Notes under the pieces: model-generated | Told to the model about the DNA's origin: nothing | Database searches by the model: none | The model's input: only the letters and a program-made list of their open reading frames with translations | Shown here: piece by piece, positions 1 through 64,000 of the stretch | Numbering within the stretch: position 1 is the first letter of the stretch | Layout of the letters: each line of letters opens with the position of its first letter | Translations under genes and position numbers: made by a program | NCBI RefSeq assembly: GCF_030127105.1 | Contig: NZ_CP126161.1 | Span: 496,001 to 560,000, forward strand | Length of the DNA: 64,000 bases | Direction: 5' to 3' | Source: Haloarcula pelagica | Lineage (GTDB): Archaea > Halobacteriota > Halobacteria > Halobacteriales > Haloarculaceae

Positions 1-86
1 GGTCGGCGGCCGAAAGCGACGATTAACCGCCGTTGCCGGGTCACTTCGGCCGACTACTTTTACCGTCGCCGGGCGTCGCTCCACCG

Positions 87-1007
87 ATGCTCGTCGAGGT
101 CGCGCTGTTCCTGGTCGGGTTAGCGGCGCTCGTCGGCGGCGCCGACCGGGCCGTCACCTCGGCCGGCGATCTAGCGCTGTACTACGGCGTCTCGCCCTTT
201 TTCATCGGCGTCACGGTCGTCTCCGTCGGGACCTCGGTCCCGGAGATGGCCACCTCGATCTACGCCGCCTACTACGGCGCCGGCGACCTCGTCGTCGGCA
301 ACATCGTCGGCTCGGAGACCGCTCAGATCACGCTCGCGATCGCCGTCGTCGCCTTCGTCGCCCCCTTCGTCGTCGAGCGCCGGTCCGTGCTGGTCTACGG
401 GACCGCGATGATCCTGGCGATGATCATCATGATCCTCACCCTGGAGGACGGCGTCATCAACCGTTCGGAGGGGCTGCTCATGATGCTGGCGTACGTCCAG
501 TTCATCTACACGCTGTACACCAACGAGGGCGGCGAGGAGATCACCGAGGAGGTCATCGAAGAGCCACGGACGCCACGCGAAACGCTCCCCTGGATCGTCG
601 GCGGCCTCGCGCTCGTGGTCGTGGGCGGGCAACTGATGGTCACCAACGGCGTCGCCCTCGCACGACTGTTCGGGACGCCGGAGTTTCTCGTGGGCCTGCT
701 GACCGGGCTCGGGACGACGATGCCGGAGATCGTCATCGCCGGGATCGCCGCCTACGAGGGCCGCAGCGGCATCTCCGTTGGGTCGATCCTCGGGAGCAAC
801 ATCACCGACCCGGTCTTCTCGCTGGGTATCGGAGCGGTGTTTTTCGACGTGGTCGTCGCCGACCCCGCCGCGATCCGCCCGTCGCTGGGCTACATGCTCG
901 CCGCCTCTATCGCCGTCCTCGGGCTGTTCTACTGGCGCCGCGGCATCGACCGCCGGGCCGCCGTGGTCTGTCTGCTTCTCTATCTCCCGAGTTTCGTCGT
1001 TTTGTGA
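87..1007 (+). CDS. Sodium/calcium exchanger family (CaCA) membrane protein
   Basis: A 306-residue, very hydrophobic protein with the two inverted alpha-repeats of the Ca2+:cation antiporter superfamily. The conserved G-T-S-x-P-E lies at residues 48-53 and its partner G-T-T-x-P-E at 209-214, each followed by a small-residue helix. Family members exchange Na+ or H+ for Ca2+ across the cytoplasmic membrane; the ion used here cannot be read from sequence. An acidic loop (about residues 145-165) separates the two halves. I chose the ATG at 87 because the frame upstream opens only with a TTG and gives a non-hydrophobic extension. Two more CaCA genes lie in this window. Confidence 0.9.
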   Translation: MLVEVALFLVGLAALVGGADRAVTSAGDLALYYGVSPFFIGVTVVSVGTSVPEMATSIYAAYYGAGDLVVGNIVGSETAQITLAIAVVAFVAPFVVERRSVLVYGTAMILAMIIMILTLEDGVINRSEGLLMMLAYVQFIYTLYTNEGGEEITEEVIEEPRTPRETLPWIVGGLALVVVGGQLMVTNGVALARLFGTPEFLVGLLTGLGTTMPEIVIAGIAAYEGRSGISVGSILGSNITDPVFSLGIGAVFFDVVVADPAAIRPSLGYMLAASIAVLGLFYWRRGIDRRAAVVCLLLYLPSFVVL

Positions 1008-1073
1008 CGACGCCGCTCTCCGGATCGAACGGGGGAGAAACAGCTATTCTAACAGCACGCCAATAGGACCGGG

Positions 1074-1733
1074 ATGAGTGTTGTTTTGGAGCTCTCGATC
1101 CCGGCGACGGACTTCCCGCTCGGTAACGTGCTGTCCGGAGCCCCCGATATACGGATCGAACTCGAACGGATAGTCCCGACCGGGGACATGATCATGCCCT
1201 TCGTGTGGGCTACCGGTGAGAGCCAGACAGCGTTTGCAGAGATGGTTCGGTCTCACGCCAGTGTCCGCGAGTTTCTCGAACTGGACCGTATCGGCGAGAG
1301 TCGGCTGTATCGGATCGAGTGGGAGGAACCACCGATCGACCTGCTCGAAGGGATCTCCAGAGCGGATGCGGTGGTCCTCGAAGCACACGGTAACGAAGAC
1401 TGGTCGTTCCGGCTACGGTTTCCGGACCACGAGAAGCTCTCCGCGTTCCACAACTACATCATCGAACACGACATCCCCGTCCACATCGATCGTACCTATA
1501 CGTTGAGTGAGACCACCGGACACGGCCATCGGTTCGACCTCTCGCCGGAACAACGCGAAGCACTCATGCTCGCTCTCCGGAGCGGCTACTTCGAGACACC
1601 GAGCGAAGCGAGCCTCGACGAGTTAGCAGCCGAACTCGACATCACCCGACAGGCGCTCTCGGACCGGATCCGTCGCGCTAACGAGAAGGTGCTTACCGGC
1701 GTCCTCCTGTCGTCGGGAGCGGAACGGGAGTAG
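1074..1733 (+). CDS. HTH-10 (bat-type) transcriptional regulator
   Basis: A 219-residue protein. The last 60 residues carry the bacterio-opsin-activator-type HTH: an L-S-P-E-Q-R-E-A start, a G-Y-F-E-T-P-S-E turn, then L-D-E-L-A-A-E-L-D-I and a recognition helix around R-Q-A-L-S-D-R-I-R-R. The N-terminal 140 residues look like the small-molecule or redox sensing half common in this haloarchaeal family, with no recognisable catalytic residues. It acts as a DNA-binding regulator in the cytoplasm; its targets are unknown. The next gene follows within 70 bases and is a second small HTH protein. Confidence 0.85.
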   Translation: MSVVLELSIPATDFPLGNVLSGAPDIRIELERIVPTGDMIMPFVWATGESQTAFAEMVRSHASVREFLELDRIGESRLYRIEWEEPPIDLLEGISRADAVVLEAHGNEDWSFRLRFPDHEKLSAFHNYIIEHDIPVHIDRTYTLSETTGHGHRFDLSPEQREALMLALRSGYFETPSEASLDELAAELDITRQALSDRIRRANEKVLTGVLLSSGAERE

Positions 1734-1758
1734 CGATGGAAAAAAGGGTTGACTGGTC

Positions 1759-1768
1759 AATAAAACAT
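1759..1768 (+). promoter_or_regulatory. Probable TATA (box A) for the HTH gene at 1799
   Basis: An A/T-rich stretch (AATAAAACAT) lies about 31-40 bases before the ATG at 1799, inside the frame extension that would begin at 1736. Its position supports the shorter protein start. Confidence 0.4.
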
Positions 1769-1798
1769 AGTTTTGAGCCGATGTTCGTACGGCCAGGC

Positions 1799-2146
1799 AT
1801 GAGCAACCGGCTGGCCGGCGATCACGTGTTCGAGGCACTCGCGAACCCGTATCGCAGACGGCTGTTGTTCGCGCTGTTCGACCAAAACTTACAGAGCGAC
1901 GAGCACCTCCACCCGCTGACGCTCCTGAGCGACGGAGAAGGCAGCGACGATCCCGAGGCCGTCCACGTCAAACTCGACCACTGCCACCTTCCGAAGCTCG
2001 CTGGGATGGGCGTTATCGAGTGGGACCGCGAGGCGGGTGCCGTCTCGAAAGGGCCGGAGTGGGGAGAGATCGCGCCACTGCTCCAGTTGCTCTCCGACCA
2101 TCGGGACGAACTGCCCGACGAGTGGGTTTCGGGTCCCGGTCAGTGA
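1799..2146 (+). CDS. ArsR-like winged-helix protein (DUF7344 type)
   Basis: A 115-residue protein. It begins with the typical haloarchaeal pattern D-H-V-F-E-A-L-A-N-P-Y-R-R-R-L-L-F-A-L, an ArsR-like helix-turn-helix, and continues with the H-x-K-L-D-H-x-H-L-P-K-L recognition region and a beta-wing (G-V-I-E-W-D). It is probably a DNA-binding regulator. The ATG at 1736 would add 21 residues that do not resemble the family and would run through a probable TATA box, so 1799 is preferred. Confidence 0.75.
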   Translation: MSNRLAGDHVFEALANPYRRRLLFALFDQNLQSDEHLHPLTLLSDGEGSDDPEAVHVKLDHCHLPKLAGMGVIEWDREAGAVSKGPEWGEIAPLLQLLSDHRDELPDEWVSGPGQ

Positions 2147-2336
2147 GTGACGGCCTCCCGGCGTTCCGAAGCGATTCCGTCGAGCGAACGCACCGCCGCA
2201 CGCGACCGAAGCAGTCGGGTAGTCGCTGTCCGAGGCAAGACAGCGCAGTTGTCTCCGGAGACAGAGCCGGTACGTGGTTACCCCCGTCGCTATCGAACCC
2301 CGCGGTTCAAATAGGACGACGCCCAACCCCGTTCCG

Positions 2337-4784
2337 ATGCGAGAGACGGCCCCGACCGGCGACGAGCCCTGGCGCGAATACTTCGGCTTCCCGGAGCCGT
2401 ACGCCAATCAGGCCGACGCCGTCGAGCGCGCGATCGAGGCCGGCAAATCGCGGGGCTTCCTGGCGATGGAAGGCCCCTGTGGCACGGGCAAGACGATGGC
2501 AGCCCTGACCGCCGGCGCTCACCTCGTCCGCGAGACGGAGCTATACGACCGGATTCTCGTCGTCACGCCGGTCAAACAGCAACTGAAGCAGTTCGTCGAC
2601 GACCTGCGGACGCTCAACGCCGGGGTCGAGGAGCCGCTGGACGGGATCGCACTGGTCGGCAAGCGGGACCTCTGCCCGTACGGCCGCGAAGGGAAGTTCC
2701 CCGAGGACACGAGCACCCACGACCGCTGTGAGGACCTGCGGGAGGCGACTGCACGACTGGTCGAGGACGACGGACACGGGAGCGAGGCGGCGGTCGCCGA
2801 GACCGCGATCGACGCCGAGATCGACGACGAGGAGCAGTGGTGGGACCCCCGGCTGGGCCAGGACCTGGCGGCCGCCGCGCGGCCGGACGCCGTCAGCCAG
2901 ACGACCCTGGGCGAGGACACGCTGGCGACGGCCGGGGCCGCCTCGCCGTACCGTCCCAGCCAGCCCACCGCCCCGGAGTCGATGGCCGACGGCGACGACC
3001 CGCCGCTGTACTGCCCGTTCGAGGCCGACTGGTACGCCCGGGACAAGGGGTCGCCGGTGGACTTCTCGGCCGGGCCGGAGAACGTCGTCACCATCGAGGA
3101 CTACCTGCCGGCGGCCGTCGAGCGCGGGACCTGCCCGCATCGGGTGATGAGCGTCATGCTGGACCAGGCGGACGTGGTCGTCGGGAACTACAACCACCTG
3201 TTCGACCCCGGCTCGCGCCCGCTGTTGTCCGGCGTGCTCGACGACTCGACGTTCGTCGTCGTCGACGAGGCCCACCGCCTCGAAGAGCGGGTCCGGGACC
3301 TGCTGTCGGACCGACTGGGCAAACAGACGATCACGCAGGCCCGCAACGACTGTAACCTGCTCGTCCAGCGCGCACAGCAGAGCGCCGACCGCAAGGAGCA
3401 GGTCAGGGACGTGCTCTCGGCCCGGGAGGTCCCGCTGGACGCGGTCGACCAGGCCCGGAAGTTCTACGACGACCTGCTTCGGTGGCTCGACGACCGCGTG
3501 GAGTCGTTCCTGGACGCCGAACACGAGGGCTGGCGTGCGAATCCCGAACTGTTGCCCGAGCGGGACCGCGAGATCCCCCTTCGGGACCCCGACGCTGTCG
3601 AACGGGACGAACTCACCGAGTGGGCCGAGCAAAAGGGGTACGACGGCGGCGTCTGGCGGACGCTGGCCCAGGTCGGCACGGCCGTCGAGGACGCCATCGA
3701 CCAGCTTGGGCTGGCGCGCGATCCGGTCTGTGCGGCCGTCGGCGTCCTGGCCGGTCAGTGGTGGGAGCGGGACCACTCGACGTTCCTGCGCGAGATCGAA
3801 CTCGAACACTCGCCGGCCGAGCGCCGGCAGACCGACGCCGACTACGAGGCCGCCTACACGCCCGGACTGCTCTGTTACAACTGCATGCCGGCGACGGCAC
3901 TGCGGGAGGTGTTCGATGGCCTGGGCAGTGGCGTCCTGATGAGTGCCACCCTGGAACCGCTGGACGTGTTCACCCGGGTCTCGGGACTGGACGCGCTGGC
4001 AGCGGGCACCCAACGGGACGACGATACCGAGGACGACGCCCGCCCGGTCCGCTCGACCACGTACGACCTCCCCTTCCCGCCGGAGAACCGGGCGTCGTAT
4101 CTCGTCGACGCACGGCCGTTCACGGCCCGCAACCGCGGCGACCCCGAGGACATGGAGCCGCTTGGCGAGAACTGGAACCGGACCCGCGACGAGTACGCAC
4201 AGGCGTTACGAGCGCTCGCCCGCTCGCCGGGCAACGTCATGATCGCGATGCCCAACTACCGGGAAGCCGCCTGGGCGGGGGCCTACCTCGACGACGCCGT
4301 CGAGAAACCGGTCCTGATCGACCAGGCCTCGAGCAACGAGGCGACCGAACAGCGCAAACAGCAGTTCTTCCGCGGCGAGGAGAAGGTCCTGGTCACCTCC
4401 ACTCGCGGGACCCTGACCGAGGGCGTCGACTACGACGGGGCGAAACTGTCGACCTGTGCGGTCGTCGGCGTCCCGCTCGTCAACATCGGCTCGCCCCGCG
4501 TTCGAGCGGTCCAGCGGGCCTACGGCGACGCCTTCGGCGAGGACAACGCCTTCGAGTACGCGCTGACGGTACCGGCGGTCCGGCGGGCCAGACAGGCCAT
4601 CGGCCGGGTCATCCGCGGGACCGAGGAAGTCGGTGTGCGCGCGTTCGTCGGCCGGCGATACACCCCCGACGCGCGCCACTCGGTGTTTCCATACCTCCCG
4701 GCCGGGGAACGCGAGGAGTTCACGCGGATGACCCCGGAGTTCCTCGCGGGGCAACTCGACGCGTTCTGGAGCGACCGGCAGTGA
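2337..4784 (+). CDS. XPD/DinG-like ATP-dependent DNA helicase (Fe-S)
   Basis: An 815-residue superfamily 2 helicase. Walker A G-P-C-G-T-G-K-T is at residues 46-53 and the DEAH box at 310-313. Four cysteines (113, 131, 226, 266) sit between motifs Ia and II, as expected for the 4Fe-4S cluster of XPD-family 5'-3' helicases. The cluster domain carries a long acidic insertion (about 135-220). Near the C-terminus are T-R-G-T-L-T-E-G-V-D-Y and Q-A-I-G-R-V-I-R-G (motifs V and VI). It unwinds DNA in repair. The start at ATG 2337 precedes the conserved sequence closely; an in-frame GTG at 2274 is less likely. Confidence 0.93.
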   Translation: MRETAPTGDEPWREYFGFPEPYANQADAVERAIEAGKSRGFLAMEGPCGTGKTMAALTAGAHLVRETELYDRILVVTPVKQQLKQFVDDLRTLNAGVEEPLDGIALVGKRDLCPYGREGKFPEDTSTHDRCEDLREATARLVEDDGHGSEAAVAETAIDAEIDDEEQWWDPRLGQDLAAAARPDAVSQTTLGEDTLATAGAASPYRPSQPTAPESMADGDDPPLYCPFEADWYARDKGSPVDFSAGPENVVTIEDYLPAAVERGTCPHRVMSVMLDQADVVVGNYNHLFDPGSRPLLSGVLDDSTFVVVDEAHRLEERVRDLLSDRLGKQTITQARNDCNLLVQRAQQSADRKEQVRDVLSAREVPLDAVDQARKFYDDLLRWLDDRVESFLDAEHEGWRANPELLPERDREIPLRDPDAVERDELTEWAEQKGYDGGVWRTLAQVGTAVEDAIDQLGLARDPVCAAVGVLAGQWWERDHSTFLREIELEHSPAERRQTDADYEAAYTPGLLCYNCMPATALREVFDGLGSGVLMSATLEPLDVFTRVSGLDALAAGTQRDDDTEDDARPVRSTTYDLPFPPENRASYLVDARPFTARNRGDPEDMEPLGENWNRTRDEYAQALRALARSPGNVMIAMPNYREAAWAGAYLDDAVEKPVLIDQASSNEATEQRKQQFFRGEEKVLVTSTRGTLTEGVDYDGAKLSTCAVVGVPLVNIGSPRVRAVQRAYGDAFGEDNAFEYALTVPAVRRARQAIGRVIRGTEEVGVRAFVGRRYTPDARHSVFPYLPAGEREEFTRMTPEFLAGQLDAFWSDRQ

Positions 4785-4840
4785 GCCGGGCAGTTCGACA
4801 CCTGTCGCTGAATCGGAGCATGTCGCGGGCAACAGAAAAC

Positions 4841-4846
4841 ATATGG
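4841..4846 (+). promoter_or_regulatory. TATA-like box for the small zinc protein
   Basis: ATATGG lies 25-30 bases before the ATG at 4871, the spacing expected for a leaderless haloarchaeal transcript. Confidence 0.4.
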
Positions 4847-4870
4847 TCTTTGAGGAAAGTTTACAACGAG

Positions 4871-5032
4871 ATGCCCGAGTGTCAGAATTGCGGTGAGTTC
4901 GTGACTGAGCAGTACGTACGGGTGTTCACACCTGAGGCAAACGAGGCCCACGGCCCACGTGTCTGCCCCAACTGCGAGGACAAACTCCGGGACGGCGCCG
5001 AAGTCCGCGAAGCCCGCTCCTCCAGGCAATAA
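4871..5032 (+). CDS. Small zinc-finger protein (DUF7563-like)
   Basis: A 53-residue protein with two paired Cys knuckles: P-E-C-Q-N-C-G-E-F-V near the N-terminus and V-C-P-N-C-E-D-K-L near the C-terminus, a C-x2-C...C-x2-C zinc site. Small proteins of this form are frequent in haloarchaea and are thought to be nucleic-acid or protein-binding; no function is established. It sits between the helicase and the Get3-like ATPase, with its own probable promoter. Confidence 0.75.
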   Translation: MPECQNCGEFVTEQYVRVFTPEANEAHGPRVCPNCEDKLRDGAEVREARSSRQ

Positions 5033-5082
5033 CGCGGTCTGTTTTCGGGACATACTCAAGGCCAGCAGTGCCACCCTTGGCC

Positions 5083-6174
5083 ATGGACCACGAACTCGAT
5101 GTCGAGGCTGTCGACAGTATCGACGCGCCGACCGGCGTCGACGCTGCCGAGTACGTCCTCTACGGCGGCAAGGGCGGTGTCGGGAAGACGACGTGTGCGG
5201 CCGCCACGGCGCTTGCCTCCGCCCGCGACGACACCGCCACGCTCGTCGTCTCGACGGACCCCGCACACTCGCTTTCGGACACGCTGGAGACGGACATCCC
5301 GCCGACGCCGACACGCATCCGCGAGGACATCCCGCTGTACGGCGCCGAGATCGACCCCGAAGCCGCCGTCGGCGAGGGACCGCTCGGGATGGACGACGAC
5401 GCGCTGGGCGGCCTCGGACAGCTACTCGGTGGCGACGGGCCGATGGGCGGTGCCGGGAGCGGCGGGCCAGCGGGCGGACCGGACGAGGACGTGATCGGCG
5501 GCGAGGGCGGCCTGCTCGGCGGGTCGATGCCGGGCGCCGACGAGGCCGCGGCGATGCGACTCCTGCTGGACTACGTCGACGACGACCGCTTCGATCGGGT
5601 CGTCATCGACACCGCACCGACCGGCCACACGCTCCGCCTGCTGGAACTGCCCGAGACGATGGACTCGATGGTCGGGAAGATCCTGGAGCTACGCGAGCGG
5701 TTCTCCGGCATGCTCGGGAACCTCACCGGGATGTTCGGCGGCGACGAGGAGGTCGACGCCGAGCAGGGCATCGAAGATCTGCGGGAGCTGAGCGACCGTA
5801 TCGAACACCTGCGTGCCATCCTCCGTGACCCCACACAGACTGACTTCCGGGTCGTGATGGTCCCCGAGGAACTCTCCGTGGTCGAGTCCGAGCGGCTGCT
5901 CGGCCGGCTCGACGAGTACGGCGTCCCGGTCAGTACCGTCGTCGTCAACCGCGTGATGCAAGACCCGAGCGAGGTGCTGGGCGAGGCCGTCGACATCCCG
6001 GGGCCGAACCACGCCGAGTGTTCGTTCTGTGCGCGCCGCTGGGACGTACAACAGCGGGCGCTGGCGCGCTCACAGGAACTGTTCCAGGGTCACGACGTGC
6101 GCCGGATCCCGCTGTTCGCCGAGGAAGTCCGGGGCGAACGTCTGCTCAACGTCGTCAGCGCCTGCCTCGACTAG
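5083..6174 (+). CDS. Get3/ArsA-family ATPase
   Basis: A 363-residue protein. The deviant P-loop G-G-K-G-G-V-G-K-T is at 28-36, followed by the S-T-D-P-A-H-S switch motif and a V-V-I-D-T-A-P-T-G-H-T switch II. A C-x2-C (Cys313, Cys316) matches the zinc-binding pair at the dimer interface of Get3. This points to tail-anchored-protein targeting or a related chaperone role rather than arsenite pumping; no arsB-like gene is nearby. An unusual Gly-rich stretch (about 108-148) interrupts the middle. The ATG at 5083 is preferred to the GTG at 5068. Confidence 0.88.
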   Translation: MDHELDVEAVDSIDAPTGVDAAEYVLYGGKGGVGKTTCAAATALASARDDTATLVVSTDPAHSLSDTLETDIPPTPTRIREDIPLYGAEIDPEAAVGEGPLGMDDDALGGLGQLLGGDGPMGGAGSGGPAGGPDEDVIGGEGGLLGGSMPGADEAAAMRLLLDYVDDDRFDRVVIDTAPTGHTLRLLELPETMDSMVGKILELRERFSGMLGNLTGMFGGDEEVDAEQGIEDLRELSDRIEHLRAILRDPTQTDFRVVMVPEELSVVESERLLGRLDEYGVPVSTVVVNRVMQDPSEVLGEAVDIPGPNHAECSFCARRWDVQQRALARSQELFQGHDVRRIPLFAEEVRGERLLNVVSACLD

Positions 6175-6986
6175 CCCATCAACTGTCGGAGCACGCCGAA
6201 GGCGGTGTCGCGCCAGCGCTCCGGGACGTAGTCGGCGAGCAGGAGGACTTTCGCTCCCTCGCCGACCGGATAGCGCGGCGCCGGATCGCTGTTGTTCGCG
6301 GCGTCGCGGATGGCGAGCGCGACGGTGCCGGGCGTGACACCCAGTGCGTCCTGCACACCGGTCAGCCGGGAGTCCTCCCGAGCGCGGTAGAGCCAGTCGT
6401 AGGCGCCGCTGGCGCTCTCGGGTTCGTCTTCGGCGGGCTGCTCGCCGTCACGGATCGGTCCCGGTTCGACCACGACCACGTCGACATCGAACGAGTCCGC
6501 TTCGACGCGGAGCGCGTCGCTCAACCCTTCGAGTGCGAACTTCGCCGCGGCGTCGGCGCCACGTCCGGGCGTCGAGAGCCGCCCCGTGATACTGGAGACG
6601 TTGACGACGGTTCCGTTCTCTCGGGCCCGCATGTGGGGCAGCGCCTCGCGGATCAGCCGGTGGGGGCCGTAGACGGTCACGTCGAACTGCTCGTGGAGTC
6701 GGTCGGTCGGGATGTCCTCGACGGCACCGAACCGGGAGAGCGAGGCCGCGTTGACCAGACAGTCCAGTCGGCCGGTGTCGTCGATCAGTTCCTCGACCAC
6801 ACGCTCGCACTCGCGGGCGTTGGTCACGTCCAGTTCCGCCGTCTCACAGCCCTGGTCGGCCAGGTCGACGATCTCGTCCTCGTCGGGGGCGGTCGCCCAC
6901 ACGGTCCAGTCGTCGGCGAGGAACGCCTCGGCCGTCGCCGCCCCGACCGCCGCGGACGCACCCGTGATCAGCACCGTCTTCGCCAT
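6171..6986 (-). CDS. Short-chain dehydrogenase/reductase with altered active site
   Basis: A 271-residue Rossmann protein. It has T-G-A-S-A-A-V-G (residues 8-15) for the cofactor, an N-A-A-S-L-S segment where NNAG is usual, and the catalytic-Ser region V-N-V-S-S-I-T-G. The classic Y-x3-K is not intact: Lys149 is present but position 145 is Asp, not Tyr. The rest of the segment (A-A-A-K-F-A-L-E-G-L) is typical. It may be an inactive or regulatory SDR, or may use another base. It is convergent with the Get3-like gene, overlapping its stop by four bases. Confidence 0.88.
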   Translation of the reverse strand: MAKTVLITGASAAVGAATAEAFLADDWTVWATAPDEDEIVDLADQGCETAELDVTNARECERVVEELIDDTGRLDCLVNAASLSRFGAVEDIPTDRLHEQFDVTVYGPHRLIREALPHMRARENGTVVNVSSITGRLSTPGRGADAAAKFALEGLSDALRVEADSFDVDVVVVEPGPIRDGEQPAEDEPESASGAYDWLYRAREDSRLTGVQDALGVTPGTVALAIRDAANNSDPAPRYPVGEGAKVLLLADYVPERWRDTAFGVLRQLMG

Positions 6987-7040
6987 TGTCTGTCCGGGGG
7001 AACACGCCGGGGGCAGTTAAGCACACCCGGTCGTCGGCGG

Positions 7041-7826
7041 CTACGAGACCGCGGCTTTCGCCTCGTCGGCCGCCCGGTCGGCCAGCCGGGTCGGCTCCGG
7101 GAGCTTGTACCCCGCAGCCGTCGCCAGTACCAGTTCCGTGGCCGTCCCGGCGCTGACGCGGTGGCCGGGGCTGACGATCAGCGGGTTGACGTGGCGGTTC
7201 GGCGAGTCGTACTGCCGGGTCTGGACGGCGTCGCCGATGTGGGTCCCGTTCGCGGCCGTCTCGACGGCGTCGTCGGCCCGGATCGGCACGCTGGTCCCCT
7301 CCGGAAAGCCGCCGTCGAGCGGTCGTTCGGGGTCGCCACAGAGGAGGCTCTTGGCGACGCCGACAGTCGGCACGTCGACGGTGACCCCGACGTGTGTCGC
7401 CAGGCCGGCCTCCCGGAAGTGGATGCGGCCGCTGCCGTCGACCAGCAGAACATCGGGGTCGTGGTCGAGAGCGTCGAGCGCCGCCAGGATGGCGCCGCCC
7501 TCCCGAAAGGAGAGCAGACCCGGGATGTAGGGAATCTCCGCGGGCTCGACGGCGTGGACGCGCTCGACGACCTCGCCGCCGCGGGTGACGACCACGGCCG
7601 AGACCGCCCGGTCGCCGACGAACGCCTGGTCGACACCGGCGACGAGGGGCGTGTCGGTCTCGCCGAGGGTGGTCTGGCCGCTGTCCGTGGGCGCCGAGAC
7701 GGTGCCGGTGTCGAACCCGATCTCGTCCGCGAAGAGGGCCGTCTCGGCGATCTCGCGCTGCAACGCCGCCATCTCGTCGTGGGATAGCGACGGGTCCGGG
7801 ACGAACTCGGGGCGGACGACCTGCAT
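7041..7826 (-). CDS. nfi: Endonuclease V
   Basis: A 261-residue protein. Family motifs are clear: V-A-G-V-D-Q-A-F (Asp66), Y-I-P-G-L-L-S-F-R-E-G (Glu109) and L-L-V-D-G-S-G-R-I-H (Asp130), which line up with the Mg2+-binding residues of endonuclease V. The enzyme cuts DNA one base 3' of deaminated adenine (hypoxanthine). It starts two bases after the rhomboid stop, so the two are probably co-transcribed. The same frame stays open far upstream, but the ATG at 7826 gives the normal length. Confidence 0.95.
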   Translation of the reverse strand: MQVVRPEFVPDPSLSHDEMAALQREIAETALFADEIGFDTGTVSAPTDSGQTTLGETDTPLVAGVDQAFVGDRAVSAVVVTRGGEVVERVHAVEPAEIPYIPGLLSFREGGAILAALDALDHDPDVLLVDGSGRIHFREAGLATHVGVTVDVPTVGVAKSLLCGDPERPLDGGFPEGTSVPIRADDAVETAANGTHIGDAVQTRQYDSPNRHVNPLIVSPGHRVSAGTATELVLATAAGYKLPEPTRLADRAADEAKAAVS

Positions 7827-7828
7827 CG

Positions 7829-8797
7829 TCACGGCCGTCGACGGCCGGGCCCGCCCGGCCCACCAGGGCCGCCGGGACCGCCGCCGCGGCCGAACTGGAG
7901 TTGCTGTGGCACGCTCGTCTGGCCTTTGATCCGGCTCCCGTACCAGAGCCCGATCCCGAGCCCGATGAGGTGTGCCGTGTGGGCGATGTTGCCACCCAGC
8001 AGCCCGCCGGTCCCGGGCGCGAACGTCCCGAGGACGCTCAACAGTACGTAGAAGCCCGTGATCGCCCAGATGGGGACCGGAATCAGGAAGTACAGCAGGA
8101 CCCGCAGGTCGGGGTTCAACACGGTGAGGAAGGCCAGGATCGCGAGCGCCGCGCCGCTGGCGCCCAGGACGCCGTAGCCCGACCCAGGCTGGAGGTACTG
8201 CAGTCCGATCTGGCCCAGTCCCGCCAGCGCGCCCGACGCCAGGAAGAAGACCGTGAACCGCTTCGAGCCGAGCTGTTGCTCCACGATACGGCCGAAGAAG
8301 TAGATGATGATGCCGTTCCCGAGGATGTGGAAGAACCCCGACGGATCGTGGGCGAAGATGGACGTGACCCACGTCCAGACGTACAGCGGGTTGTCGGGGT
8401 GGAGGACGAAGATGGCCTGCCACAGCTCCGACTGGGAGTACTGGAAGGGGTTCGTGATGCCGAGGACGACCCGGCCGACGATGTGTTCGAGGATGAACGT
8501 GATCGCCATCGCCGCCAGGAACACGTACGTCATGTTCCCGCGGAAGTAGCCGAAGACGCCGCCCGGCCCCGTGTCCAGGCCGAGTCGGTCGGCGATCCCG
8601 GAAGACTGCTGGCCGCCGCGGTTGTTCACGCTGTCGTCGAACCCGCTCTCGAAGACCGCCTGCGGATCGTTCCAGTTCTCCAGGCCGGGGCAGTCGTGGG
8701 CCTCGGGGAGGCGGTGTTCCGAACAGTAGGTCCCCCCACAGTGCCCACACTGGTAGGGCATACTCTCTGACTTGCCACAGGCGTCGCACTCCGACAT
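7829..8797 (-). CDS. Rhomboid serine protease with N-terminal AN1-type zinc finger
   Basis: A 322-residue protein. The first 40 residues form an AN1-like zinc finger (Cys4, Cys7, Cys17, Cys20, Cys25, His28, His34, Cys36). A rhomboid core of about six membrane helices follows. The catalytic Ser is in G-A-S-G (Ser214) and the His in the last helix (His276, N-I-A-H-T-A-H-L). Rhomboids cut transmembrane segments inside the bilayer. The tail is Gly/Pro-rich. Zinc-finger-rhomboid fusions are common in haloarchaea; their substrates are largely unknown. It is upstream of and close to nfi. Confidence 0.93.
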   Translation of the reverse strand: MSECDACGKSESMPYQCGHCGGTYCSEHRLPEAHDCPGLENWNDPQAVFESGFDDSVNNRGGQQSSGIADRLGLDTGPGGVFGYFRGNMTYVFLAAMAITFILEHIVGRVVLGITNPFQYSQSELWQAIFVLHPDNPLYVWTWVTSIFAHDPSGFFHILGNGIIIYFFGRIVEQQLGSKRFTVFFLASGALAGLGQIGLQYLQPGSGYGVLGASGAALAILAFLTVLNPDLRVLLYFLIPVPIWAITGFYVLLSVLGTFAPGTGGLLGGNIAHTAHLIGLGIGLWYGSRIKGQTSVPQQLQFGRGGGPGGPGGPGGPGRRRP

Positions 8798-8900
8798 TAA
8801 GGAGAGTTACGAGCGGGCGACGCAAATGAATTGTGACTGTGGCGCCGCCGGCCGGTTCGAGCCCCGTCGGGCTTTTGTCGGGTGGTTCCCAACGGTGCGT

Positions 8901-9941
8901 ATGCGCGCTGCCCGCTACCATGGCCCGGGAGAGATCAGTATCGACGAGGTGCCCGACCCCACCATCGAATCGCCGACCGACGCCGTCGTCCGGGTGACAC
9001 ACACTGCGGTCTGTGGCTCTGACCTGTGGTTCTATCGGGGCGAGAGTGACCGCGAGGAGGGTTCCCGCGTCGGCCACGAGCCCATGGGGATCGTCGAGGA
9101 AGTCGGCGATGCCGTCCGCCACGTCCGGCCCGGCGACCGCGTGTTCGCCCCGTTCTCGATCAGTTGTGGGGCCTGTGAGTACTGCCGAAAGGGAGTGCAC
9201 ACCTCCTGTGAGAACGGTGGCTTCTGGGGGAGCATGACCGACGGGGCACAGGGCGAGCAGATCCGCGTGCCACAGGCAAACGGGACCCTGGTCCGGGTGC
9301 CAGACCGGTACGCCGACGATCAGGACGTGTTGCAGTCCGTGCTCCCGCTGACGGACGTGATGTGTACCGGCCACCACGCGGCGGTCAGCGCCGGCGTCAA
9401 GGAGGGCAGTACCTGTGCCGTCGTCGGCGACGGCGCGGTCGGGCTCTGTGCCGTGCTTGCGGCCCGGCGCCTGGGCGCGAACCGGATCGTCGCGCTGGGC
9501 CACCACGAGGATCGCCTGGAGATCGCGGAGTCGTTCGGCGCGACAGATACCATCTCGGCGCGGGGCGAGGCCGCCGTCGAGGAACTCCGTGCGCTCACCG
9601 CCGGTGGGGTCGACCACGCCATGGAGTGTGTCGGGATGGGTGCGGCGATGGAGACGGCCATCGACATCACCCGTCCGGGCGGGACCGTCGGCTACGTCGG
9701 GGTCCCACACGGTGTCGAGGACGGCGACCTCGTCGGCTCGCTGTTCGGCAAGAACGTCACGCTCGCCGGCGGGGTCGCGCCGGTCCGGGCCTACGTCGAC
9801 GACCTGCTCGAAGACGTTCTCCAGGGGACGCTCGACCCCGCGCCGGTGTTCACGAAGACCGTCGACCTCAACGGCGTACCCGAGGGCTACCGGGCGATGG
9901 ACGAACGCGAGGCGATCAAAGTGTTCGTCGACCTCACCTGA
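8901..9941 (+). CDS. Zinc-dependent alcohol dehydrogenase family (MDR) protein
   Basis: A 346-residue medium-chain dehydrogenase. It has the catalytic-zinc Cys and Glu-His region (A-V-C-G-S-D-L-W-F-Y, then V-G-H-E-P-M-G), a structural-zinc lobe with only part of the usual four cysteines (C-G-A-C-E-Y-C...C), and a cofactor fold with G-D-G-A-V-G. It probably oxidises an alcohol or polyol with NAD(P)+; the substrate is not predictable. It begins divergently from the rhomboid gene. Confidence 0.88.
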   Translation: MRAARYHGPGEISIDEVPDPTIESPTDAVVRVTHTAVCGSDLWFYRGESDREEGSRVGHEPMGIVEEVGDAVRHVRPGDRVFAPFSISCGACEYCRKGVHTSCENGGFWGSMTDGAQGEQIRVPQANGTLVRVPDRYADDQDVLQSVLPLTDVMCTGHHAAVSAGVKEGSTCAVVGDGAVGLCAVLAARRLGANRIVALGHHEDRLEIAESFGATDTISARGEAAVEELRALTAGGVDHAMECVGMGAAMETAIDITRPGGTVGYVGVPHGVEDGDLVGSLFGKNVTLAGGVAPVRAYVDDLLEDVLQGTLDPAPVFTKTVDLNGVPEGYRAMDEREAIKVFVDLT

Positions 9942-9968
9942 GAGAAGCCGGCTTCGCTGCTGTCCGTG

Positions 9969-10892
9969 TCACTCCGCGACCGCGCGCAGGACGCCGATCC
10001 AGGCCGGTTCGCCGTCGTACTCGATCGAGCCGCCCGAGACCTCGACCGTCACCGTCTCGCCGTCCGCCCGGACGCCCGTGAACTCGGCGTCGAACGACTG
10101 GGGGTCGCCGTCCTCGGAGCCACGGACAGCATCGAGGAACCGCTCGCGGTCGTCGGCCGTCGTCAAGCGCTCGGGACTGGCACCGACGAGATCGTTCTGC
10201 GTGTAGCCGAACGTCTCCGCGAGCTTCTCGTTGACGTAGACGAACTCCCGGTCCTGGATGATACAGACGCCGGCGAGTTCCTGCTCGACGAGGCGCTGGT
10301 ACCACGAGAGGGCGTTCCAGAACTGCTGTTCGGTCCGGTACTGGTCGACGGCGTTCTCGACCCGGTTGGCGAGCACCTCGTACTGGTCGGTGCCCATCTC
10401 CTTTTGCATGTAGTCGGTGACGCCGGCGGCGATCGCCTCCGAGGCGATCTCTTCGCTGCCCTTGCCGGTAAAGAGGATAAAGGGGAGTTCCGGATACCGG
10501 TCGCGGACGATTTCGAGGAACTCCAGGCCGTCGGTGTTTGGCATCTGGTAGTCGCTGACGATGCAGTCGAACTGCGCCGTTTCGAGGCGGTTTAGCGCCG
10601 GGACCACGCTGGTCTCGGTCACGACGGCGAAGTCGTCGTTGATCTGTTCGAGGAACGTCTCGACCAGATCGCCGATCTGTGGATCGTCGTCGACGTGGAG
10701 CACGCGGACCTGCTGTTCCTCGTCGATGTTCGCCAGCGGAATCGGGACCTCCGTCGGTGTTGCCTCGGATGTCTCGGAGGATTCGGTTCTGATCAACGGG
10801 ATGGTTCTGTCGACCACCCGCCTGCTTCCCCGAAGTGAGGAGCGGGACAGTTCGACACTCCCTGCGTCGTCGATCGGGCCATCAGCGGTCAT
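9969..10892 (-). CDS. Receiver-PAS signalling protein
   Basis: A 307-residue protein. After a variable N-terminus of about 60 residues comes a receiver domain: acidic pair V-D-D-D (67-70), phospho-Asp114 in V-S-D-Y-Q-M-P, and Lys144 in F-T-G-K-G. A PAS domain fills the C-terminal third (F-V-Y-V-N-E-K-L-A-E-T-F-G-Y). There is no histidine kinase, HTH or other output domain, so it probably relays a signal by protein contact. No partner kinase is next to it. I chose the ATG at 10892; a longer open frame reaches 11072 but is poor in haloarchaeal protein composition. Confidence 0.85.
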   Translation of the reverse strand: MTADGPIDDAGSVELSRSSLRGSRRVVDRTIPLIRTESSETSEATPTEVPIPLANIDEEQQVRVLHVDDDPQIGDLVETFLEQINDDFAVVTETSVVPALNRLETAQFDCIVSDYQMPNTDGLEFLEIVRDRYPELPFILFTGKGSEEIASEAIAAGVTDYMQKEMGTDQYEVLANRVENAVDQYRTEQQFWNALSWYQRLVEQELAGVCIIQDREFVYVNEKLAETFGYTQNDLVGASPERLTTADDRERFLDAVRGSEDGDPQSFDAEFTGVRADGETVTVEVSGGSIEYDGEPAWIGVLRAVAE

Positions 10893-11288
10893 CGCACGCC
10901 TCCGGAGCCGGTAACCGCGCCGCACACGACCGACATCCCGGGAGCGGGGGGTATCGTCGATCGGACGTGACCCCGGGTACCGTCGGTTTTTGCATTCCCT
11001 TGCGTCATCTCTCTGTAATTCTATCCTCTGGTAGGGTGGCTGGTCACAAAACAATACTGATAGTAGATACATCGAAGAGAGGCACGAAATAATCAGATCC
11101 TACCACTGCACCCCTGGAGCGCCCCACCGGTTTCCCCTCGAAGCCGCTGTCGACGCTAACGACTGCGAGACACCCAGCAGCCGACTCCTAATGAAACTGA
11201 CTATTAATTCACAGTTAATATAAGCTATAATATGTCAGAACTGTTCAAAAATTTTTAATTTAATCGCGCCTGACAGTGACAATGTATC
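10893..11288. other. Intergenic region, AT-rich at its right end
   Basis: A stretch of 396 bases between the receiver-PAS gene and the 44-residue peptide gene. The left part is GC-rich and shows no coding signal. From about 11190 it becomes strikingly AT-rich, with runs of T and A, and ends in the promoter of the small peptide. No RNA gene or repeat was recognised. Confidence 0.6.
11252..11263 (+). promoter_or_regulatory. TATA box of the small membrane peptide gene
   Basis: TTTTTAATTTAA lies 26-37 bases before the ATG at 11289 in an AT-rich tract. This is a strong match in composition and spacing for a leaderless haloarchaeal promoter, and it supports expression of the short gene. Confidence 0.6.
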
Positions 11289-11423
11289 ATGTCCGATTCC
11301 ACCATGAAAGAGTTCCTGGCGGACCACCCACGAATGATCGGCGCACTGTTCACCATCCTGCTGTTGCTGTCACAGGCTGGGAACGTGGCTGCGAACAACG
11401 GTGCGACTATCAGCGGCCCCTGA
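11289..11423 (+). CDS. 44-residue hydrophobic peptide (DUF7503-like)
   Basis: A short gene encoding 44 residues. A charged N-terminus (M-S-D-S-T-M-K-E-F-L-A-D-H-P-R) leads into one hydrophobic helix (about 16-31, rich in Ile and Leu) and a small polar tail ending T-I-S-G-P. I recall a family of haloarchaeal peptides with the same H-P-R-M-I-G core and S-G-P end, catalogued I think as DUF7503; I am not certain of the number. No function is known to me. It has its own promoter and is convergent with the CHAT protease gene 61 bases away. Confidence 0.7.
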   Translation: MSDSTMKEFLADHPRMIGALFTILLLLSQAGNVAANNGATISGP

Positions 11424-11484
11424 GACGGTCTGGGAAAAGCTTCGCCTTCTTCGATTATGTGAACTTACACAGCAGCCACAGCCG

Positions 11485-13557
11485 TCACAGAAGCTTCTCG
11501 AACTGTAAAGCGGTACTCCAGCGTAGTTCGCCGTCTATACGGACCGGAACCTCTTCGAGTTGGACGAACTCGATCAGTTCTTCCCTGGAGACGTGGAACG
11601 TATCGAGCGAACCCGAACTCAAGAAGTAGTTGTCCCCGTTCTCGATGAACGGCATAAATATACTCCCTAGCCCTCTGTCGTCGGTCGCGTACGTGACAAT
11701 CTCCACCTCGTAGCCCTCGTCACACTCCGTGATGTCGAGGAGGTTCGGTGTCCCGCTGGCGGGTTGGGTCACCGTGATACCGCCGTCACCGACGACGATG
11801 TACTGGCCCCCCATCGGGCTGACTTCACGAGAGATGGTGAGTGCCGCTCGGAGCGGGAACCCGCTGTTGAGCAGGCGCGCGGTCGAACTCCCGATCTCGA
11901 CGGCGTCGTCGTTGAGGATCTCGTTGAGGGTGACGATCCCGCCGATCGCTCCGTTCTCGATGAGTGCGAGCCCTTGGTGGTAGGAGTTACACGCGTTCAA
12001 CAGGAACGTGTCGACGCCGACGGTGTCCACACTCGCGGCGTCGAGTTTCCCGTCCTCGCAGGTGAACCCCTCGTGGTCCGTGTGCCCGATGTAGTGGAAG
12101 AAGTCCGTCGGGGCGGCCAACACGTCGGCCAGGTCGTCGGTCGTCAGGTTCTCGCGGACGGTCACGTCGAACGGGAGGTCCGCTCGGTTGCCGTACACCT
12201 CGTCGGCGATCTGGCGCTCCTGTTCCATCCGGGCGTCGTTCTGGACGACGGTGATGGAGATGTCTCCGGCCGTCTCCTCCCGGTCCAGGCGGTTCCGGAA
12301 CGCGTCCGTGGTCAGTTTGCTGGCGCCGATGGGGATACTGTCGCCGATCCAGGCCTGTTCGAGGGTGTCCGCCGACTGCGGTTCGACGTACTCCGACTCG
12401 GCGCTGGTGTCCGCGCTCGCGGAACGGGTGATGACATCGTCCCTGGTGAACTCCGCTTCGAGTCCTGCGGGGACAGTCGGTTCGCTGGGGCCGGTACCCT
12501 GCTGCGTTCGAACGATAGCGAGGTCGTCGACGACGAACGGCAGTTGCTCGGCGTTCTCGGCTGTCGGGTCGATGTGGGTGGTCAAGCGCCACTCGGGGAC
12601 GTGGTCCGCGACCAGTTCGTACGGGATGTCGAGGTACGCTTCGACCTGTTCGGTGAGCGGGCGGTCGTACAGCGCGGCGAAGTCGATGTCGACGAGGGGT
12701 TCGATCTCTCCGCGCTCGTGTAAGTCGAGTTCGTAGTACCCCTCGGTCCTGGTGACACAGTCGAGGAAGAACAGCTGTTTGAGCGTCCGCTCGACGGCCC
12801 GCTCGTACCCGTCCGGTCCGGACAGCGAGTACTCGAAGCCGTCGTCGGTCGTCAGCCGCGGTGTCGGCGCCGGTTCCAGCGAGGCGCCCAGGTAGTACGA
12901 AAGCGGCGCGGCGACGAACGCGGCGGACAGCGTCGGCGGGAGTTCGAGCGTGACGCCGGTCTCCGGTCGCTCGATGGACTCGGGGATGTCGAGTTCGTCG
13001 CCGAGTTCCAGCGCCGGGGGATGACCTCGAAGCGTCGGATACGAGCGCTCGGGATCGGTCGTCTTGAGCGCCGACCCGAACGTCTCGATGGCGGTCAGCA
13101 TGTCCGTCGGGTCCGTCGTCGTCGTCACCGTCGCGGCCGGGCGGTCGTGGCGGGACCGCGCGCCGACCGCGACTGTCGTCGGCTCCGGGAACTCGATTCG
13201 TGTCTGGTCCATGTCGACGCTGACCTGCGCGGCCGACTCGACCCGGACGTACGTCTTGATCCGGGTACAGAGGTCCAGACTGTAGCTCTCGGTCGGGACC
13301 GACGCCTGTTCGAACTGCTTGACCTCCGCGACCGTCTCCCCGTCGGCGTCTCGGACGTAGACCGGGACGATGGTCGGGAGGACCAGCGAACTGGTCTCGA
13401 AGGCGACGGCCTGGCTGACCGGGAACCGAAACGAGTCGGTATCGACGGGCCGTGGCGAGACCGACTCTGGTGTCCGGAGCTGGTAGCGCTGGCGCTCGAC
13501 GCGGTCGATGACGCTGATTCCTGGCCTCTCGGCGAGTGGTTCGAACGTGACGTTCAT
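11485..13557 (-). CDS. CHAT-domain (caspase-like) protease
   Basis: A 690-residue soluble protein. The C-terminal third has the CHAT Cys-His pair: His492 in H-Y-I-G-H-T-D-H-E-G after a strand, and Cys523 in L-L-N-A-C-N-S-Y-H-Q-G. A segment resembling the rest of the fold follows (G-A-I-G-G-I-V-T-L and the R-A-A-L-T-I-S-R helix). The first 400 residues are beta-rich and acidic and match no domain I recognise; no TPR repeats are obvious. CHAT enzymes are separase/caspase relatives that act in regulated proteolysis, often in immune or cell-death systems. A 15-base palindrome lies just before its start. Confidence 0.8.
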   Translation of the reverse strand: MNVTFEPLAERPGISVIDRVERQRYQLRTPESVSPRPVDTDSFRFPVSQAVAFETSSLVLPTIVPVYVRDADGETVAEVKQFEQASVPTESYSLDLCTRIKTYVRVESAAQVSVDMDQTRIEFPEPTTVAVGARSRHDRPAATVTTTTDPTDMLTAIETFGSALKTTDPERSYPTLRGHPPALELGDELDIPESIERPETGVTLELPPTLSAAFVAAPLSYYLGASLEPAPTPRLTTDDGFEYSLSGPDGYERAVERTLKQLFFLDCVTRTEGYYELDLHERGEIEPLVDIDFAALYDRPLTEQVEAYLDIPYELVADHVPEWRLTTHIDPTAENAEQLPFVVDDLAIVRTQQGTGPSEPTVPAGLEAEFTRDDVITRSASADTSAESEYVEPQSADTLEQAWIGDSIPIGASKLTTDAFRNRLDREETAGDISITVVQNDARMEQERQIADEVYGNRADLPFDVTVRENLTTDDLADVLAAPTDFFHYIGHTDHEGFTCEDGKLDAASVDTVGVDTFLLNACNSYHQGLALIENGAIGGIVTLNEILNDDAVEIGSSTARLLNSGFPLRAALTISREVSPMGGQYIVVGDGGITVTQPASGTPNLLDITECDEGYEVEIVTYATDDRGLGSIFMPFIENGDNYFLSSGSLDTFHVSREELIEFVQLEEVPVRIDGELRWSTALQFEKLL

Positions 13558-13563
13558 CTGTGT

Positions 13564-13578
13564 CCGATCGTCGATCGG
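13564..13578. repeat. 15-base inverted repeat before the CHAT gene
   Basis: CCGATCG-T-CGATCGG is a perfect 7-1-7 inverted repeat, 7-21 bases before the CHAT start codon. A regulator site there could block transcription or translation initiation. GATCG-type palindromes arise by chance in GC-rich DNA, so this is tentative. Confidence 0.35.
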
Positions 13579-13668
13579 GTCTCTTGTGTCTACGTTGCGT
13601 GCAAGAAGTGCAAAAAGATATCGCCCCGAGCGAAACGGGCAAGGGTCCCGGTCCCGAACGACCAGTCA

Positions 13669-14121
13669 GTGAAGGAGTTCGAGCGCAAGCAACTGTTAGA
13701 GCGCATCGAACGGGACGGTGCGACGGTCGGCGCCGACATCCCCGACGAGATCACCGTCCAGGGCGAGGAGATCGAACTGCGGTCGTTCGTCTTCGAGATC
13801 AAGCGCCGGGAGACGGTCCCGCGGGGCGAGCGCGAGCGGGTCGACCGCGCGAAGAAGAACCTCCGCCGGGAGCGCCTCCAGCGCAAGCAACGCATCGAGG
13901 ACGGGGAGGTCAGCTACGAGGAGGGCGAGCGGCTGGCGAGCGCCATCATCGGGATCGACCGGGCGCTGAACGCGCTCGAACAGCTCGGCCCGGCCAACCT
14001 CGAACAGGAGGAACGGGCACAGGAGGCCGCCGACCAGAAGCGATGGATGAAGTTCCTGCGCAAGGCACTGGGGCACGAGGACGCGGACTCCGGCACCGGC
14101 CGTGCCGGGCGAGGGAGATAA
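13669..14121 (+). CDS. DUF5788-family protein
   Basis: A 150-residue, highly charged, mostly helical protein (many R-E-R and K-K-N-L-R-R-E-R-L-Q-R stretches) of a haloarchaeal family of unknown function. The start is a GTG giving M-K-E-F-E-R-K-Q-L-L-E-R, which matches the family beginning. It overlaps the region just before polX, whose GTG start lies one base after this stop, so the two are probably one transcript. Confidence 0.7.
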   Translation: MKEFERKQLLERIERDGATVGADIPDEITVQGEEIELRSFVFEIKRRETVPRGERERVDRAKKNLRRERLQRKQRIEDGEVSYEEGERLASAIIGIDRALNALEQLGPANLEQEERAQEAADQKRWMKFLRKALGHEDADSGTGRAGRGR

Positions 14122-14122
14122 C

Positions 14123-15859
14123 GTGAGCCGAAACGACGAGATCGCGACGGAGCTGGAAGCGTTCGCCGACCTGCTGGAGGCGAAAGGCGTCGAGTACAAA
14201 CCCCGTGCCTACCGGCGGGCGGCCGAGAACATCCGCGAGTACCCCGGGGCCATCGAGGGACTGGCCGCCGACGGCACCGACGCTGTCGGGGAGATCGACG
14301 GCGTCGGCGACGCCATCTCCGCGAAGGTCGTCGAGTACGTCGAGACCGGCGAGATCGGCGAACTCGCGGAGCTGCGCGCGGAGCTACCCGTCGACATGGC
14401 GGCACTGACCGCCGTCGAGGGCGTCGGCCCCAAGACCGTCGGAAAGCTGTACGACGCCCTGGGGATCACGACGCTGGACGAACTCGAAGCGGCCGCCGAG
14501 GCGGGCGACATCCAGGACGTGAAGGGCTTTGGCGCCAAGACGGAACAGAACATCCTCGACAACATCGACTTCGCACGGGAGGCCCACGAGCGGGCGCTGC
14601 TGGGCGAGGCCCGTCCCTACGGCGAGGAGATCCGTGACTACCTCGCGGGCGTCGACACCGTCGACCGCTGTGCGCTGGGCGGGTCGATCCGGCGCTGGAA
14701 GCCGACCATCGGCGACGTGGACGTACTGGTCGGCAGCGACGACGAGACCGCCGTCGTCGACGCCTTCACCGACTGGGAGGGGACCGACCGGGTCATCGAG
14801 GCCGGCGAGACGAAAGCCAGCGTCCGCGCGGGCGGCGTACGGGTCGACCTGCGCGTGGTCGTCCCCGAGGAGTTCGGCGCCGCGTTGCAGTATTTCACCG
14901 GGAGCAAGGCTCACAACGTCGCCGTGCGCAACCGGGCCATCGAGCGGGACCTGAAGGTCAACGAGTACGGCGTGTTCGACATCGAGGGCATCGAGGACGA
15001 CGACCAGCGGGCGGGTCGCCTGGTCGCGAGCGAGACCGAGGAAGCAGTCTACGAGGCTCTCGGGATGGAGTGGATGCCGCCGGAACTCCGCGAGGACCGC
15101 GGCGAGGTCGCGGCCGCGGCGGCCGGCGAGTTGCCGGCCCTGCTGGCCGAGGGCGACATCCGCGGGGACCTCCACACCCACAGCGACTGGTCCGACGGCG
15201 GCTACTCCGTCGCGGAGATGGTCGCGGGCGCCACCGAGTTCGGCCACGACTACATCGCGATCTCGGACCACGCGACCGGCCCCGGGATGGTCGGCGGGGT
15301 CGGCGTTCCGGACGACGAGTTGTGGGACGAACTCGACGAGATCGAGGCCGTCGCTGCCGACGCCGAGATCGACGTGTTCGCCGGCGTCGAGGCCAACATC
15401 GCGCCGGACGGCTCGATCTCGGTCGACGACGACCTGCTCGCGGCGCTGGACATCGTCGTGGCCTCGCCACACGCCGCGCTGGACGGGGACGGCACCGACC
15501 GCCTGGTCGCGGCGGCGAAACACCCCCACGTCGACGTGATCGGTCACCCGACCGGCCGGTTTCTCAACCGCCGGCCCGGGCTGGACGTGGACATCGAGCG
15601 GCTGGCGTCGGTCGCCGCCGACCACGGGACCGCCCTGGAGGTCAACGCCAGCCCCTCGCGGCTGGACCTCTCGGGGAGCGCGGTCAAACAGGCGATCGAG
15701 GCCGGCGCGACCGTCGTCATCGACACGGACGCACACGGCCCCGGCGAGTTCGAGCAGATCCGCTACGGCGTCCACACCGCCCGGCGTGGCTGGGCGGAAC
15801 CCGACGACGTACTGAACACGCAGTCGGCCGACGCGATCCGGGAGTTCATCCATGACTGA
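14123..15859 (+). CDS. polX: DNA polymerase X family with PHP domain
   Basis: A 578-residue protein. An N-terminal helix-hairpin-helix 8-kDa region (I-D-G-V-G-D-A-I-S-A-K, V-E-G-V-G-P-K-T-V-G-K-L-Y) is followed by the nucleotidyl-transferase signature G-G-S-I-R-R-W-K-P-T-I-G-D-V-D with Asp198 and Asp200. A PHP domain begins at D-L-H-T-H-S-D (349-355), giving a probable 3'-5' exonuclease or AP-endonuclease activity as in bacterial PolX. It repairs gaps in base excision repair. GTG at 14123 is preferred. The last eight bases overlap the next gene. Confidence 0.93.
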   Translation: MSRNDEIATELEAFADLLEAKGVEYKPRAYRRAAENIREYPGAIEGLAADGTDAVGEIDGVGDAISAKVVEYVETGEIGELAELRAELPVDMAALTAVEGVGPKTVGKLYDALGITTLDELEAAAEAGDIQDVKGFGAKTEQNILDNIDFAREAHERALLGEARPYGEEIRDYLAGVDTVDRCALGGSIRRWKPTIGDVDVLVGSDDETAVVDAFTDWEGTDRVIEAGETKASVRAGGVRVDLRVVVPEEFGAALQYFTGSKAHNVAVRNRAIERDLKVNEYGVFDIEGIEDDDQRAGRLVASETEEAVYEALGMEWMPPELREDRGEVAAAAAGELPALLAEGDIRGDLHTHSDWSDGGYSVAEMVAGATEFGHDYIAISDHATGPGMVGGVGVPDDELWDELDEIEAVAADAEIDVFAGVEANIAPDGSISVDDDLLAALDIVVASPHAALDGDGTDRLVAAAKHPHVDVIGHPTGRFLNRRPGLDVDIERLASVAADHGTALEVNASPSRLDLSGSAVKQAIEAGATVVIDTDAHGPGEFEQIRYGVHTARRGWAEPDDVLNTQSADAIREFIHD

Positions 15860-16355
15860 GAGCACGAGCGACGACGGGAGCGAGAACGCGCACCACCACG
15901 AACTCGATCGGGAGCCGCTGGTCCTCGACGCGATGCTCGGGACGCTGGCGACGTACCTCCGGATGTGTGGCTACGACGCCGCCTACGCCCTGGACCGAGA
16001 CGCCGAAGCCGACGAGGCCCTGCTCGCGCTGGCCCACACCGAGGCCCGCCGCCTGGTGACCAGGGACGCCGACCTCGCCGCGGAGACGCCCGACCGCGTG
16101 TTGCTCACCGAGCGCTCCGTCGAGGGACAGCTTCGGGAACTGGCCGACGAGGGCTTCGTCCTCGAACTCGCGGACCCGCCGACCTACTGTGGGACCTGCA
16201 ACGGGCGGCTCGAACCGGTCGACCGGACGGAGCCGACCCCGGAGTACGCCCCGGACCCCGACGACGAGACGCTGTGGCGGTGTCGGGACTGCGGGCAGCA
16301 CTTCTGGAAAGGGAGCCACTGGGACGACGTGGCGGCGACGCTGGCGTCGCTATAG
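15852..16355 (+). CDS. Mut7-C RNase domain protein
   Basis: A 167-residue protein. The PIN-like Mut7-C fold is seen in L-V-L-D-A-M-L-G-T-L-A-T-Y-L-R-M-C-G-Y-D and L-V-T-R-D-A-D-L, with acidic residues at the expected active site. A C-terminal zinc ribbon follows (Y-C-G-T-C-N-G ... R-C-R-D-C-G-Q). Family members are predicted RNases. The gene overlaps the end of polX by eight bases, so translation is probably coupled. It is convergent with, and overlaps by six bases, the next gene. Confidence 0.88.
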   Translation: MTESTSDDGSENAHHHELDREPLVLDAMLGTLATYLRMCGYDAAYALDRDAEADEALLALAHTEARRLVTRDADLAAETPDRVLLTERSVEGQLRELADEGFVLELADPPTYCGTCNGRLEPVDRTEPTPEYAPDPDDETLWRCRDCGQHFWKGSHWDDVAATLASL

Positions 16356-17207
16356 CTCCCGGTACTCGACCCCGAACGCCAGTTCGGCCGCCATCGTCGA
16401 GAACACGTCCCGCAGTCGTTCGAACTGGGCCGTGTCGTCCGGACAGAGCCGCGTCGGCGGAGACTCGCGGAGCCGGTGCAGCGTCCCGAAGACGACCCTG
16501 CCAAGCGAGGAGTTCGCCCGGGACCGGTAGGTCCGCCAGTCGAGGACGACCTCCTCGCTCCGGGTATCGACGAGCACCGTCTCGAGGTCCGAGAAGTGAT
16601 ACAGCTCCTGGATCAGGTCCTGATCCGGATACAGTTCGATCTGCTTGGCGCCGACGGCCGCGGCCCCTCGCCCGGGTGTCTGGGCCGTGATCGCCCCGGT
16701 CGGGAACAGCCCCGTCGCGGGGACAGGTGCCAGCGCGGACTCGATGGCCGACAGGAGCGCCGGCGACGGCTCGTGGACCCAGCGACTCGACGCCTGCTCG
16801 GGCACCGAGTCGTACCGCCACGAGCCGTCGCCGAGAGTCGTGATCCGCTCGATCCCGTGTGCCCGCCAGGAGACGACCTGATGGACGGGGATCGCTTCCG
16901 ACGCGTCGTCGATCGACAGCGCCGCCCGGACCGTCTGTCGGTCGTCCTCGCCCGCCCGGAACACGGCGGTGTCCTCGCCCGGGTCCGTCAGCCGGTCGAG
17001 CGATCGGATCGCCGCCAGGGACTCGGGGGCGTACGCGTCGAGCACATCCTCGTCGACGGTCAGAAACGCCGACTGTCCGTGTTCGAGACACGCCGAGACG
17101 ACGGCGTTCTCCGCTCGGATCCACGTCGCTCTGGTCACCGCGTCACAGGACATGTTCGTCACGACCCCGTGGGTAGCAGCGTCAGTGTCGGGCTCGGGAA
17201 CGTCCAC
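16350..17207 (-). CDS. Unknown haloarchaeal protein, paralogue A
   Basis: A 285-residue soluble protein that I do not recognise. It is clearly related to its neighbour at 17261-18145: both share W-[IV]-R-A-E-N-A-V near residue 30 and S-S-L-G-R-V-V-x-G with R-L-R-E-S-P-P near the C-terminus. Both also have a G-x-W-x-Y-x-S-V-P strand in the middle. There are no catalytic motifs, signal peptide or membrane helices. It may be a binding or regulatory protein. The pair share strand and order. Confidence 0.75.
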   Translation of the reverse strand: MDVPEPDTDAATHGVVTNMSCDAVTRATWIRAENAVVSACLEHGQSAFLTVDEDVLDAYAPESLAAIRSLDRLTDPGEDTAVFRAGEDDRQTVRAALSIDDASEAIPVHQVVSWRAHGIERITTLGDGSWRYDSVPEQASSRWVHEPSPALLSAIESALAPVPATGLFPTGAITAQTPGRGAAAVGAKQIELYPDQDLIQELYHFSDLETVLVDTRSEEVVLDWRTYRSRANSSLGRVVFGTLHRLRESPPTRLCPDDTAQFERLRDVFSTMAAELAFGVEYREL

Positions 17208-17260
17208 GCAGGGCCGTACTATCGCGACCGGTTAATCTCTGCCGGGACCGACCGAACGGC

Positions 17261-18145
17261 TCACCGGAGTCGGCTGGCGACACCCGCGTCGGCGTCACGG
17301 TCGTGCCGGCGGACCTCGAAGCCGTAACAGAGCCGTTCGCTGAGCAGTTCGAACGCGGTCGCGGCCGTCGACAGCGTCGCCTCGTCCGGGGGGTGGAGCA
17401 GCCGCGGCGGCGACTCCCGGACGCGGTCGACGATCCCCCGGACCACCCGGCCCAGCGAGGAGTCGGCCCGGTCGCGCCAGTCGGGCCAGGAGAGCACCAG
17501 TTCACACTCCCGCTCGTCGACGACGACCCCCTCTAAGTGCTCGTGTGGGTACCACCGCGTCGTCCCGTCGGCCCGGCCGAGCCAGAGGCCCTCGACGGTC
17601 AGTTCGACAGCCACGTCGGCGACTTCCCACCTAGCGAGCGCGCCGTGGGGGAACAGCGCCGTGCAGGGAACGTCGGCCAGTGCCTCGCGGAGGCCGGACT
17701 TCCAGTCGGAACCCGGTTCGTCGATCGCGCGGACGGCCGGCTTCCGCGGGACGGAGTAGTAGGTCCAGCTCCCGGTTTCGGGGTCGAACGCGACGATCTC
17801 GTCGATCGCCTGCCTGCGCCAGGCCGGAACTGCCCCGTCGGTGGGGTCGACAGACAGGTGGGCCGCGGGCAGCGCCGCGTCGGCCGGCGTCAGTTCCACG
17901 ACGGTCTGTGTCGTCGACAGCGGCGACTGCTCGGGCGCGGGACGGTCCGTCAGCGCGTCGGACGCCGCAGGGGCGCTCCGTTCGAGATACGCCGCTGCCA
18001 GCGAGACGTGGACGGTCAGTCCGGCCGAGAGCAGCGTCTCCAGAACGGCGTTCTCGGCCCGGACCCAGGCGTCGGGGGGTGCGACGCCGGCGTGAGTCAC
18101 CACACGGTGGGTCGCGGCCCCGTAGGACTCCTCGGGCGGCTTCAC
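17261..18145 (-). CDS. Unknown haloarchaeal protein, paralogue B
   Basis: A 294-residue soluble protein, the tandem paralogue of the 16350-17207 gene and located upstream of it on the same strand, 53 bases apart. Conserved blocks are D-A-W-V-R-A-E-N-A-V, a G-S-W-T-Y-Y-S-V-P strand, and D-S-S-L-G-R-V-V-R-G-I-V-D-R-V-R-E-S-P-P. No function is recognised. The genes have diverged enough that the duplication is old, or both came in as a family. Confidence 0.75.
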   Translation of the reverse strand: MKPPEESYGAATHRVVTHAGVAPPDAWVRAENAVLETLLSAGLTVHVSLAAAYLERSAPAASDALTDRPAPEQSPLSTTQTVVELTPADAALPAAHLSVDPTDGAVPAWRRQAIDEIVAFDPETGSWTYYSVPRKPAVRAIDEPGSDWKSGLREALADVPCTALFPHGALARWEVADVAVELTVEGLWLGRADGTTRWYPHEHLEGVVVDERECELVLSWPDWRDRADSSLGRVVRGIVDRVRESPPRLLHPPDEATLSTAATAFELLSERLCYGFEVRRHDRDADAGVASRLR

Positions 18146-18184
18146 AGCAGGAGGTGGGGGGTGCCCGGAAGAAAAGCGGTCCGG

Positions 18185-19324
18185 TCAGCTTCGCAGCGCC
18201 TCGACGGGCGGCTCCCAGGCGGCCCGATAGGCCGGGTAGATGCCGCCGACGAGCGCGATGACGATTCCGAAGGCGAACGCGCCCAGCGGGACGACGGCGT
18301 TGCCCGGCAGCAGAACCGCCCACAGCGGGAGGTCCGTGTTCAGCGCCACGGCGATCACGGTCACGACACCCAGGAGGGCACCGACGGCGCCGCCGACAAC
18401 CCCGAGCAGCGTCGCCTCGACGAGCAGGACCCGCAACACCTCCTTGCGGTGGATGCCGACCGCCCGCAGGACGCCGATCTCGCCCCGGCGCTCGGAGACG
18501 GTCATCAACATCACGTTGAAGATACTGACGCCGGCGACGATCAGCGAGACGCTGGCGATCGCGAGCAGGAAGCCGTTCAGCAGTTCGAAAAACTCCGTGA
18601 TCTGATCGAGGACGCTCGTCAGCGAGAAGACGCTGACCCGTTCCTGACGGGCGTTGAGCCGCTGGTCGACGCCGTCGGCGACCGCCCGCGCGTCGGCAGC
18701 GGAGTCGGCCCGGACGACGACCTGGGAGAAGCCGGGGGTGACGAACTCCTCTTCCGGGAGCAACACCGCCGAATCGGGCTGGAGCGGCGAGATGCTCGCG
18801 ATCTCGGGCAGGACAGCGACCACCCGATACTCGTTGCCCTCGACGGTGATCGTACTCCCCTCGCGCAACTGCAACTCGGTGGCGAGGTCCGACCCGACGA
18901 CAGCGCCCTGCCTGAGTGTCGGCGGGACGCTGTCGCTCCCGTTCCCGAACAGCGCCTGTGGGGTGTTCGTCCCGTATATCTGTGCGACGGTTTGGCCGCC
19001 ACTGGCGCTGACGCTCCCCCCCGTCGTCTTCAGCGGGATCACGGTCCCGCGGCCGTCTGCGGCCCGCTGGATCGCCCCCAGATCCCGGGCGTCGAGCGTG
19101 TCGGCACCGCTGCCCTGTGCGGGGCTGACGATCACCTGGTCGCCCAGCCCGCCCAGTTCCTCGGTGGCCGCGACGCTCAAGGCGTTGCCCAGCAGCCCGA
19201 GCGTCACGACGGCGAAGACGCCGATGACGATGCCGAGCGCCGCGAGTGCCGCCCGGAGCCGCTGGCGCGAGAGGTTCCGACGGGCGAGCGCGACCGCCGG
19301 GAACCGGCTCCGTCGCTCAGTCAC
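18185..19324 (-). CDS. MacB-like ABC transporter permease (FtsX domain)
   Basis: A 379-residue permease. One N-terminal membrane helix is followed by a long extracytoplasmic MacB-type periplasmic-core domain (about 50-240) and three C-terminal helices of the FtsX fold (F-N-V-M-L-M-T-V-S-E-R-R-G-E-I-G-V). It works with the ATPase whose gene overlaps its start by eight bases. Such systems usually extrude or mechanically release substrates such as lipids, lipoproteins, peptides or drugs; the substrate is unknown. Confidence 0.92.
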   Translation of the reverse strand: MTERRSRFPAVALARRNLSRQRLRAALAALGIVIGVFAVVTLGLLGNALSVAATEELGGLGDQVIVSPAQGSGADTLDARDLGAIQRAADGRGTVIPLKTTGGSVSASGGQTVAQIYGTNTPQALFGNGSDSVPPTLRQGAVVGSDLATELQLREGSTITVEGNEYRVVAVLPEIASISPLQPDSAVLLPEEEFVTPGFSQVVVRADSAADARAVADGVDQRLNARQERVSVFSLTSVLDQITEFFELLNGFLLAIASVSLIVAGVSIFNVMLMTVSERRGEIGVLRAVGIHRKEVLRVLLVEATLLGVVGGAVGALLGVVTVIAVALNTDLPLWAVLLPGNAVVPLGAFAFGIVIALVGGIYPAYRAAWEPPVEALRS

Positions 19325-19994
19325 GCTGGATCACCCCGTCGACGAGTTCGACGGTCCGGTCGGCGTAGTCGGTCACGAGGTCGTCGTGGGTGACCGCGAC
19401 GACGGCGACGCCCCCGTCGCTGATGGCCCGGACCTCTTCGAGGATTCGGGTGCCCGTATCTCGATCTAAGTTCCCCGTCGGCTCGTCGGCCAGCAGGATC
19501 GCGGGCTCGTTGATGAGCGCCCGGGCGATGGCGACGCGCTGTTTCTGGCCGCCCGAGAGTTCGTCCGGCGTGTGGTCCAGCCGGTCGCCGAGCCCGACCC
19601 GCTCCAGCAGGTCCCGCGCCCGGTCGGTCGCGTCGCCGGGGAGAAACGCCGTCGGGAGCCGGACGTTCTCCAGGGCGGTCAGGGTCGGCAGGAGGTGGAA
19701 GTCCTGGAAGACGAAGCCAAGCGACTCCCGCCGGGCGTCGGTCTGCTGGGCGGGAGTCAGTCCCGCGGTCGGCTCGCCCCGGAGTTCGACGCTGCCGCTC
19801 GTCGGTTCGTCGAGCAGCCCCATGATGTTCAGCATGGTGCTCTTGCCGCTCCCGCTCGGGCCGACGACGGCGACCACCTCGCCCGCCTCGACCGCGAAGT
19901 CGACATGCGAGAGGGCGACCACCGCCGTCGGGCCGTCGCCGTACCGCTTGGTCACGTCGATGAGCCGGAGCGGCGGGACGGGTGTGTCAGTCAT
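19317..19994 (-). CDS. ABC transporter ATP-binding protein (LolD/MacB type)
   Basis: A 225-residue ATPase. It has Walker A G-P-S-G-S-G-K-S-T, the Q-loop F-V-F-Q-D-F-H-L-L, signature L-S-G-G-Q-K-Q-R-V-A-I-A-R and Walker B I-L-L-A-D-E-P-T-G-N-L-D. It drives the downstream permease. Its start overlaps the stop of the upstream exported protein by four bases, so the three genes form a tightly coupled operon. Confidence 0.95.
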   Translation of the reverse strand: MTDTPVPPLRLIDVTKRYGDGPTAVVALSHVDFAVEAGEVVAVVGPSGSGKSTMLNIMGLLDEPTSGSVELRGEPTAGLTPAQQTDARRESLGFVFQDFHLLPTLTALENVRLPTAFLPGDATDRARDLLERVGLGDRLDHTPDELSGGQKQRVAIARALINEPAILLADEPTGNLDRDTGTRILEEVRAISDGGVAVVAVTHDDLVTDYADRTVELVDGVIQRD

Positions 19995-21532
19995 CGTCGG
20001 CGTCGGCGGACCAGGACGATCACGCCCACGGCGAGCACGGCGACGACGGCGCTCCCGACCGCGAGGACGGTCGTCGACGGGCCGGTAGCCTCGGCGGCTC
20101 GTTGCTCGGGGACCGGGAGCGTCGCCGTCTGGCGGACCTGTTCGCCGTCGGTCGTGTACGTGACTTCGACGGTGACGCTGCTGGCGTTTGCCACGTCGGC
20201 CTGTGCGGTCAGTTCGAAGGGGGCGAACTCGCTGTCGGCGACGGTCCCGACGAAGTAGTTCCGCTGGGGATAGGCCGGCCTGACGCGGTCGTCGGGGACG
20301 ACCCTGACGACGGCGCTTCGGAGTTCGCCGGTCCCGGTGTTGGCGAGGTTCCCGTCGACGCGGAGCCGGCCGTCGGCCTCGACGGTCACGTCCGCGCCGG
20401 TGATCGTCGCGTTGCCCGCCCGGGCGCTGTAACCGTAGGCGACGGCGGCCTCGCCCGATCGGTCCGCGAGCCGGTAGGACGCGACGAACCGGATCCCGTC
20501 GACGCCGCGCACGTCTGTGAGGTCGACCTGTGCGGTCGCGGACTCACCCGGTGCGAGCCGATCCGTGACGGCGACGCGACCGACCGGGCTCAACACGGCC
20601 CCATCCGTCGAGCGGGCCGTCAGGACGACGCGCTCGACCGGGGCGTTCCCGAAGTTCGTCACCGTCACGTCCACCAGCGCCCGGTCCTGCTCGCCCTCGT
20701 CGGACTGCTGTCGGAGCGCGCCCCCGCCGTTCCCGCCGAGCAGCCCCGACAGCCCGCTCGTGACCTGGTCGGTCTCGTCGGCCGTGGTCGGCCGCGCTCG
20801 GACGCCGACATCCTCGGTCAGCGCGTCGACCGTCACCGGTCGGCTGTGAGTCGCCGTCGACACCGCCCCGGTCGGGTCGGTCGCGGTCGTCCTGAGCGTG
20901 AGTTCCCGGTCGCCGGGGTCGCCGGCACGCACCTCGAAAGTGAGCGTCTCGGAGGCCCCCGCGGCCAGCGTGGCGATGGTCCGTCGCGTCTGCTCGCCAC
21001 CGGCCGGATCGGTCGCACGAACCACGATGTCACGGAGCGGCGCGGTCGTTGGGTTCGAGACGACCGCCTCGACGGTGTTGTCCGTGCCGGCGACCAGGCT
21101 CGCGTTCCGGATCTCGACGAGGGGTTCCCCCCGCTCGACGCCGACCGTGAGCGGGCGGGTCGACCGGACTTCCTCGCCGTCGCTGTCGGTCCCGCGGGCG
21201 ATCACCCGGAGGTCGTAGACGGCCGGCTCGTCGACGGTGATCGTCACGGGGACCGTGAGCGTCTCACCCGGCGAGAGCCGCCCGAGGTCGGTGGCGCGAC
21301 CGAGTCGCTCGCCGTCGCTGTCGACGACCGTGACGTTGTCGAGCGTCAGCGGCGTGTCGCTCCCGCCGGAGAGCCGGACGGTCGTCTCGACGGTGATCGG
21401 TGCGCCCGCCGTTGGCGTCCCCGGCGAGACGGTCGTGTCGGTCAGTGTGAGGCGTGCGTCGGCAGCCGCCGGCACCGACAGGGCGACGAGCGAGAGTGTG
21501 AGGACGAGGCAGAGAACACGAGAGCGCTCCAT
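19991..21532 (-). CDS. Exported, membrane-anchored CARDB-type protein
   Basis: A 513-residue protein. A signal peptide (first 26 residues, cut after an A-A-A-D-A-like site) is followed by beta-sandwich repeats with the CARDB/COG1361 look (V-T-V-T-N-F-G-N-A-P-V and T-V-E-V-S-N-P-T-x). A C-terminal membrane helix ends in an R-R-R-R-R tail inside the cell. It would sit on the outer face of the membrane and probably presents or receives the substrate of the ABC transporter with which it is co-transcribed. Confidence 0.8.
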   Translation of the reverse strand: MERSRVLCLVLTLSLVALSVPAAADARLTLTDTTVSPGTPTAGAPITVETTVRLSGGSDTPLTLDNVTVVDSDGERLGRATDLGRLSPGETLTVPVTITVDEPAVYDLRVIARGTDSDGEEVRSTRPLTVGVERGEPLVEIRNASLVAGTDNTVEAVVSNPTTAPLRDIVVRATDPAGGEQTRRTIATLAAGASETLTFEVRAGDPGDRELTLRTTATDPTGAVSTATHSRPVTVDALTEDVGVRARPTTADETDQVTSGLSGLLGGNGGGALRQQSDEGEQDRALVDVTVTNFGNAPVERVVLTARSTDGAVLSPVGRVAVTDRLAPGESATAQVDLTDVRGVDGIRFVASYRLADRSGEAAVAYGYSARAGNATITGADVTVEADGRLRVDGNLANTGTGELRSAVVRVVPDDRVRPAYPQRNYFVGTVADSEFAPFELTAQADVANASSVTVEVTYTTDGEQVRQTATLPVPEQRAAEATGPSTTVLAVGSAVVAVLAVGVIVLVRRRRR

Positions 21533-21630
21533 CTACGAGGACTGAAGGTCTGAACGGACAAATACCCCTCGCCGGCCCCGACCGCGGGACTCCAGAACGC
21601 TTGTTACACCCCTGGCGCTACAGGGAGGTG

Positions 21631-22110
21631 ATGACCCTCTCGGACGAGGCTCGCCAGCGGCTCGCCGACATCGTCGAGCGCCAGCCGACGAAGAACGGCG
21701 AACTACAGGAACTGTGGGGCATGGAAAGCGGGAGCGAGGTCCACCAGTACCTGGAATCGGAGCTCAAGGAGTACTACTACCGCAACGACGACAGCCTCAT
21801 CTGTGCCACACCGGAGGCGACCGAACTCATCGACGGCGAGGATTCCGACCGCGTGCAGACGATCACCGTGACGGGGCTCCAGCAGGCGATCGTCGACGTG
21901 ATCGCCGCGCCCGACGAGGAGAGCCAGAGCGTCGTCGCCGTCCTCCACGCCCTCCGGGACGCCGGCGAGGACCCCGAGGTCGACGACGTTCGGTCGGCAC
22001 TGCGCAGCCTGGCCGACAAAGGGATCGTCGAGACGATCCAGAAGACGGTGCCGACGTTCCGACTCGCGGTCACCCGGGAGAACCTCGACATCGAACTCGC
22101 CGAGGAGTGA
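21631..22110 (+). CDS. Haloarchaeal winged-helix-like protein (DUF5797 type)
   Basis: A 159-residue protein. Its N-terminus (M-T-L-S-D-E-A-R-Q-R-L-A-D-I-V-E-R-Q-P-T-K-N) and Y-Y-Y-R-N-D-D-S-L-I strand match a haloarchaeal family I think is DUF5797. The secondary structure suggests two winged-helix units (about 1-70 and 85-155), so a nucleic-acid role is plausible but not shown. The ATG at 21631 directly abuts GGAGGTG, which gives GGAGGTGATG across the start; the spacing is too short for a normal Shine-Dalgarno. Confidence 0.7.
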   Translation: MTLSDEARQRLADIVERQPTKNGELQELWGMESGSEVHQYLESELKEYYYRNDDSLICATPEATELIDGEDSDRVQTITVTGLQQAIVDVIAAPDEESQSVVAVLHALRDAGEDPEVDDVRSALRSLADKGIVETIQKTVPTFRLAVTRENLDIELAEE

Positions 22111-22116
22111 ACCGGC

Positions 22117-23154
22117 TCACCGCTCGGCGAGGCCGGGTCGGTGCCGTCGCCGCCGGTCGGCGAGCAACCGTTTGATCGCCGCGCCCGGCCCGCCCTCGAT
22201 CGGCCACCCCTTCGACCGCCAGGCGGGCGGTTCCGGCTCGAAGGACGGACACGACCCGCGACACTCCGTCTGTGTCGGACGACACCCCTTCGCGTCGCAG
22301 TACGGGAAGACGCCGCTGTCGGCCCGGTCGAGCCCGAAGTGCCGACAGTCCGGCCGCATCGTCGACGCGTAGGCCCGCCACCCTCGTTCGTAGGCACGTT
22401 CGGCGACCGCCAGCCGTTTCTCGCGTTTCCAGTCGGTGTCGGCGTACTCGAAGCGGGCGGCGCTCGCCCCGTCCGCGGGCCGTTCGAGGATCCGGGTTCC
22501 GGGGTCGTCGGTCGAAAGCGTCCGGGGCTGCCAGAGCTGTTCTGCCGTCCCGGCGTCGGTGTCGACGGTCAACACGCCCGCCTCGGCGGGCATGTCGGTC
22601 AACAACACCGGCTCGACCGCCTCGCCGGTCGCCGCGGTGGCGACCCACACCTCGTCGGCAAGCCCCAGCGCCACGTCCCGCTGGAGCTGTGGGACCAGAT
22701 CGCGGGCGGCGCTGGCGTCGAGGTCGGGTTTGTTCTCGATGGCGACGATCCGGTTGAACCAGTCCGGATACAGTGCCCGGCGGCGGATCTCGATGCGGTT
22801 GCCCCGCTTGCGTGTCTCGACGGCCGCCCGGTCGGCGGCGGCGTGGATCGCCTCGCGGACGTACCGCCAGGGGTAGCCCGGCTCGGGCAGGGCGTCGCGG
22901 TAGTAGGTCCACTCGGCCGGTGCCGACCGGAGGACGTGCAGGAGGTCGGTGTCGAACGCGTCGGGTCCGAACGACGCCCGGCGGCGGAGCCCGTCGGGGT
23001 CACACTCGACGACGATGGTGTCCCAGCGGCGCCGCTTCGTCCCGAGTTGGCGTGCGACCACCACGGCGTCGCCCGCCCGCTGTGGCGTCCAGGCGCGTTC
23101 GGCCCACTGACAGACGGCGAGTTCGAACGTGAACTCCGAGTCGATCCCGTCCAC
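22117..23154 (-). CDS. PD-(D/E)XK nuclease-like protein with Cys cluster (DUF5787 type)
   Basis: A 345-residue protein with a GTG start. The central segment has the strand and E-x-K pattern of restriction-type nucleases (I-V-A-I-E-N-K-P-D, Glu140 and Lys142), an upstream Asp, and a Q-L-Q-R-D helix after it. The C-terminal 90 residues hold a cluster of five Cys (D-C-R-H-F-G, Y-C-D-A-K-G-C, E-C-R-G-S-C), which could bind zinc or an Fe-S cluster as in Cas4/AddB-type nucleases. The family is probably DUF5787. The nuclease role is inference from motifs only. Confidence 0.65.
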   Translation of the reverse strand: MDGIDSEFTFELAVCQWAERAWTPQRAGDAVVVARQLGTKRRRWDTIVVECDPDGLRRRASFGPDAFDTDLLHVLRSAPAEWTYYRDALPEPGYPWRYVREAIHAAADRAAVETRKRGNRIEIRRRALYPDWFNRIVAIENKPDLDASAARDLVPQLQRDVALGLADEVWVATAATGEAVEPVLLTDMPAEAGVLTVDTDAGTAEQLWQPRTLSTDDPGTRILERPADGASAARFEYADTDWKREKRLAVAERAYERGWRAYASTMRPDCRHFGLDRADSGVFPYCDAKGCRPTQTECRGSCPSFEPEPPAWRSKGWPIEGGPGAAIKRLLADRRRRHRPGLAER

Positions 23155-23309
23155 ACCGACTGTTGGCCGCCGCCGGCTCAAATAGCTGACTGCCCCTGGG
23201 TGCGACCGCGGCTGGCGGTCGGCCGGGCGTCCCGCTGTGAGCCAGTATACACTCGATAACACGTATGAAAACTATTATTTGCTCCCCAGAAGGCTTCCAG
23301 AACGAACCC

Positions 23310-23663
23310 ATGTCAGGACAAGGTACCTTCGACCAGTACACGACAGTACAGTGGATCGCGGCAGTGATCGTCGCCATCATCTCCTTCCCGATCGGACTGG
23401 CGGTCCCGATCTACTTCTACATCAAATCGAACAACGGGACGGCTGCCGAGCAGGGCGCCTGGGAGGCGTGGGGCGTCATCCTCGCCGGGATCATCGGGAT
23501 CATCGCCGTCGAGTTGGGCGGCGAGACGGGCGCGAAAGTCGCCATCGCGATCGTCGTCCTCCTCCCGATCGTGCTGATCATCGCGGCCGTCCTCGGGGCC
23601 TTCGTCCTCGGGATGGGCGGGAGCGCCGGCGTCACCGCTCCGGCCGCTGTCGCGGCGCTGTAA
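23310..23663 (+). CDS. Small membrane protein, unknown function
   Basis: A 117-residue protein with three predicted membrane helices and a Gly/Ala-rich C-terminus. It begins M-S-G-Q-G-T-F-D-Q. An AT-rich stretch about 30-40 bases before 23310 may be its promoter, which favours this ATG over the one at 23265. No family is recognised. Confidence 0.6.
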   Translation: MSGQGTFDQYTTVQWIAAVIVAIISFPIGLAVPIYFYIKSNNGTAAEQGAWEAWGVILAGIIGIIAVELGGETGAKVAIAIVVLLPIVLIIAAVLGAFVLGMGGSAGVTAPAAVAAL

Positions 23664-23734
23664 GCAGGTCGCTGCGGCTGCTCGTCGCTCGAACAGCCAT
23701 CCCAGGCGTCTGCCCGGGGAGTGGCCGATCGCGC

Positions 23735-24160
23735 TTACTCTTCGAGTTCCTCGTCGAGGAACTCGTGTGCCTCTTCGAGAATCTCGCGAGGGCCGTCCTG
23801 CGTGACCGTGTTGACCGCCTGGTCGTAGTCGCGCCACTGCATGTCACGGTGTTCGTTCGACAGCTCTGCGGACGCCTCGTAGGACTTCGCGATGAACAGG
23901 TGGACGGTCTTGTGGATGGTGTTGCCGTCCGCCTCGAAGACGTAGTCGTAGTCCTCGCGGAAGCCATCCAGGAGGCGGAAATCGCTGATTCCCGCCTCTT
24001 CTTTGACCTCGCGGATCGCGGTCTGTTGTAGCTCTTCTTCGCCTTCGACGCCGCCTTTGGGGAACTCCCAGTCACCTGGCCGACTCTTGAGCAGTAGGTA
24101 CTCACGCCGGCCACGCGTATCGCGAAAGAGGATCGCTCCCGCGCTCGTGGCCTCTATCAT
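23735..24160 (-). CDS. Nudix hydrolase (diadenosine tetraphosphatase-like)
   Basis: A 141-residue protein with a full Nudix box: G-G-V-E-G-E-E-E-L-Q then T-A-I-R-E-V-K-E-E-A-G-I. It begins with the A-G-A-I-L-F-R strand and has W-E-F-P-K-G-G, the signature of the Ap4A pyrophosphatase branch. It probably cleaves dinucleoside polyphosphates or other NDP-X compounds. Confidence 0.92.
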   Translation of the reverse strand: MIEATSAGAILFRDTRGRREYLLLKSRPGDWEFPKGGVEGEEELQQTAIREVKEEAGISDFRLLDGFREDYDYVFEADGNTIHKTVHLFIAKSYEASAELSNEHRDMQWRDYDQAVNTVTQDGPREILEEAHEFLDEELEE

Positions 24161-24180
24161 TACCCAATTTTACACGACCG

Positions 24181-24189
24181 ATACTTAAG
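24181..24189 (-). promoter_or_regulatory. TATA-like box for the Nudix gene
   Basis: Read on the minus strand this is CTTAAGTAT, 21-29 bases before the Nudix ATG, a leaderless-promoter spacing. Confidence 0.45.
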
Positions 24190-24329
24190 AGAATACCGGA
24201 GACAGCGGCCCGACCGAACTGTTCGTGAGAAACCCCTCTCCGAGGCGGTACGTCGAGATCCCGACGGCTCGGTTCACCGGGCGAAACCGCGTGGTATTTT
24301 GCCGCCAACCGTGAAGGGCCGGACGAGAG

Positions 24330-24656
24330 ATGCCCTTCGTCACGACACTCACACTCAGCAGCGGGGACCGGGAACAGCTCGACGACACCGTCGAGGAGAT
24401 CAAACAGCGCGCCGAACGCAAGGGCGTCGAACTGAAGGGGCCACACCCGGAACCGCCGACAGATCTGCGGGTCCCCCAGTCGAAGACGCTCGGCCCGGGC
24501 GACGGGCGCTTCGAGTCCTGGAGCTACACCGTCTACACCCGGACCATCGAGATCGTCGGCTACGAGGAGTTCGCCCGCTCGGTCGCCCAGCGGTCGTTCC
24601 CCGGCGGCGTCCACGTCGAGGCCGGCGTCGAACAGCGCACGCAGATCGGTAGCTGA
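24330..24656 (+). CDS. uS10/mL48-like ribosomal-protein-family paralogue
   Basis: A 108-residue protein with the S10 fold signature: an early beta strand, a helix with D-D-T-V-E-E-I-K-Q-R-A-E, the P-P-T-D-L-R-V-P-Q-S-K-T-L loop and a W-S-Y-T-V-Y-T-R-T-I-E-I strand. It is not the canonical haloarchaeal S10, which has a different sequence and lies with EF-1A in other genomes. It may be an extra-ribosomal or alternative S10-like protein. It is followed by a frameshifted M20 hydrolase. Confidence 0.75.
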   Translation: MPFVTTLTLSSGDREQLDDTVEEIKQRAERKGVELKGPHPEPPTDLRVPQSKTLGPGDGRFESWSYTVYTRTIEIVGYEEFARSVAQRSFPGGVHVEAGVEQRTQIGS

Positions 24657-24686
24657 ACCTAAGGCACTGGGGACCCAGCCCCCGGC

Positions 24687-25966
24687 ATGGAGCAGTCCAG
24701 CCGCGACCATCTGGTCGACCTGCGACGGGATCTGCATCGCCATCCGGAACCGGCCTGGCGGGAGTACTACACCACCAGCCGCGTCGTCGAGGAACTGGAG
24801 CGGATCGGCGTCGACGACCTGCTCGTCGGCCCCGACGTGCTCGACGCCGACGCCCGGATGGCCGTCCCGACCGACGACGAACTCGACGAGTGGCACGAGC
24901 GAGCGCGTGAGGTCGGCGCACGTGAGGATATCCTCGAACAGACGGCCAGTGGCTTCACTGGCGCGATGGCCGTCCTCGAACGCGGCGAGGGACCGACCGT
25001 CGGCCTCCGGGTCGACATCGACGGCCTGCCGATCACGGAGGCGACCGACGACGGCCACGCGCCGGCGGAGGAGGGGTTCCGGTCGGGCAACGAGGGGTAC
25101 ATGCACGCCTGTGGCCACGACGCCCACGCGACCATCGGCGTCGGCGTCCTCGACGCCATCGCCGGGAGCGACTTCCGGGGACGCTGAAGGTGTTCTTCCA
25201 GCCCGCCGAGGAGGTCATCGGCGGCGGCCGAGCCGTCGCCGAGAGCGGGCACCTCGACGACGTTGACCACCTGCTCGCGATCCACATCGGCCTGGACCAC
25301 CCGACCGGCGAGATCGTCGCCGGCGTCGGGGGGTTTCTCGCCGTCCGGCAGTTCGAGGCGACCTTCGAAGGCGAGTCGGCCCACGCGGGCGGCCACCCGG
25401 CACAGGGGCGGGACGCGATCCAGGCACTCTCGACGGCCGTCCAGAACCTCCACGCGATCCGCCGGCACGGCGACGGCGCGACGCGGGTCAACGCCGGCGT
25501 CGTCGAGGGCGGCACCGCGACCAACATCGTCGCCGAACACGCCCGGATCGGTGGCGAAGTGCGGGGCGAGACGACTCACCTGAAAGAGTACATGAGCGAT
25601 CGGGCCGACACCGTCATCGAGTCCGCCGCGGCGATGCACGACTGCGAGGTGCGCGTCGAGACCACCGCCGAAGCGCCCAGCGCCGAGAGCGACGCCGACC
25701 TCGCGGCGGTCGTCTCCGACGCGGCGGCCGACGTGGCCGGTGTCGACAGCCGACTCGACAGCGCCGACCTGGGCGGCAGCGAGGACGCGACCTACCTGAT
25801 GGAGCGGGTCCAGTCACACGGCGGGCTGGCGACGTTCGTCGGCGTCGGCACCGACCACCCCGGCGGCCACCACACGCCGACCTTCGACGTGGACGAGCGG
25901 TCGCTCGCGATCGGTGTCGACGTGATCGCTGGCGCGATCGAACGGCTCGGCGAGAACCCGGTGTAG
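24687..25966 (+). pseudogene. M20 amidohydrolase (indole-acetyl-amino-acid-hydrolase type), frameshifted
   Basis: The reading frame is broken at about 25180. The first part (24687-25187) reads D-L-H-R-H-P-E-P-A-W-R-E and C-G-H-D-A-H, the metal-binding sequence of M20 peptidases. The second part (from about 25190 in another frame) continues V-F-F-Q-P-A-E-E-V and goes on to the end, including G-V-G-T-D-H-P-G-G-H-H. Adding one G to the G run at 25177-25180 restores one continuous protein of about 425 residues. It would hydrolyse N-acyl amino acids or similar amides. Whether the break is real or a base-calling error cannot be decided here. Confidence 0.85.
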
Positions 25967-25970
25967 GGAG

Positions 25971-27386
25971 TCAGTACTTCGCGTCCGCGCCGGTGACCTC
26001 GTAGATGTCGTCCATGATGGCGTCCCGCTCGCGCTGCCACTCTTCGAAGCCGGTCCGGTCGTCCGGATACTGCTCGTAGTGGTCCAGCAGGCGGTCGGCG
26101 AGGCTCTTGGTCTGATAGAGGTCGTAGATCGTCCCCCAGTGGCCGATGCTCTTGACCGCCATCTTCAGCTTCAGGCCGAAACTCACGCTCGTCGAGCCGC
26201 CGTACAGCGCTTCGGCGAGCTTCTCGCCGGGCATCGCGGCCAACAGCGCCATCAGGTCGTCGATATCGTAGGCCGTCGTGAAGATGTTGTAGACATCGAG
26301 CGCCGCGTACCGGGAGCCGAAGTGGTCCATCACGTCGGCGTTGTACTCCCAGAGCGCGGCCTCCTCGCCCGCGCGGCCGTCCTCGATGGCCTGGATCGCC
26401 TGCTCGGCGGCGTAGGTGCCGGCGTAGGCGGCCCCGGCGATCCCGCCGCCAGTCGTGGGGTTGACGTGGCCCGCGGCGTCGCCGACGGCCATGAACCCGG
26501 GCGCGACCGCCGAGTCGTACGGGCGCCGTGTCGGGAGCGCGGCCCCGAGTTTGTCGGTGACCTCCGCCCCGTCGAACTCCGAGCGGCCGTTGAGGTCCCG
26601 TTTGAGGCTCTCGACGAGTTCCATCGGCTCCTCGTTCATCTGGAACCCCAGGCCGGCGTTGATCTCGGTGTCGGTCCGCGGGAAGTACCACAGGTAGCCG
26701 GCCGAGCGCTCCGTGGGCTTGAACACGAGGGCGTCGTCCCACTCGACGGGCTCGTCGACCTCGATGATCTCCCGATAGGCCGAGCAGAACTGCGAGTACC
26801 GGACGTTCGTGTCGAAACTGGCACCCTCGAAGTCGGTCTTGTCCTGGAGGAGCGAGAGCGCGCCCGCGGCGTCGACGACGATCTCGGCGTCGTAAGTCAC
26901 CGGGTCCCCCTTTCGGATACCCGTGACGCCGGTCACGCGGCCGGTCTCGTCCTGGCGAACGTCCTGGACGACGGTGTCGTAGTGGAACTCGACGCCGGCT
27001 TTCTCGGCCCCCCTGATGAGACAGCGGCCGTACTCCCAGCGGTCGATGACCGCGAGTTCACCGGGCACGGGGATGTCCAGTACGGTGTTCTCTTGGGGGA
27101 TCTCGAAGCGCCCGTGATCGACGCCGGTGTTCGTAAACGCCGGTTCGAGCTGGGACTTGGGGATCGCCTCGGGGAAGTCGCTGGCGCCTTTCAGCGCGTC
27201 GCCACAGGCGATGTGGCCCGCCTCTTGCTCGTCCTTGCGCTCGACGATCACCACGTCGTACCCCGCCTGGGCGACCGTCGCCGCGGCGTAACAGCCCGAG
27301 GTCCCGGCGCCGACGACGACGACATCAGCAGACACCGACCGCGTGGTTGTCGCGCCCCCGGCGGTGCTGCCATCGTAACTACTCAT
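25971..27386 (-). CDS. Geranylgeranyl reductase family flavoprotein
   Basis: A 471-residue FAD protein. G-A-G-T-S-G-C is the FAD-binding loop near the N-terminus, and V-G-D-A-A-G-H-V-N-P-T-T-G-G-G-I is the second FAD motif. Family enzymes reduce isoprenoid chains of archaeal lipids or related prenyl compounds. The substrate here is unknown; a second family member is at 50754-51989. I chose the ATG at 27386. Confidence 0.88.
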   Translation of the reverse strand: MSSYDGSTAGGATTTRSVSADVVVVGAGTSGCYAAATVAQAGYDVVIVERKDEQEAGHIACGDALKGASDFPEAIPKSQLEPAFTNTGVDHGRFEIPQENTVLDIPVPGELAVIDRWEYGRCLIRGAEKAGVEFHYDTVVQDVRQDETGRVTGVTGIRKGDPVTYDAEIVVDAAGALSLLQDKTDFEGASFDTNVRYSQFCSAYREIIEVDEPVEWDDALVFKPTERSAGYLWYFPRTDTEINAGLGFQMNEEPMELVESLKRDLNGRSEFDGAEVTDKLGAALPTRRPYDSAVAPGFMAVGDAAGHVNPTTGGGIAGAAYAGTYAAEQAIQAIEDGRAGEEAALWEYNADVMDHFGSRYAALDVYNIFTTAYDIDDLMALLAAMPGEKLAEALYGGSTSVSFGLKLKMAVKSIGHWGTIYDLYQTKSLADRLLDHYEQYPDDRTGFEEWQRERDAIMDDIYEVTGADAKY

Positions 27387-27446
27387 GAACGCCCGTCCAG
27401 GCCGAAAGGGCAAAATCGTTCCGACTGGGTACAGCGACCGCCGGTA

Positions 27447-28565
27447 TCAGGCGAAAAACTGCCGGAGGCGCTCGGCCGCCGTCTCGACACGTGGCGTCAC
27501 CAGGGCAAAGCGGATTGCGCCCGCCCCGGCGCTCCCGAAGGCCTCGCCGGGCATCCCCGCGACGCCGCCCTCGTCGATCAGTTCGTAGACGTTCTCGAAA
27601 GTCCCGGGAAAATCCGGGAACCGAGCCATCACGTAGAACCCTCCCTCCGGGCGAGTGTACTCCGCCCCCACGTCGTCGAGCGCCCCACAGAGCCGGTCGA
27701 CGCGGTCGGCCAGGCGGTCCCGACAGCGGGCGTAGTAGTCCGGCGGCGTCGTCGCCAGCGCGCGCTCAACGGCGTACTGGGCGGGCCGGCTCGTCGTAAT
27801 GTTCGTGAGCATATGTCTAGTCCGGGCTCGCTCCAGCAGGTCACCGGTTGGCCCCTCGGCCGACGGAAAGACGGCGTAGCCGATCCGGAAGCCGGTGATC
27901 GCCATCGTCTTCGAGAAGCCGTTGGTGGCGACGACGTTTGGCGAGTCGGTCCGGAGCGCGGAACTGAACCGCCCGGCGTAGTCGAAGTGGTCGTACACCT
28001 CGTCGCTGACCAGCAGGGCGTCGTGCTCCTCGGCGATGGCGGCGAACTCGGCCATCGCGTCGGCGCCGTAGATCGCGCCGGTGGGGTTGTTGGGCGTGTT
28101 GACCACGATGACAGCCGTCTCGTCGCTGGCGGCCGCCCGGACCGCGGCGGGCCGGAGGTGACCGCTGTCGTCGACCGGAACCAGCGTCGTCTCGGCGCCC
28201 AGAAAGTTCGCCCGTCCGGCGTAGTAGGGGTAGACGGGATCGGTCAAGACGATCTCCTCGCCCGGAAAGTGGTCGAGTCCACCGGTCATCGCGAGGTGGT
28301 TCGCCTCGCCGGTGCCGTTGGTGACGATCACCCGGTCGACGGCGACATCGCGGCGGGCGGCGATCCGCTCACGCAGGCGACGCAACCCCTCGCTCGGGGC
28401 GTACTGGAACTGTGCGGCGTCGGCCTCGGCGTAGTCACGGAGCCCATCGCGGACACCCGCGGGCGGGTCCCAGTCCGGACTCCCCGAGACCATGTCGACC
28501 ACGTCACGGTCGGCCCGGCGGGCGTACTGGATGACGCGGAAGAACTGGGGTTCCTCGTAGTCCAT
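27447..28565 (-). CDS. Class I/II PLP-dependent aminotransferase
   Basis: A 372-residue enzyme. It shows the N-T-P-N-N-P-T-G PLP-phosphate region, V-S-D-E-V-Y-D-H, and the Schiff-base Lys in N-G-F-S-K-T-M-A-I-T-G-F-R. It converts an amino acid to its 2-oxoacid or the reverse, with the specificity not predictable (aspartate/aromatic-like). It starts at the ATG 28565, just upstream of a small membrane protein gene on the same strand. Confidence 0.92.
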   Translation of the reverse strand: MDYEEPQFFRVIQYARRADRDVVDMVSGSPDWDPPAGVRDGLRDYAEADAAQFQYAPSEGLRRLRERIAARRDVAVDRVIVTNGTGEANHLAMTGGLDHFPGEEIVLTDPVYPYYAGRANFLGAETTLVPVDDSGHLRPAAVRAAASDETAVIVVNTPNNPTGAIYGADAMAEFAAIAEEHDALLVSDEVYDHFDYAGRFSSALRTDSPNVVATNGFSKTMAITGFRIGYAVFPSAEGPTGDLLERARTRHMLTNITTSRPAQYAVERALATTPPDYYARCRDRLADRVDRLCGALDDVGAEYTRPEGGFYVMARFPDFPGTFENVYELIDEGGVAGMPGEAFGSAGAGAIRFALVTPRVETAAERLRQFFA

Positions 28566-28604
28566 ACCCGTCCTCGTCGGGCCGGGGGCGTCTGTCTTTC
28601 CCTC

Positions 28605-28748
28605 TCAGGAGCGGACCACGAGCGTCGCGACGCCGGCGAGTAACAGCAACACGCCCCACGCGAGGTCCGACCCCGGGAGGACGGCGAGCAACAGCGTCAC
28701 GATGCCCGAGGAGACGAGCGACCATCCGAGCGTCGTTCGGTATGCCAT
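28605..28748 (-). CDS. 47-residue two-helix membrane protein
   Basis: A short gene giving 47 residues with two predicted membrane helices (about 9-26 and 29-46, rich in Leu, Val and Gly) and almost no soluble part. It lies upstream of the aminotransferase on the same strand and starts at the ATG 28748. Coding potential rests on the hydrophobic pattern and position, so confidence is moderate. Confidence 0.55.
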   Translation of the reverse strand: MAYRTTLGWSLVSSGIVTLLLAVLPGSDLAWGVLLLLAGVATLVVRS

Positions 28749-28793
28749 ACCCTCACTCGGAGTCGCGCACTGAAAGGCGCTGTCCCGCTCAAC

Positions 28794-28802
28794 GTTTATT
28801 CG
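28794..28802 (+). promoter_or_regulatory. TATA-like box for the CinA gene
   Basis: GTTTATTCG lies 23-31 bases before the ATG at 28825, consistent with a leaderless transcript. Confidence 0.4.
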
Positions 28803-28824
28803 AGCGGGTCGCCTACCGCTCCCC

Positions 28825-29334
28825 ATGTCCGACTCGTCGACACCGGTCGAGCAACGCGTCGGGGATCGACTGCGCGAGCGCGGGGAGACAGTCGCCGTGG
28901 CCGAGTCCTGTACCGGCGGCCTGGTGGGATCGCTCGTGACCGACGTACCCGGCTCCAGTGACTACTTCGACCGCTCTGTGGTGACCTACTCCTACGGTGC
29001 GAAACTGGACCTGCTGGCGGTCGCCCGAGAGACCCTGGACGACCACGGCGCCGTCTCGGAACCGGTCGCCGCGGAGATGGCTCGTGCGGTCAGGGACACC
29101 GCCGGGACCGACTGGGGTGTCGCCACGACCGGTGTCGCCGGTCCAGGCGGTGGCACGCCGGAGACGCCGGTCGGGACCGTCTACATCGCGGTCGCTCACG
29201 CCGCTCCCTGGGAGACGGGCGAGTCGGGCGTGCGCGTCGCCCACTACGAGTTCGACGGCGACCGGACGACGGTCAAAGCGCAGATCGCCAGGCAGGCGCT
29301 GTCCGACCTCCTCGACGCGGTCGAGGGCCAGTAG
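28825..29334 (+). CDS. CinA-family protein (nicotinamide-nucleotide amidase)
   Basis: A 169-residue protein of the CinA C-terminal (PncC) family: A-E-S-C-T-G-G-L, S-D-Y-F-D-R-S-V-V-T-Y, T-G-V-A-G-P-G-G-G-T-P and P-V-G-T-V-Y. The family deamidates nicotinamide mononucleotide in NAD recycling. It is a stand-alone amidase without the N-terminal molybdopterin-like domain. The next gene follows closely on the same strand. Confidence 0.9.
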   Translation: MSDSSTPVEQRVGDRLRERGETVAVAESCTGGLVGSLVTDVPGSSDYFDRSVVTYSYGAKLDLLAVARETLDDHGAVSEPVAAEMARAVRDTAGTDWGVATTGVAGPGGGTPETPVGTVYIAVAHAAPWETGESGVRVAHYEFDGDRTTVKAQIARQALSDLLDAVEGQ

Positions 29335-29369
29335 CAAGACCTTTCGGCGTCCCCTCCAACGGATTCCCC

Positions 29370-29876
29370 GTGAACAAACGCGGCCACGTGTTGAACGCCG
29401 TCCTGTTGAGTATCGGCCTGGGATACGTGCTGGACCCGTCGGGTGACTTCTCGACGTTCGCGAGGATGGCCGAGGTGTTCCTCCCGGTCGTGCTGGGGGC
29501 GCTGTTCCCCGACGTGGACACGGCCTTCGGCCGCCACCGGAAGACGCTGCACAACCTCCCCGTCCTCGCAATCTTCCTCGCACACCCGATCTACCACGCC
29601 GGCAACCTCCAGTGGGTGTGGCTCGGCGTCCTGACCCACTACGTGCTCGACTATCTCGGGTCGAAACGCGGGATCGCGCTCTTCTATCCCCTCTCCGACC
29701 AGGAGTTTGCCTTCCCCTGGGGCGTCGCGACGACCAGCGACTGGGCGGAGGGTGTGACCGTCGCCATCACCGTCGTCGAACTGCTGTTGGTCGCGGCGCT
29801 GGTCCACGTGCTCCCGCAGTATCTCCCGCCGGAGGTCACGCAACTGCTGGCCGAGAACACCGCGCTGGTCGCCTAG
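29370..29876 (+). CDS. YdjM/DUF457-type membrane-bound metal-dependent hydrolase
   Basis: A 168-residue membrane protein with a GTG start. It has the family's His/Asp pattern: N-K-R-G-H-V-L-N-A at the N-terminus, L-F-P-D-V-D-T, G-R-H-R-K-T-L-H-N and G-V-L-T-H-Y-V-L-D, spread over about four helices. The family is thought to bind metal at the membrane surface; the substrate is unknown. It is convergent with the next gene, overlapping it by four bases. Confidence 0.82.
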   Translation: MNKRGHVLNAVLLSIGLGYVLDPSGDFSTFARMAEVFLPVVLGALFPDVDTAFGRHRKTLHNLPVLAIFLAHPIYHAGNLQWVWLGVLTHYVLDYLGSKRGIALFYPLSDQEFAFPWGVATTSDWAEGVTVAITVVELLLVAALVHVLPQYLPPEVTQLLAENTALVA

Positions 29877-30673
29877 TAGACCTTGCAGTGGTCGAACCGG
29901 CCGCCGTAGGCGACGTGATCGGGGTGGGTCGGCTCCGTTCCCTGGAGCATCAAGCGGTCGAACTTCCCCCACGAGTTCTCGAAGCCCAGGTGCGCGAACT
30001 CCAGCGCACGGCGGGCGACGTGGCCCACCCCGTGCCGGTGAAACAGCCGCCGGGAGGCGTCGCTCCGGAACGCCTCCGCGAGTGCGTCGGCGTCGCCGAC
30101 CGGCCGATCGAACGAGATCCAGGCCTCGCCGACGGTCCCGCGGAGGTGAGCGTAGGAGGAGGTGAACGTCTGGACCCCCGTCTCGTGGGCGATCTCGCGC
30201 GCCCGCTTGTTGTCCCAGGGGAGGTGTTTCGGGTTGTACACCTCGATCGCGTCGATCGTCTCGGCGTAGGTCCGGATCTCCTCGCGCCCGAGACTGACGT
30301 TCAGAAAGGTCGGGTGCGGGATCAACACGGCCGCTTCCTGGCGCTCGAGTTCGTCCATCGCCGCCTCCATCGTGATGAAGTCCGGAACCGGTTCGTCCAG
30401 TCCGATCGCGAGGATGTGTCGGCGGTGTTGCCAGGTCCCAGTGAACAGCTCCCGGGCGGGGATCACCGCGAGGTCGTCGTCGGAATAGCGGGCGGCTTCC
30501 TCACGGATGTCCGGCAGGCGCGTGAAGTGTGGCGCGTACACGATCGCGTCCAGCCCGCGGGCCTTCGCCCGCTCGACGACCCGCTCGTCGAGAATCTTGA
30601 CGTGTACGTCGACGTTGAACCCCTCGCTCGTCACGCCGAGTACTCCTGCCGTCGCCACATTAGGGGTTTTCAT
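29873..30673 (-). CDS. PHP-like metal-dependent phosphoesterase, altered ligands
   Basis: A 266-residue protein with the PHP arrangement, ending with V-Y-N-P-K-H-L-P and F-T-S-S-Y-A-H-L-R-G-T-V-G-E-A-W. The first metal motif is not H-x-H but D-V-H-V-K (22-26), and the final S-D-A-H has become S-Y-A-H. It may bind fewer metals or act as a non-canonical member. The start is uncertain: ATG 30673 or GTG 30634, the latter just before the conserved D-V-H region. Confidence 0.7.
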   Translation of the reverse strand: MKTPNVATAGVLGVTSEGFNVDVHVKILDERVVERAKARGLDAIVYAPHFTRLPDIREEAARYSDDDLAVIPARELFTGTWQHRRHILAIGLDEPVPDFITMEAAMDELERQEAAVLIPHPTFLNVSLGREEIRTYAETIDAIEVYNPKHLPWDNKRAREIAHETGVQTFTSSYAHLRGTVGEAWISFDRPVGDADALAEAFRSDASRRLFHRHGVGHVARRALEFAHLGFENSWGKFDRLMLQGTEPTHPDHVAYGGRFDHCKVY

Positions 30674-30726
30674 TCGTCGCCCGCTATCGGTCAGCCCGCT
30701 GCCAGATCGGCCCGGCCGGGCAGTAC

Positions 30727-30735
30727 GCTTATACG
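30727..30735 (+). promoter_or_regulatory. TATA-like box for the zinc-finger gene
   Basis: GCTTATACG lies 23-31 bases before the ATG at 30758, a good leaderless-promoter fit. Confidence 0.5.
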
Positions 30736-30757
30736 ACCGGCTCGCGTCGCCTCCCAC

Positions 30758-31063
30758 ATGACGCGGTGGGAGTGCGCGATCGACGGCGACGACCGGCAGT
30801 TCGACAGCGTCGAGGACCTCATCGTCCACCAGTCGACAGACCACGAGCGGATCACCTGTCAGGTGTGTGGCACCGTGATCCCGGACGGCTACTTCGCCAT
30901 CAAGCACGCCTTCGACGAACACTCCCGCGCCGAGTACGTCCGCGCCTACGACGCCTCCGCAGGCGACGTTCGCCGGCGCGAGAGCGTCAAAGAGGCAATC
31001 GAGGCCGCCGCCGACATGGGGACGGTCATCGACCGCCTGGAAAGCGGCGACGGGGCCTACTGA
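30758..31063 (+). CDS. Small C2H2-type zinc protein (DUF7565-like)
   Basis: A 101-residue protein. Two zinc-binding segments are evident: W-E-C-A-I-D-G ... V-H-Q-S-T-D-H, and I-T-C-Q-V-C-G-T-V-I ... K-H-A-F-D-E-H. A helical C-terminus follows. Haloarchaeal family, probably DUF7565; likely a nucleic-acid or protein-binding factor, no established function. It has its own promoter. Confidence 0.7.
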   Translation: MTRWECAIDGDDRQFDSVEDLIVHQSTDHERITCQVCGTVIPDGYFAIKHAFDEHSRAEYVRAYDASAGDVRRRESVKEAIEAAADMGTVIDRLESGDGAY

Positions 31064-31148
31064 CCCACGTTCTTCGACGGAGGCGAAAAATCCGGCCGAC
31101 TCGCTCACGTCGTTCGCTCGCAGCCGGAGAGACAGGGGCGAATCTCGA

Positions 31149-31586
31149 CTAGCGCTCTTCGGAGTCCAGCACCCGGATCTGGTCACCACGCACGGTGACC
31201 GGGATCGGGACCGTCGCCTCGTACAGCTCGACGGTCACCTGGTCTTTGCCCTCGTCGATCCGCTGGACCTGGGCCTTCTCGCCCTTGAACGGACCGGCGA
31301 TGAGTTCGACGATGTCGCCCTCGGCGATCCCCTCCACGTCGGGTTTCGGCGAGAGGAAGTGCTCGACTTCGGCCATCGAGGACTCTCCCTGGACGACGCC
31401 GTTTGCGTGGGGGATCTCGTCGAGGATGCGGTCGAACACCGAGGCGTCGTCGGCCTCGACCATGACGTAGCTGGTCAGCGAGTCCGGCGCCAGCGCGGCG
31501 TGGATGCTCTCTTCCTCGCGGTTGATGATCATGTCGGCCACGGTGCGCTCCTGGCTGGCCGTGGTCTTGACTGCGTAGATTCCCAT
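31149..31586 (-). CDS. spt5: Transcription elongation factor Spt5
   Basis: A 145-residue archaeal Spt5/NusG. The NGN domain starts M-G-I-Y-A-V-K-T-T-A-S-Q-E and the KOW domain includes G-P-F-K-G-E-K-A-Q-V-Q-R-I-D. It binds the RNA polymerase clamp and keeps elongation processive, with Spt4 as partner. It follows secE by four bases, the usual archaeal order, and ftsZ1 is upstream of both. Confidence 0.95.
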   Translation of the reverse strand: MGIYAVKTTASQERTVADMIINREEESIHAALAPDSLTSYVMVEADDASVFDRILDEIPHANGVVQGESSMAEVEHFLSPKPDVEGIAEGDIVELIAGPFKGEKAQVQRIDEGKDQVTVELYEATVPIPVTVRGDQIRVLDSEER

Positions 31587-31590
31587 GTGT

Positions 31591-31770
31591 TTACACCGGC
31601 TTGCTGCCGGGGACGAATGTCATCACCGCGAAGATGATGAACCCGATCAGTCCCACGAGTACGATACCCGCGCCGGCGATCTTCGCGATCTGTGAGAACT
31701 CGTCCCACTCCGGCGTACTCGCCAGTTTGAGCACGCGGATGTAGGAGTTGAGGTCGTACGGAACGTCCAT
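31591..31770 (-). CDS. secE: Protein translocase subunit SecE (Sec61 gamma)
   Basis: A 59-residue protein: an N-terminal amphipathic helix (V-P-Y-D-L-N-S-Y-I-R-V-L-K-L-A-S-T-P-E-W) and one membrane helix ending F-V-P-G-S-K-P-V. Size and pattern are those of archaeal SecE, the single-helix subunit that clamps SecY. The position directly before spt5, as in other archaea, supports the call. Confidence 0.92.
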   Translation of the reverse strand: MDVPYDLNSYIRVLKLASTPEWDEFSQIAKIAGAGIVLVGLIGFIIFAVMTFVPGSKPV

Positions 31771-31797
31771 AGCGGGCCGTACCCGCTGGCGGCTTTT

Positions 31798-31806
31798 CTA
31801 TATTTT
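31798..31806 (-). promoter_or_regulatory. TATA box of secE-spt5
   Basis: Read on the minus strand this is AAAATATAG, 28-36 bases before the secE ATG. It lies between the ftsZ1 stop and secE, so secE-spt5 can be transcribed apart from ftsZ1. Confidence 0.5.
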
Positions 31807-31830
31807 GGTGTCGGCCGCTCGCGACCCCGA

Positions 31831-32988
31831 TCAGTCGACGTAGTCGATGTCCTCGCCGAGTTGCTGGGAGGCCCGTTCCTGCTGGGCCTCGCCCTGGCCG
31901 TAGATCTGGGGGCTCTCGACCCCGGTGACGACGATCATCGTCTCCATCTTCCCGTCGAACTCGTTGTTGACCGACGCGCCCCAGATGATGCGGGCGTCGG
32001 GGTCGATCCGGTCGTAGATCTCCTCGACGACGCCCTCGGCCTCCTCGATGGACATGTCGGGGCCGCCGACGACGTTGACCAGCGCGGAGTTGGCGCCGTC
32101 GAACTCCACGTCCAAGAGCGGCGAGCGCAACGCCGATCTGATGGAGTCCTGGGCCTTGTTCTCCGAGTCGGACTCTCCGAGCCCGATCATGGCGACGCCG
32201 CCGTTCTCCATGATGGTCCGCACGTCGGCGAAGTCGACGTTGACCAGGCCGGGCTTGGTGATGAGTTCGGTCATCCCCTTCACCGAGCGCATCAGCACGC
32301 GGTCACAGATCTTGAACGCGTCCTGGAGGGGCATGCTGGGGGCGTAGTCCAGCAGGCGGTCGTTCGGGACGACGATCACGGTGTCCGAGACCGACCGCAG
32401 GCGTTCCAGGCCGGCGTCCGCGTTGGCCCGCCGGCGCTCGCCCTCCGCGGTGAACGGGATGGTGACGATAGCGATGGTGAGTGCGCCCGCCTCCTGGGCC
32501 GTCTGTGCGACGACGGGAGCCGCGCCCGTCCCGGTACCGCCGCCCAGCCCGGCGGTGACGAACACCATGTCGGAGCCGTCGATCGACTGTTGGATGTCCT
32601 CGATGTTCTCCTGTGCGGCCTCCTCGCCGATCTTCGGGACCGACCCCGCACCGCGACCACCGGTGCGTTTCTTCCCGATGAGGATCTTCGTGTCGGCCTC
32701 GACCTCGTCGGCGAGGTGCTGGGCGTCCGTGTTGGCGGCGACGAGTTTCGCCCCGTGGATGCCCTCCTCGGTCATCCGCGTGACCGTGTTCCCGCCGGCA
32801 CCGCCACAGCCGACGACCGTGATCTTCGTCTCCAGATCCTTGACGACCGACGCCAGCTCCTCGTCGGTCATCTGTCCGGCTGTCGACATCTCTTCGGTTG
32901 ACCCTGCTTGCCCGTCCGTCGCCTCCGACGCCGGCGAGGACCCCTCCTCTTCGGCCTCGTCGATGGCGTCGTCGATAATCGAGTCCAT
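31831..32988 (-). CDS. ftsZ1: Cell division GTPase FtsZ1
   Basis: A 385-residue tubulin-like GTPase. The GTP-binding loop [10 protein letters not shown] and the [12 protein letters not shown] start are intact, as are N-A-D-A-G-L in T7 position and the F-A-D-V-R-T-I-M-E strand. An acidic, disordered tail of about 50 residues precedes the core. It forms the division ring with FtsZ2 in haloarchaea. A TATA-like AATAAG lies about 30 bases before the start, and a TTTAAAT run directly adjoins it. Confidence 0.96.
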
Positions 32989-33080
32989 ATTTAAATCCCC
33001 GTTACAAGCGAACTGTCTTATTCTTTCCCCCTGTGTCGGACGCGCGGCAGACGCCGCCGACGGGTCGTTTCAGCTGGACA

Positions 33081-34433
33081 TCACAGTTCGAAGCGCCGAA
33101 TCCGCTCGCGTTGGAACCGCTCCGGAGTGATTCGCTCGCCGTCTACCTCCACTGGCTCCCCTGCTGCGAGCCGACCGAACTTCGGTCCTTCGGGGACACC
33201 CGCGGTCTCGGCCAGCGACGGATCGAACGCCGTCTCGCGGGCGACCAGCTCGTCACCGTCCCGCGTGACGCTGTCGTATTTCCGCTCCAGGATGTCCCGC
33301 AGTGCGTCGACGAGCGGCCCGCGGCCGGCCGCGGCCGGCACGGCGAACGGCCCGGTGACGACGGTCCCGTTCTGCTCAGTCACGAACGCGAGCGCGGTGC
33401 GCTCGACCTGCCGTCTGGTCGCCTCGTCGTCGATCCCGCTGACTTCTGTCAGCAGGTCCGACGGGAGGTCCACGACCGACCACTCCTCGGCCTCGCTCGC
33501 CCGGTCGCCGAATCGCAGGCCGTCCCCGACCGTCGTCAGGTCGGCCTCCAGCGCCGCGACCCGGTCCAGGGGAACCCCAGTGGTCTCGCGGACGAACGTC
33601 TCCTCGACGACACGGACGCCCAGCGTTTCGAGGTCGGCCGCGATCGTCGGTCGGTCGCCCTCGAACAGCGCGAAGTCGGCGCCGCTCGCTTCGACTGCGC
33701 GCTGGAGGACGGTCCGTCGCTGCTCGTCGGTCTCGGCCCACTCCTCCAGGTCGTCCAGACACCAGTCGGCGGCGACGTGGCCGACCGCCCAGTCGGTCTC
33801 CCGGACGACCCGCTCGAACCGGGGTGCGTAGTGGCCGCCGCCGATCCCGAGGAGCTGTCGTCGGCTCCCGTCCTCGCGCGGCGTGTCGGGCGCGACGCCG
33901 TCGAGGTCGAGGATCGCCCGGGCGACCGCTTCGGCCGCGTCGGGATCGCGCCACTGTGGCGCTGCACTGCCGACCTCGACGAACATCGACGGGACGCCCA
34001 CGTCGGTCGGTCCGTGGTGGGTACACTCCATCCCGACCTCGTAGCCATCGGGTGCGTGCTCGGTCAGTGACTCGACGACCCGCCGGTGAGCGTTCGGACA
34101 GGCACGGGCGAACGATCCGTCGGCGCCGCCGAACTCGGCAGCGCCGAAGTTACCGGTGTGGTGTGCCGTCAGGAGTTCGTCGGTCTCACCGGCGTGACGC
34201 GAGGCGAACACGAGCAGGTCCGGGTCGTCGAACGCGGCCGCGACCCCGTCCAGATCCAGGTGGAGGGCGTCGAACTCGCGGAGTTCGATGCCGTCGGTCC
34301 GATAGACCGTCCCGCCACCGTCGGCGTCGGCGCGGCTGTCGTCGGTCGATTCGGTCCAGTCGGCCAGTTCGAGCAGGCGCTGGCCGACGTGTTCGGAGGC
34401 TTCGTCCGCTCTGGAGACGACGATCGCGAGCAT
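33081..34433 (-). CDS. dtdA: D-aminoacyl-tRNA deacylase (archaeal DTD2)
   Basis: A 450-residue protein starting [10 protein letters not shown] and carrying the GEK1/DTD2 core: [22 protein letters not shown] and I-G-G-G-H-Y-A-P-R. The enzyme frees D-amino acids wrongly attached to tRNA. The C-terminal 150 residues are a haloarchaeal extension. Its ATG overlaps the TGA of the upstream antiporter gene (ATGA), so translation is coupled. Confidence 0.93.
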
Positions 34434-35818
34434 CAGTCCGCGTTGTTCATGTGGACCGGGTCCCGGCCGACGGCGGTCCGCACGGCGTCGCCGGCCAGCC
34501 CGAGGAGGTACGTGAGCGCCTGCCAGCGCAGCGCGAACAGCACGGTCCCGGCAGCGATGTACACCCCAGTGTACGCCAGCAGCAGTTCGTAGCTGTCGAT
34601 CGGCAGGACGACGTACTCACGGATCAGTGCGAACTCGATCAAGACCTGCGAGATAAAGAGGACGAAGAGAGCAAGCGCCTCCCGGAGGCTGATCGTGAAG
34701 TTACACAGGAGCGCCAGCGCGAAGAACGACTGGCCAGCCGTAATCCAGATCTCGGCGGACTGTCGCGCGTCGAACGGGAGCGTCCCGTAGCTGCCCAGCG
34801 CGATGGAGTAGATGACCGCGATGGTCCCGATCAGCAGCGTCCACTGGTTGAGCTTCGAGGAGATGAGGGCGTTGAATCCCGCCGTCGAGCGGGCCTTGTT
34901 GACGAGGACGGCGACGACGATCAGTTCCGGGGACTCGCTGGCCAGTGGCGCGATCCACTGGATCATGAAAAAGGAGGGGATCCCCACGTCGAGTCCGATC
35001 TGTTCGAGGCCGTGGGCGAACGGTTCGACGGCGGTGAAGATCATCAGCCCGGAGTACCCGAACAGCCCGAGGACGACCAGCGGCCGCCACGGGAGCGACC
35101 ACTGCTGGAAGTACTTCGGGACGCCGACGGTGTGGTCGGACTGCTCGATGTCCGATTTCAGCACCAGCCCGATGTACGCGACGTAGAGTCCGACCAGAAA
35201 GAGCGTGTCCAGTCCGCCGATCCCGCCGCCCAGCGGGACCAGGAAGGCCCACGCGGTCGCCAGCAGCAGGAAGCTGATCTCGGTGGCGATGTCGGTGTCC
35301 AGTTCGACGGCGTCGTTCAGGAACCCGTCGCGGTGCATCACCGCCGGATCGCGTGTCTGTGTCGCCCGCCAGACGGTAAAGAGCGCGATGCCGGACCAGC
35401 CGAGCCCGATCAGGATGCGGTTGGCGCCGGTCATGTTCGCGATCGCCAGGTTGGCGTCGTGACAGGCCCGTGCGAGTTCCGTCTGGCCGGCCTCGATCGC
35501 CGCCGCCGAGAGTTCGCCACACTTCGCGGCCGTCGCCCCGCCGGCCCCGGCGTTCCAGGCGAACAGGGCGTCGACGGCGTACTCGGGAGCGACCGCCAGC
35601 ACGGCGAGGACGGCGATGGCGAACGCTCGGGGCACGTCTTTCTCCGCGGTCTCGGCACCCCAGGCCAGCAGGAACGAGGCGCCGAGGATCGCAAGCCCCG
35701 AGACGGCGACCTCCGCGACCGTCCCCGGATGGACGCCCAGCAGCGCGACGGCGACCCAGCCGACTGTCAGCGCGACCGCGAAGGCGACCATGACCAGGGG
35801 ATGACGGAGACGACTCAC
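34433..35818 (-). CDS. Large CaCA-type sodium/calcium exchanger
   Basis: A 461-residue protein with about 12 membrane helices. The alpha-repeat P-E motifs are in [10 protein letters not shown] and [12 protein letters not shown] mid-protein cytoplasmic loop (about 105-150) carries an acidic stretch. It is longer than the other two exchangers in this window and translationally coupled to dtdA. GTG 35818 was chosen because the frame upstream reads as a non-hydrophobic arginine-rich extension. Confidence 0.85.
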
Positions 35819-35912
35819 TACCTGAGTCCAGCACAGGTCGTCGTGAAAAGGTTGCGAATCGGGCCGGCCGAGAGCGTGGCGTTCATGGCCGGTGGGGCCG
35901 CTGGGTGTACGT

Positions 35913-36733
35913 ATGGACGTGTACGCGCTCATCGGGAATCCCGTGGGTCACTCGCTGTCGCCGCCGATGCACGAGGCGGGCTACGACGCGCTCGGGCTCG
36001 ACGCGAAGTACGTCACCTTCGAACCAGCGGCCGACGACGGCGCGGCTGCCGTAGCGGCGGCCGATACGCTCGGCCTGGACGGGCTCAACGTCACCATCCC
36101 GTTCAAGCAGGACGTGCTCGGCGCCGTCGAGCCGACGCCGCTGGCCGAGCGGATCGGCGCGGTCAACACCGTCGACTTCGGCGGGGAGACACCGACCGGC
36201 CACAACACGGACGCCGTCGGGGCCGTCCGTGCGCTGGACCACCACGACGTGTCGCGCTCCGGGACCGCAGTCGTCGTCGGCGCCGGCGGGGCCGGCCGAG
36301 CGGTCGCGTTCGGCTGGCGGACGAGGGGATGACGGTTCGGATCGCCAACCGGACCGAGGCCCGCGCTCACGAGCTGGCCGAGGCCGTTCCGGGGGCGAGC
36401 GGGCACGGGCTGGGCGACCTGAACGGGCTGCTGGCCGACGCCGACGTGCTCGTCAACGCCACGAGCGTCGGGATGGACGAGGACGAGACGCCGGTGCCCG
36501 CCGACGCGCTCCACGGCGACCTCGCGGTGCTCGACGCGGTGTACTCGCCGATCGAGACACGGCTGCTCCGGGACGCGGCCGCGGCGGGCGCGACGACCGT
36601 CGACGGCGCCTGGATGCTGCTGTATCAGGGTGTCGAGGCGTTCGAACTCTGGACCGGACGGGACGCCCCCGTCACCGCCATGAACGAGGCGCTACGGGCG
36701 GGCCTGGCCTCGGACGGTCCAGCAAGAGATTAG
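35913..36733 (+). pseudogene. aroE: Shikimate dehydrogenase, frameshifted
   Basis: The first part (35913 to about 36310) reads [17 protein letters not shown] and [12 protein letters not shown]. The second part continues in another frame with [21 protein letters not shown] and [12 protein letters not shown]. One base missing near 36309-36315 (TTCGGCTGG where TTCGGGCTGG is expected) accounts for the shift. The enzyme reduces 3-dehydroshikimate in aromatic amino acid synthesis, so loss would usually cost the cell; a sequencing error is likely. Confidence 0.88.
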
Positions 36734-36757
36734 TGTCGGGCTGTGATAGAGGACGGT

Positions 36758-37171
36758 ATGGGTCTGCTCCAGAAACTGAAATCCGCCCTCGGACTCGACG
36801 GGGCCGAGTCGGCCACGGGAGCCAGTGGGTCCGGTGATGTCGACGTGACCGTCGAACGGGAACCCGCGACGGAGTCCGAAGACGCCGTCAAAGGGACCGA
36901 GACGGCGGCGTCGGGCACCGACGTGGATCAGGGGGCCGAGACGGCCGCCGAGTCAGCCGAGTCCGAGGACGCTGCCGCGGAGCCCGAGGGCTCCGGCGAC
37001 GACGTGACCGCGATCAAAGGTATCGGCCCCGCCTACGCCGACCGACTCTCGGGTATCGGCATCGAGACGGTGGGCGAACTGGCAGTCGCCGACGCCGACG
37101 ACATCGCCGCACAGACGGATCTCTCGGAGAGCCGCGTCTCGGGGTGGATCGAGCGCGCGAGAGAGTACTGA
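36758..37171 (+). CDS. Helix-hairpin-helix domain protein
   Basis: A 137-residue protein. A Lys-rich N-terminal helix (L-L-Q-K-L-K-S-A-L-G) leads to a long acidic, Ala/Glu/Ser-rich disordered linker (about 15-88). A C-terminal double HhH follows (I-K-G-I-G-P-A-Y-A-D-R-L-S-G-I-G-I and S-E-S-R-V-S-G-W-I). It may bind DNA non-specifically or a protein. No other domain is present. Confidence 0.8.
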   Translation: MGLLQKLKSALGLDGAESATGASGSGDVDVTVEREPATESEDAVKGTETAASGTDVDQGAETAAESAESEDAAAEPEGSGDDVTAIKGIGPAYADRLSGIGIETVGELAVADADDIAAQTDLSESRVSGWIERAREY

Positions 37172-37218
37172 TCGGACAACCGCAAGCGAATTAGTCGCGC
37201 CGCTGTTCTCTACTGCTA

Positions 37219-38691
37219 ATGCGAACGGTCGAAACCGACCGCGAGACGTTCGAGCGGGTCGCCAGCGGCGCGCCCGCTGACGCTCGCGTGCCGGTCGAGG
37301 TCCGCGTCACCGTCGAGGACCCCTTTATCGCCTACAGGCGCGCCCGCGAGGAAGTCGGCGGCGTCTACCTGGCGACGACCGGGGGCCAGTCGGGCTGGGG
37401 GTACTTCGCGACGGCGCCGGCAGAGTTCACCGAAGTCGGCCCAGACACCGGCGAGAGCCTTGACGCGCTCGCGGCCGTCCTCGACGGCGAGTCGCTGGCG
37501 CGGGGGCCGTGTGACGTGCCCTACCCGTGTGGCGCGGTCGGCTGGCTCTCCTACGACATCGTCCGGGAACTGGAGACACTCCCCGACTCAGCGGTCGCCG
37601 ACCGCGCGCTGCCACGACTCCAACTGGCGACCTACGACCGGGTCGCCGCCTGGGAGGAACCACGCGGCGACGGCCCGGTCGAACTCCGAGTGACGGCCTG
37701 TCCCCGGCTGGCCGACCACGAGAGCGCCGAGGCGGCCTACGAGTTCGGCAAGCAACACGCACTGGAACTGGCCCGCCAGGCCGGCGAGGGCGACCCCGAA
37801 GTCGGGGACCCACCGGTCGCGGCCGACGAGGCGCGCTTCGAGAGCGACTGCACTCGCGAGTCGTTCGCCGAGCGCGTCCGGACGGTCAAACGGTACATCC
37901 GCGAGGGCGACACCTTCCAGGCGAACGTCTCCCAGCGACTGAGCGCGCCGGCCGCCGTCCACCCGGTCGAGGCCTTCGACGCGCTCCGGAGCGTGAACCC
38001 GGCCCCGTACTCGGCGCTCGTGGAGTTTCCCGGCGTCGACCTGGTGAGCGCGAGTCCGGAACTGCTCTTGAGTCGGGACGGCGACCGCCTCGTCACCGAA
38101 CCCATCGCCGGGACCCGCCCGCGTGGAGCCACGGACGCCGAAGACGATCGGCTGGAGCGGGACCTCCTGGCCGACGAGAAAGAGCGCGCCGAACACGCGA
38201 TGCTCGTCGACCTGGAGCGCAACGACCTCGGGAAGGTGAGCCAGTTCGGCTCGGTCGAGGTGACCGACTACCGCCGGGTCGACCGCTACTCGGAGGTGAT
38301 GCACCTCGTCTCGGTCGTCGAAGGACGGCTCCGCGGGCGCGCCTCGCTCCGGGACGCCGTGGCCGCCGTGTTCCCCGGCGGGACCATCACCGGCGCACCC
38401 AAGCCACGGACGATGGAGATCATCGACGAGGTCGAGTCGAGTCGGCGCGGCCCCTACACCGGCTCGATCGGCCTCTTCGGGTTCGACGGCCGGGCGACGC
38501 TGAACATCGTCATCCGGACGCTGGTCCGCTACGGCGAGGAGTACCATCTCCGTGTGGGCGCGGGCATCGTCCACGATTCGGACCCCGACAGCGAGTACGA
38601 GGAGACCCTGGACAAGGGCCGTGCCCTCGTGACCGCGGTCGACGAGGCACTGGGCGCCAGAGCGGATCTCTCGGTGGAGGGACAGCGATGA
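37219..38691 (+). CDS. pabB: Aminodeoxychorismate synthase component I
   Basis: A 490-residue chorismate-utilising enzyme. The key runs are present: [36 protein letters not shown], and [11 protein letters not shown]. It aminates chorismate to 4-amino-4-deoxychorismate. Anthranilate synthase is similar, but the downstream glutaminase and class-IV aminotransferase indicate the 4-aminobenzoate route. The stop overlaps the pabA start (ATGA). Confidence 0.85.
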
Positions 38692-39305
38692 CGGCCGGGA
38701 CGGCGCCGACAGTGCTGGTGGTGGACAACTACGATTCCTTCGCCTACAACCTCGTCCAGTACGTCGGCGAGGTCGTCCTGCGGCTGGGCGGTACCGAGGA
38801 CGACGTGCTCGTGCGGCGAAACGACGCCGTCGACGTGGCAGACATCCGCGCGCTGGACCCCGACGGCATCGTCGTCTCGCCGGGGCCCGGGACACCCCAG
38901 GAAGCCGGCGTCTCGATGCCGGTCTTCGCCGAGTTGTCGTATCCGACGCTGGGGGTCTGTCTGGGCCACCAGGCGCTGTGTGCCGCGAGCGGCGCGCCGG
39001 TCGGTCACGCCGAGTCGGTCGTCCACGGCAAGTCCTCGTCGATCACCCACGACGGCGCGGGCGTCTTCGAGGGCGTTCCGGACGGCGTCCAGGTCGGGCG
39101 CTACCACTCGCTGGCGGTCGAGCGCGACGAGCTACCGGACGTGCTGGAGGAGACGGCCTACACCGACGACGAGGCCGGCATCGTGATGGGCGTGCGCCAC
39201 CGCGAACAGCCACACGTCGGGGTGCAGTTCCACCCCGAGAGCATCCTCACGGACCACGGGAAGACGATGGTCGAGAACTTCTGTCTCACATGCAGTATCA
39301 CGTAG
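38688..39305 (+). CDS. pabA: Glutamine amidotransferase (aminodeoxychorismate synthase component II)
   Basis: A 205-residue class-I glutaminase. [10 protein letters not shown] is the N-terminal mark, S-P-G-P-G-T-P the oxyanion region, G-V-C-L-G-H-Q the nucleophile Cys, and F-H-P-E-S-I the His-Glu of the triad. It supplies ammonia to PabB. The start overlaps the pabB stop, and the end overlaps the next gene by 16 bases. Confidence 0.88.
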
Positions 39306-40162
39306 ACGGCCGGCTGGTCCCGGCCGACGAGGCGACGGTATCGGTGCGCGACCGCGGGTTCATGTACGGCGACGCCGCCTTCGAGACGCTGCGGGTCTAC
39401 GGCGGCGACCCGTTCGAGTGGGCGGCCCACCGCGAGCGCCTCCAGCGCACCGCCGAGACGCTGGGCTTCGGGGCGGCCGTGCCCGACGACCTCCGGGAGC
39501 GGGTCGACGAGACGCTCGCCGCCAACGACCTCGAAGAGGCCTACGTCAAACTCTCGGTCACCCGTGGGGTCCAGCCCGGGAAGCTCACGCCGGACCCCGA
39601 CGTGGACCCGACGGTGGTCGTCATCTGTTCGGCACTGCCGCCGGGTGGCCGGGACAGCGAGCCGGTCTGGGACGGCCCGGCCGACCTCCAGACCGTCCGG
39701 ACTCGGCGGATCCCCAGCGAGTCCCTGCCCGCCGATACCAAGACCCACAACTACCTCAACGGCATCCTCGCCCGTCTTGAACTCCAGCGGGCGGCCCCCG
39801 ACGGCGACGCCGCCGACGAGGCACTCGTGCGGGACATCGACGGGACCGTCGTCGAGGGCGCGACGAGCAACCTCTTTTTCGTCGCCGACGACGCGCTCCG
39901 GACCCCCAGCGCGGACCTAGACTTGCTCCCGGGAGTCACCCGCGGCGTCGTCGTCGAGCTAGCCCGCGAGGAAGGGTTCCCCGTCGAGGAAGGGAGCTAC
40001 ACGCTCGACGACGTGCGCGACGCCGACGAGGCGTTCCTGACGAACTCGACGTGGGAGGTCCGCCCGGTCGGAACCGTCGACGGGATCGACGTGGGGACCG
40101 GCCCGATGACGAAGCTCCTCCGGCGGCTCTACGCCGAGCGCGTCGAGCGCGACCAGTACTGA
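39290..40162 (+). CDS. pabC: Class IV aminotransferase (aminodeoxychorismate lyase-like)
   Basis: A 290-residue PLP enzyme. D-R-G-F-M-Y-G-D-A-A-F-E-T-L-R and K-T-H-N-Y-L-N (PLP Lys) are clear, as is E-G-A-T-S-N-L-F-F. Branched-chain and D-amino-acid aminotransferases share this fold, but the place after pabB-pabA makes 4-amino-4-deoxychorismate lyase the likely function, giving 4-aminobenzoate for folate. The three genes overlap one another. Confidence 0.8.
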   Translation: MQYHVDGRLVPADEATVSVRDRGFMYGDAAFETLRVYGGDPFEWAAHRERLQRTAETLGFGAAVPDDLRERVDETLAANDLEEAYVKLSVTRGVQPGKLTPDPDVDPTVVVICSALPPGGRDSEPVWDGPADLQTVRTRRIPSESLPADTKTHNYLNGILARLELQRAAPDGDAADEALVRDIDGTVVEGATSNLFFVADDALRTPSADLDLLPGVTRGVVVELAREEGFPVEEGSYTLDDVRDADEAFLTNSTWEVRPVGTVDGIDVGTGPMTKLLRRLYAERVERDQY

Positions 40163-40277
40163 GACTCCGGCGGGCGGCCACTGGAACAGAGAGCAAAGCC
40201 CCGGCGGCCGATGAGTCCCGACCAGTACTGCGGGGACCGGGGCGTTGAAAACGGTGTCCTCCCTACAGTGTGCAACG

Positions 40278-40694
40278 ATGGACGAGGACAGCCGTATCGC
40301 GGCCGTCGACGAGGTGCCCGAAGACGGGAGTTTCCTCTTTACCGTCCGCGACGGGTTCGACACCGGGGAGGCGATTCTGCTCCGGTTCGACGACGGGGTC
40401 GTCGCCTTCGAGAACTACTGTCCCCACTGGCGGGACGTTCGACTGGACAAGGGCAGCGGCGCGACCTGTCGCGACGGCGAACTGGTGTGTGAGAAACACG
40501 GCGCGACGTTCGAATCGGACACTGGCCACTGTACGTACGGTCCCTGTGAAGGGGCCGTCCTGGAAGAAGTCGACGTGACGACTGCCGACGGCACCGTCTA
40601 CCTGACCGACGACCGCTACGAGTTCGAGAACCGGGGCTCGTCGGGCGACCGCGATCTGTCTTCTCGCGGTCGGATCGGTTTCTCGGGTCAGTGA
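40278..40694 (+). CDS. Small Rieske 2Fe-2S protein
   Basis: A 138-residue soluble protein. The Rieske ligands are intact: Y-C-P-H near residue 43 and V-C-E-K-H-G about 18 residues later. There is no signal or membrane segment, so it is probably a ferredoxin-like component of a cytoplasmic oxygenase or a nitrite-reductase-type small subunit. No oxygenase is nearby. The ATG at 40278 is preferred. Confidence 0.82.
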   Translation: MDEDSRIAAVDEVPEDGSFLFTVRDGFDTGEAILLRFDDGVVAFENYCPHWRDVRLDKGSGATCRDGELVCEKHGATFESDTGHCTYGPCEGAVLEEVDVTTADGTVYLTDDRYEFENRGSSGDRDLSSRGRIGFSGQ

Positions 40695-40715
40695 CCCCGG
40701 GTCGGGGGTGTCCCG

Positions 40716-41006
40716 CTACCCGATCCGGTAGGCCGGTTCGCTGACGCTCTCGCACTTGCACTCGGGACACCGACTGGGCCGGTTGGTCAGGTCGTCGAAG
40801 TCGCTGAACCCGCACTCCTCGCACTCGGGCGGGGCGACGAGCAACTGTTCGTCGGTCGGTTCCAGGGACTTCGCGATGTGTTCGACGTGGGTGAGCGCGT
40901 CGCTCGTCTGTATCTCGAACGCGGTCGCGATCGCGCCCGCAGCCATCGCGTCCTCGCGTAATCGGTCGGCGATGCGCTGGCGCGTCGTCCGACTTGCCTC
41001 GCGCAT
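40716..41006 (-). CDS. Winged-helix transcriptional regulator with zinc ribbon
   Basis: A 96-residue protein. M-R-E-A-S-R-T-T-R-Q-R-I-A-D-R-L-R opens a winged helix (up to about 55), followed by a zinc ribbon P-P-E-C-E-E-C-G-F and R-C-P-E-C-K-C-E. This compact HTH-plus-ribbon architecture is common in haloarchaea. Targets are unknown. The flavoprotein gene just upstream is broken, and its second frame would run on into this gene. Confidence 0.8.
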   Translation of the reverse strand: MREASRTTRQRIADRLREDAMAAGAIATAFEIQTSDALTHVEHIAKSLEPTDEQLLVAPPECEECGFSDFDDLTNRPSRCPECKCESVSEPAYRIG

Positions 41007-41046
41007 GGGTTGAGTTGGCGCGATTCGGTTATAGGTTTTGTTGCAC

Positions 41047-42101
41047 TCAGTCGTCGGCCGCTGCCTCTCCCCTCGGTCCGCGCCCCGGCGGCGTGGCCCT
41101 CGTGGGAGACAGCCGTCGCGAGCAACTCGGGCGAGACCGCGGGCACGTCGTCCGCCCCGACCGGCCCCTCGGCCTCGATGTCGGCCAGCGACCGCGGGAA
41201 CCGCCGGAGGTCCTTGTGGATCGCGATGCCGGCGTCGGCGCCCTCGCCCATCGCGACCGGGATCTGGTTGTGGCCGGGCGTGAGGTCGCCGACGGCGTAG
41301 ACCCCCCTCGACGGAGGTCTCCCCGTCACCGTCGACCGCGACGGTGTCGTCGTCGTTGCGCTCGACCCCCAGCGCGTCGGCCAGTTCGGCGTGGTAGTCC
41401 GAGCCGTACATCGGGAAGCCGCCGCGGTACGCCCGGACGGTGCCGTCGGCGAACTCGAACGACTCCAGCCAGCCCGAGTCGTCTTTGGTCATCCCGACGA
41501 TATCGTCCTCGATCACGTCGACCGGGTGAGCCGCGAGCTGTTCTGCGGTCTCCTCGCTCCACTCGGGGTCGTCACCGCGGGTCAGCAGGTCCACCTCGTC
41601 GGTGTAGTTGAGCATGATCATCGCCACCGCGGCCGCGGACTCGCCGGTCCCCATCACGAACACCGGCTCGTCGACGAACATGAACGCGTCACAGTGGAGA
41701 CACCAGTGGAGGCCACGCCCGGTCCGGGGCAACGGAGGGTCGGGCCGCTCGTCGGAGAACCCGGTCGCGAGGACCACTCGGCGCGCGAGCAGGGGTCCGT
41801 CGTCGGTGGTGAGTTCGAACCCGCCGTCGAGCGGTTCGGCGTCCTCGACGAACCCCTGGCGGTAGTCGGCGCCGTAGTCCTGGACCTGTTCCCGGGCGGT
41901 CTGGAGGAATTCGTTGCCCGAGACATCCTCGGTGACGCCGATGACGTTGTGCGTGTCGGTCATCATCGCGGCCCGGCCGCCACCGCGGTTGACGACCACG
42001 GTGTCGAGCCCGAGCCGCGTCGTGTACAGGGCGGCGGTCAGCCCCGCGGGGCCGCCGCCGACCACTGCAACGTCGTACTCGAACTGCTCGTTGGTGTGCA
42101 T
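41047..42101 (-). pseudogene. Thioredoxin-reductase-like flavoprotein, two frameshifts
   Basis: The start is normal: V-V-G-G-G-P-A-G for FAD, and C-L-H-C (134-137), the redox pair of thioredoxin reductases. At the six-base C run 41302-41307 one base too many shifts the frame; the next frame reads G-V-Y-A-V-G-D-L-T-P-G-H-N-Q, the conserved C-terminal FAD motif. That frame then misses its stop; one base fewer in the C run 41069-41072 would end the protein with A-A-A-D-D and a TGA at 41047-41049. With both corrected the enzyme is of normal length. Confidence 0.82.
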
Positions 42102-42143
42102 TCGACCGCCCTAGGCACCAGACGACCAAAAGCGTGCCACCGT

Positions 42144-42779
42144 TCAGCCGAAGTTCTCGACTTTCGCGCCGTCGGCGTCGACGCCGGCCGCCTCCAGAGC
42201 CGCGGTCGCCGCGTCCAGGAAGTCCGCGAACCCGTAGACGAACACCTGTCCGCCGTCGGCGACGGCGTCGGCGACCGCCTCGGTCATGTCCTCGTCCTCG
42301 GCCAGCAGGCTGACGAACGCGCCGTCGGCCTCGAGCGCGTCGAGGCGTTCGACGTGGATCGGATCGTCGTCCTGATAGACGACCGCGGCCTCGTTGCCGT
42401 CCTGGAGCGCCCGCTCGGCGATGCCGACGGCCGGACCCACGCCGGGACCGCCCGCGATGACGACCGCGCGTGGTTCGCCCTCGTAGTAGTCGGAGCCGAA
42501 GGGCCCAGCCACCAGCAGTTCGTCGCCGGCTTCGAGGTCGGCGAGTCGCGGCGCGACTGCACCCTCAGGGTCGATGCCGACGGTCATCTCGAAGGTCCCC
42601 TCGACATCCGGCGAGGAGATCGTGTAGAAGCGCGACTCCTCGTCCTCGTCGCCGGGCAGCGTGACCTTGACGAACTGACCCGGTCGCGCGTCGAACTCGG
42701 GGGGCGTCTCGATGTCGATTGCGACGGCGTCGGGCCCGACCGAGCGAACCGCTGTGACGGGCAGTAAACGTTCGTCCAT
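42144..42779 (-). CDS. Ferredoxin/flavodoxin-NAD(P)+ reductase-like protein
   Basis: A 211-residue protein. R-F-Y-T-I-S-S-P is the flavin-binding motif, and V-I-A-G-G-P-G-V-G-P-A-V the NAD(P) loop. It is shorter than plant-type FNR but has both domains. It may move electrons between NAD(P)H and a ferredoxin, and lies next to the thioredoxin-reductase-like gene and near korAB. I chose the ATG at 42779. Confidence 0.85.
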   Translation of the reverse strand: MDERLLPVTAVRSVGPDAVAIDIETPPEFDARPGQFVKVTLPGDEDEESRFYTISSPDVEGTFEMTVGIDPEGAVAPRLADLEAGDELLVAGPFGSDYYEGEPRAVVIAGGPGVGPAVGIAERALQDGNEAAVVYQDDDPIHVERLDALEADGAFVSLLAEDEDMTEAVADAVADGGQVFVYGFADFLDAATAALEAAGVDADGAKVENFG

Positions 42780-42921
42780 ATCGGCGAGGTAGAACGGCGG
42801 CGACAAGGGGGTTTCGGTCGATTCTGCCGGGAGTTGGACGGATTATTTCACATCCGAATACCCGCGCGGGCGGGCGCACACAGAAGCCTTTTCTCCCCCC
42901 GCAGGCTACCCGTTTGGTAGT

Positions 42922-44697
42922 ATGCCAGAGGACCTCAACTGGGCCATCGGCGGCGAAGCCGGCGATGGGATCGACTCTACCGGGAAGATCTTCGCGCAGG
43001 CGCTCTCCCGGGCCGGTCGACACGTCTTCACCTCTAAGGACTTCGCCTCCCGGATCCGCGGGGGCTACACCGCGTACAAAGTTCGGACCTCGGTCGACCG
43101 CGTCGAGAGCGTCGTCGACCGCCTCGACATCCTCATCGCACTGACCGAGCGCACCATCCACGAGAACGAGGACGAGCTCCACGAGGACTCCGTCATCATC
43201 TACGACGGCGAGCGCTCGACGATGCAGGATGTCGAGGTCCCCCACGGCGCGACCGCCCTGGAGGTCCCGCTCAAGCGCCTCGCCGAGGACGCCGGCGGCG
43301 CCATCATGCTCAACGTCGTGGCGCTGGGCGCGGCCTGTGAGGTGACGAGCTTCCCGATCGAGAACTTGGACGAGAGCCTCCAGAAACGCTTCGGCGACAA
43401 GGGCGAGGCCATCGTCGAGAACAACAAGAAAGCCGCCCGGATGGGCCAGGAGTACGTCCAGGAGGAGTACGACGAGGAGTTCGACTACTCGATGGAGACC
43501 ACCGACGCGGACTACGTCCTCCTCAACGGCGACGAGGCCATCGGGATGGGTGCCATCGCCGCCGGCTGTCGCTTCTACGCCGGCTACCCGATCACGCCGG
43601 CGACCGACGTGATGGAGTACATGACCGGGCGCGTCGACCAGTTCGGCGGGAAGGTCGTCCAGGCCGAGGACGAACTGTCGGCGATCAACATGGCGCTTGG
43701 CGCGGCTCGGGCCGGTGCGCGCGCGATGACCGCCACTTCCGGACCGGGAATCGACCTGATGACCGAGACGTTCGGCCTCGTCGCCACCAGCGAGACGCCG
43801 CTGGTCATCTGTGACGTGATGCGCTCTGGTCCCTCGACCGGGATGCCGACCAAGCAGGAACAGGGCGACCTCAACATGACGCTGTACGGCGGTCACGGCG
43901 AGATCCCCCGCTTCGTCGTCGCGCCGACGACCGTCTCCGAGTGTTTCTGGAAGACCGTCGAGGCGTTCAACCTCGCCGAGAAGTACCAGACACCCGTCTT
44001 CCTGGTCTCGGACCTGGCGATGGCCGTCACCGAGCAGACGTTCTCGCCGGAGACGTTCGACATGGACGAGGTGGAGGTCGACCGCGGCAAGGTCGTCGAC
44101 GAGGACGAGATCGGCGCCTGGCTCGACGAGCAGGGCCGTTTCCAGGCGCACTTCCCGGCCGCAGACGGGGTCTCCCCGCGGGCGTTCCCCGGGACCGCGG
44201 ACGGCGCACACATGACCACCGGGCTGGAACACGACGAACTCGGCCGGCGGACCGAGGACACCGACGTGCGCATCGAGCAGGTCGACAAGCGCCAGCGGAA
44301 AGTCGAGACCGCCCGGGAACAGGAGGAGTTCGACTACCGGGAGTTCGGCGACCCCGACGCGGACACGCTGATCATCTCGTGGGGCTCGAACGAGGGCGCC
44401 ATGCGCGAGGGCCTGGAGCTGCTCGACGCCGAGGGCCACAACGTCCGTTTCATCTCGGTCCCGTACATCTTCCCGCGGCCGGACCTGACCGACGAGGTCC
44501 AGGCCGCCGAGGAAGTCATCGTCGTCGAGTGTAACGCCACCGGGCAGTTCGCCGACATCATCGAACACGACGTGTTAGAGCGCGTCGAGCGCATCAACAA
44601 GTACAACGGCGTCCGCTTCAAGGCGGACGAACTCGCGGCCGAGGTCAAGCAGACACTCGATCCAGACAACGGTACACAGGAGGTTGAAGCAGAATGA
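42922..44697 (+). CDS. korA: 2-oxoacid:ferredoxin oxidoreductase, gamma-alpha subunit
   Basis: A 591-residue protein. The N-terminal gamma domain (I-G-G-E-A-G-D-G-I-D-S-T-G-K) is fused to the alpha domain with G-Y-P-I-T-P-A-T-D and A-T-S-G-P-G-I-D-L-M. This is the haloarchaeal two-subunit type, with the beta subunit encoded next door. The pair oxidises 2-oxoglutarate or another 2-oxoacid with CoA and ferredoxin. The ATG overlaps the korB start by four bases. Confidence 0.93.
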   Translation: MPEDLNWAIGGEAGDGIDSTGKIFAQALSRAGRHVFTSKDFASRIRGGYTAYKVRTSVDRVESVVDRLDILIALTERTIHENEDELHEDSVIIYDGERSTMQDVEVPHGATALEVPLKRLAEDAGGAIMLNVVALGAACEVTSFPIENLDESLQKRFGDKGEAIVENNKKAARMGQEYVQEEYDEEFDYSMETTDADYVLLNGDEAIGMGAIAAGCRFYAGYPITPATDVMEYMTGRVDQFGGKVVQAEDELSAINMALGAARAGARAMTATSGPGIDLMTETFGLVATSETPLVICDVMRSGPSTGMPTKQEQGDLNMTLYGGHGEIPRFVVAPTTVSECFWKTVEAFNLAEKYQTPVFLVSDLAMAVTEQTFSPETFDMDEVEVDRGKVVDEDEIGAWLDEQGRFQAHFPAADGVSPRAFPGTADGAHMTTGLEHDELGRRTEDTDVRIEQVDKRQRKVETAREQEEFDYREFGDPDADTLIISWGSNEGAMREGLELLDAEGHNVRFISVPYIFPRPDLTDEVQAAEEVIVVECNATGQFADIIEHDVLERVERINKYNGVRFKADELAAEVKQTLDPDNGTQEVEAE

Positions 44698-45557
44698 GCT
44701 CAGACGTTCGATTCACAGATTTCAAGTCCGACAAGCAACCGACGTGGTGTCCCGGCTGCGGTGACTTCGGGACGATGAACGGCATGATGAAGGCCCTGGC
44801 CGAGACCGGCAACGACCCCGACAACACGTTCGTGGTCGCCGGCATCGGCTGTTCCGGCAAGATCGGGACCTACATGCACAGTTACGCGCTGCACGGCGTC
44901 CACGGCCGCGCCCTGCCGGTGGGTATCGGCGTGAAGATGGCCAACCCCGACCTAGAAGTGATGGTCGCCGGCGGCGACGGCGACGGCTACTCCATCGGTG
45001 CCGGCCACTTCATCCACGCGGTGCGGCGGAACGTCGACATGAGCTACGTGGTCATGGACAACCGCATCTACGGGCTGACCAAGGGCCAGGCATCGCCGAC
45101 CTCGCGCGAGGACTTCGAGACGGGGACCACGCCCGAGGGCCCCAAACAGCCCCCGGTCAACCCGAAGGCACTCGCGCTGTCGGCCGGTGCGACCTTCATC
45201 GCGCAGTCCTTTAGCTCGAACGCCCAGCGCCACGCCGAGATCGTCCAGCAGGCCATCGAACACGACGGCTTCGGCTTCGTCAACGTCTACTCGCCGTGTG
45301 TGACGTTCAACGACGTGGACACGTACGACTACTTCCGGGACTCCATCGTGGACCTAGACGAGACGGACCACGACCCGCACGACCGCGACCAGGCCAAAGA
45401 CAAGATCCTCGAATCCGACAAGGAGTACATGGGCGTGCTCTACCAGAACGAGGACTCCGTGCCCTTCGAGCAGCGCGAGGGTATCGAGAGCTCGATGGCC
45501 GAGATCCCCGACGGCGCTCCCGAGGGCGCGATGGACCTCGTCCGCGAGTTCTACTGA
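44694..45557 (+). CDS. korB: 2-oxoacid:ferredoxin oxidoreductase, beta subunit
   Basis: A 287-residue thiamine-diphosphate subunit. It has the W-C-P-G-C-G-D-F-G start with Fe-S cysteines, G-I-G-C-S-G-K-I-G-T-Y, and the TPP signature G-G-D-G-D-G-Y-S-I-G-A-G. A good Shine-Dalgarno (AGGAGGT at 44678-44684) stands nine bases before its ATG, which helps re-initiation after korA. Confidence 0.93.
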   Translation: MSSDVRFTDFKSDKQPTWCPGCGDFGTMNGMMKALAETGNDPDNTFVVAGIGCSGKIGTYMHSYALHGVHGRALPVGIGVKMANPDLEVMVAGGDGDGYSIGAGHFIHAVRRNVDMSYVVMDNRIYGLTKGQASPTSREDFETGTTPEGPKQPPVNPKALALSAGATFIAQSFSSNAQRHAEIVQQAIEHDGFGFVNVYSPCVTFNDVDTYDYFRDSIVDLDETDHDPHDRDQAKDKILESDKEYMGVLYQNEDSVPFEQREGIESSMAEIPDGAPEGAMDLVREFY

Positions 45558-45964
45558 ACGGCCCGGCTCCGTCGAAACGCTCGATCGGTACTAGTTTTCG
45601 ACGGTCGTGCTGCAGACAGAGCGCGTATCAGTCACGGGTGAAGTTGCCGTACACGAGATCCGCGTAGGTATCGCGACAGGGTATGGGCGTTTGGCTCAAC
45701 GGTAAATCATGGGCTGTTACCGGTAATGAGCGATTGTCCGTGCATTGTCCGATCAAATATATTGTCGAAAATCTCGTCTCGGTCGTCGACTTCCGTAGAT
45801 GTCGCTGTAGTGTGAGTGCCAGTCGACCGTCTGCTCCTCGGCGGTCTTGGCGTCGACGTACTCCTCAGCGCAGTAGCGTTGAAACGTGTCGCAGTTGATT
45901 TTCAGCCTGATCCCCGACTATCATGTCCGATTAACTTTACGCCTGTTTACCCAAGCTATTTGCA
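45558..45964. other. Intergenic region with a possible gene remnant
   Basis: A 407-base stretch between korB and an AT-richer serine hydrolase gene. On the minus strand at about 45770-45910 a short readable stretch runs C-D-T-F-Q-R-Y-C-A-E-E-Y-V-D-A-K-T-A-E-E and on to W-H-S-H-Y-S-D-I-Y-G, with no start or stop frame of useful length. It may be the end of a lost gene, possibly a mobile-element protein. No inverted repeats were recognised. Confidence 0.35.
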
Positions 45965-47251
45965 ATGACCGATGACGAGTCGTCCGAGTCTGCAAAGGAA
46001 AATCCCGAATATTCTGTCCCTGCAGAGCTTACCCCGGTTTCGAAATGGGCCAAGGGCTTTACCGCTGATCAGGTCCATTCGTTTCGCAATGACTACGAAG
46101 CGCGAAATTTCGTGCTCGGTGATGACATCGGTGTTTTCTTCAACGCCCGTGCTTCCGAAGTGGTCCCCGCATCGATTATTTACAGGTCGGGACGGGTTTC
46201 AAGTTTAGAATCCGAGCCGATGTCTGAGATTACAGAAGTGGTTGCAACCAGTGCATTAGGCACCATGCCATTGCGGGAAGCCATGGATGATCCGCGCGCA
46301 CGCTTTCAGTCGATTGCGGTCGTTCACGAGGGGAAGCTTGTGCTGGAAGAATATCGGGGAATGAGGGAGAATGAAAATCATATATGGAATTCCACAGCAA
46401 AAACCCTGAGTGGGCTTCTAATTCATATCCTCGAAGAAGACGGGCTCATCGATCTGAACAAGCCGGTTACTGCGTACGTCCCAGAGTGGGAAGGTACAGA
46501 TTGGGAGAAAGTCCGGGTATCCCAGGTTTTGCACCAACGCTCAGGCATGGACTTCGTCGAGAATAATGAGAACGTACGAAACCCGAAGCATCCGGTCAGC
46601 CGTGCCTTTTCTAGCGCATTGGCCGCCAGAGACGAACCACAAGGCGAGTCGATTAACGATCTCCTGACCGAAGTCGTGCTTAAGGATGAACCAGGCACTG
46701 TGTTCGATTATTCAACCTTCAATACACAGGTGCTTGGAATCATTATAGAGAAAGTCACAAAAAAGCCGTTTGATGTCGTATTGTCCGAACGTATCTGGTC
46801 ACCCGCCGGTATGGAAGGTGATGCCTTGTTGGTTCTTACGCCGAGCGGAGAGCCACTGAATGGCGGTATATTTGGCTCACGCCTTCGTGACTTTGCACGG
46901 TATGGGATGCTTTTTACCCCAAGCTGGAGGGAGGCATCTGACACTCGTATCGTCTCGGACAGTTATTTCGAGAAATTACACGAGAGCGCTGACAAGTCTA
47001 TCTATCTGAACGGGGGACAGGGGCCGAGGATGGTCGAAGAATTCGGATCAGGACCCACTGCAGCAGCTTATCAGTGGGATGCGATATTTGAGGATGGGGA
47101 TCTATATAAAGCAGGACGCAACGGAAACTGCCTGTACGTCTCTCCCGAAACCGATACGGTCGTCGTCTGGTTTTCGACGACTTACGAGAACAGTCTGTGG
47201 CTCAGTACCTATGCACGCTCGATCGTGAACCAACATTTTCGCGATAGATAA
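45965..47251 (+). CDS. Serine beta-lactamase-family hydrolase, probably acquired
   Basis: A 428-residue protein of the class C beta-lactamase/esterase fold. S-T-A-K (in W-N-S-T-A-K-T-L) is the SxxK nucleophile and D-Y-S-T-F-N-T-Q is the Y-x-[NS] region. The usual H-x-G near the C-terminus is replaced by K-A-G-R-N-G-N. No signal peptide is seen. The coding sequence is much poorer in G+C than its neighbours (I counted about 40-55% in sample lines, against roughly 65-70% around). This suggests acquisition, possibly from bacteria. It could act as an esterase or peptidase. Confidence 0.85.
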   Translation: MTDDESSESAKENPEYSVPAELTPVSKWAKGFTADQVHSFRNDYEARNFVLGDDIGVFFNARASEVVPASIIYRSGRVSSLESEPMSEITEVVATSALGTMPLREAMDDPRARFQSIAVVHEGKLVLEEYRGMRENENHIWNSTAKTLSGLLIHILEEDGLIDLNKPVTAYVPEWEGTDWEKVRVSQVLHQRSGMDFVENNENVRNPKHPVSRAFSSALAARDEPQGESINDLLTEVVLKDEPGTVFDYSTFNTQVLGIIIEKVTKKPFDVVLSERIWSPAGMEGDALLVLTPSGEPLNGGIFGSRLRDFARYGMLFTPSWREASDTRIVSDSYFEKLHESADKSIYLNGGQGPRMVEEFGSGPTAAAYQWDAIFEDGDLYKAGRNGNCLYVSPETDTVVVWFSTTYENSLWLSTYARSIVNQHFRDR

Positions 47252-47429
47252 CCCACACCCGGGACCGGCGTACCGCGACCGCAGGTGTCCGAAGACAGCC
47301 CCGACGGGCTTCGAAGGGAGGCGGCCGGACACACTGTCTCACGAGTCCAACCGTGAGCGTCCGTGTCTGCCGAGCGGAATTCCTTCACACTCTCTTACAT
47401 TTATTCGGCCCGGTCGCGTAGCCGATAGT

Positions 47430-47912
47430 ATGGACCCAGTACGAAGCGGGCTGGCCGGTGGCGCGGCCGCGACGGGCGTCTTGCTGTTGTTCCTGTTGAC
47501 CGTGGACCTGGCACTCGGCGGGACGAACCTGTTCGTCCTCACGACGTTCGCGAGCCTCTGTACGATCGGTGGCCCGCCGTACTGCCAACTCGGGAGCGTG
47601 ACGGCGACGCTACTGACTGGCATCGTCTTCCTGAGCCTGTTCGTCGTCGCCTGGCCACTCCTGTTTACCGGCTTCACCTGGGGATTGCCCGGCGAGTCCG
47701 GCGCAGTCCACGGCGTGATGTTCGGCGCCGTCATCTGGCTTGGCTACGCTGCGACCGTCTGGATCGCCGTGTTTCGCGGCTGGGAGGAGTTGTCGGCGAC
47801 GCTGCCGATCCTGGCGGCGATGTTGCTCGCGTATCTCGTCTACGGGCTCGTCCTCGGCGGCGTCTACGACCGACTTGCGGCCCACCGGACCCTGATGAGC
47901 ACGGAGGCATGA
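47430..47912 (+). CDS. Four-helix membrane protein, unknown function
   Basis: A 160-residue protein with four predicted membrane helices and a charged C-terminus (D-R-L-A-A-H-R-T-L-M). It resembles small haloarchaeal integral membrane proteins of unknown function, but I cannot name a family. It begins at the ATG 47430, just after the AT-richer hydrolase. Confidence 0.7.
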   Translation: MDPVRSGLAGGAAATGVLLLFLLTVDLALGGTNLFVLTTFASLCTIGGPPYCQLGSVTATLLTGIVFLSLFVVAWPLLFTGFTWGLPGESGAVHGVMFGAVIWLGYAATVWIAVFRGWEELSATLPILAAMLLAYLVYGLVLGGVYDRLAAHRTLMSTEA

Positions 47913-47992
47913 CGAGTCGGTCCGCGGCCGGGGATTCGCATCAGCCCGTGGGCTCCTGGACCGAGCGTGAGTCCCGTGTGGAGCCTACACAT

Positions 47993-48009
47993 ACCCAACA
48001 GCGTTGGGT
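47993..48009. repeat. 17-base inverted repeat before the photolyase gene
   Basis: ACCCAAC-AGC-GTTGGGT is a perfect 7-3-7 inverted repeat ending 34 bases before the photolyase ATG. It lies where a promoter or operator would be, so it may bind a regulator. Confidence 0.4.
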
Positions 48010-48043
48010 CCGGTGACTTACCTTCCGGAGCCGTCTCGTCGGT

Positions 48044-49414
48044 ATGAACGTCTTCTGGCACCAGCGGGACCTCAGACTGCCCGACAACCGCGGGCTCGCA
48101 CTGGCCGCGAACGACGGGCCGGTGGTCCCGGTCTATGTCGTCGACACGGACATCCTCAAGAAGGTCGGAAAGCGCCAGCGTGCCTTCTTCATGCAGGGCG
48201 TCCGAGCAGTGAAACGGGCCTACCGGGACCGCGGGAGCGACCTGCTCGTCCGGTCGGGCGACCCCGCCGAACTCCTCGCGGCCGTGGTCGACGAGTACGA
48301 CGCCGACCGCGTCGTGTACAACGAACACTACCGGCCGGCCCGGCGGAACCGACAGCGCCGCGTCGACGACGCCGTCACCACGAAGTCCGTCACGGACCTC
48401 CTGCTGGTCGACCCGGAACGGCTCACACCCCGGTACGAGAACCACAGCCGGTTCTACGACGACTGGCAGGCCGAACACAAACTGCCGCCGGCCGACACGC
48501 CGACGGCGGACGAACTCGCCGACATCTCCGACGGGAAGACGGCGCCCGGCCTCGCTGCGGATATCGACCTCCCGGCGGCGGGCTACGACGCGGCCCGCGA
48601 ACGGTACGACCAGTTCCTCGCCGACGGCATCGAGACGTACAACGACACCCGCGACGACATGAAAGCCGCCGTCGAACGCCCGGTCGGTGCCGTCTCCCGC
48701 ATGTCGCCGTACCTCGCGGCCGGGATGATCGGCGTCCGCGAGGTCTGGAGAGACGCCAGCGACCGGAAGGCCGCGGTGACCGGCAGCGCACAGCGAAACG
48801 TCCAGAAGTACCGCTACGAACTCTCCTGGCGCGAGCAGAACTACCACCTGCTGTACTACAACCCGGACCTGCTGTCGACGAACTACAAGTCGTTCCCGAA
48901 CCCTATCGCCTGGGAAAACGACCCCGACAACCTCGCCGCCTGGAAGCGCGGCGAGACCGGCTATCCGCTGGTCGACGCCGGGATGCGACAGTTGAATCAG
49001 GAGGGGTACGTCCACAACCGGCCGCGCCAGAACGTCGCCTCGTTCCTGACGAAACACCTCCTGACCGACTGGCGTGAGGGGCTGCGGTACTTCACGAAGC
49101 AACTGATCGATCACGACCCGGCGACCAACGCCGGCAACTGGCAGTGGATCGCCTCGACCGGTACCGACTCCGTGGACGTGCGAATCTTCGATCCCGTCTC
49201 TCAGATGAGCAAGTACGACGACGGCGCGGACTACGTCACCGAGTACGTGCCCGAACTGCGCGGCGTCGACCCCGCGAAGATCGTCGACTGGCCGACCCTC
49301 TCCGCTGGCGAACGCCACCAGCTGGCACCGGAGTATCCCGATCCGATCGTCGACCGCAACGCCGCCTACGACCGCGCACAGCGGGTGTTCGAGACGGCGC
49401 TGGGCAAGCGGTAG
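48044..49414 (+). CDS. phr2: Deoxyribodipyrimidine photolyase
   Basis: A 456-residue protein. The N-terminal V-F-W-H-Q-R-D-L-R-L-P-D-N-R antenna-domain start, the S-R-M-S-P-Y-L-A-A-G FAD region and N-R-P-R-Q-N-V-A-S-F with W-Q-W-I-A-S-T-G-T-D are all intact. It uses blue light and FAD to split cyclobutane pyrimidine dimers, an important function in sunlit brines. Confidence 0.96.
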   Translation: MNVFWHQRDLRLPDNRGLALAANDGPVVPVYVVDTDILKKVGKRQRAFFMQGVRAVKRAYRDRGSDLLVRSGDPAELLAAVVDEYDADRVVYNEHYRPARRNRQRRVDDAVTTKSVTDLLLVDPERLTPRYENHSRFYDDWQAEHKLPPADTPTADELADISDGKTAPGLAADIDLPAAGYDAARERYDQFLADGIETYNDTRDDMKAAVERPVGAVSRMSPYLAAGMIGVREVWRDASDRKAAVTGSAQRNVQKYRYELSWREQNYHLLYYNPDLLSTNYKSFPNPIAWENDPDNLAAWKRGETGYPLVDAGMRQLNQEGYVHNRPRQNVASFLTKHLLTDWREGLRYFTKQLIDHDPATNAGNWQWIASTGTDSVDVRIFDPVSQMSKYDDGADYVTEYVPELRGVDPAKIVDWPTLSAGERHQLAPEYPDPIVDRNAAYDRAQRVFETALGKR

Positions 49415-49461
49415 ACGGAGACCGAAAGCACAACCCAGAGCAGCGCCCTGTGGGCTGCCGC

Positions 49462-50628
49462 TCAGAACGACCCGGGCAACACGTCGGGCTCGCCCGATCG
49501 GTAGATGTACTCGGCGGCGATGCCGGTCAGCGGCGAGTCCGCCGCCGTGGCGTACTCCTCGGCGAGATCGAGGTACTGCTCGGTGATGTCGAGGACGTGC
49601 CGGTAGCCCGCCTCGTCGTCGGGCGCCAGCAGGTACTCGGCGGTCACCGGCGTCAGTTGCCCCTCACGGCGGTCGTCCTCGTAGTCGTCGACATCGTCGA
49701 GCCAGATCTGTGCGCCGATGATCGCCAGCACGATCGACTTGGCGAAGGCCGGCTCGATGTCCAGCCCGGCGAGCCGATAGAGGTCGAGCATCCCGTCGTA
49801 GAGGACGCCGACGCGGGCGTACTGGGTCTTGCTGTAGGGGAGCGCTTTCTCCCGGTCGGTGAAGGTCGGCGGCTCCTCCTCGTAGTCGGCGAACTTGTAC
49901 TCCGCGCGGATCGCCTCGACGGCGTCGGCGTCGCCGGCCTCGGCGTCGGTCATCAGTTCACGGAAGTAGTCGTCGCGGTCCTGGTGGGCCTCGCTGTAGT
50001 CGACGGCCCACTGGTAGGCCTCCTCGACGACCGGCGGCATCGATTCGAGCAGGCCATCGAGGTGGGACTGCAGGGCGCCCTGAGCCGTCTCGGCGACCCG
50101 GCGTATCTCCTCGTCGTCGGCGTCGAAGTCGACCTCGAAGTCTTCGAACTCGTCGTCGTTGATGGCGTCCCGCATGTCGCCGTCGATCAGCGCCTCGATC
50201 GAGAGGCGAGTCATCTGCTCGGCGCGGACGACCATCTCCCTGGGCGAGAGATTCTGTGCCGGCCCCTGTTCCAGCGCCGTCGCGTCGACATCCGGCACGC
50301 CGTCGGCGATCGTCTCGGTCACCGGGTCGCCGGGCGCTTGCCGCCGGGCGTTCCGATAGACGTACCCCAGGGTCAGTTGCGCCGGCAGGACGAGTTTCGT
50401 GTCGTAGTCGAACGCGACCGGGCGGCCGAACTCCGCTTCGAGGGCGTCCTCGACCCGGGCGTTCACGTCGGCGACCATCGCCTCGGTCCGGTCGTCGATC
50501 TCGGACTTCAGCGAGAGGCTGGCGTAGTCGAACACGCCGGTGTCGGCGTAGTACCCGAGCACCGCACGGAGGGCGGTCGGGAGACGGCGTCGATCCGCGA
50601 GCACACCGGCCACAGAGGTAAGTCCCAT
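49462..50628 (-). CDS. Isoprenoid-synthase-like all-helical protein
   Basis: A 388-residue, acidic, mostly helical soluble protein. The C-terminal half has I-G-A-Q-I-W-L-D-D-V-D-D-Y-E-D-D (D311-D315), close to the second aspartate-rich motif (F-Q-x3-D-D-x2-D-Y) of trans-isoprenyl diphosphate synthases. A first motif is not obvious, though acidic stretches occur near residues 165-180. It is divergent from a geranylgeranyl reductase gene. A role in prenyl-diphosphate or lipid chemistry is inference; a degenerate, non-catalytic family member is an alternative. Confidence 0.55.
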   Translation of the reverse strand: MGLTSVAGVLADRRRLPTALRAVLGYYADTGVFDYASLSLKSEIDDRTEAMVADVNARVEDALEAEFGRPVAFDYDTKLVLPAQLTLGYVYRNARRQAPGDPVTETIADGVPDVDATALEQGPAQNLSPREMVVRAEQMTRLSIEALIDGDMRDAINDDEFEDFEVDFDADDEEIRRVAETAQGALQSHLDGLLESMPPVVEEAYQWAVDYSEAHQDRDDYFRELMTDAEAGDADAVEAIRAEYKFADYEEEPPTFTDREKALPYSKTQYARVGVLYDGMLDLYRLAGLDIEPAFAKSIVLAIIGAQIWLDDVDDYEDDRREGQLTPVTAEYLLAPDDEAGYRHVLDITEQYLDLAEEYATAADSPLTGIAAEYIYRSGEPDVLPGSF

Positions 50629-50753
50629 ATCTCGTCTCCCCGCTTGCCCAGTCGTGTGGCTGGCGGCGCCTTTACCCTTTCGAGAGCCGCGCGAACCCAC
50701 AGTATCTCGGTGGATTCAGCAAGGTTGATTACTGCGACGTGTAACCTCCGGTT

Positions 50754-51989
50754 ATGAGCGAGCGCTTTGACGTGGTCATCGCGGGTGCGGGGCCAGCGGG
50801 GGCACAATGTGCCCGGGACCTGGCGAAGCGAGAGTACGACGTGCTGGTCCTGGAGACGGAGTCCGAGGACGAGTTCCCACGTCAGAGCAACAAGTCGACC
50901 GCCGGAACCTTCCCCTCTGCGATGACGGCGTTCAACATCCCGGACGAGGTGGTCATGAACTACACCGACGATGTCGTCCTGGAGTCCCCGAACGACCACT
51001 ACGTCCGCAAACAGACCGGCGCCGTCCTGGAGTTCGCCGACTTCAAACGGTGGCTCGTCGCGGAAGGCCGCGAGAACGGCGCTACCTACCGGTTCGACGC
51101 CAGAGTCTCCGCGCCGATCATGGACGGCGGCGAGATCGTCGGCGTCCGGTACGCCGGCGACGAGGAAGTGTACGCCGACATCGTCGTCGACGCGACGGGC
51201 CCGGCGGCGCCGCTTGCCAAGAAGCTGGACGTGTGTGATCTCCAGCGGGATCACCAGGCGATCGGCATCGAGTACGAGTTCGAGAACATCCGGATCGATC
51301 ACCCACACTACGCCGACCTCTCCGACTCGATGATGTTGCGCCTGGACCACGACCTCGCGCCGGGCGGCTACTCCTGGATCTTTCACACCGGCGCGGACAC
51401 CGCCAAGGTCGGCCTCTGTTACATCCAGAACCAGGCCCACCGCGACAACGCCCGCGACGGGTGGGCCATCGACGACTACCTGGAGTACTGGCTCGACCGC
51501 GACCCCCGGTTCGAGGACGCCGTCCGCATCGAAGGCACGCAGGCCCACCGCGGATCGGCCCACATCCAGCCGCCCGAGTCGGTGAGCACGGACAACTTCA
51601 TGGCGATCGGCGACACCGTCCCGACGATCGATCCGCTGTGGGGCGAGGGGATCCACAAGGGGATGAAGTCGGCCCGGGCCGCCGCCGCGACGGCCGACGC
51701 GGCGCTGACCCCCGACACGCCGGACACCGCCGCCGACTCGCTGGCCGTCTACGACCGGCTCTGGCACAGCGACGTAGCCCCGAACCAGCGCAAGCGCCTC
51801 ACGATGACCGAACTGCTGTATCTGGCCCCCAACGAGCGCTACGACCGGCTGATGCGTGACCTCCACAGGAACGACTCGGACACGCTGACGGAGGTCAACA
51901 ACGGCAATCTCCGCGCGATGACGGAGCTGTTCCACCTCTCTGACGCCCCGCTGCTGTGGGAGTACGCACGGCAGAAGCTCCCGCTCTGA
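50754..51989 (+). CDS. Geranylgeranyl reductase family flavoprotein
   Basis: A 411-residue FAD protein. It has V-I-A-G-A-G-P-A-G-A near the start and A-I-G-D-T-V-P-T-I-D-P-L-W-G-E-G-I as the second FAD motif. It should reduce isoprenoid double bonds, for example in the archaeol side chains or another prenyl lipid. It is transcribed away from the isoprenoid-synthase-like gene, with 125 bases between them. Confidence 0.88.
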   Translation: MSERFDVVIAGAGPAGAQCARDLAKREYDVLVLETESEDEFPRQSNKSTAGTFPSAMTAFNIPDEVVMNYTDDVVLESPNDHYVRKQTGAVLEFADFKRWLVAEGRENGATYRFDARVSAPIMDGGEIVGVRYAGDEEVYADIVVDATGPAAPLAKKLDVCDLQRDHQAIGIEYEFENIRIDHPHYADLSDSMMLRLDHDLAPGGYSWIFHTGADTAKVGLCYIQNQAHRDNARDGWAIDDYLEYWLDRDPRFEDAVRIEGTQAHRGSAHIQPPESVSTDNFMAIGDTVPTIDPLWGEGIHKGMKSARAAAATADAALTPDTPDTAADSLAVYDRLWHSDVAPNQRKRLTMTELLYLAPNERYDRLMRDLHRNDSDTLTEVNNGNLRAMTELFHLSDAPLLWEYARQKLPL

Positions 51990-52037
51990 CCGCACCAGGA
52001 CGGCAACCTTTTTTCCCGGCTGACCGAACTTCCGGTG

Positions 52038-52754
52038 ATGACAACGCCTTCCGTCGGTGTCGTCGGCGACGAGTCCGTCGCGGAGCGACTCAGCGACGAC
52101 GGCGTCGCGGTCGAGCGCCACGCCGACGGGACCGTCCCGGAGACGGAGACCGTCGTCGCCGTCGGCCAGGCGGCGCTGTCCGCGGTCGCCGACACTGACT
52201 CCGATCCGCTCGTGCTCCCGGTCGATGCCGGACGGGGCGTCCGGAGCGTGGCCCGGGAATCGATCACAGCGGCGGTACGCGGCCTCGACGGCGCCAGGAC
52301 GGAGCGCCACTACACCCTGTCGATCACTCGCGGGGGGGAGTGTGTCGGCCGAACCGTCTGGGACACGACGCTCGTCACCGAGGACGCGGCCCGGATCTCC
52401 GAGTTCGCCATCACGACCCCGACAGACACGATCGACGCGTTCCGTGCCGACGGCGTCGTCGTCGCGACACCGGCCGGCTCGCCGGGCTACGCCCGCCGTG
52501 TCGGCGGCCCGGTTCTCGCCCCGTCACCGGTCGCCGTGGTCGCTCCGATCGCCCCGTTCGCGACGAATCCGGATCACTGGGTCGTCCCGGTCGACGAACT
52601 CACGCTCTCGGTCGAACGCGACGAGGCGACCGTCTCCCTGTTGGTCGACGACGACCGCGCCGGCACCGTCGCCCGGGGCGAGTCCGTGACACTATCGGAG
52701 AGCGATCCGATTCGCGTCGCCGTCGTCGCGGAGAGTCGCCCGCGGTTCGCCTGA
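52038..52754 (+). CDS. NAD-kinase-like protein with degenerate active site
   Basis: A 238-residue protein. The second half clearly follows NAD kinase: V-V-V-A-T-P-A-G-S-P-G-Y-A, G-G-P-V-L-A-P-S, then a loop with S-L-L-V-D-D-D-R-A. The first half has lost the catalytic G-G-D-G-T; the aligned site reads V-A-V-G-Q-A-A-L (GQAA at 43-46). It is likely to bind nucleotide without phosphorylating NAD, or to have a new role. The start is ATG 52038, not the GTG before it. Confidence 0.75.
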   Translation: MTTPSVGVVGDESVAERLSDDGVAVERHADGTVPETETVVAVGQAALSAVADTDSDPLVLPVDAGRGVRSVARESITAAVRGLDGARTERHYTLSITRGGECVGRTVWDTTLVTEDAARISEFAITTPTDTIDAFRADGVVVATPAGSPGYARRVGGPVLAPSPVAVVAPIAPFATNPDHWVVPVDELTLSVERDEATVSLLVDDDRAGTVARGESVTLSESDPIRVAVVAESRPRFA

Positions 52755-52804
52755 CGCGGCCCCGAGTGGAAAGACACTAATGGGATTCGGACTGAGACTC
52801 ACGT

Positions 52805-53266
52805 ATGCAGCCATCCGTCACGCTCTTCGGGCCACTCGATACCATCATGGGGAGCACCGCTCCCGGGGATGTCCTCGTCATCGAGTACGTCATCATGGCA
52901 CTGGTGATCGGTAACCTCGTGACGCGGCAGTTGGCCCACAGACGACACACAAAACAGTACGAGGACGGCGGCGCCGACGCCCTCAGCCGCCATCCGGCAC
53001 ACACCGCGAGCAACCTCATCCTCATCCTCACCTCCTTCTACTACACGACCCTGGCCCACCACGGCGGGATGGTCATGTCGATGCTCGTCCTGGGCGCGGT
53101 CATCACCGACCTCTTCGAGTTCGAGGCTCGCAGGGTCGAGGCCCGCCGGGACATCCCGCTCGAACGGCCGAAGGGATCGATCTTCGCGGCGATGCTCGTC
53201 CTGCTGTACGCCGGCTACCAGAGCTTCTTCTGGGTCATCGCCGGCCCCTGGCAGTCCATCGTCTGA
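52805..53266 (+). CDS. Membrane protein next to the bc cluster (DUF7313-like)
   Basis: A 153-residue protein with three or four membrane helices and the start M-Q-P-S-V-T-L-F-G-P-L-D. It resembles a haloarchaeal family that recurs beside the cytochrome bc operon (I think DUF7313). It faces that cluster convergently. Confidence 0.65.
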   Translation: MQPSVTLFGPLDTIMGSTAPGDVLVIEYVIMALVIGNLVTRQLAHRRHTKQYEDGGADALSRHPAHTASNLILILTSFYYTTLAHHGGMVMSMLVLGAVITDLFEFEARRVEARRDIPLERPKGSIFAAMLVLLYAGYQSFFWVIAGPWQSIV

Positions 53267-53533
53267 ACGCGATCACCGCTGTTCTCCCGCGCTCCATCGC
53301 CGGCCAGCGACCCGCTCGGCGTACCGACGATAGCGGGCGTCGAGGGCTGGATCGACGCCAGTCTCCGACCGGCGCCGTTCGAGATGGTCCCCGCGTGGTG
53401 GCGTCTGTGCCTTCCTCACGGTGTCACCGACGGGGTCGGAACAGTTCGGTCGACCGTGTCGCTGCCGACGGTCGGAGGCGGTCCTGTCGGCTCGTCGATC
53501 GTGAAACGACAGTAAAAGCGGCTGTGACGGCGC

Positions 53534-53803
53534 TCAGGCCGATCGTTCGTCGAGATACTCGCGGAGTTCGTCGAACGCGGGGATGAGGACCCAGAAGGTG
53601 AGCGCGCCGAGGATCGCGAACCAGAAGAACACGTCACCCAGCATGAGCGCCACCTGGTCGAAGACGGTCGGGTTCTCCAGGGTGACCTCGCCGGTGAGCT
53701 GTGCCCCCTCGAAGCTCGGGGTCCGGTACCAGCCCGCGACGGTCATCCAGCCGAGCCCGCCGATCATGAGGATCCCGAAGCCCTTGATGAATTCGTCAGC
53801 CAT
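53534..53803 (-). CDS. Small membrane protein of the bc cluster (DUF7314-like)
   Basis: An 89-residue protein with two membrane helices. It starts M-A-D-E-F-I-K-G-F-G and ends L-R-E-Y-L-D-E-R-S-A. It is the last gene of the minus-strand cytochrome bc operon, and the DUF7315-like gene overlaps its start by eight bases. Probably an accessory or assembly subunit; no direct evidence of function. Confidence 0.7.
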   Translation of the reverse strand: MADEFIKGFGILMIGGLGWMTVAGWYRTPSFEGAQLTGEVTLENPTVFDQVALMLGDVFFWFAILGALTFWVLIPAFDELREYLDERSA

Positions 53804-54101
53804 TATCAGATGGTTCGGCAGCGTCGTCTTTAGACTTTCCCATCTCCTCGGTGCGAAAGCGCGTCGAGAACGCGTAGACGACAGTCCCGACGAGGATGAG
53901 GCCGATCCCGGCGATGGCGACCGGCGCGTCGATCTCGGAGACCGGTGCCGACGCTCTGTTGGTCGCCACGTCGACGAGGATGAACCCCCCGACGACCGCG
54001 AGGATGGCAAACAGCGTCGAGAACACCGTGACGGTCTTGTAGACGCGTACCGGGACGACGACATCCCGTCGGCCGTTGTCGCCGGTCTGGTCGTTCGTCA
54101 T
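53796..54101 (-). CDS. Small membrane protein of the bc cluster (DUF7315-like)
   Basis: A 101-residue protein with two membrane helices (about 24-45 and 62-82) and charged ends. The start is M-T-N-D-Q-T-G-D at 54101. Haloarchaeal conserved gene in the cytochrome bc operon, probable accessory subunit. Confidence 0.7.
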   Translation of the reverse strand: MTNDQTGDNGRRDVVVPVRVYKTVTVFSTLFAILAVVGGFILVDVATNRASAPVSEIDAPVAIAGIGLILVGTVVYAFSTRFRTEEMGKSKDDAAEPSDNG

Positions 54102-54189
54102 CAACCGCTCTACGGTCGGGAGCTACTTTACTGCGGCGAGACGGACTGTAAGGATCGGCGGCGGCTGGAGAAAACGGGCGACAGAGCAG

Positions 54190-54966
54190 TTACTTCGGTG
54201 GTCTGAGCCGGTAGTACCGGCGGTTGAGGTCGAACATGTACCCCTCCCGCATCGTCTTCAACACCGCGTAGGTGATCGTCGCACTGACGAACGGGAGCAG
54301 GAACGTCAGGTCGAACAGCAGGTTGGAGTCCATCGGGAGGAGGTTCTTGATCGACAGCGCCGCGATGGTCAGGCTGAAGATGACGCCGGACATCCCGACG
54401 GCGGCCCAGAACGGCTGCTCGACCGGGCGGCGCGCCGACCCCTTGTTGAGGAAGGGGACGATCGCGACGAACCCGACGACCACGACGTTCGCGAGCACCC
54501 CGTAGGTCCGGTCAGCCATCAGCTTCGAGCCGCCGAGGATCGAGAGGTCGGGGTTCAGCGGACCGAGTTTCAGCAGGCCAAAGGACCAGTAGAGATACCA
54601 GTCCGGCAGGATGATCGCCGGCGTCACCGACGAGTTCGCCGGGTTGGGCATCTCGGGCGGGAGCGCCGCCGAGACGAACAGGATCATCCCGACGAAGAAG
54701 CTCGTCAGCGCGAGGTTTCGCATCATCTCGTGGGGCCAGGCCGGGAACGCGAGCACGTCACGCTCGACGTAGTCGGACTCCTGGCGCAGGTCCTGATCCT
54801 CGCGCCGTGCGCGTTCGAAGTACTCGTAGGTCAGCCGGGAGAGCCCCTCGGTCCGTGTCTTGCGTTCGGACCACGTGGGAGTCTCGTCGTCCGGCGCGAC
54901 GATGCCACCGCCCGAGCCGTCCGTGCGGACGTTCTCGGATTCCGTGTCTGTGTCGTTGTCGCTCAT
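54190..54966 (-). CDS. Cytochrome b/b6, C-terminal domain subunit
   Basis: A 258-residue protein. A long acidic N-terminus precedes about four helices of the subunit-IV type: F-P-A-W-P-H-E-M-M-R-N, I-L-P-D-W-Y-L-Y-W-S-F-G (with the quinol-oxidation P-D-W-Y motif), F-V-A-I-V-P-F-L-N-K. It is paired with the next gene to make the split cytochrome b of the complex. Confidence 0.9.
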   Translation of the reverse strand: MSDNDTDTESENVRTDGSGGGIVAPDDETPTWSERKTRTEGLSRLTYEYFERARREDQDLRQESDYVERDVLAFPAWPHEMMRNLALTSFFVGMILFVSAALPPEMPNPANSSVTPAIILPDWYLYWSFGLLKLGPLNPDLSILGGSKLMADRTYGVLANVVVVGFVAIVPFLNKGSARRPVEQPFWAAVGMSGVIFSLTIAALSIKNLLPMDSNLLFDLTFLLPFVSATITYAVLKTMREGYMFDLNRRYYRLRPPK

Positions 54967-54970
54967 TGTA

Positions 54971-55774
54971 TCAGTGTGGTTCCGCGATGCCCTGCATCCA
55001 GACGATGCCGATGTGGACGGCGATCACTGCCGTCGTGATGAACGGCAGGAAGAACACGTGCAGGATGTACATCCGTTGGAGTGTCGCCTGCGAGAGCGTG
55101 AACCCGCCGAACATCAGCTGTGCGACCCACTCGCCGATGAGCGGGATCGACAGCGACATCTCGACGCCGATCTGGCCGGCCCAGTACGACAGCTGACTCC
55201 ACGGCAGCAGGTAGCCCGTGTACCCGAACACCAGCGTCAGCGAGATCAGCACGATCCCGATGAGCCAGTTCAGCTCGCGCGGTTCCTTGTACGCACCCGT
55301 GAAGTAGACACGGAGCATGTGCAGGAACACGGCCGCGACCATGATCTGGGCGGCCCAGCGGTGGACCGACCGCAGGAAGTACCCGAGGTTGAGCTGGCCC
55401 ATGATTATCAGCACCGAATCGTACGCCACGGTCGGCGAGCCGTCGGCGGCTGCCGCCGCGGGCGCGTAGTAGAACCCGAGCAACGCGCCCGAGATCGCCG
55501 CGACGATGTACGCCACCGTCGAGAACGAGCCGAGCGCGTACAACGGGTACCAGTACCAGAACTTGTTGTCGAGGTTGTACTGCTCGGTGTGGCTCTTGGG
55601 CATCTGCATGTTGACCTTGTAGTAGAGATCCTCCAGGATCTCCAGGTAGTCAACGACCCGGAGCCGTTTGTCGAGCCAGATGAGTGCGGTCAGGTACACC
55701 GTCTCGATGGGCGAGAGGTCCCGCTTTTTCATCCACCCTTTGTGGTCGTGTTCGTCTTTGCGTTCTAGGCTCAT
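54971..55774 (-). CDS. Cytochrome b/b6, N-terminal haem-binding subunit
   Basis: A 267-residue protein with four helices and paired His that bind two haems (V-H-R-W-A-A-Q-I-M-V-A-A-V-F-L-H-M and A-V-H-I-G-I-V). It carries G-Y-L-L-P-W-S-Q, the quinone-site motif of cytochrome b. It forms the core with the neighbouring C-terminal subunit, the stop and next start being four bases apart. Confidence 0.93.
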   Translation of the reverse strand: MSLERKDEHDHKGWMKKRDLSPIETVYLTALIWLDKRLRVVDYLEILEDLYYKVNMQMPKSHTEQYNLDNKFWYWYPLYALGSFSTVAYIVAAISGALLGFYYAPAAAAADGSPTVAYDSVLIIMGQLNLGYFLRSVHRWAAQIMVAAVFLHMLRVYFTGAYKEPRELNWLIGIVLISLTLVFGYTGYLLPWSQLSYWAGQIGVEMSLSIPLIGEWVAQLMFGGFTLSQATLQRMYILHVFFLPFITTAVIAVHIGIVWMQGIAEPH

Positions 55775-55776
55775 TG

Positions 55777-56640
55777 TTACTCAGTTTGTGGGGGGCGTGG
55801 CAGTGCCACGAACGTTGACTGGACTGGGCTGAACGGGTTGTACACAGATTGGTGGCACTGACAATAAATCCTGTCCGCGGCGCCGAAGTTCGCACTCCCC
55901 GAGTACGCCTTGAACCCTGGGACACAGCAGAAGTGCGTACACTTGTTCAGCCACGCGATGAAGCCGTCGGCGGTCGCTGCCGAGACGAAGTCCTGGACCG
56001 TACCCGGCAGTTCACTGTATTTCCCCTCGCCGTTCGCCATCCGTTCGACTTCGACGGACCGGATCAGCTGAATGGGGATCGTCGACACGTCGCCGTCCGA
56101 ACGCCAGGTCGCGCTTGCCGGCTTCCCGACACCGGACCGGCCGATGCCGTTGCCCCAGTCCTCGTAGTCCGAGAACATGTCGACGGTCAGGGGCGCGCCG
56201 CTCTCGTACTCGCTCTGCCACGAGAACGTCCCGGAGCTGTTTCGGAACGTGTTGTCCTGGTCTGCCTGCGGATAGATCCCTTCGACGGACTGCATCCCGC
56301 AGTACTGGAACCACGCCGAGGAGTAATCGACGCCGCTGCCACCGAAGTCGCGGGTGATCGCGACGCCGGCGTCCTCGTCGTACTCCGGCCAGATGCCTTT
56401 GAGCTGCCCGCCGTCGATCTCAAGCGGGATGATCGGCATCCCGCGGGGCGCCGGACCGTCTGTGTTCTCGACTGCGACGAACTGTGTCGTCCCGCCACCT
56501 TCACCGGCCGCGTCCGTGGTCGCGTCGACGGCCGCGAGCCCGCCAGCGCCGACGCTGGAGAGGGCTGCACTGCCGACGACGCCTTTCACGAACCGACGAC
56601 GGCCGGTTTCGGCGGGGTATTTGTCTTCGTCTAGTGGCAT
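55777..56640 (-). CDS. Rieske iron-sulfur subunit of the bc complex
   Basis: A 287-residue Tat-exported protein. R-R-R-F-V-K-G precedes a hydrophobic anchor, and the Rieske ligands are C-T-H-F-C-C and C-Q-C-H. It passes an electron from quinol to the copper or haem carrier outside the membrane. It lies between the DUF7318-like gene and the cytochrome b genes. A frame extension upstream of ATG 56640 is not used. Confidence 0.93.
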   Translation of the reverse strand: MPLDEDKYPAETGRRRFVKGVVGSAALSSVGAGGLAAVDATTDAAGEGGGTTQFVAVENTDGPAPRGMPIIPLEIDGGQLKGIWPEYDEDAGVAITRDFGGSGVDYSSAWFQYCGMQSVEGIYPQADQDNTFRNSSGTFSWQSEYESGAPLTVDMFSDYEDWGNGIGRSGVGKPASATWRSDGDVSTIPIQLIRSVEVERMANGEGKYSELPGTVQDFVSAATADGFIAWLNKCTHFCCVPGFKAYSGSANFGAADRIYCQCHQSVYNPFSPVQSTFVALPRPPQTE

Positions 56641-56641
56641 G

Positions 56642-57061
56642 TTACTTCTTGTAGTAGGGGTAGACTGCGCGTTTGATCGTGTCGACAAGCTGTTCCTCGT
56701 CGAGGGCGGTCGTCCCGTCGACATCCTCCTGCCGGATGTAGAGGTCCTCCCACTTGCGGCGGCGCTTCTTGACGATCATCACGTCGGGGAGGAACTCCTT
56801 GCGGTACAGCAGCATGATGAAGGCCAGATCCAGGAAGATGACCGTCAGGACGCCACCCAGGAACATGTTGGCCTCGATGAGCCTGACCGTCAGCGTCGTC
56901 CCGATGCCGGAGGCCCACCCGGCCAGCATGCCGTAGGTGAACAGGCCGACGAAAAAGACCTGGATGATCGTCAGGAGGACGATCCCGACCGCCGCTGCGG
57001 TGCTCTCTCGGGGCGGTTCGTAGCGGTGGATATCACCGTACGTAGAGCCTTCCGAGGCCAT
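56642..57061 (-). CDS. Membrane protein of the bc cluster (DUF7318-like)
   Basis: A 139-residue protein with two membrane helices and charged ends (Y-R-K-E-F-L-P-D-V-M-I-V-K-K-R-R-R-K). It is a conserved haloarchaeal member of this operon, with its start touching the halocyanin stop. Probably an accessory subunit of the complex. Confidence 0.72.
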   Translation of the reverse strand: MASEGSTYGDIHRYEPPRESTAAAVGIVLLTIIQVFFVGLFTYGMLAGWASGIGTTLTVRLIEANMFLGGVLTVIFLDLAFIMLLYRKEFLPDVMIVKKRRRKWEDLYIRQEDVDGTTALDEEQLVDTIKRAVYPYYKK

Positions 57062-57723
57062 CAGTTGTTCCCTCCGCTGGTGTGGGGCGACTCACCGTAC
57101 TTCAGCATGAAGAAGGTGAACACGAGCGGGAGAAAGACGGCCAGTCCGGCGCCGATTCCGACGAAGTGGGGCTGGATCGGCACGCCCGCGTAGTGGGGGT
57201 CGACTTCGACCGGGCCGCCACTACTGAGGGTCACGGTCGGGTAGTCCTCGCCGACGACGATGGCACCTTTCATCTGGAGCCCCTCGTGGGGAACACAGTA
57301 GTACGTGTAGATGCCGTCTTCCTCGAAGGTGTGCTCGTAGTTGACACCGGCCGAAGACACCGCGTCGCCCGAGTTGAGCGTGTCGCCGTTGGCCTGGACA
57401 ACGTTGTGGCCACCGCCGTCACCGGTCCACTCCCACTGGACCGTCGCGCCGTTGTCCACGTGGACTGCCGGCGGGCCGAACCCGTAGGCACCACCGTTGG
57501 CCTGGACACCGACCTCGACCGTCACCGTGTCCTGGCCGGTCGCGTCGACGGTGCTTGCCGGTCCGCCGAAGTTCCCGACTTGGTCGAGGTAGCCGCCGTA
57601 GTCCGGGACCGTCTGGCCACCGCTGCCGCCCTCTTCCTGGGCGGCGGCCGAACCGGTGGCGCTGAGGGCAGCCGCTGTCCCGGCGGCGCCCCCTGCGGTC
57701 CGGACGAACTCCCGTCTGTTCAT
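57061..57723 (-). CDS. Halocyanin (type-1 copper protein) with C-terminal anchor
   Basis: A 220-residue protein. A Tat signal (M-N-R-R-E-F-V-R-T-A-G-G) leads into a cupredoxin domain with the copper ligands in G-G-G-H-N-V-V and Y-Y-C-V-P-H-E-G-L-Q-M-K-G. A C-terminal membrane helix (about 190-210) anchors it. It probably receives electrons from the Rieske subunit and passes them to a terminal oxidase. An embedded TATA box lies right before the ATG at 57723. Confidence 0.93.
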   Translation of the reverse strand: MNRREFVRTAGGAAGTAAALSATGSAAAQEEGGSGGQTVPDYGGYLDQVGNFGGPASTVDATGQDTVTVEVGVQANGGAYGFGPPAVHVDNGATVQWEWTGDGGGHNVVQANGDTLNSGDAVSSAGVNYEHTFEEDGIYTYYCVPHEGLQMKGAIVVGEDYPTVTLSSGGPVEVDPHYAGVPIQPHFVGIGAGLAVFLPLVFTFFMLKYGESPHTSGGNN

Positions 57724-57747
57724 GTACACGTGGGGGTCGGGACTGAG

Positions 57748-57757
57748 TTTGTATAAA
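57748..57757 (-). promoter_or_regulatory. TATA box of halocyanin
   Basis: Minus-strand TTTATACAAA lies 25-34 bases before the halocyanin ATG. It fits a leaderless promoter for halocyanin and the bc genes behind it. Confidence 0.6.
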
Positions 57758-57783
57758 CCCACCGAATACACCCGCTTGCGGTG

Positions 57784-58689
57784 TCACGCCCCCGCTTCGT
57801 CGTTCGAATCCGCGTCGGATCGTTCCCCGTCATATTCGGGTTCGATCTCGGGAACGAAATCCGGGCGCTCCCCGTCCTCCAGGCCGATCGCGCGCAACCG
57901 GTCGCGGTACTCCTCGGCCCGGAACTTATCGGAGAGGCGCGCGTTAGCGACGGTGAAAAACAGGACGAGCGCGACGCCGACGAAGGCGAACCCCGCGACG
58001 AACAGCAACGCGATGCTGGTCCCGGCGTCACCGATGACGCCCGCGGTCGCCAGCCCCCCGCCCACGATGAGGACGAGTCCGGCGAGCAGTTGGGCACCGG
58101 CGATGGCCTGCAGCATCCAGTTGCCCAGTTCACCGCCGCCTTCGGGGACCGCCTCGGGTTCGGGCAGCGGGTTCCGTGGGACCTCCTCGGGAACCTCGTA
58201 GGAGTCCATCGAGCACAGCGCGACGGTCGGTTTCACGTCCCGGAGAACCGTCCCCTCGCCCTCGATGCTCCCGTCGGGATAGACGATAGCGTACCCCTCG
58301 TCGGAGTACGCCAGGATCCGGGGCGGTTCCTCGTGGCGCTCGATCCGGGCGAACACGTCCCTGTTTGCGACCCGGGTGAGCAGGTCACGTTCGACCCGGT
58401 CCAGCAGTTCGTCGTCGGTGATCCAGGTCTCGGCGTCGAAGGCGGCCTCCCACTCCTCGGCGGACATCTCCGCCATGTCCGCCGGGCCGAAGTCGTCGAA
58501 GTCGTACTTCTGTTCGACCTGCTCGCGGAGCGTCTCCATCTCCGCGTCCGCGGCGTTGGGGTCCGTGTCCCCGTCCCGCTCGCTCTGGTTGTCCGACTCC
58601 GACGGCGACTCGTCGGCTGTCTCGTCCGGGACGGAGACCCGCTCGCCCACGCCAGCGTCGTCGGAGGCGGTCGAATCCGGGTCGGCCAT
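57784..58689 (-). CDS. Membrane protein of the bc cluster (DUF7319-like)
   Basis: A 301-residue protein. A highly acidic N-terminal half (about 1-140) is followed by two membrane helices around residues 185-235 and a charged tail. It is conserved beside halocyanin in haloarchaea. The large acidic part faces the cytoplasm or outside; a role in assembly of the complex is inference. Confidence 0.7.
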   Translation of the reverse strand: MADPDSTASDDAGVGERVSVPDETADESPSESDNQSERDGDTDPNAADAEMETLREQVEQKYDFDDFGPADMAEMSAEEWEAAFDAETWITDDELLDRVERDLLTRVANRDVFARIERHEEPPRILAYSDEGYAIVYPDGSIEGEGTVLRDVKPTVALCSMDSYEVPEEVPRNPLPEPEAVPEGGGELGNWMLQAIAGAQLLAGLVLIVGGGLATAGVIGDAGTSIALLFVAGFAFVGVALVLFFTVANARLSDKFRAEEYRDRLRAIGLEDGERPDFVPEIEPEYDGERSDADSNDEAGA

Positions 58690-58776
58690 TGCCCGACGGT
58701 AGGGTCCGCACGGTCTTACACTTTCTGACCTCCGCCATCCGGCACGTTTTAGCACACCCTGTCCTAACCCCCGCCC

Positions 58777-59259
58777 ATGGTCTCTGACGGGGTCGTCGCC
58801 ACGGTCGTCCTCGCGTCGGTGACGCTGAGTTTCCCCTGTTTCGTCTACGGCGCGTACTACATCATCGAGACCGAGCCGGTCACCTGGGACGTACTGCTCC
58901 ACCACCTGAAGTTCGTCGTCACCGGGCTGGTCCTGACGACGGTGCCGATGGTCACGTGGATGATGCCCAGACTCCCCGACCAACTCGGCGGCGTGTCGGC
59001 GGTCCACGCCTATCTCGGCCTGCAGGCGTACGCCCTGCTCGCTTTCGGCGGGACCGGCATCGTCCGTATCTTCCGGGCGAAGAAGGAACACGACCTCTAC
59101 AACGACTACGACGAGGACCTCCTGCTGGACGAGATCGGCGGCGAGACGATGGACCACTGGCGGTCCCGCCTGCGGATCGGCGTGTTCGGCTACGTCATCT
59201 TCTGGATGCTGGCTTACGTCGTCGGCCTGGCCCGGTACGTGCTTCGCTACGCGGTCTGA
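58777..59259 (+). CDS. Membrane protein (DUF7321-like)
   Basis: A 160-residue protein with about four membrane helices and a cytoplasmic acidic loop (Y-N-D-Y-D-E-D). It is divergent from the bc operon and conserved beside it in related genomes, as far as I recall. The His in L-L-H-H-L-K and V-H-A-Y could be haem ligands, unproven. Confidence 0.65.
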   Translation: MVSDGVVATVVLASVTLSFPCFVYGAYYIIETEPVTWDVLLHHLKFVVTGLVLTTVPMVTWMMPRLPDQLGGVSAVHAYLGLQAYALLAFGGTGIVRIFRAKKEHDLYNDYDEDLLLDEIGGETMDHWRSRLRIGVFGYVIFWMLAYVVGLARYVLRYAV

Positions 59260-59335
59260 GTCGAGCGCGAGCCACCCAAGCACTGTAGAGGAGCGGCGTC
59301 GAACCGTCGTGTATGGCCGGAGGCGAGCACCGCCC

Positions 59336-60331
59336 GTGGTAGTCTCGGACCCCACGACGCTCGTGGAACTCGGCGTCGGTGCGGTGGCACTCGCCGTCCT
59401 CGTCCGGAGCGCCGGTGTCGCCGTCGACCGGGCGCTCGCGCTGGCGCGTCACTACGACCTGCCGGAACTGCTCATCGGGATGTTCGTCGTCTCCATCGGG
59501 ACGAGTCTCCCGGAGATCAGCGCACATCTCGTGGCGTCGCTGGGCATCCTCAGCGGGACGCTCGATCCCGTCGTCGCGTCCGCGACGGTCCTCGGCAGCA
59601 ACATGGGTTCCTCGACGGTCCAGCAACTGCTGTTGTTCGGCCTGTTCCTCGTCGGGTACGGGCACTACACTCCCGGACCGGAGTTCCTCCGGACGAGCTA
59701 CGTCCCGATGGTGGCCGCGTTCGTACTCGTCCTGGGCCTCGGTGCCGACGGCGCCGTCTCCCGACTCGACGGCGCTGTCCTCCTCCTCGCGTTCGGGGGC
59801 TACACGTACTACAGTTTCACACGGACAGTCCGGACGACGGCGCTCCCCGAATCCCCGCCGGAGTCGATCGCGGTCGGCCGGGACCTGGCGGTGACTGCCC
59901 TCGCGCTGGCGGGCGTCCTCGGGAGCGCGTTCGTCGTCCTCGCTGTGGTCGAGGCGACGGTCACGCGCCTCCAGTTGGGCGGGTCGATGCTCGGCGTGCT
60001 CACGCTCGGGATCGCCGCGGCGCTGCCGGAACTCTCGACGGTCGTCGAGTCGATCCGTCGGCGGACGCCCTCGCTCGCGCTCGGAACGCTGGTCGGCAGC
60101 AACGTCGTCAACTCCCTCGTCGGGATCGGTCTGGGTGGCCTCCTCTCGACCTACACGGTCCCGCAGTCGGTGTTGCTCTGGGACCTCCCGTTCAAACTGC
60201 TCGCCGGGGTCGGCCTGCTTGGCTACCTGTGGTTCGTCGGCGACGGATCGCTCGGCCGGCGCGAGGGCGCCACGCTCGTCGTCCTCTACCTCGTCTACCT
60301 CACCGGGCGGCTGCTGGTCTTTCCGGTGTGA
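59336..60331 (+). CDS. CaCA-type sodium/calcium exchanger
   Basis: A 331-residue protein with about ten membrane helices and the two alpha-repeats: G-T-S-L-P-E-I-S-A-H and A-A-L-P-E-L-S-T-V. The GTG start at 59336 was chosen because an earlier GTG at 59309 would add an arginine-rich extension; both are possible. It is the third family member in this window. Confidence 0.85.
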   Translation: MVVSDPTTLVELGVGAVALAVLVRSAGVAVDRALALARHYDLPELLIGMFVVSIGTSLPEISAHLVASLGILSGTLDPVVASATVLGSNMGSSTVQQLLLFGLFLVGYGHYTPGPEFLRTSYVPMVAAFVLVLGLGADGAVSRLDGAVLLLAFGGYTYYSFTRTVRTTALPESPPESIAVGRDLAVTALALAGVLGSAFVVLAVVEATVTRLQLGGSMLGVLTLGIAAALPELSTVVESIRRRTPSLALGTLVGSNVVNSLVGIGLGGLLSTYTVPQSVLLWDLPFKLLAGVGLLGYLWFVGDGSLGRREGATLVVLYLVYLTGRLLVFPV

Positions 60332-60419
60332 GCCGTCCCGAAGTAGAGTCAAGCAGCCACAAGTATCAATAAAGAACAAATTTCTTAGTGAGCGTTACCG
60401 AAGCACTAGCTGAGACGCC

Positions 60420-60923
60420 ATGTACGAGACGATCCTCTACCCGACAGACGGGAGCGAAGGCGCCGAGGCGGCGCTGGCACACGCCCGTGACCACGCACAG
60501 CGGTACGGGGCGGAAGTCCACGTCCTGTTCGTCGCGGACAGTTCCTTCGAGCGGTCCGGGATGGTCGGCGAGGAACACGCGGGCACCCCGTCCGGGATGC
60601 GGGGCGAAGAACACGACCACGAGCCGTCGGGGCTGATCGCCGAGGACACCGATCCGCTTGGGACCATCGAGGCCGGAGGGGAAGCGATCGTCGAACGCGT
60701 CGCGGCGGCGTTCGGCGACGACGTGCCGGTGACGACGGCAGTCCGCCGGGCCACACCGTACAACGGGATCATCGAGTACGCCGAGGGGGTCGGTGCGGAC
60801 CTGATCGTGATGGGCACCCACGGCCGTCGGGGCGTCGACCACTTCCTGATCGGCAGTGTCGCCGAGAAAGTCGTCCGCACGTCCGAAGTCCCCGTTCTCA
60901 CCGTGCGACTCGACGACGCCTGA
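60420..60923 (+). CDS. Universal stress protein (UspA fold) with internal repeat
   Basis: A 167-residue protein. Y-P-T-D-G-S-E-G-A and the C-terminal G-T-H-G-R-R-G-V-D-H-F-L-I-G-S-V-A-E-K are the ATP-binding Usp motifs. Between them a 12-residue unit (S-G-M-V-G-E-E-H-A-G-T-P) is repeated: residues 46-57, 58-69 and, more loosely, 70-79. Its Glu/His richness could bind metal. Usps respond to stress; the repeat is unusual. Confidence 0.88.
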   Translation: MYETILYPTDGSEGAEAALAHARDHAQRYGAEVHVLFVADSSFERSGMVGEEHAGTPSGMRGEEHDHEPSGLIAEDTDPLGTIEAGGEAIVERVAAAFGDDVPVTTAVRRATPYNGIIEYAEGVGADLIVMGTHGRRGVDHFLIGSVAEKVVRTSEVPVLTVRLDDA

Positions 60924-61607
60924 CTACCAGGCCTCGCCGCTGGCCAGGTCGACCTCGCTGTCGCCCTTCTCGGAGGAGCAGATGTCCGCCAGCACGCACT
61001 CCTCGCAGTCGGCCGCACGCGCCCCACAGATCGCCCGGCCGTGATCGATCAACAGGTGCGTGAACTGCTGCCACTCGCTCTCCGGAACGATATCGAGGAG
61101 GTCCTGTTCGATGGCTTCGGGCCGCTCCTGATCGGTGAGCCCGAGGCGACGCGAGAGGCGCTGGACGTGCGTGTCGACGACGATGCCCTCGACGATGTCG
61201 TGGCCGTGCTGGAGGACGACGTTGGCCGTCTTGCGGCCCACGCCGGGCAGATCGGTCAGCGCGGACATCGTGTCGGGCACCTCGCCGTCGTGTTCCTCGA
61301 CGATCCGCTCGCCGATCCCCTTGAGGTAGCCGCCCTTGTTGTTGTGGAACGTGATCCCGTAGATGTCCTCTGCGAGTTGCTCCTCGCTGGCTGCGGCGTA
61401 GTCGGCCGCACTCCGGTACTTCTCGAAGAGGTCCGCGGTCACCTCGTTGACGCGCTCGTCGGTACACTGCGCCGAGAGGACGACTGCGACGAGCAGTTCC
61501 AGTCGATTAGCGTAGTTCAGCGAGATGGTCGAGTCCGGATACTCCTCGTGGAGCCGGTCGACGACCTCTTCGGCCTGTGCCTGGCGGCTCGCAAGCGGTG
61601 TTCCCAT
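60924..61607 (-). CDS. nth: Endonuclease III
   Basis: A 227-residue DNA glycosylase/AP lyase. It has L-P-G-V-G-R-K-T-A-N-V-V helix-hairpin-helix, D-T-H-V-Q-R-L-S-R-R-L-G, and the C-terminal 4Fe-4S cysteines (C-G-A-R-A-A-D-C-E-E-C-V-L-A-D-I-C). It removes oxidised pyrimidines. The ATG at 61607 is chosen; the frame open upstream has no protein-like sequence. It is convergent with the stress protein. Confidence 0.95.
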   Translation of the reverse strand: MGTPLASRQAQAEEVVDRLHEEYPDSTISLNYANRLELLVAVVLSAQCTDERVNEVTADLFEKYRSAADYAAASEEQLAEDIYGITFHNNKGGYLKGIGERIVEEHDGEVPDTMSALTDLPGVGRKTANVVLQHGHDIVEGIVVDTHVQRLSRRLGLTDQERPEAIEQDLLDIVPESEWQQFTHLLIDHGRAICGARAADCEECVLADICSSEKGDSEVDLASGEAW

Positions 61608-61734
61608 ACACGCATCCCGGGGCGGCCCCGCCTTTGGCCTGTCGTTCGCCGCCGTCGGCGGTCCGTGGCCGGGCATCGCGAACTGTTGTCACACCGGGAG
61701 AACGTTCATCCGCCGGTCCGTCCTCCGTTCGACT

Positions 61735-62265
61735 ATGCCCGGTCCCACATTTCTCGACGGCGAGACGGTATCGCTCGCGACGATCGAGGAGGACGACGTG
61801 GCGTTCGTCCACGAGACGGTCAACGACCCCGCAGTCCGCGAGGGGCTCTCGTTCGCCAGACCACAGAGCGAGCGGGCCGAACGCGAGTGGATCGAGTCCG
61901 TCGGCGACCCGGACAGCGACGACGTGCACTTCCTGATCTGTGTCGACGGCGACCCGGTGGGCGTGATCGGCCTGAACCGGGTCGCCCCCACCACCGGTGC
62001 CGGCGAACTCGGCTACTACCTGACGCCGGACGCCTGGGGGAACGGCTACGCGACAGACGCGGCACGGACCATCGTCGACTACGCGTTCGCCGAGTTGCGC
62101 CTCCACCGCGTCCACGCGCTGGCCTTCGACGACAACGAGGCGTCCCGGCGCGTTCTGGAGAAGGTCGGGTTCGAGCACGAGGGCGTCATGCGGGAACACT
62201 GGTTCCGCAACGGCGAGTACGAGGACGTACACGTCTACGGCCTGCTGGCGCCCGACTGGGAGTAG
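61735..62265 (+). CDS. GNAT-family N-acetyltransferase
   Basis: A 176-residue acetyltransferase of the RimJ/RimL type. It shows P-T-T-G-A-G-E-L-G-Y-Y-L, W-G-N-G-Y-A-T-D-A, and N-E-A-S-R-R-V-L-E-K-V-G-F. It probably acetylates a protein N-terminus or a small amine; the substrate is unknown. It abuts the next gene head-on. Confidence 0.9.
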   Translation: MPGPTFLDGETVSLATIEEDDVAFVHETVNDPAVREGLSFARPQSERAEREWIESVGDPDSDDVHFLICVDGDPVGVIGLNRVAPTTGAGELGYYLTPDAWGNGYATDAARTIVDYAFAELRLHRVHALAFDDNEASRRVLEKVGFEHEGVMREHWFRNGEYEDVHVYGLLAPDWE

Positions 62266-62721
62266 TCACAGCGCCGCGACGGCGTCCAGCAACGGGGCGA
62301 TGTCGGGGACCTCGCCCGACCCGTCGTCGGCCCACGCGAACCGGACGCGACACCGACTGTCGACGAGGAACGCCGCCCGTCGCGTCGTCCCGTCGGGTCG
62401 CTGGACGCCGAACTGGGCGTCGACGCCGGCGTGGTCGATCAACAGCGGGAACGGGAGTCCCAACTCCGCCGCGAACGAACGGTGGTCCGCCATATCACCC
62501 GGCGCCACGCCGAAGACGGCGATCCCGTCGGTCAGTTCCCTCCACTCGGTGTCCCGTAACGCCGCCAGGTACCGCCGGCAGCGCGGCGCGAAGTCCTCGG
62601 TGTAGAAGGCGACGACGACGGGCGCCTGCCCGGCCGCAGCGGAGAGCCGGTAGGCGCCGCTCCCACCGTTTGCGGTCCCCTGGAGATCGAAGTCCGGTGC
62701 CGGATCGCCAGCGTCGAGCAT
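62266..62721 (-). CDS. Peroxiredoxin-like protein with altered Thr
   Basis: A 151-residue thioredoxin-fold protein of the AhpC/TSA (BCP-like) group. The peroxidatic Cys48 lies in F-Y-T-E-D-F-A-P-R-C; the usual Thr/Ser three residues before it is Ala45. V-F-G-V-A-P-G-D and F-P-L-L-I-D are typical. It may still reduce peroxides less efficiently, or act as a redox sensor. Confidence 0.82.
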   Translation of the reverse strand: MLDAGDPAPDFDLQGTANGGSGAYRLSAAAGQAPVVVAFYTEDFAPRCRRYLAALRDTEWRELTDGIAVFGVAPGDMADHRSFAAELGLPFPLLIDHAGVDAQFGVQRPDGTTRRAAFLVDSRCRVRFAWADDGSGEVPDIAPLLDAVAAL

Positions 62722-62831
62722 ACCCGAGCGAACGACCTCCTGCGAGAAGAACCTGGCCGTCGTGACAGCGCCGCCGCTGGTCAGCGTGGGCAGAACGGGG
62801 AGAATCAGGACGCGTCTGTGTCCGACACGGT

Positions 62832-63116
62832 TCAGTCGGCCGTGACCTCGCGGCCGGCCGCGGTCTCTTCGGGGACGGGCGTGGCGAGTTTGTAGACTGC
62901 GTACAGTCCGAGGACGGCGATGCCGGCCAGGACGAGTCCGGTCCGGATCGTGGGGTCGATCATGGGGGTGGCGACGATCTCGCCCGCGTCGTTGGTGATC
63001 GGTGCCGCGCCGAAGGGTTTGCCCGCCAGCGTCTCGATCAGCCCCATGACGACGACGCCCAGGACGATCAGTCCGCCGCTCAGTGCCATTGCCGCCTTGT
63101 CGATGATGTCAGTCAT
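62832..63116 (-). CDS. Small membrane protein paired with DoxX
   Basis: A 94-residue protein with two membrane helices (about 10-30 and 57-80), start M-T-D-I-I-D-K-A-A-M. It follows the DoxX gene, separated by 65 bases that are unusually rich in G and T on the plus strand. Likely to work with DoxX; no motif identifies a function. Confidence 0.6.
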   Translation of the reverse strand: MTDIIDKAAMALSGGLIVLGVVVMGLIETLAGKPFGAAPITNDAGEIVATPMIDPTIRTGLVLAGIAVLGLYAVYKLATPVPEETAAGREVTAD

Positions 63117-63181
63117 TGGTGGTCTCCGTTGGTTGGTCGGGGGGTGGTGTTGGTGTTTGTGTGGTCGTCAGTCGGTGCTGT

Positions 63182-63706
63182 TCAGCCCAGCAGGTATTTG
63201 AGCCGGGGGCGCTGTCGGACGAACTCCATCTTCTCGATGATGGCGTCGAGGCCGTAGTAGCGCCCGGTGCCCAGGACGATCATGGTGACGAACAGCAGGA
63301 GTCCCATGAAGTCGCTGTTGACCAGGCCGTGGCCGAAGCCGGCGTTGCCGACCCAGAACAGGGTCATGAAGACGACCCCGCCGAAGGCCGCCAGCCGCGT
63401 CAGCGCGCCGGCGATCAGCGCCAGCCCGATCAGCGTCTCGAACAGCGGCACACCGGGCGCGATCAGCCACGCCAGGTTGTTGCCCATCCAGACCGGGATC
63501 GGCCCGAGTGCCGTGCCGGTCATCTGTTGCATGTAGGCCGGCCCGTACGCGAAGTTCAGGCCGTCCTCGATGAGCTTGGTCACGCCCGCGTGGAAGAACC
63601 ACCAGCCAGTCAGCACACGCAGCATCGCCAGCCAGTAGGCCGTCCACGGTCCGTCGAGCTCTAGCTCGAACGCCTCGCCCAGGGGGTTGGTTGCTTGGTA
63701 GGACAT
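63182..63706 (-). CDS. DoxX-family membrane protein
   Basis: A 174-residue protein with four membrane helices and the family pattern: W-F-F-H-A-G-V-T-K-L and P-V-W-M-G-N-N-L ... F-E-T-L-I-G-L-A-L-I-A-G. Some DoxX proteins are quinol or thiosulfate oxidase subunits; most are unassigned. It has its own TATA box. Confidence 0.85.
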   Translation of the reverse strand: MSYQATNPLGEAFELELDGPWTAYWLAMLRVLTGWWFFHAGVTKLIEDGLNFAYGPAYMQQMTGTALGPIPVWMGNNLAWLIAPGVPLFETLIGLALIAGALTRLAAFGGVVFMTLFWVGNAGFGHGLVNSDFMGLLLFVTMIVLGTGRYYGLDAIIEKMEFVRQRPRLKYLLG

Positions 63707-63746
63707 CGGTGGGTTACCTCACATATGGACATCTGGCCGAGACCAC

Positions 63747-63755
63747 CATATAAAC
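63747..63755 (-). promoter_or_regulatory. TATA box of DoxX
   Basis: Minus-strand GTTTATATG lies 41-49 bases before the DoxX ATG, a good TATA match with a short leader. Confidence 0.55.
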
Positions 63756-63921
63756 AGACGTGCGTTCCCATCGACTGAAAACGGTTCTGAGCGCCTGAGA
63801 ATGAAGAATTCTGCAGTTTCCGTCGTAACCCCGTGTTCGGGCGGGCTTTTTTCCGTCGGTCGGGCACGCGGCTCCCGAACGACCGTGAGGTTCAACACCG
63901 CCACTGGGCTATCAGTCGACA

Positions 63922-64000
63922 ATGACCCTCAAACTGGAAGGTGCCCACACCACGGCACGCGTGATGGTCGACGACGAGTCGCTGGTCGAGGAGGGGTGTC
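63922..64000 (+). CDS. Probable RtcB-family RNA ligase, start only
   Basis: The window ends 26 codons into this gene. The N-terminus reads M-T-L-K-L-E-G-A-H-T-T-A-R-V-M-V-D-D, similar to the start of RtcB-like proteins that begin with a short strand and T-x-A-K-V-M. RtcB proteins join RNA ends with GTP. The call rests on these 26 residues only, so it is tentative. Confidence 0.4.
   Translation, partial: MTLKLEGAHTTARVMVDDESLVEEGC

Follow-up and report, generated by a model that had tools for sequence, protein, structure and literature searches.

The 64,000-nt stretch of the Haloarcula pelagica genome analyzed here (contig NZ_CP126161.1, positions 496,001 to 560,000; hereafter, the window) contains a gene for a 44-aa peptide and, facing it tail to tail, a gene for a 690-aa protein with the likely features of a cysteine protease. 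This arrangement raises the question of whether the two genes form a functional pair and, if so, which part of so small a peptide is of consequence to the protease.

The convergent genes and the predicted protease

The layout described in an earlier note on this DNA agrees with the sequence. The peptide gene (11289..11423, plus strand) and the gene for a predicted separase/CHAT-fold cysteine protease (11485..13557, minus strand) are convergent, and their stop codons are separated by an unstranded gap of 61 nt (11424..11484). The peptide belongs to DUF7503 (PF24335), for which Pfam states no function, with a score of 85.9 bits against a cut-off of 27. It consists of a conserved leader (11325..11393, plus strand), in which His-Pro-Arg is followed by the hydrophobic stretch MIGALFTILLLLSQAG and then by VAA, a signal-peptidase-like AxA motif, and of the C-terminal tail NNGATISGP (11394..11420, plus strand), which we propose to be the functional payload. 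The TATA box that had been noted for the peptide gene was recovered as an AT-rich, TATA-like element (11252..11262, plus strand) located 37 to 27 nt upstream of the ATG; the alignment of 146 upstream regions showed an AT-rich peak at the same positions (-37..-27), indicating conservation in relatives. Both genes are real, since the peptide exceeds the PF24335 cut-off and relatives of the protease occur in 268 of the 293 genomes of the order. The neighbors of the pair in the window are housekeeping genes (those tested being RR-PAS, DUF5788, PolX, rhomboid, ADH and ArsA). Upstream of the TATA-like element, most Haloarcula relatives carry a conserved box like TATATGTAGGTAC (window 11229-11288 and equivalent regions), which hints at specific regulation of the peptide gene.

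An AlphaFold2 model of the protease, built from 33 relatives (pLDDT 87.1, pTM 0.87), matched the structures of gingipain (Z 19.0), separase (Z 18.0 over 225 residues; Foldseek E 3e-7), SAVED-CHAT (Z 16.0) and the Craspase TPR-CHAT protein (Z up to 14.5). The matches fell mostly in residues 322-597 (11767..12594, minus strand), the stretch over which separase, gingipain and CHAT proteases align with it. On the basis of the model and these matches, the protein is predicted to be a clan CD protease, with the fold shared by separase, CHAT, gingipain and caspase. The CHAT identity proposed in the earlier note agrees with the predicted fold. No match was obtained in Pfam or NCBIfam at E values up to 1, and the family may be too divergent for curated profiles. 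A sequence search of solved structures with the protease alignment also gave no match. The proposed catalytic residues were confirmed as His492 (codon 12082..12084, minus strand) and Cys523 (codon 11989..11991, minus strand), and each was invariant in 196 of 196 distinct relatives. The globular shape of the model suggests that the protease is soluble.

Outside the core, residues 1-146 (13120..13557, minus strand) are modeled as a mainly beta-stranded N-terminal domain (AlphaFold2 of residues 1-328, pLDDT 94), and residues 147-320 are mixed alpha/beta. A known peptide-binding fold was considered for the N-terminal domain and set aside, the matches being weak and unspecific (sugar-enzyme and YidC beta domains, Z up to 8.7). 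No TPR-like helix array was seen in the secondary structure of the protease models, and neither a gasdermin nor another known effector was found beside the protease, where the partner is a DUF7503 or Gly-Pro-ending micropeptide; the absence of both TPR and gasdermin had been remarked on previously. Toward the C-terminus, residues 601-665 (11563..11757, minus strand) form a beta segment that diverges faster than any other part of the protease. Ahead of the core, residues 355-387 (window 12397-12495) were modeled as a low-confidence linker in which the arginines at 372 and 378 are nearly invariant; this linker is a possible self-processing site.

Pairing across the Halobacteria

The earlier note allowed that the two genes might be neighbors by chance. 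The adjacent pair was found widely in other haloarchaea, and the pairing proved genuine. DUF7503 was present in 249 of the 293 genomes of the order. Among 117 DUF7503 genes, drawn from 24 genomes that were mostly picked for carrying several copies, 99 were convergent with a listed protease match and none lay in another orientation within 1.5 kb of one; many of the apparent DUF7503 orphans, once fetched, also faced a previously unlisted protease. Of 80 named protease loci, 73 were paired (72 by script, plus L140). A small convergent partner gene was found beside 171 of 196 distinct proteases, a set that includes a batch picked because its members looked unpaired, and beside 55 of 56 new proteases in a later set fetched by protease coordinates alone. 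Pairing therefore far exceeds chance and is conserved across the Halobacteria. A relation by inheritance only, with no functional link between the neighbors, could appeal to the proteases that lack a partner and the peptides that lack a protease, but the pairing extends to both deep clades of the protease and to most of the genera sampled, the tails co-vary with the proteases, and the relationship is specific within genomes; the conservation tests largely refute this explanation, which we regard as scarcely credible.

The genes are often very close. The intergenic gap was 0 or negative in 68 of the 171 relatives with a partner and 10 nt or less in 114; the stop codons overlapped by 4 nt in 35 pairs and abutted exactly in 29. 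Such spacing, which leaves little room for separate terminators, together with the peptide gene's own promoter, would suit cis-antisense control, in which the tail-to-tail mRNAs overlap at their 3′ ends, one transcript silences the other and the peptide product is secondary. However, gaps between paired stops reach several hundred nt, and the amino acid sequence of the tail is under selection, as judged from synonymous changes within repeats and free codon use, so that we consider control of this kind very improbable.

The distribution of the pair also bears on the antiviral cell-death system that had been suspected at this locus. This suggestion was not upheld: neither protein has a PADLOC match to CHAT-gasdermin or other anti-phage systems, the neighbors are housekeeping genes, a scan of viral contigs found no relatives, and the protease, far from being patchily distributed, is present almost throughout the order. 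The negative scan of viral contigs also led us to reject viral carriage.

Pairing in cis is not obligatory, since 25 of the 196 proteases, all with the dyad retained, lack a Gly-Pro partner next to them and a few peptides stand without a protease in their vicinity. Several protease subclades of multi-copy genomes retain the dyad without an adjacent Gly-Pro ORF (L204-L208, L210, L211, L214, L215, L220-L222 and L226-L229), and in L214, L215 and L220 the convergent neighbor looks thioredoxin-like. Six other proteases without a Gly-Pro partner (L302, in the window's own genome at C1:3441170, and L258, L260, L263, L157 and L162) share the same kind of same-strand downstream gene, with VPIDVGRPRLRL near its end, which may be the regulator TbsP/DUF5821. 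In genome G180, five nearly identical DUF7503-like genes (L063-L067) are scattered on one chromosome with no protease beside them and may be stand-alone tails or the cargo of a repeated element. A further group of paralogs (L294-L301, e.g., L297:2396-4501 and L295:1361-3409) shares only the N-terminal half of the protease (residues ~7-360); the His-Cys dyad is absent from those that were aligned, two that were tested had no Pfam match, and by sequence they appear to be inactive relatives.

Full-length homologs outside the Halobacteria were found in one other family of the phylum (L290-L293). Three of the four keep the dyad, the Cys site being replaced in L290, and no convincing Gly-Pro partner was found for them, suggesting that the protease may predate its pairing with the peptide. 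The convergent neighbor of L292, an unrelated 151-aa ORF, also ends in SPPGP; this is probably a coincidence, because the similar ORF at L290 ends otherwise.

The Gly-Pro tail and its co-variation with the protease

The partners share a C-terminal signature. Gly-Pro forms the end of 154 of the 171 partners (that is, beside 154 of the 196 proteases), where about 2 would be expected from the 0.5% of background short ORFs that end in this way; the remaining 17 end otherwise. Partners too divergent for PF24335 still have the Gly-Pro end, and partners with this end accompany both deep clades of the protease. The residues ahead of it are diverse: 134 of 147 nine-residue tails of canonical partners were distinct, 122 were uncharged, and variability within the peptide is among the highest at positions -8 to -3. 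The Gly and Pro codons vary freely (35 nine-mers), indicating that selection acts on the protein; a DNA-level cause of the motif, such as a palindrome or a terminator, was rejected on the same grounds. Ribosome stalling at the Pro-stop junction was judged unlikely, because Gly-Pro also occurs internally in repeats and 17 partners end differently.

The hydrophobic helix is dispensable. Several lineages have partners that lack a hydrophobic segment altogether (L230, L231, L232, L267, L271 and L321), and the PF24335 model misses such Gly-Pro-ending soluble forms, as well as the repeat forms that occupy the same place beside the protease. The pair is present in all 12 Haloplanus genomes, with stops overlapping by four bases, and the partner there takes one of two forms, the canonical one or an array, lacking the helix, of 2-14 tail repeats such as ADGNGGGISGP-Y-N. 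The sister loci L245 and L246 illustrate the change: their proteases are 88% identical and their peptides share the start and an NGGGISGP tail, but the L246 peptide is canonical with a helix, whereas in L245 the helix is lost and the tail is repeated. The tree puts switches between canonical and repeat forms at two or more points. In L179, comparison of the 12 repeat units shows only synonymous variation at 11 of the 13 codons, and the linker residue that follows Gly-Pro is the one position where the amino acid differs; the repeated tails are under purifying selection at the protein level. Since partners without a hydrophobic segment are found in several lineages, the near-invariant element of the partner is not the helix but the nine-residue tail ending in Gly-Pro.

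These forms bear directly on the two roles that the earlier note had offered for the peptide, namely a substrate of the protease or a membrane pore that it controls. As a substrate or effector, the peptide would be cut by the protease, and either its hydrophobic part would act on the membrane in a gasdermin-like manner or its tail repeats would be cut into monomers. Separase-fold proteases often cut after Arg, and a basic residue of the HPR/K type precedes the hydrophobic stretch in 143 of the 147 canonical partners ([HN]P[RK]); moreover, the variable linker residue that separates the Haloplanus repeats recalls multi-copy propeptides. However, neither the helix nor the HPR motif is present in soluble partners, and the peptide of L250, which is soluble, contains no Arg or Lys, so that neither a single conserved cut site nor a pore can be the shared function. 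Because soluble and repeat-only partners exist, pore and substrate were both rejected in that capacity, and we rate the substrate or effector role as distinctly improbable.

When partners were shuffled among paralogs within genomes, the observed correlation of peptide and protease distances (0.434) exceeded that of the shuffled sets (0.03 ± 0.10), as did that of tail and protease distances (0.204 versus -0.03 ± 0.05), and 0 of 1000 shuffles reached the observed value in either case; co-duplication and recognition give the same signal in this test. A further test used phylogenetically independent sister pairs, in which the rest of the protease was controlled for. Here the tail co-varied with protease residues 601-665, with a partial r of 0.44 in 86 independent sister pairs (0 of 500 permutations) and of 0.64 in a validation set of 24 sister pairs gathered afterwards (0 of 500 permutations). 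The later set is the cleaner test, because the windows and the tail definition were picked after a first scan, and some of its species are related to earlier ones. The leader was more weakly associated with the same segment (0.27 in the full set; 0.18, not significant, in the validation set). The codons for residues 601-665 lie no more than a few hundred bases from those for the tail, and linkage may add to the signal; it is no easy explanation, however, because residues 666-690, whose codons are closer still to the peptide gene, showed no significant co-variation with the tail in sister pairs. Co-variation of the tail with residues 346-400 or 51-90 appeared in one analysis and was not reproduced. 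Given its co-variation with the tail, the 601-665 segment is our candidate for the tail reader.

Such co-diversification would also be expected of pherotypes, and the common form has the look of a signal peptide followed by a short released peptide: an AxA-like motif is present in 144 of the 147 canonical partners and lies exactly nine residues from the C-terminus in 127. As a secreted pheromone, the peptide would be freed from its leader by signal peptidase, and the protease would either sense its mostly uncharged, strain- or species-specific tail once this was re-imported or mature it. On the other hand, partners without a hydrophobic segment could not be exported by Sec, and their existence in several lineages suggests that export is not essential. 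The leader is, in addition, more conserved than an ordinary signal peptide, and an unsystematic look beside the pair noticed no importer or exporter. Overall, we consider a secreted pheromone rather unlikely.

A proposed peptide-protease recognition module and its relatives

Taken together, the linkage, conservation, selection and co-variation are most economically read as a two-gene module in which the tail would serve as cognate ligand for the protease encoded beside it and control its activity, and this is the reading toward which we lean. One gene would supply a cysteine protease with the separase/CHAT fold, located in the cytosol, and the convergent gene a tiny protein that would work through its last nine or so residues, the tail with Gly-Pro at its end. 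Binding of the tail to its own protease, for which the fast-evolving residues 601-665 are the most likely site, would control proteolysis, with specificity set by tail residues -8 to -3. The hydrophobic leader would only place the tail, by membrane insertion or export, and could be replaced by multiplication of the tail. Against this reading, the positive-inside rule predicts an extracellular tail for the common form, and hence its separation from a cytosolic protease, unless the tail returns to the cell or the peptide is never inserted. The unpaired proteases and peptides and the 17 partners with another C-terminus also weigh against it. As for the sign of the effect, we favor inhibition or licensing, as by securin for separase, with some trigger releasing the protease. 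A further extension, that this is a near-universal system of hypervariable peptide-protease signaling or self-recognition, in which each protease reads only its own tail and paralogs within a cell act as insulated channels, is put forward tentatively and is less likely to hold.

Each known system with which the module can be compared shares part of this design. Separase has the same protease fold and is controlled by a dedicated partner protein, securin; securin, however, is a large disordered protein, whereas the partner here has about 44 aa and a hypervariable Gly-Pro tail, and the archaeal module has no link to cohesin, inhibition by the partner being a proposal made by analogy. The type III CRISPR effector SAVED-CHAT shares the CHAT fold over the dyad region, but here no SAVED domain was recognized, the window offers no CRISPR context and the partner is a tail peptide. 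Craspase (gRAMP with the TPR-CHAT protein Csx29 and the substrate Csx30) likewise combines a CHAT-fold protease with a dedicated protein partner, and Craspase is reported to cleave Csx30 (PMC11106740). Our protease differs in its beta-rich N-terminus, modeled without TPR, and in having no CRISPR effector next door, and its partner bears no resemblance to a Csx30-type substrate. With the peptide-pheromone systems (RRNPP, Agr and Com) the module shares a short hypervariable peptide that ends a leader and co-diversifies with a possible reader; it differs in that the proposed reader is a protease rather than a TPR regulator or histidine kinase (no TPR-containing peptide receptor, the RRNPP feature, was seen in the protease model), that some partners have no export signal and that the genes are convergent. 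Within the open-access literature, we found no description of the module and no paper that names DUF7503 or joins a CHAT domain with Haloferax volcanii, only general papers on CHAT, caspases or quorum sensing. What appears to be new is the two-gene module, the enzyme fold being already known. If the mechanism is plain inhibition or pheromone sensing, the module would be a variant of those kinds.

Proteases of the separase/CHAT/caspase fold are central to cell death, cell division and immunity. The family examined here is an apparently undescribed branch, found in most genomes of the order, and its built-in ligand is of a length that can be synthesized. An unassigned caspase-like activity has been reported in Haloferax volcanii (PMC3615174), and we offer the family as a candidate for its source; this is a guess, and similar activity has been reported from archaea outside the Halobacteria. 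The pairing gives DUF7503 a function to pursue, and tail swaps would offer a direct test of peptide recognition in archaea. If the signaling reading is true and the tails are exported, the module would constitute an archaeal peptide-signaling system with specificity types.
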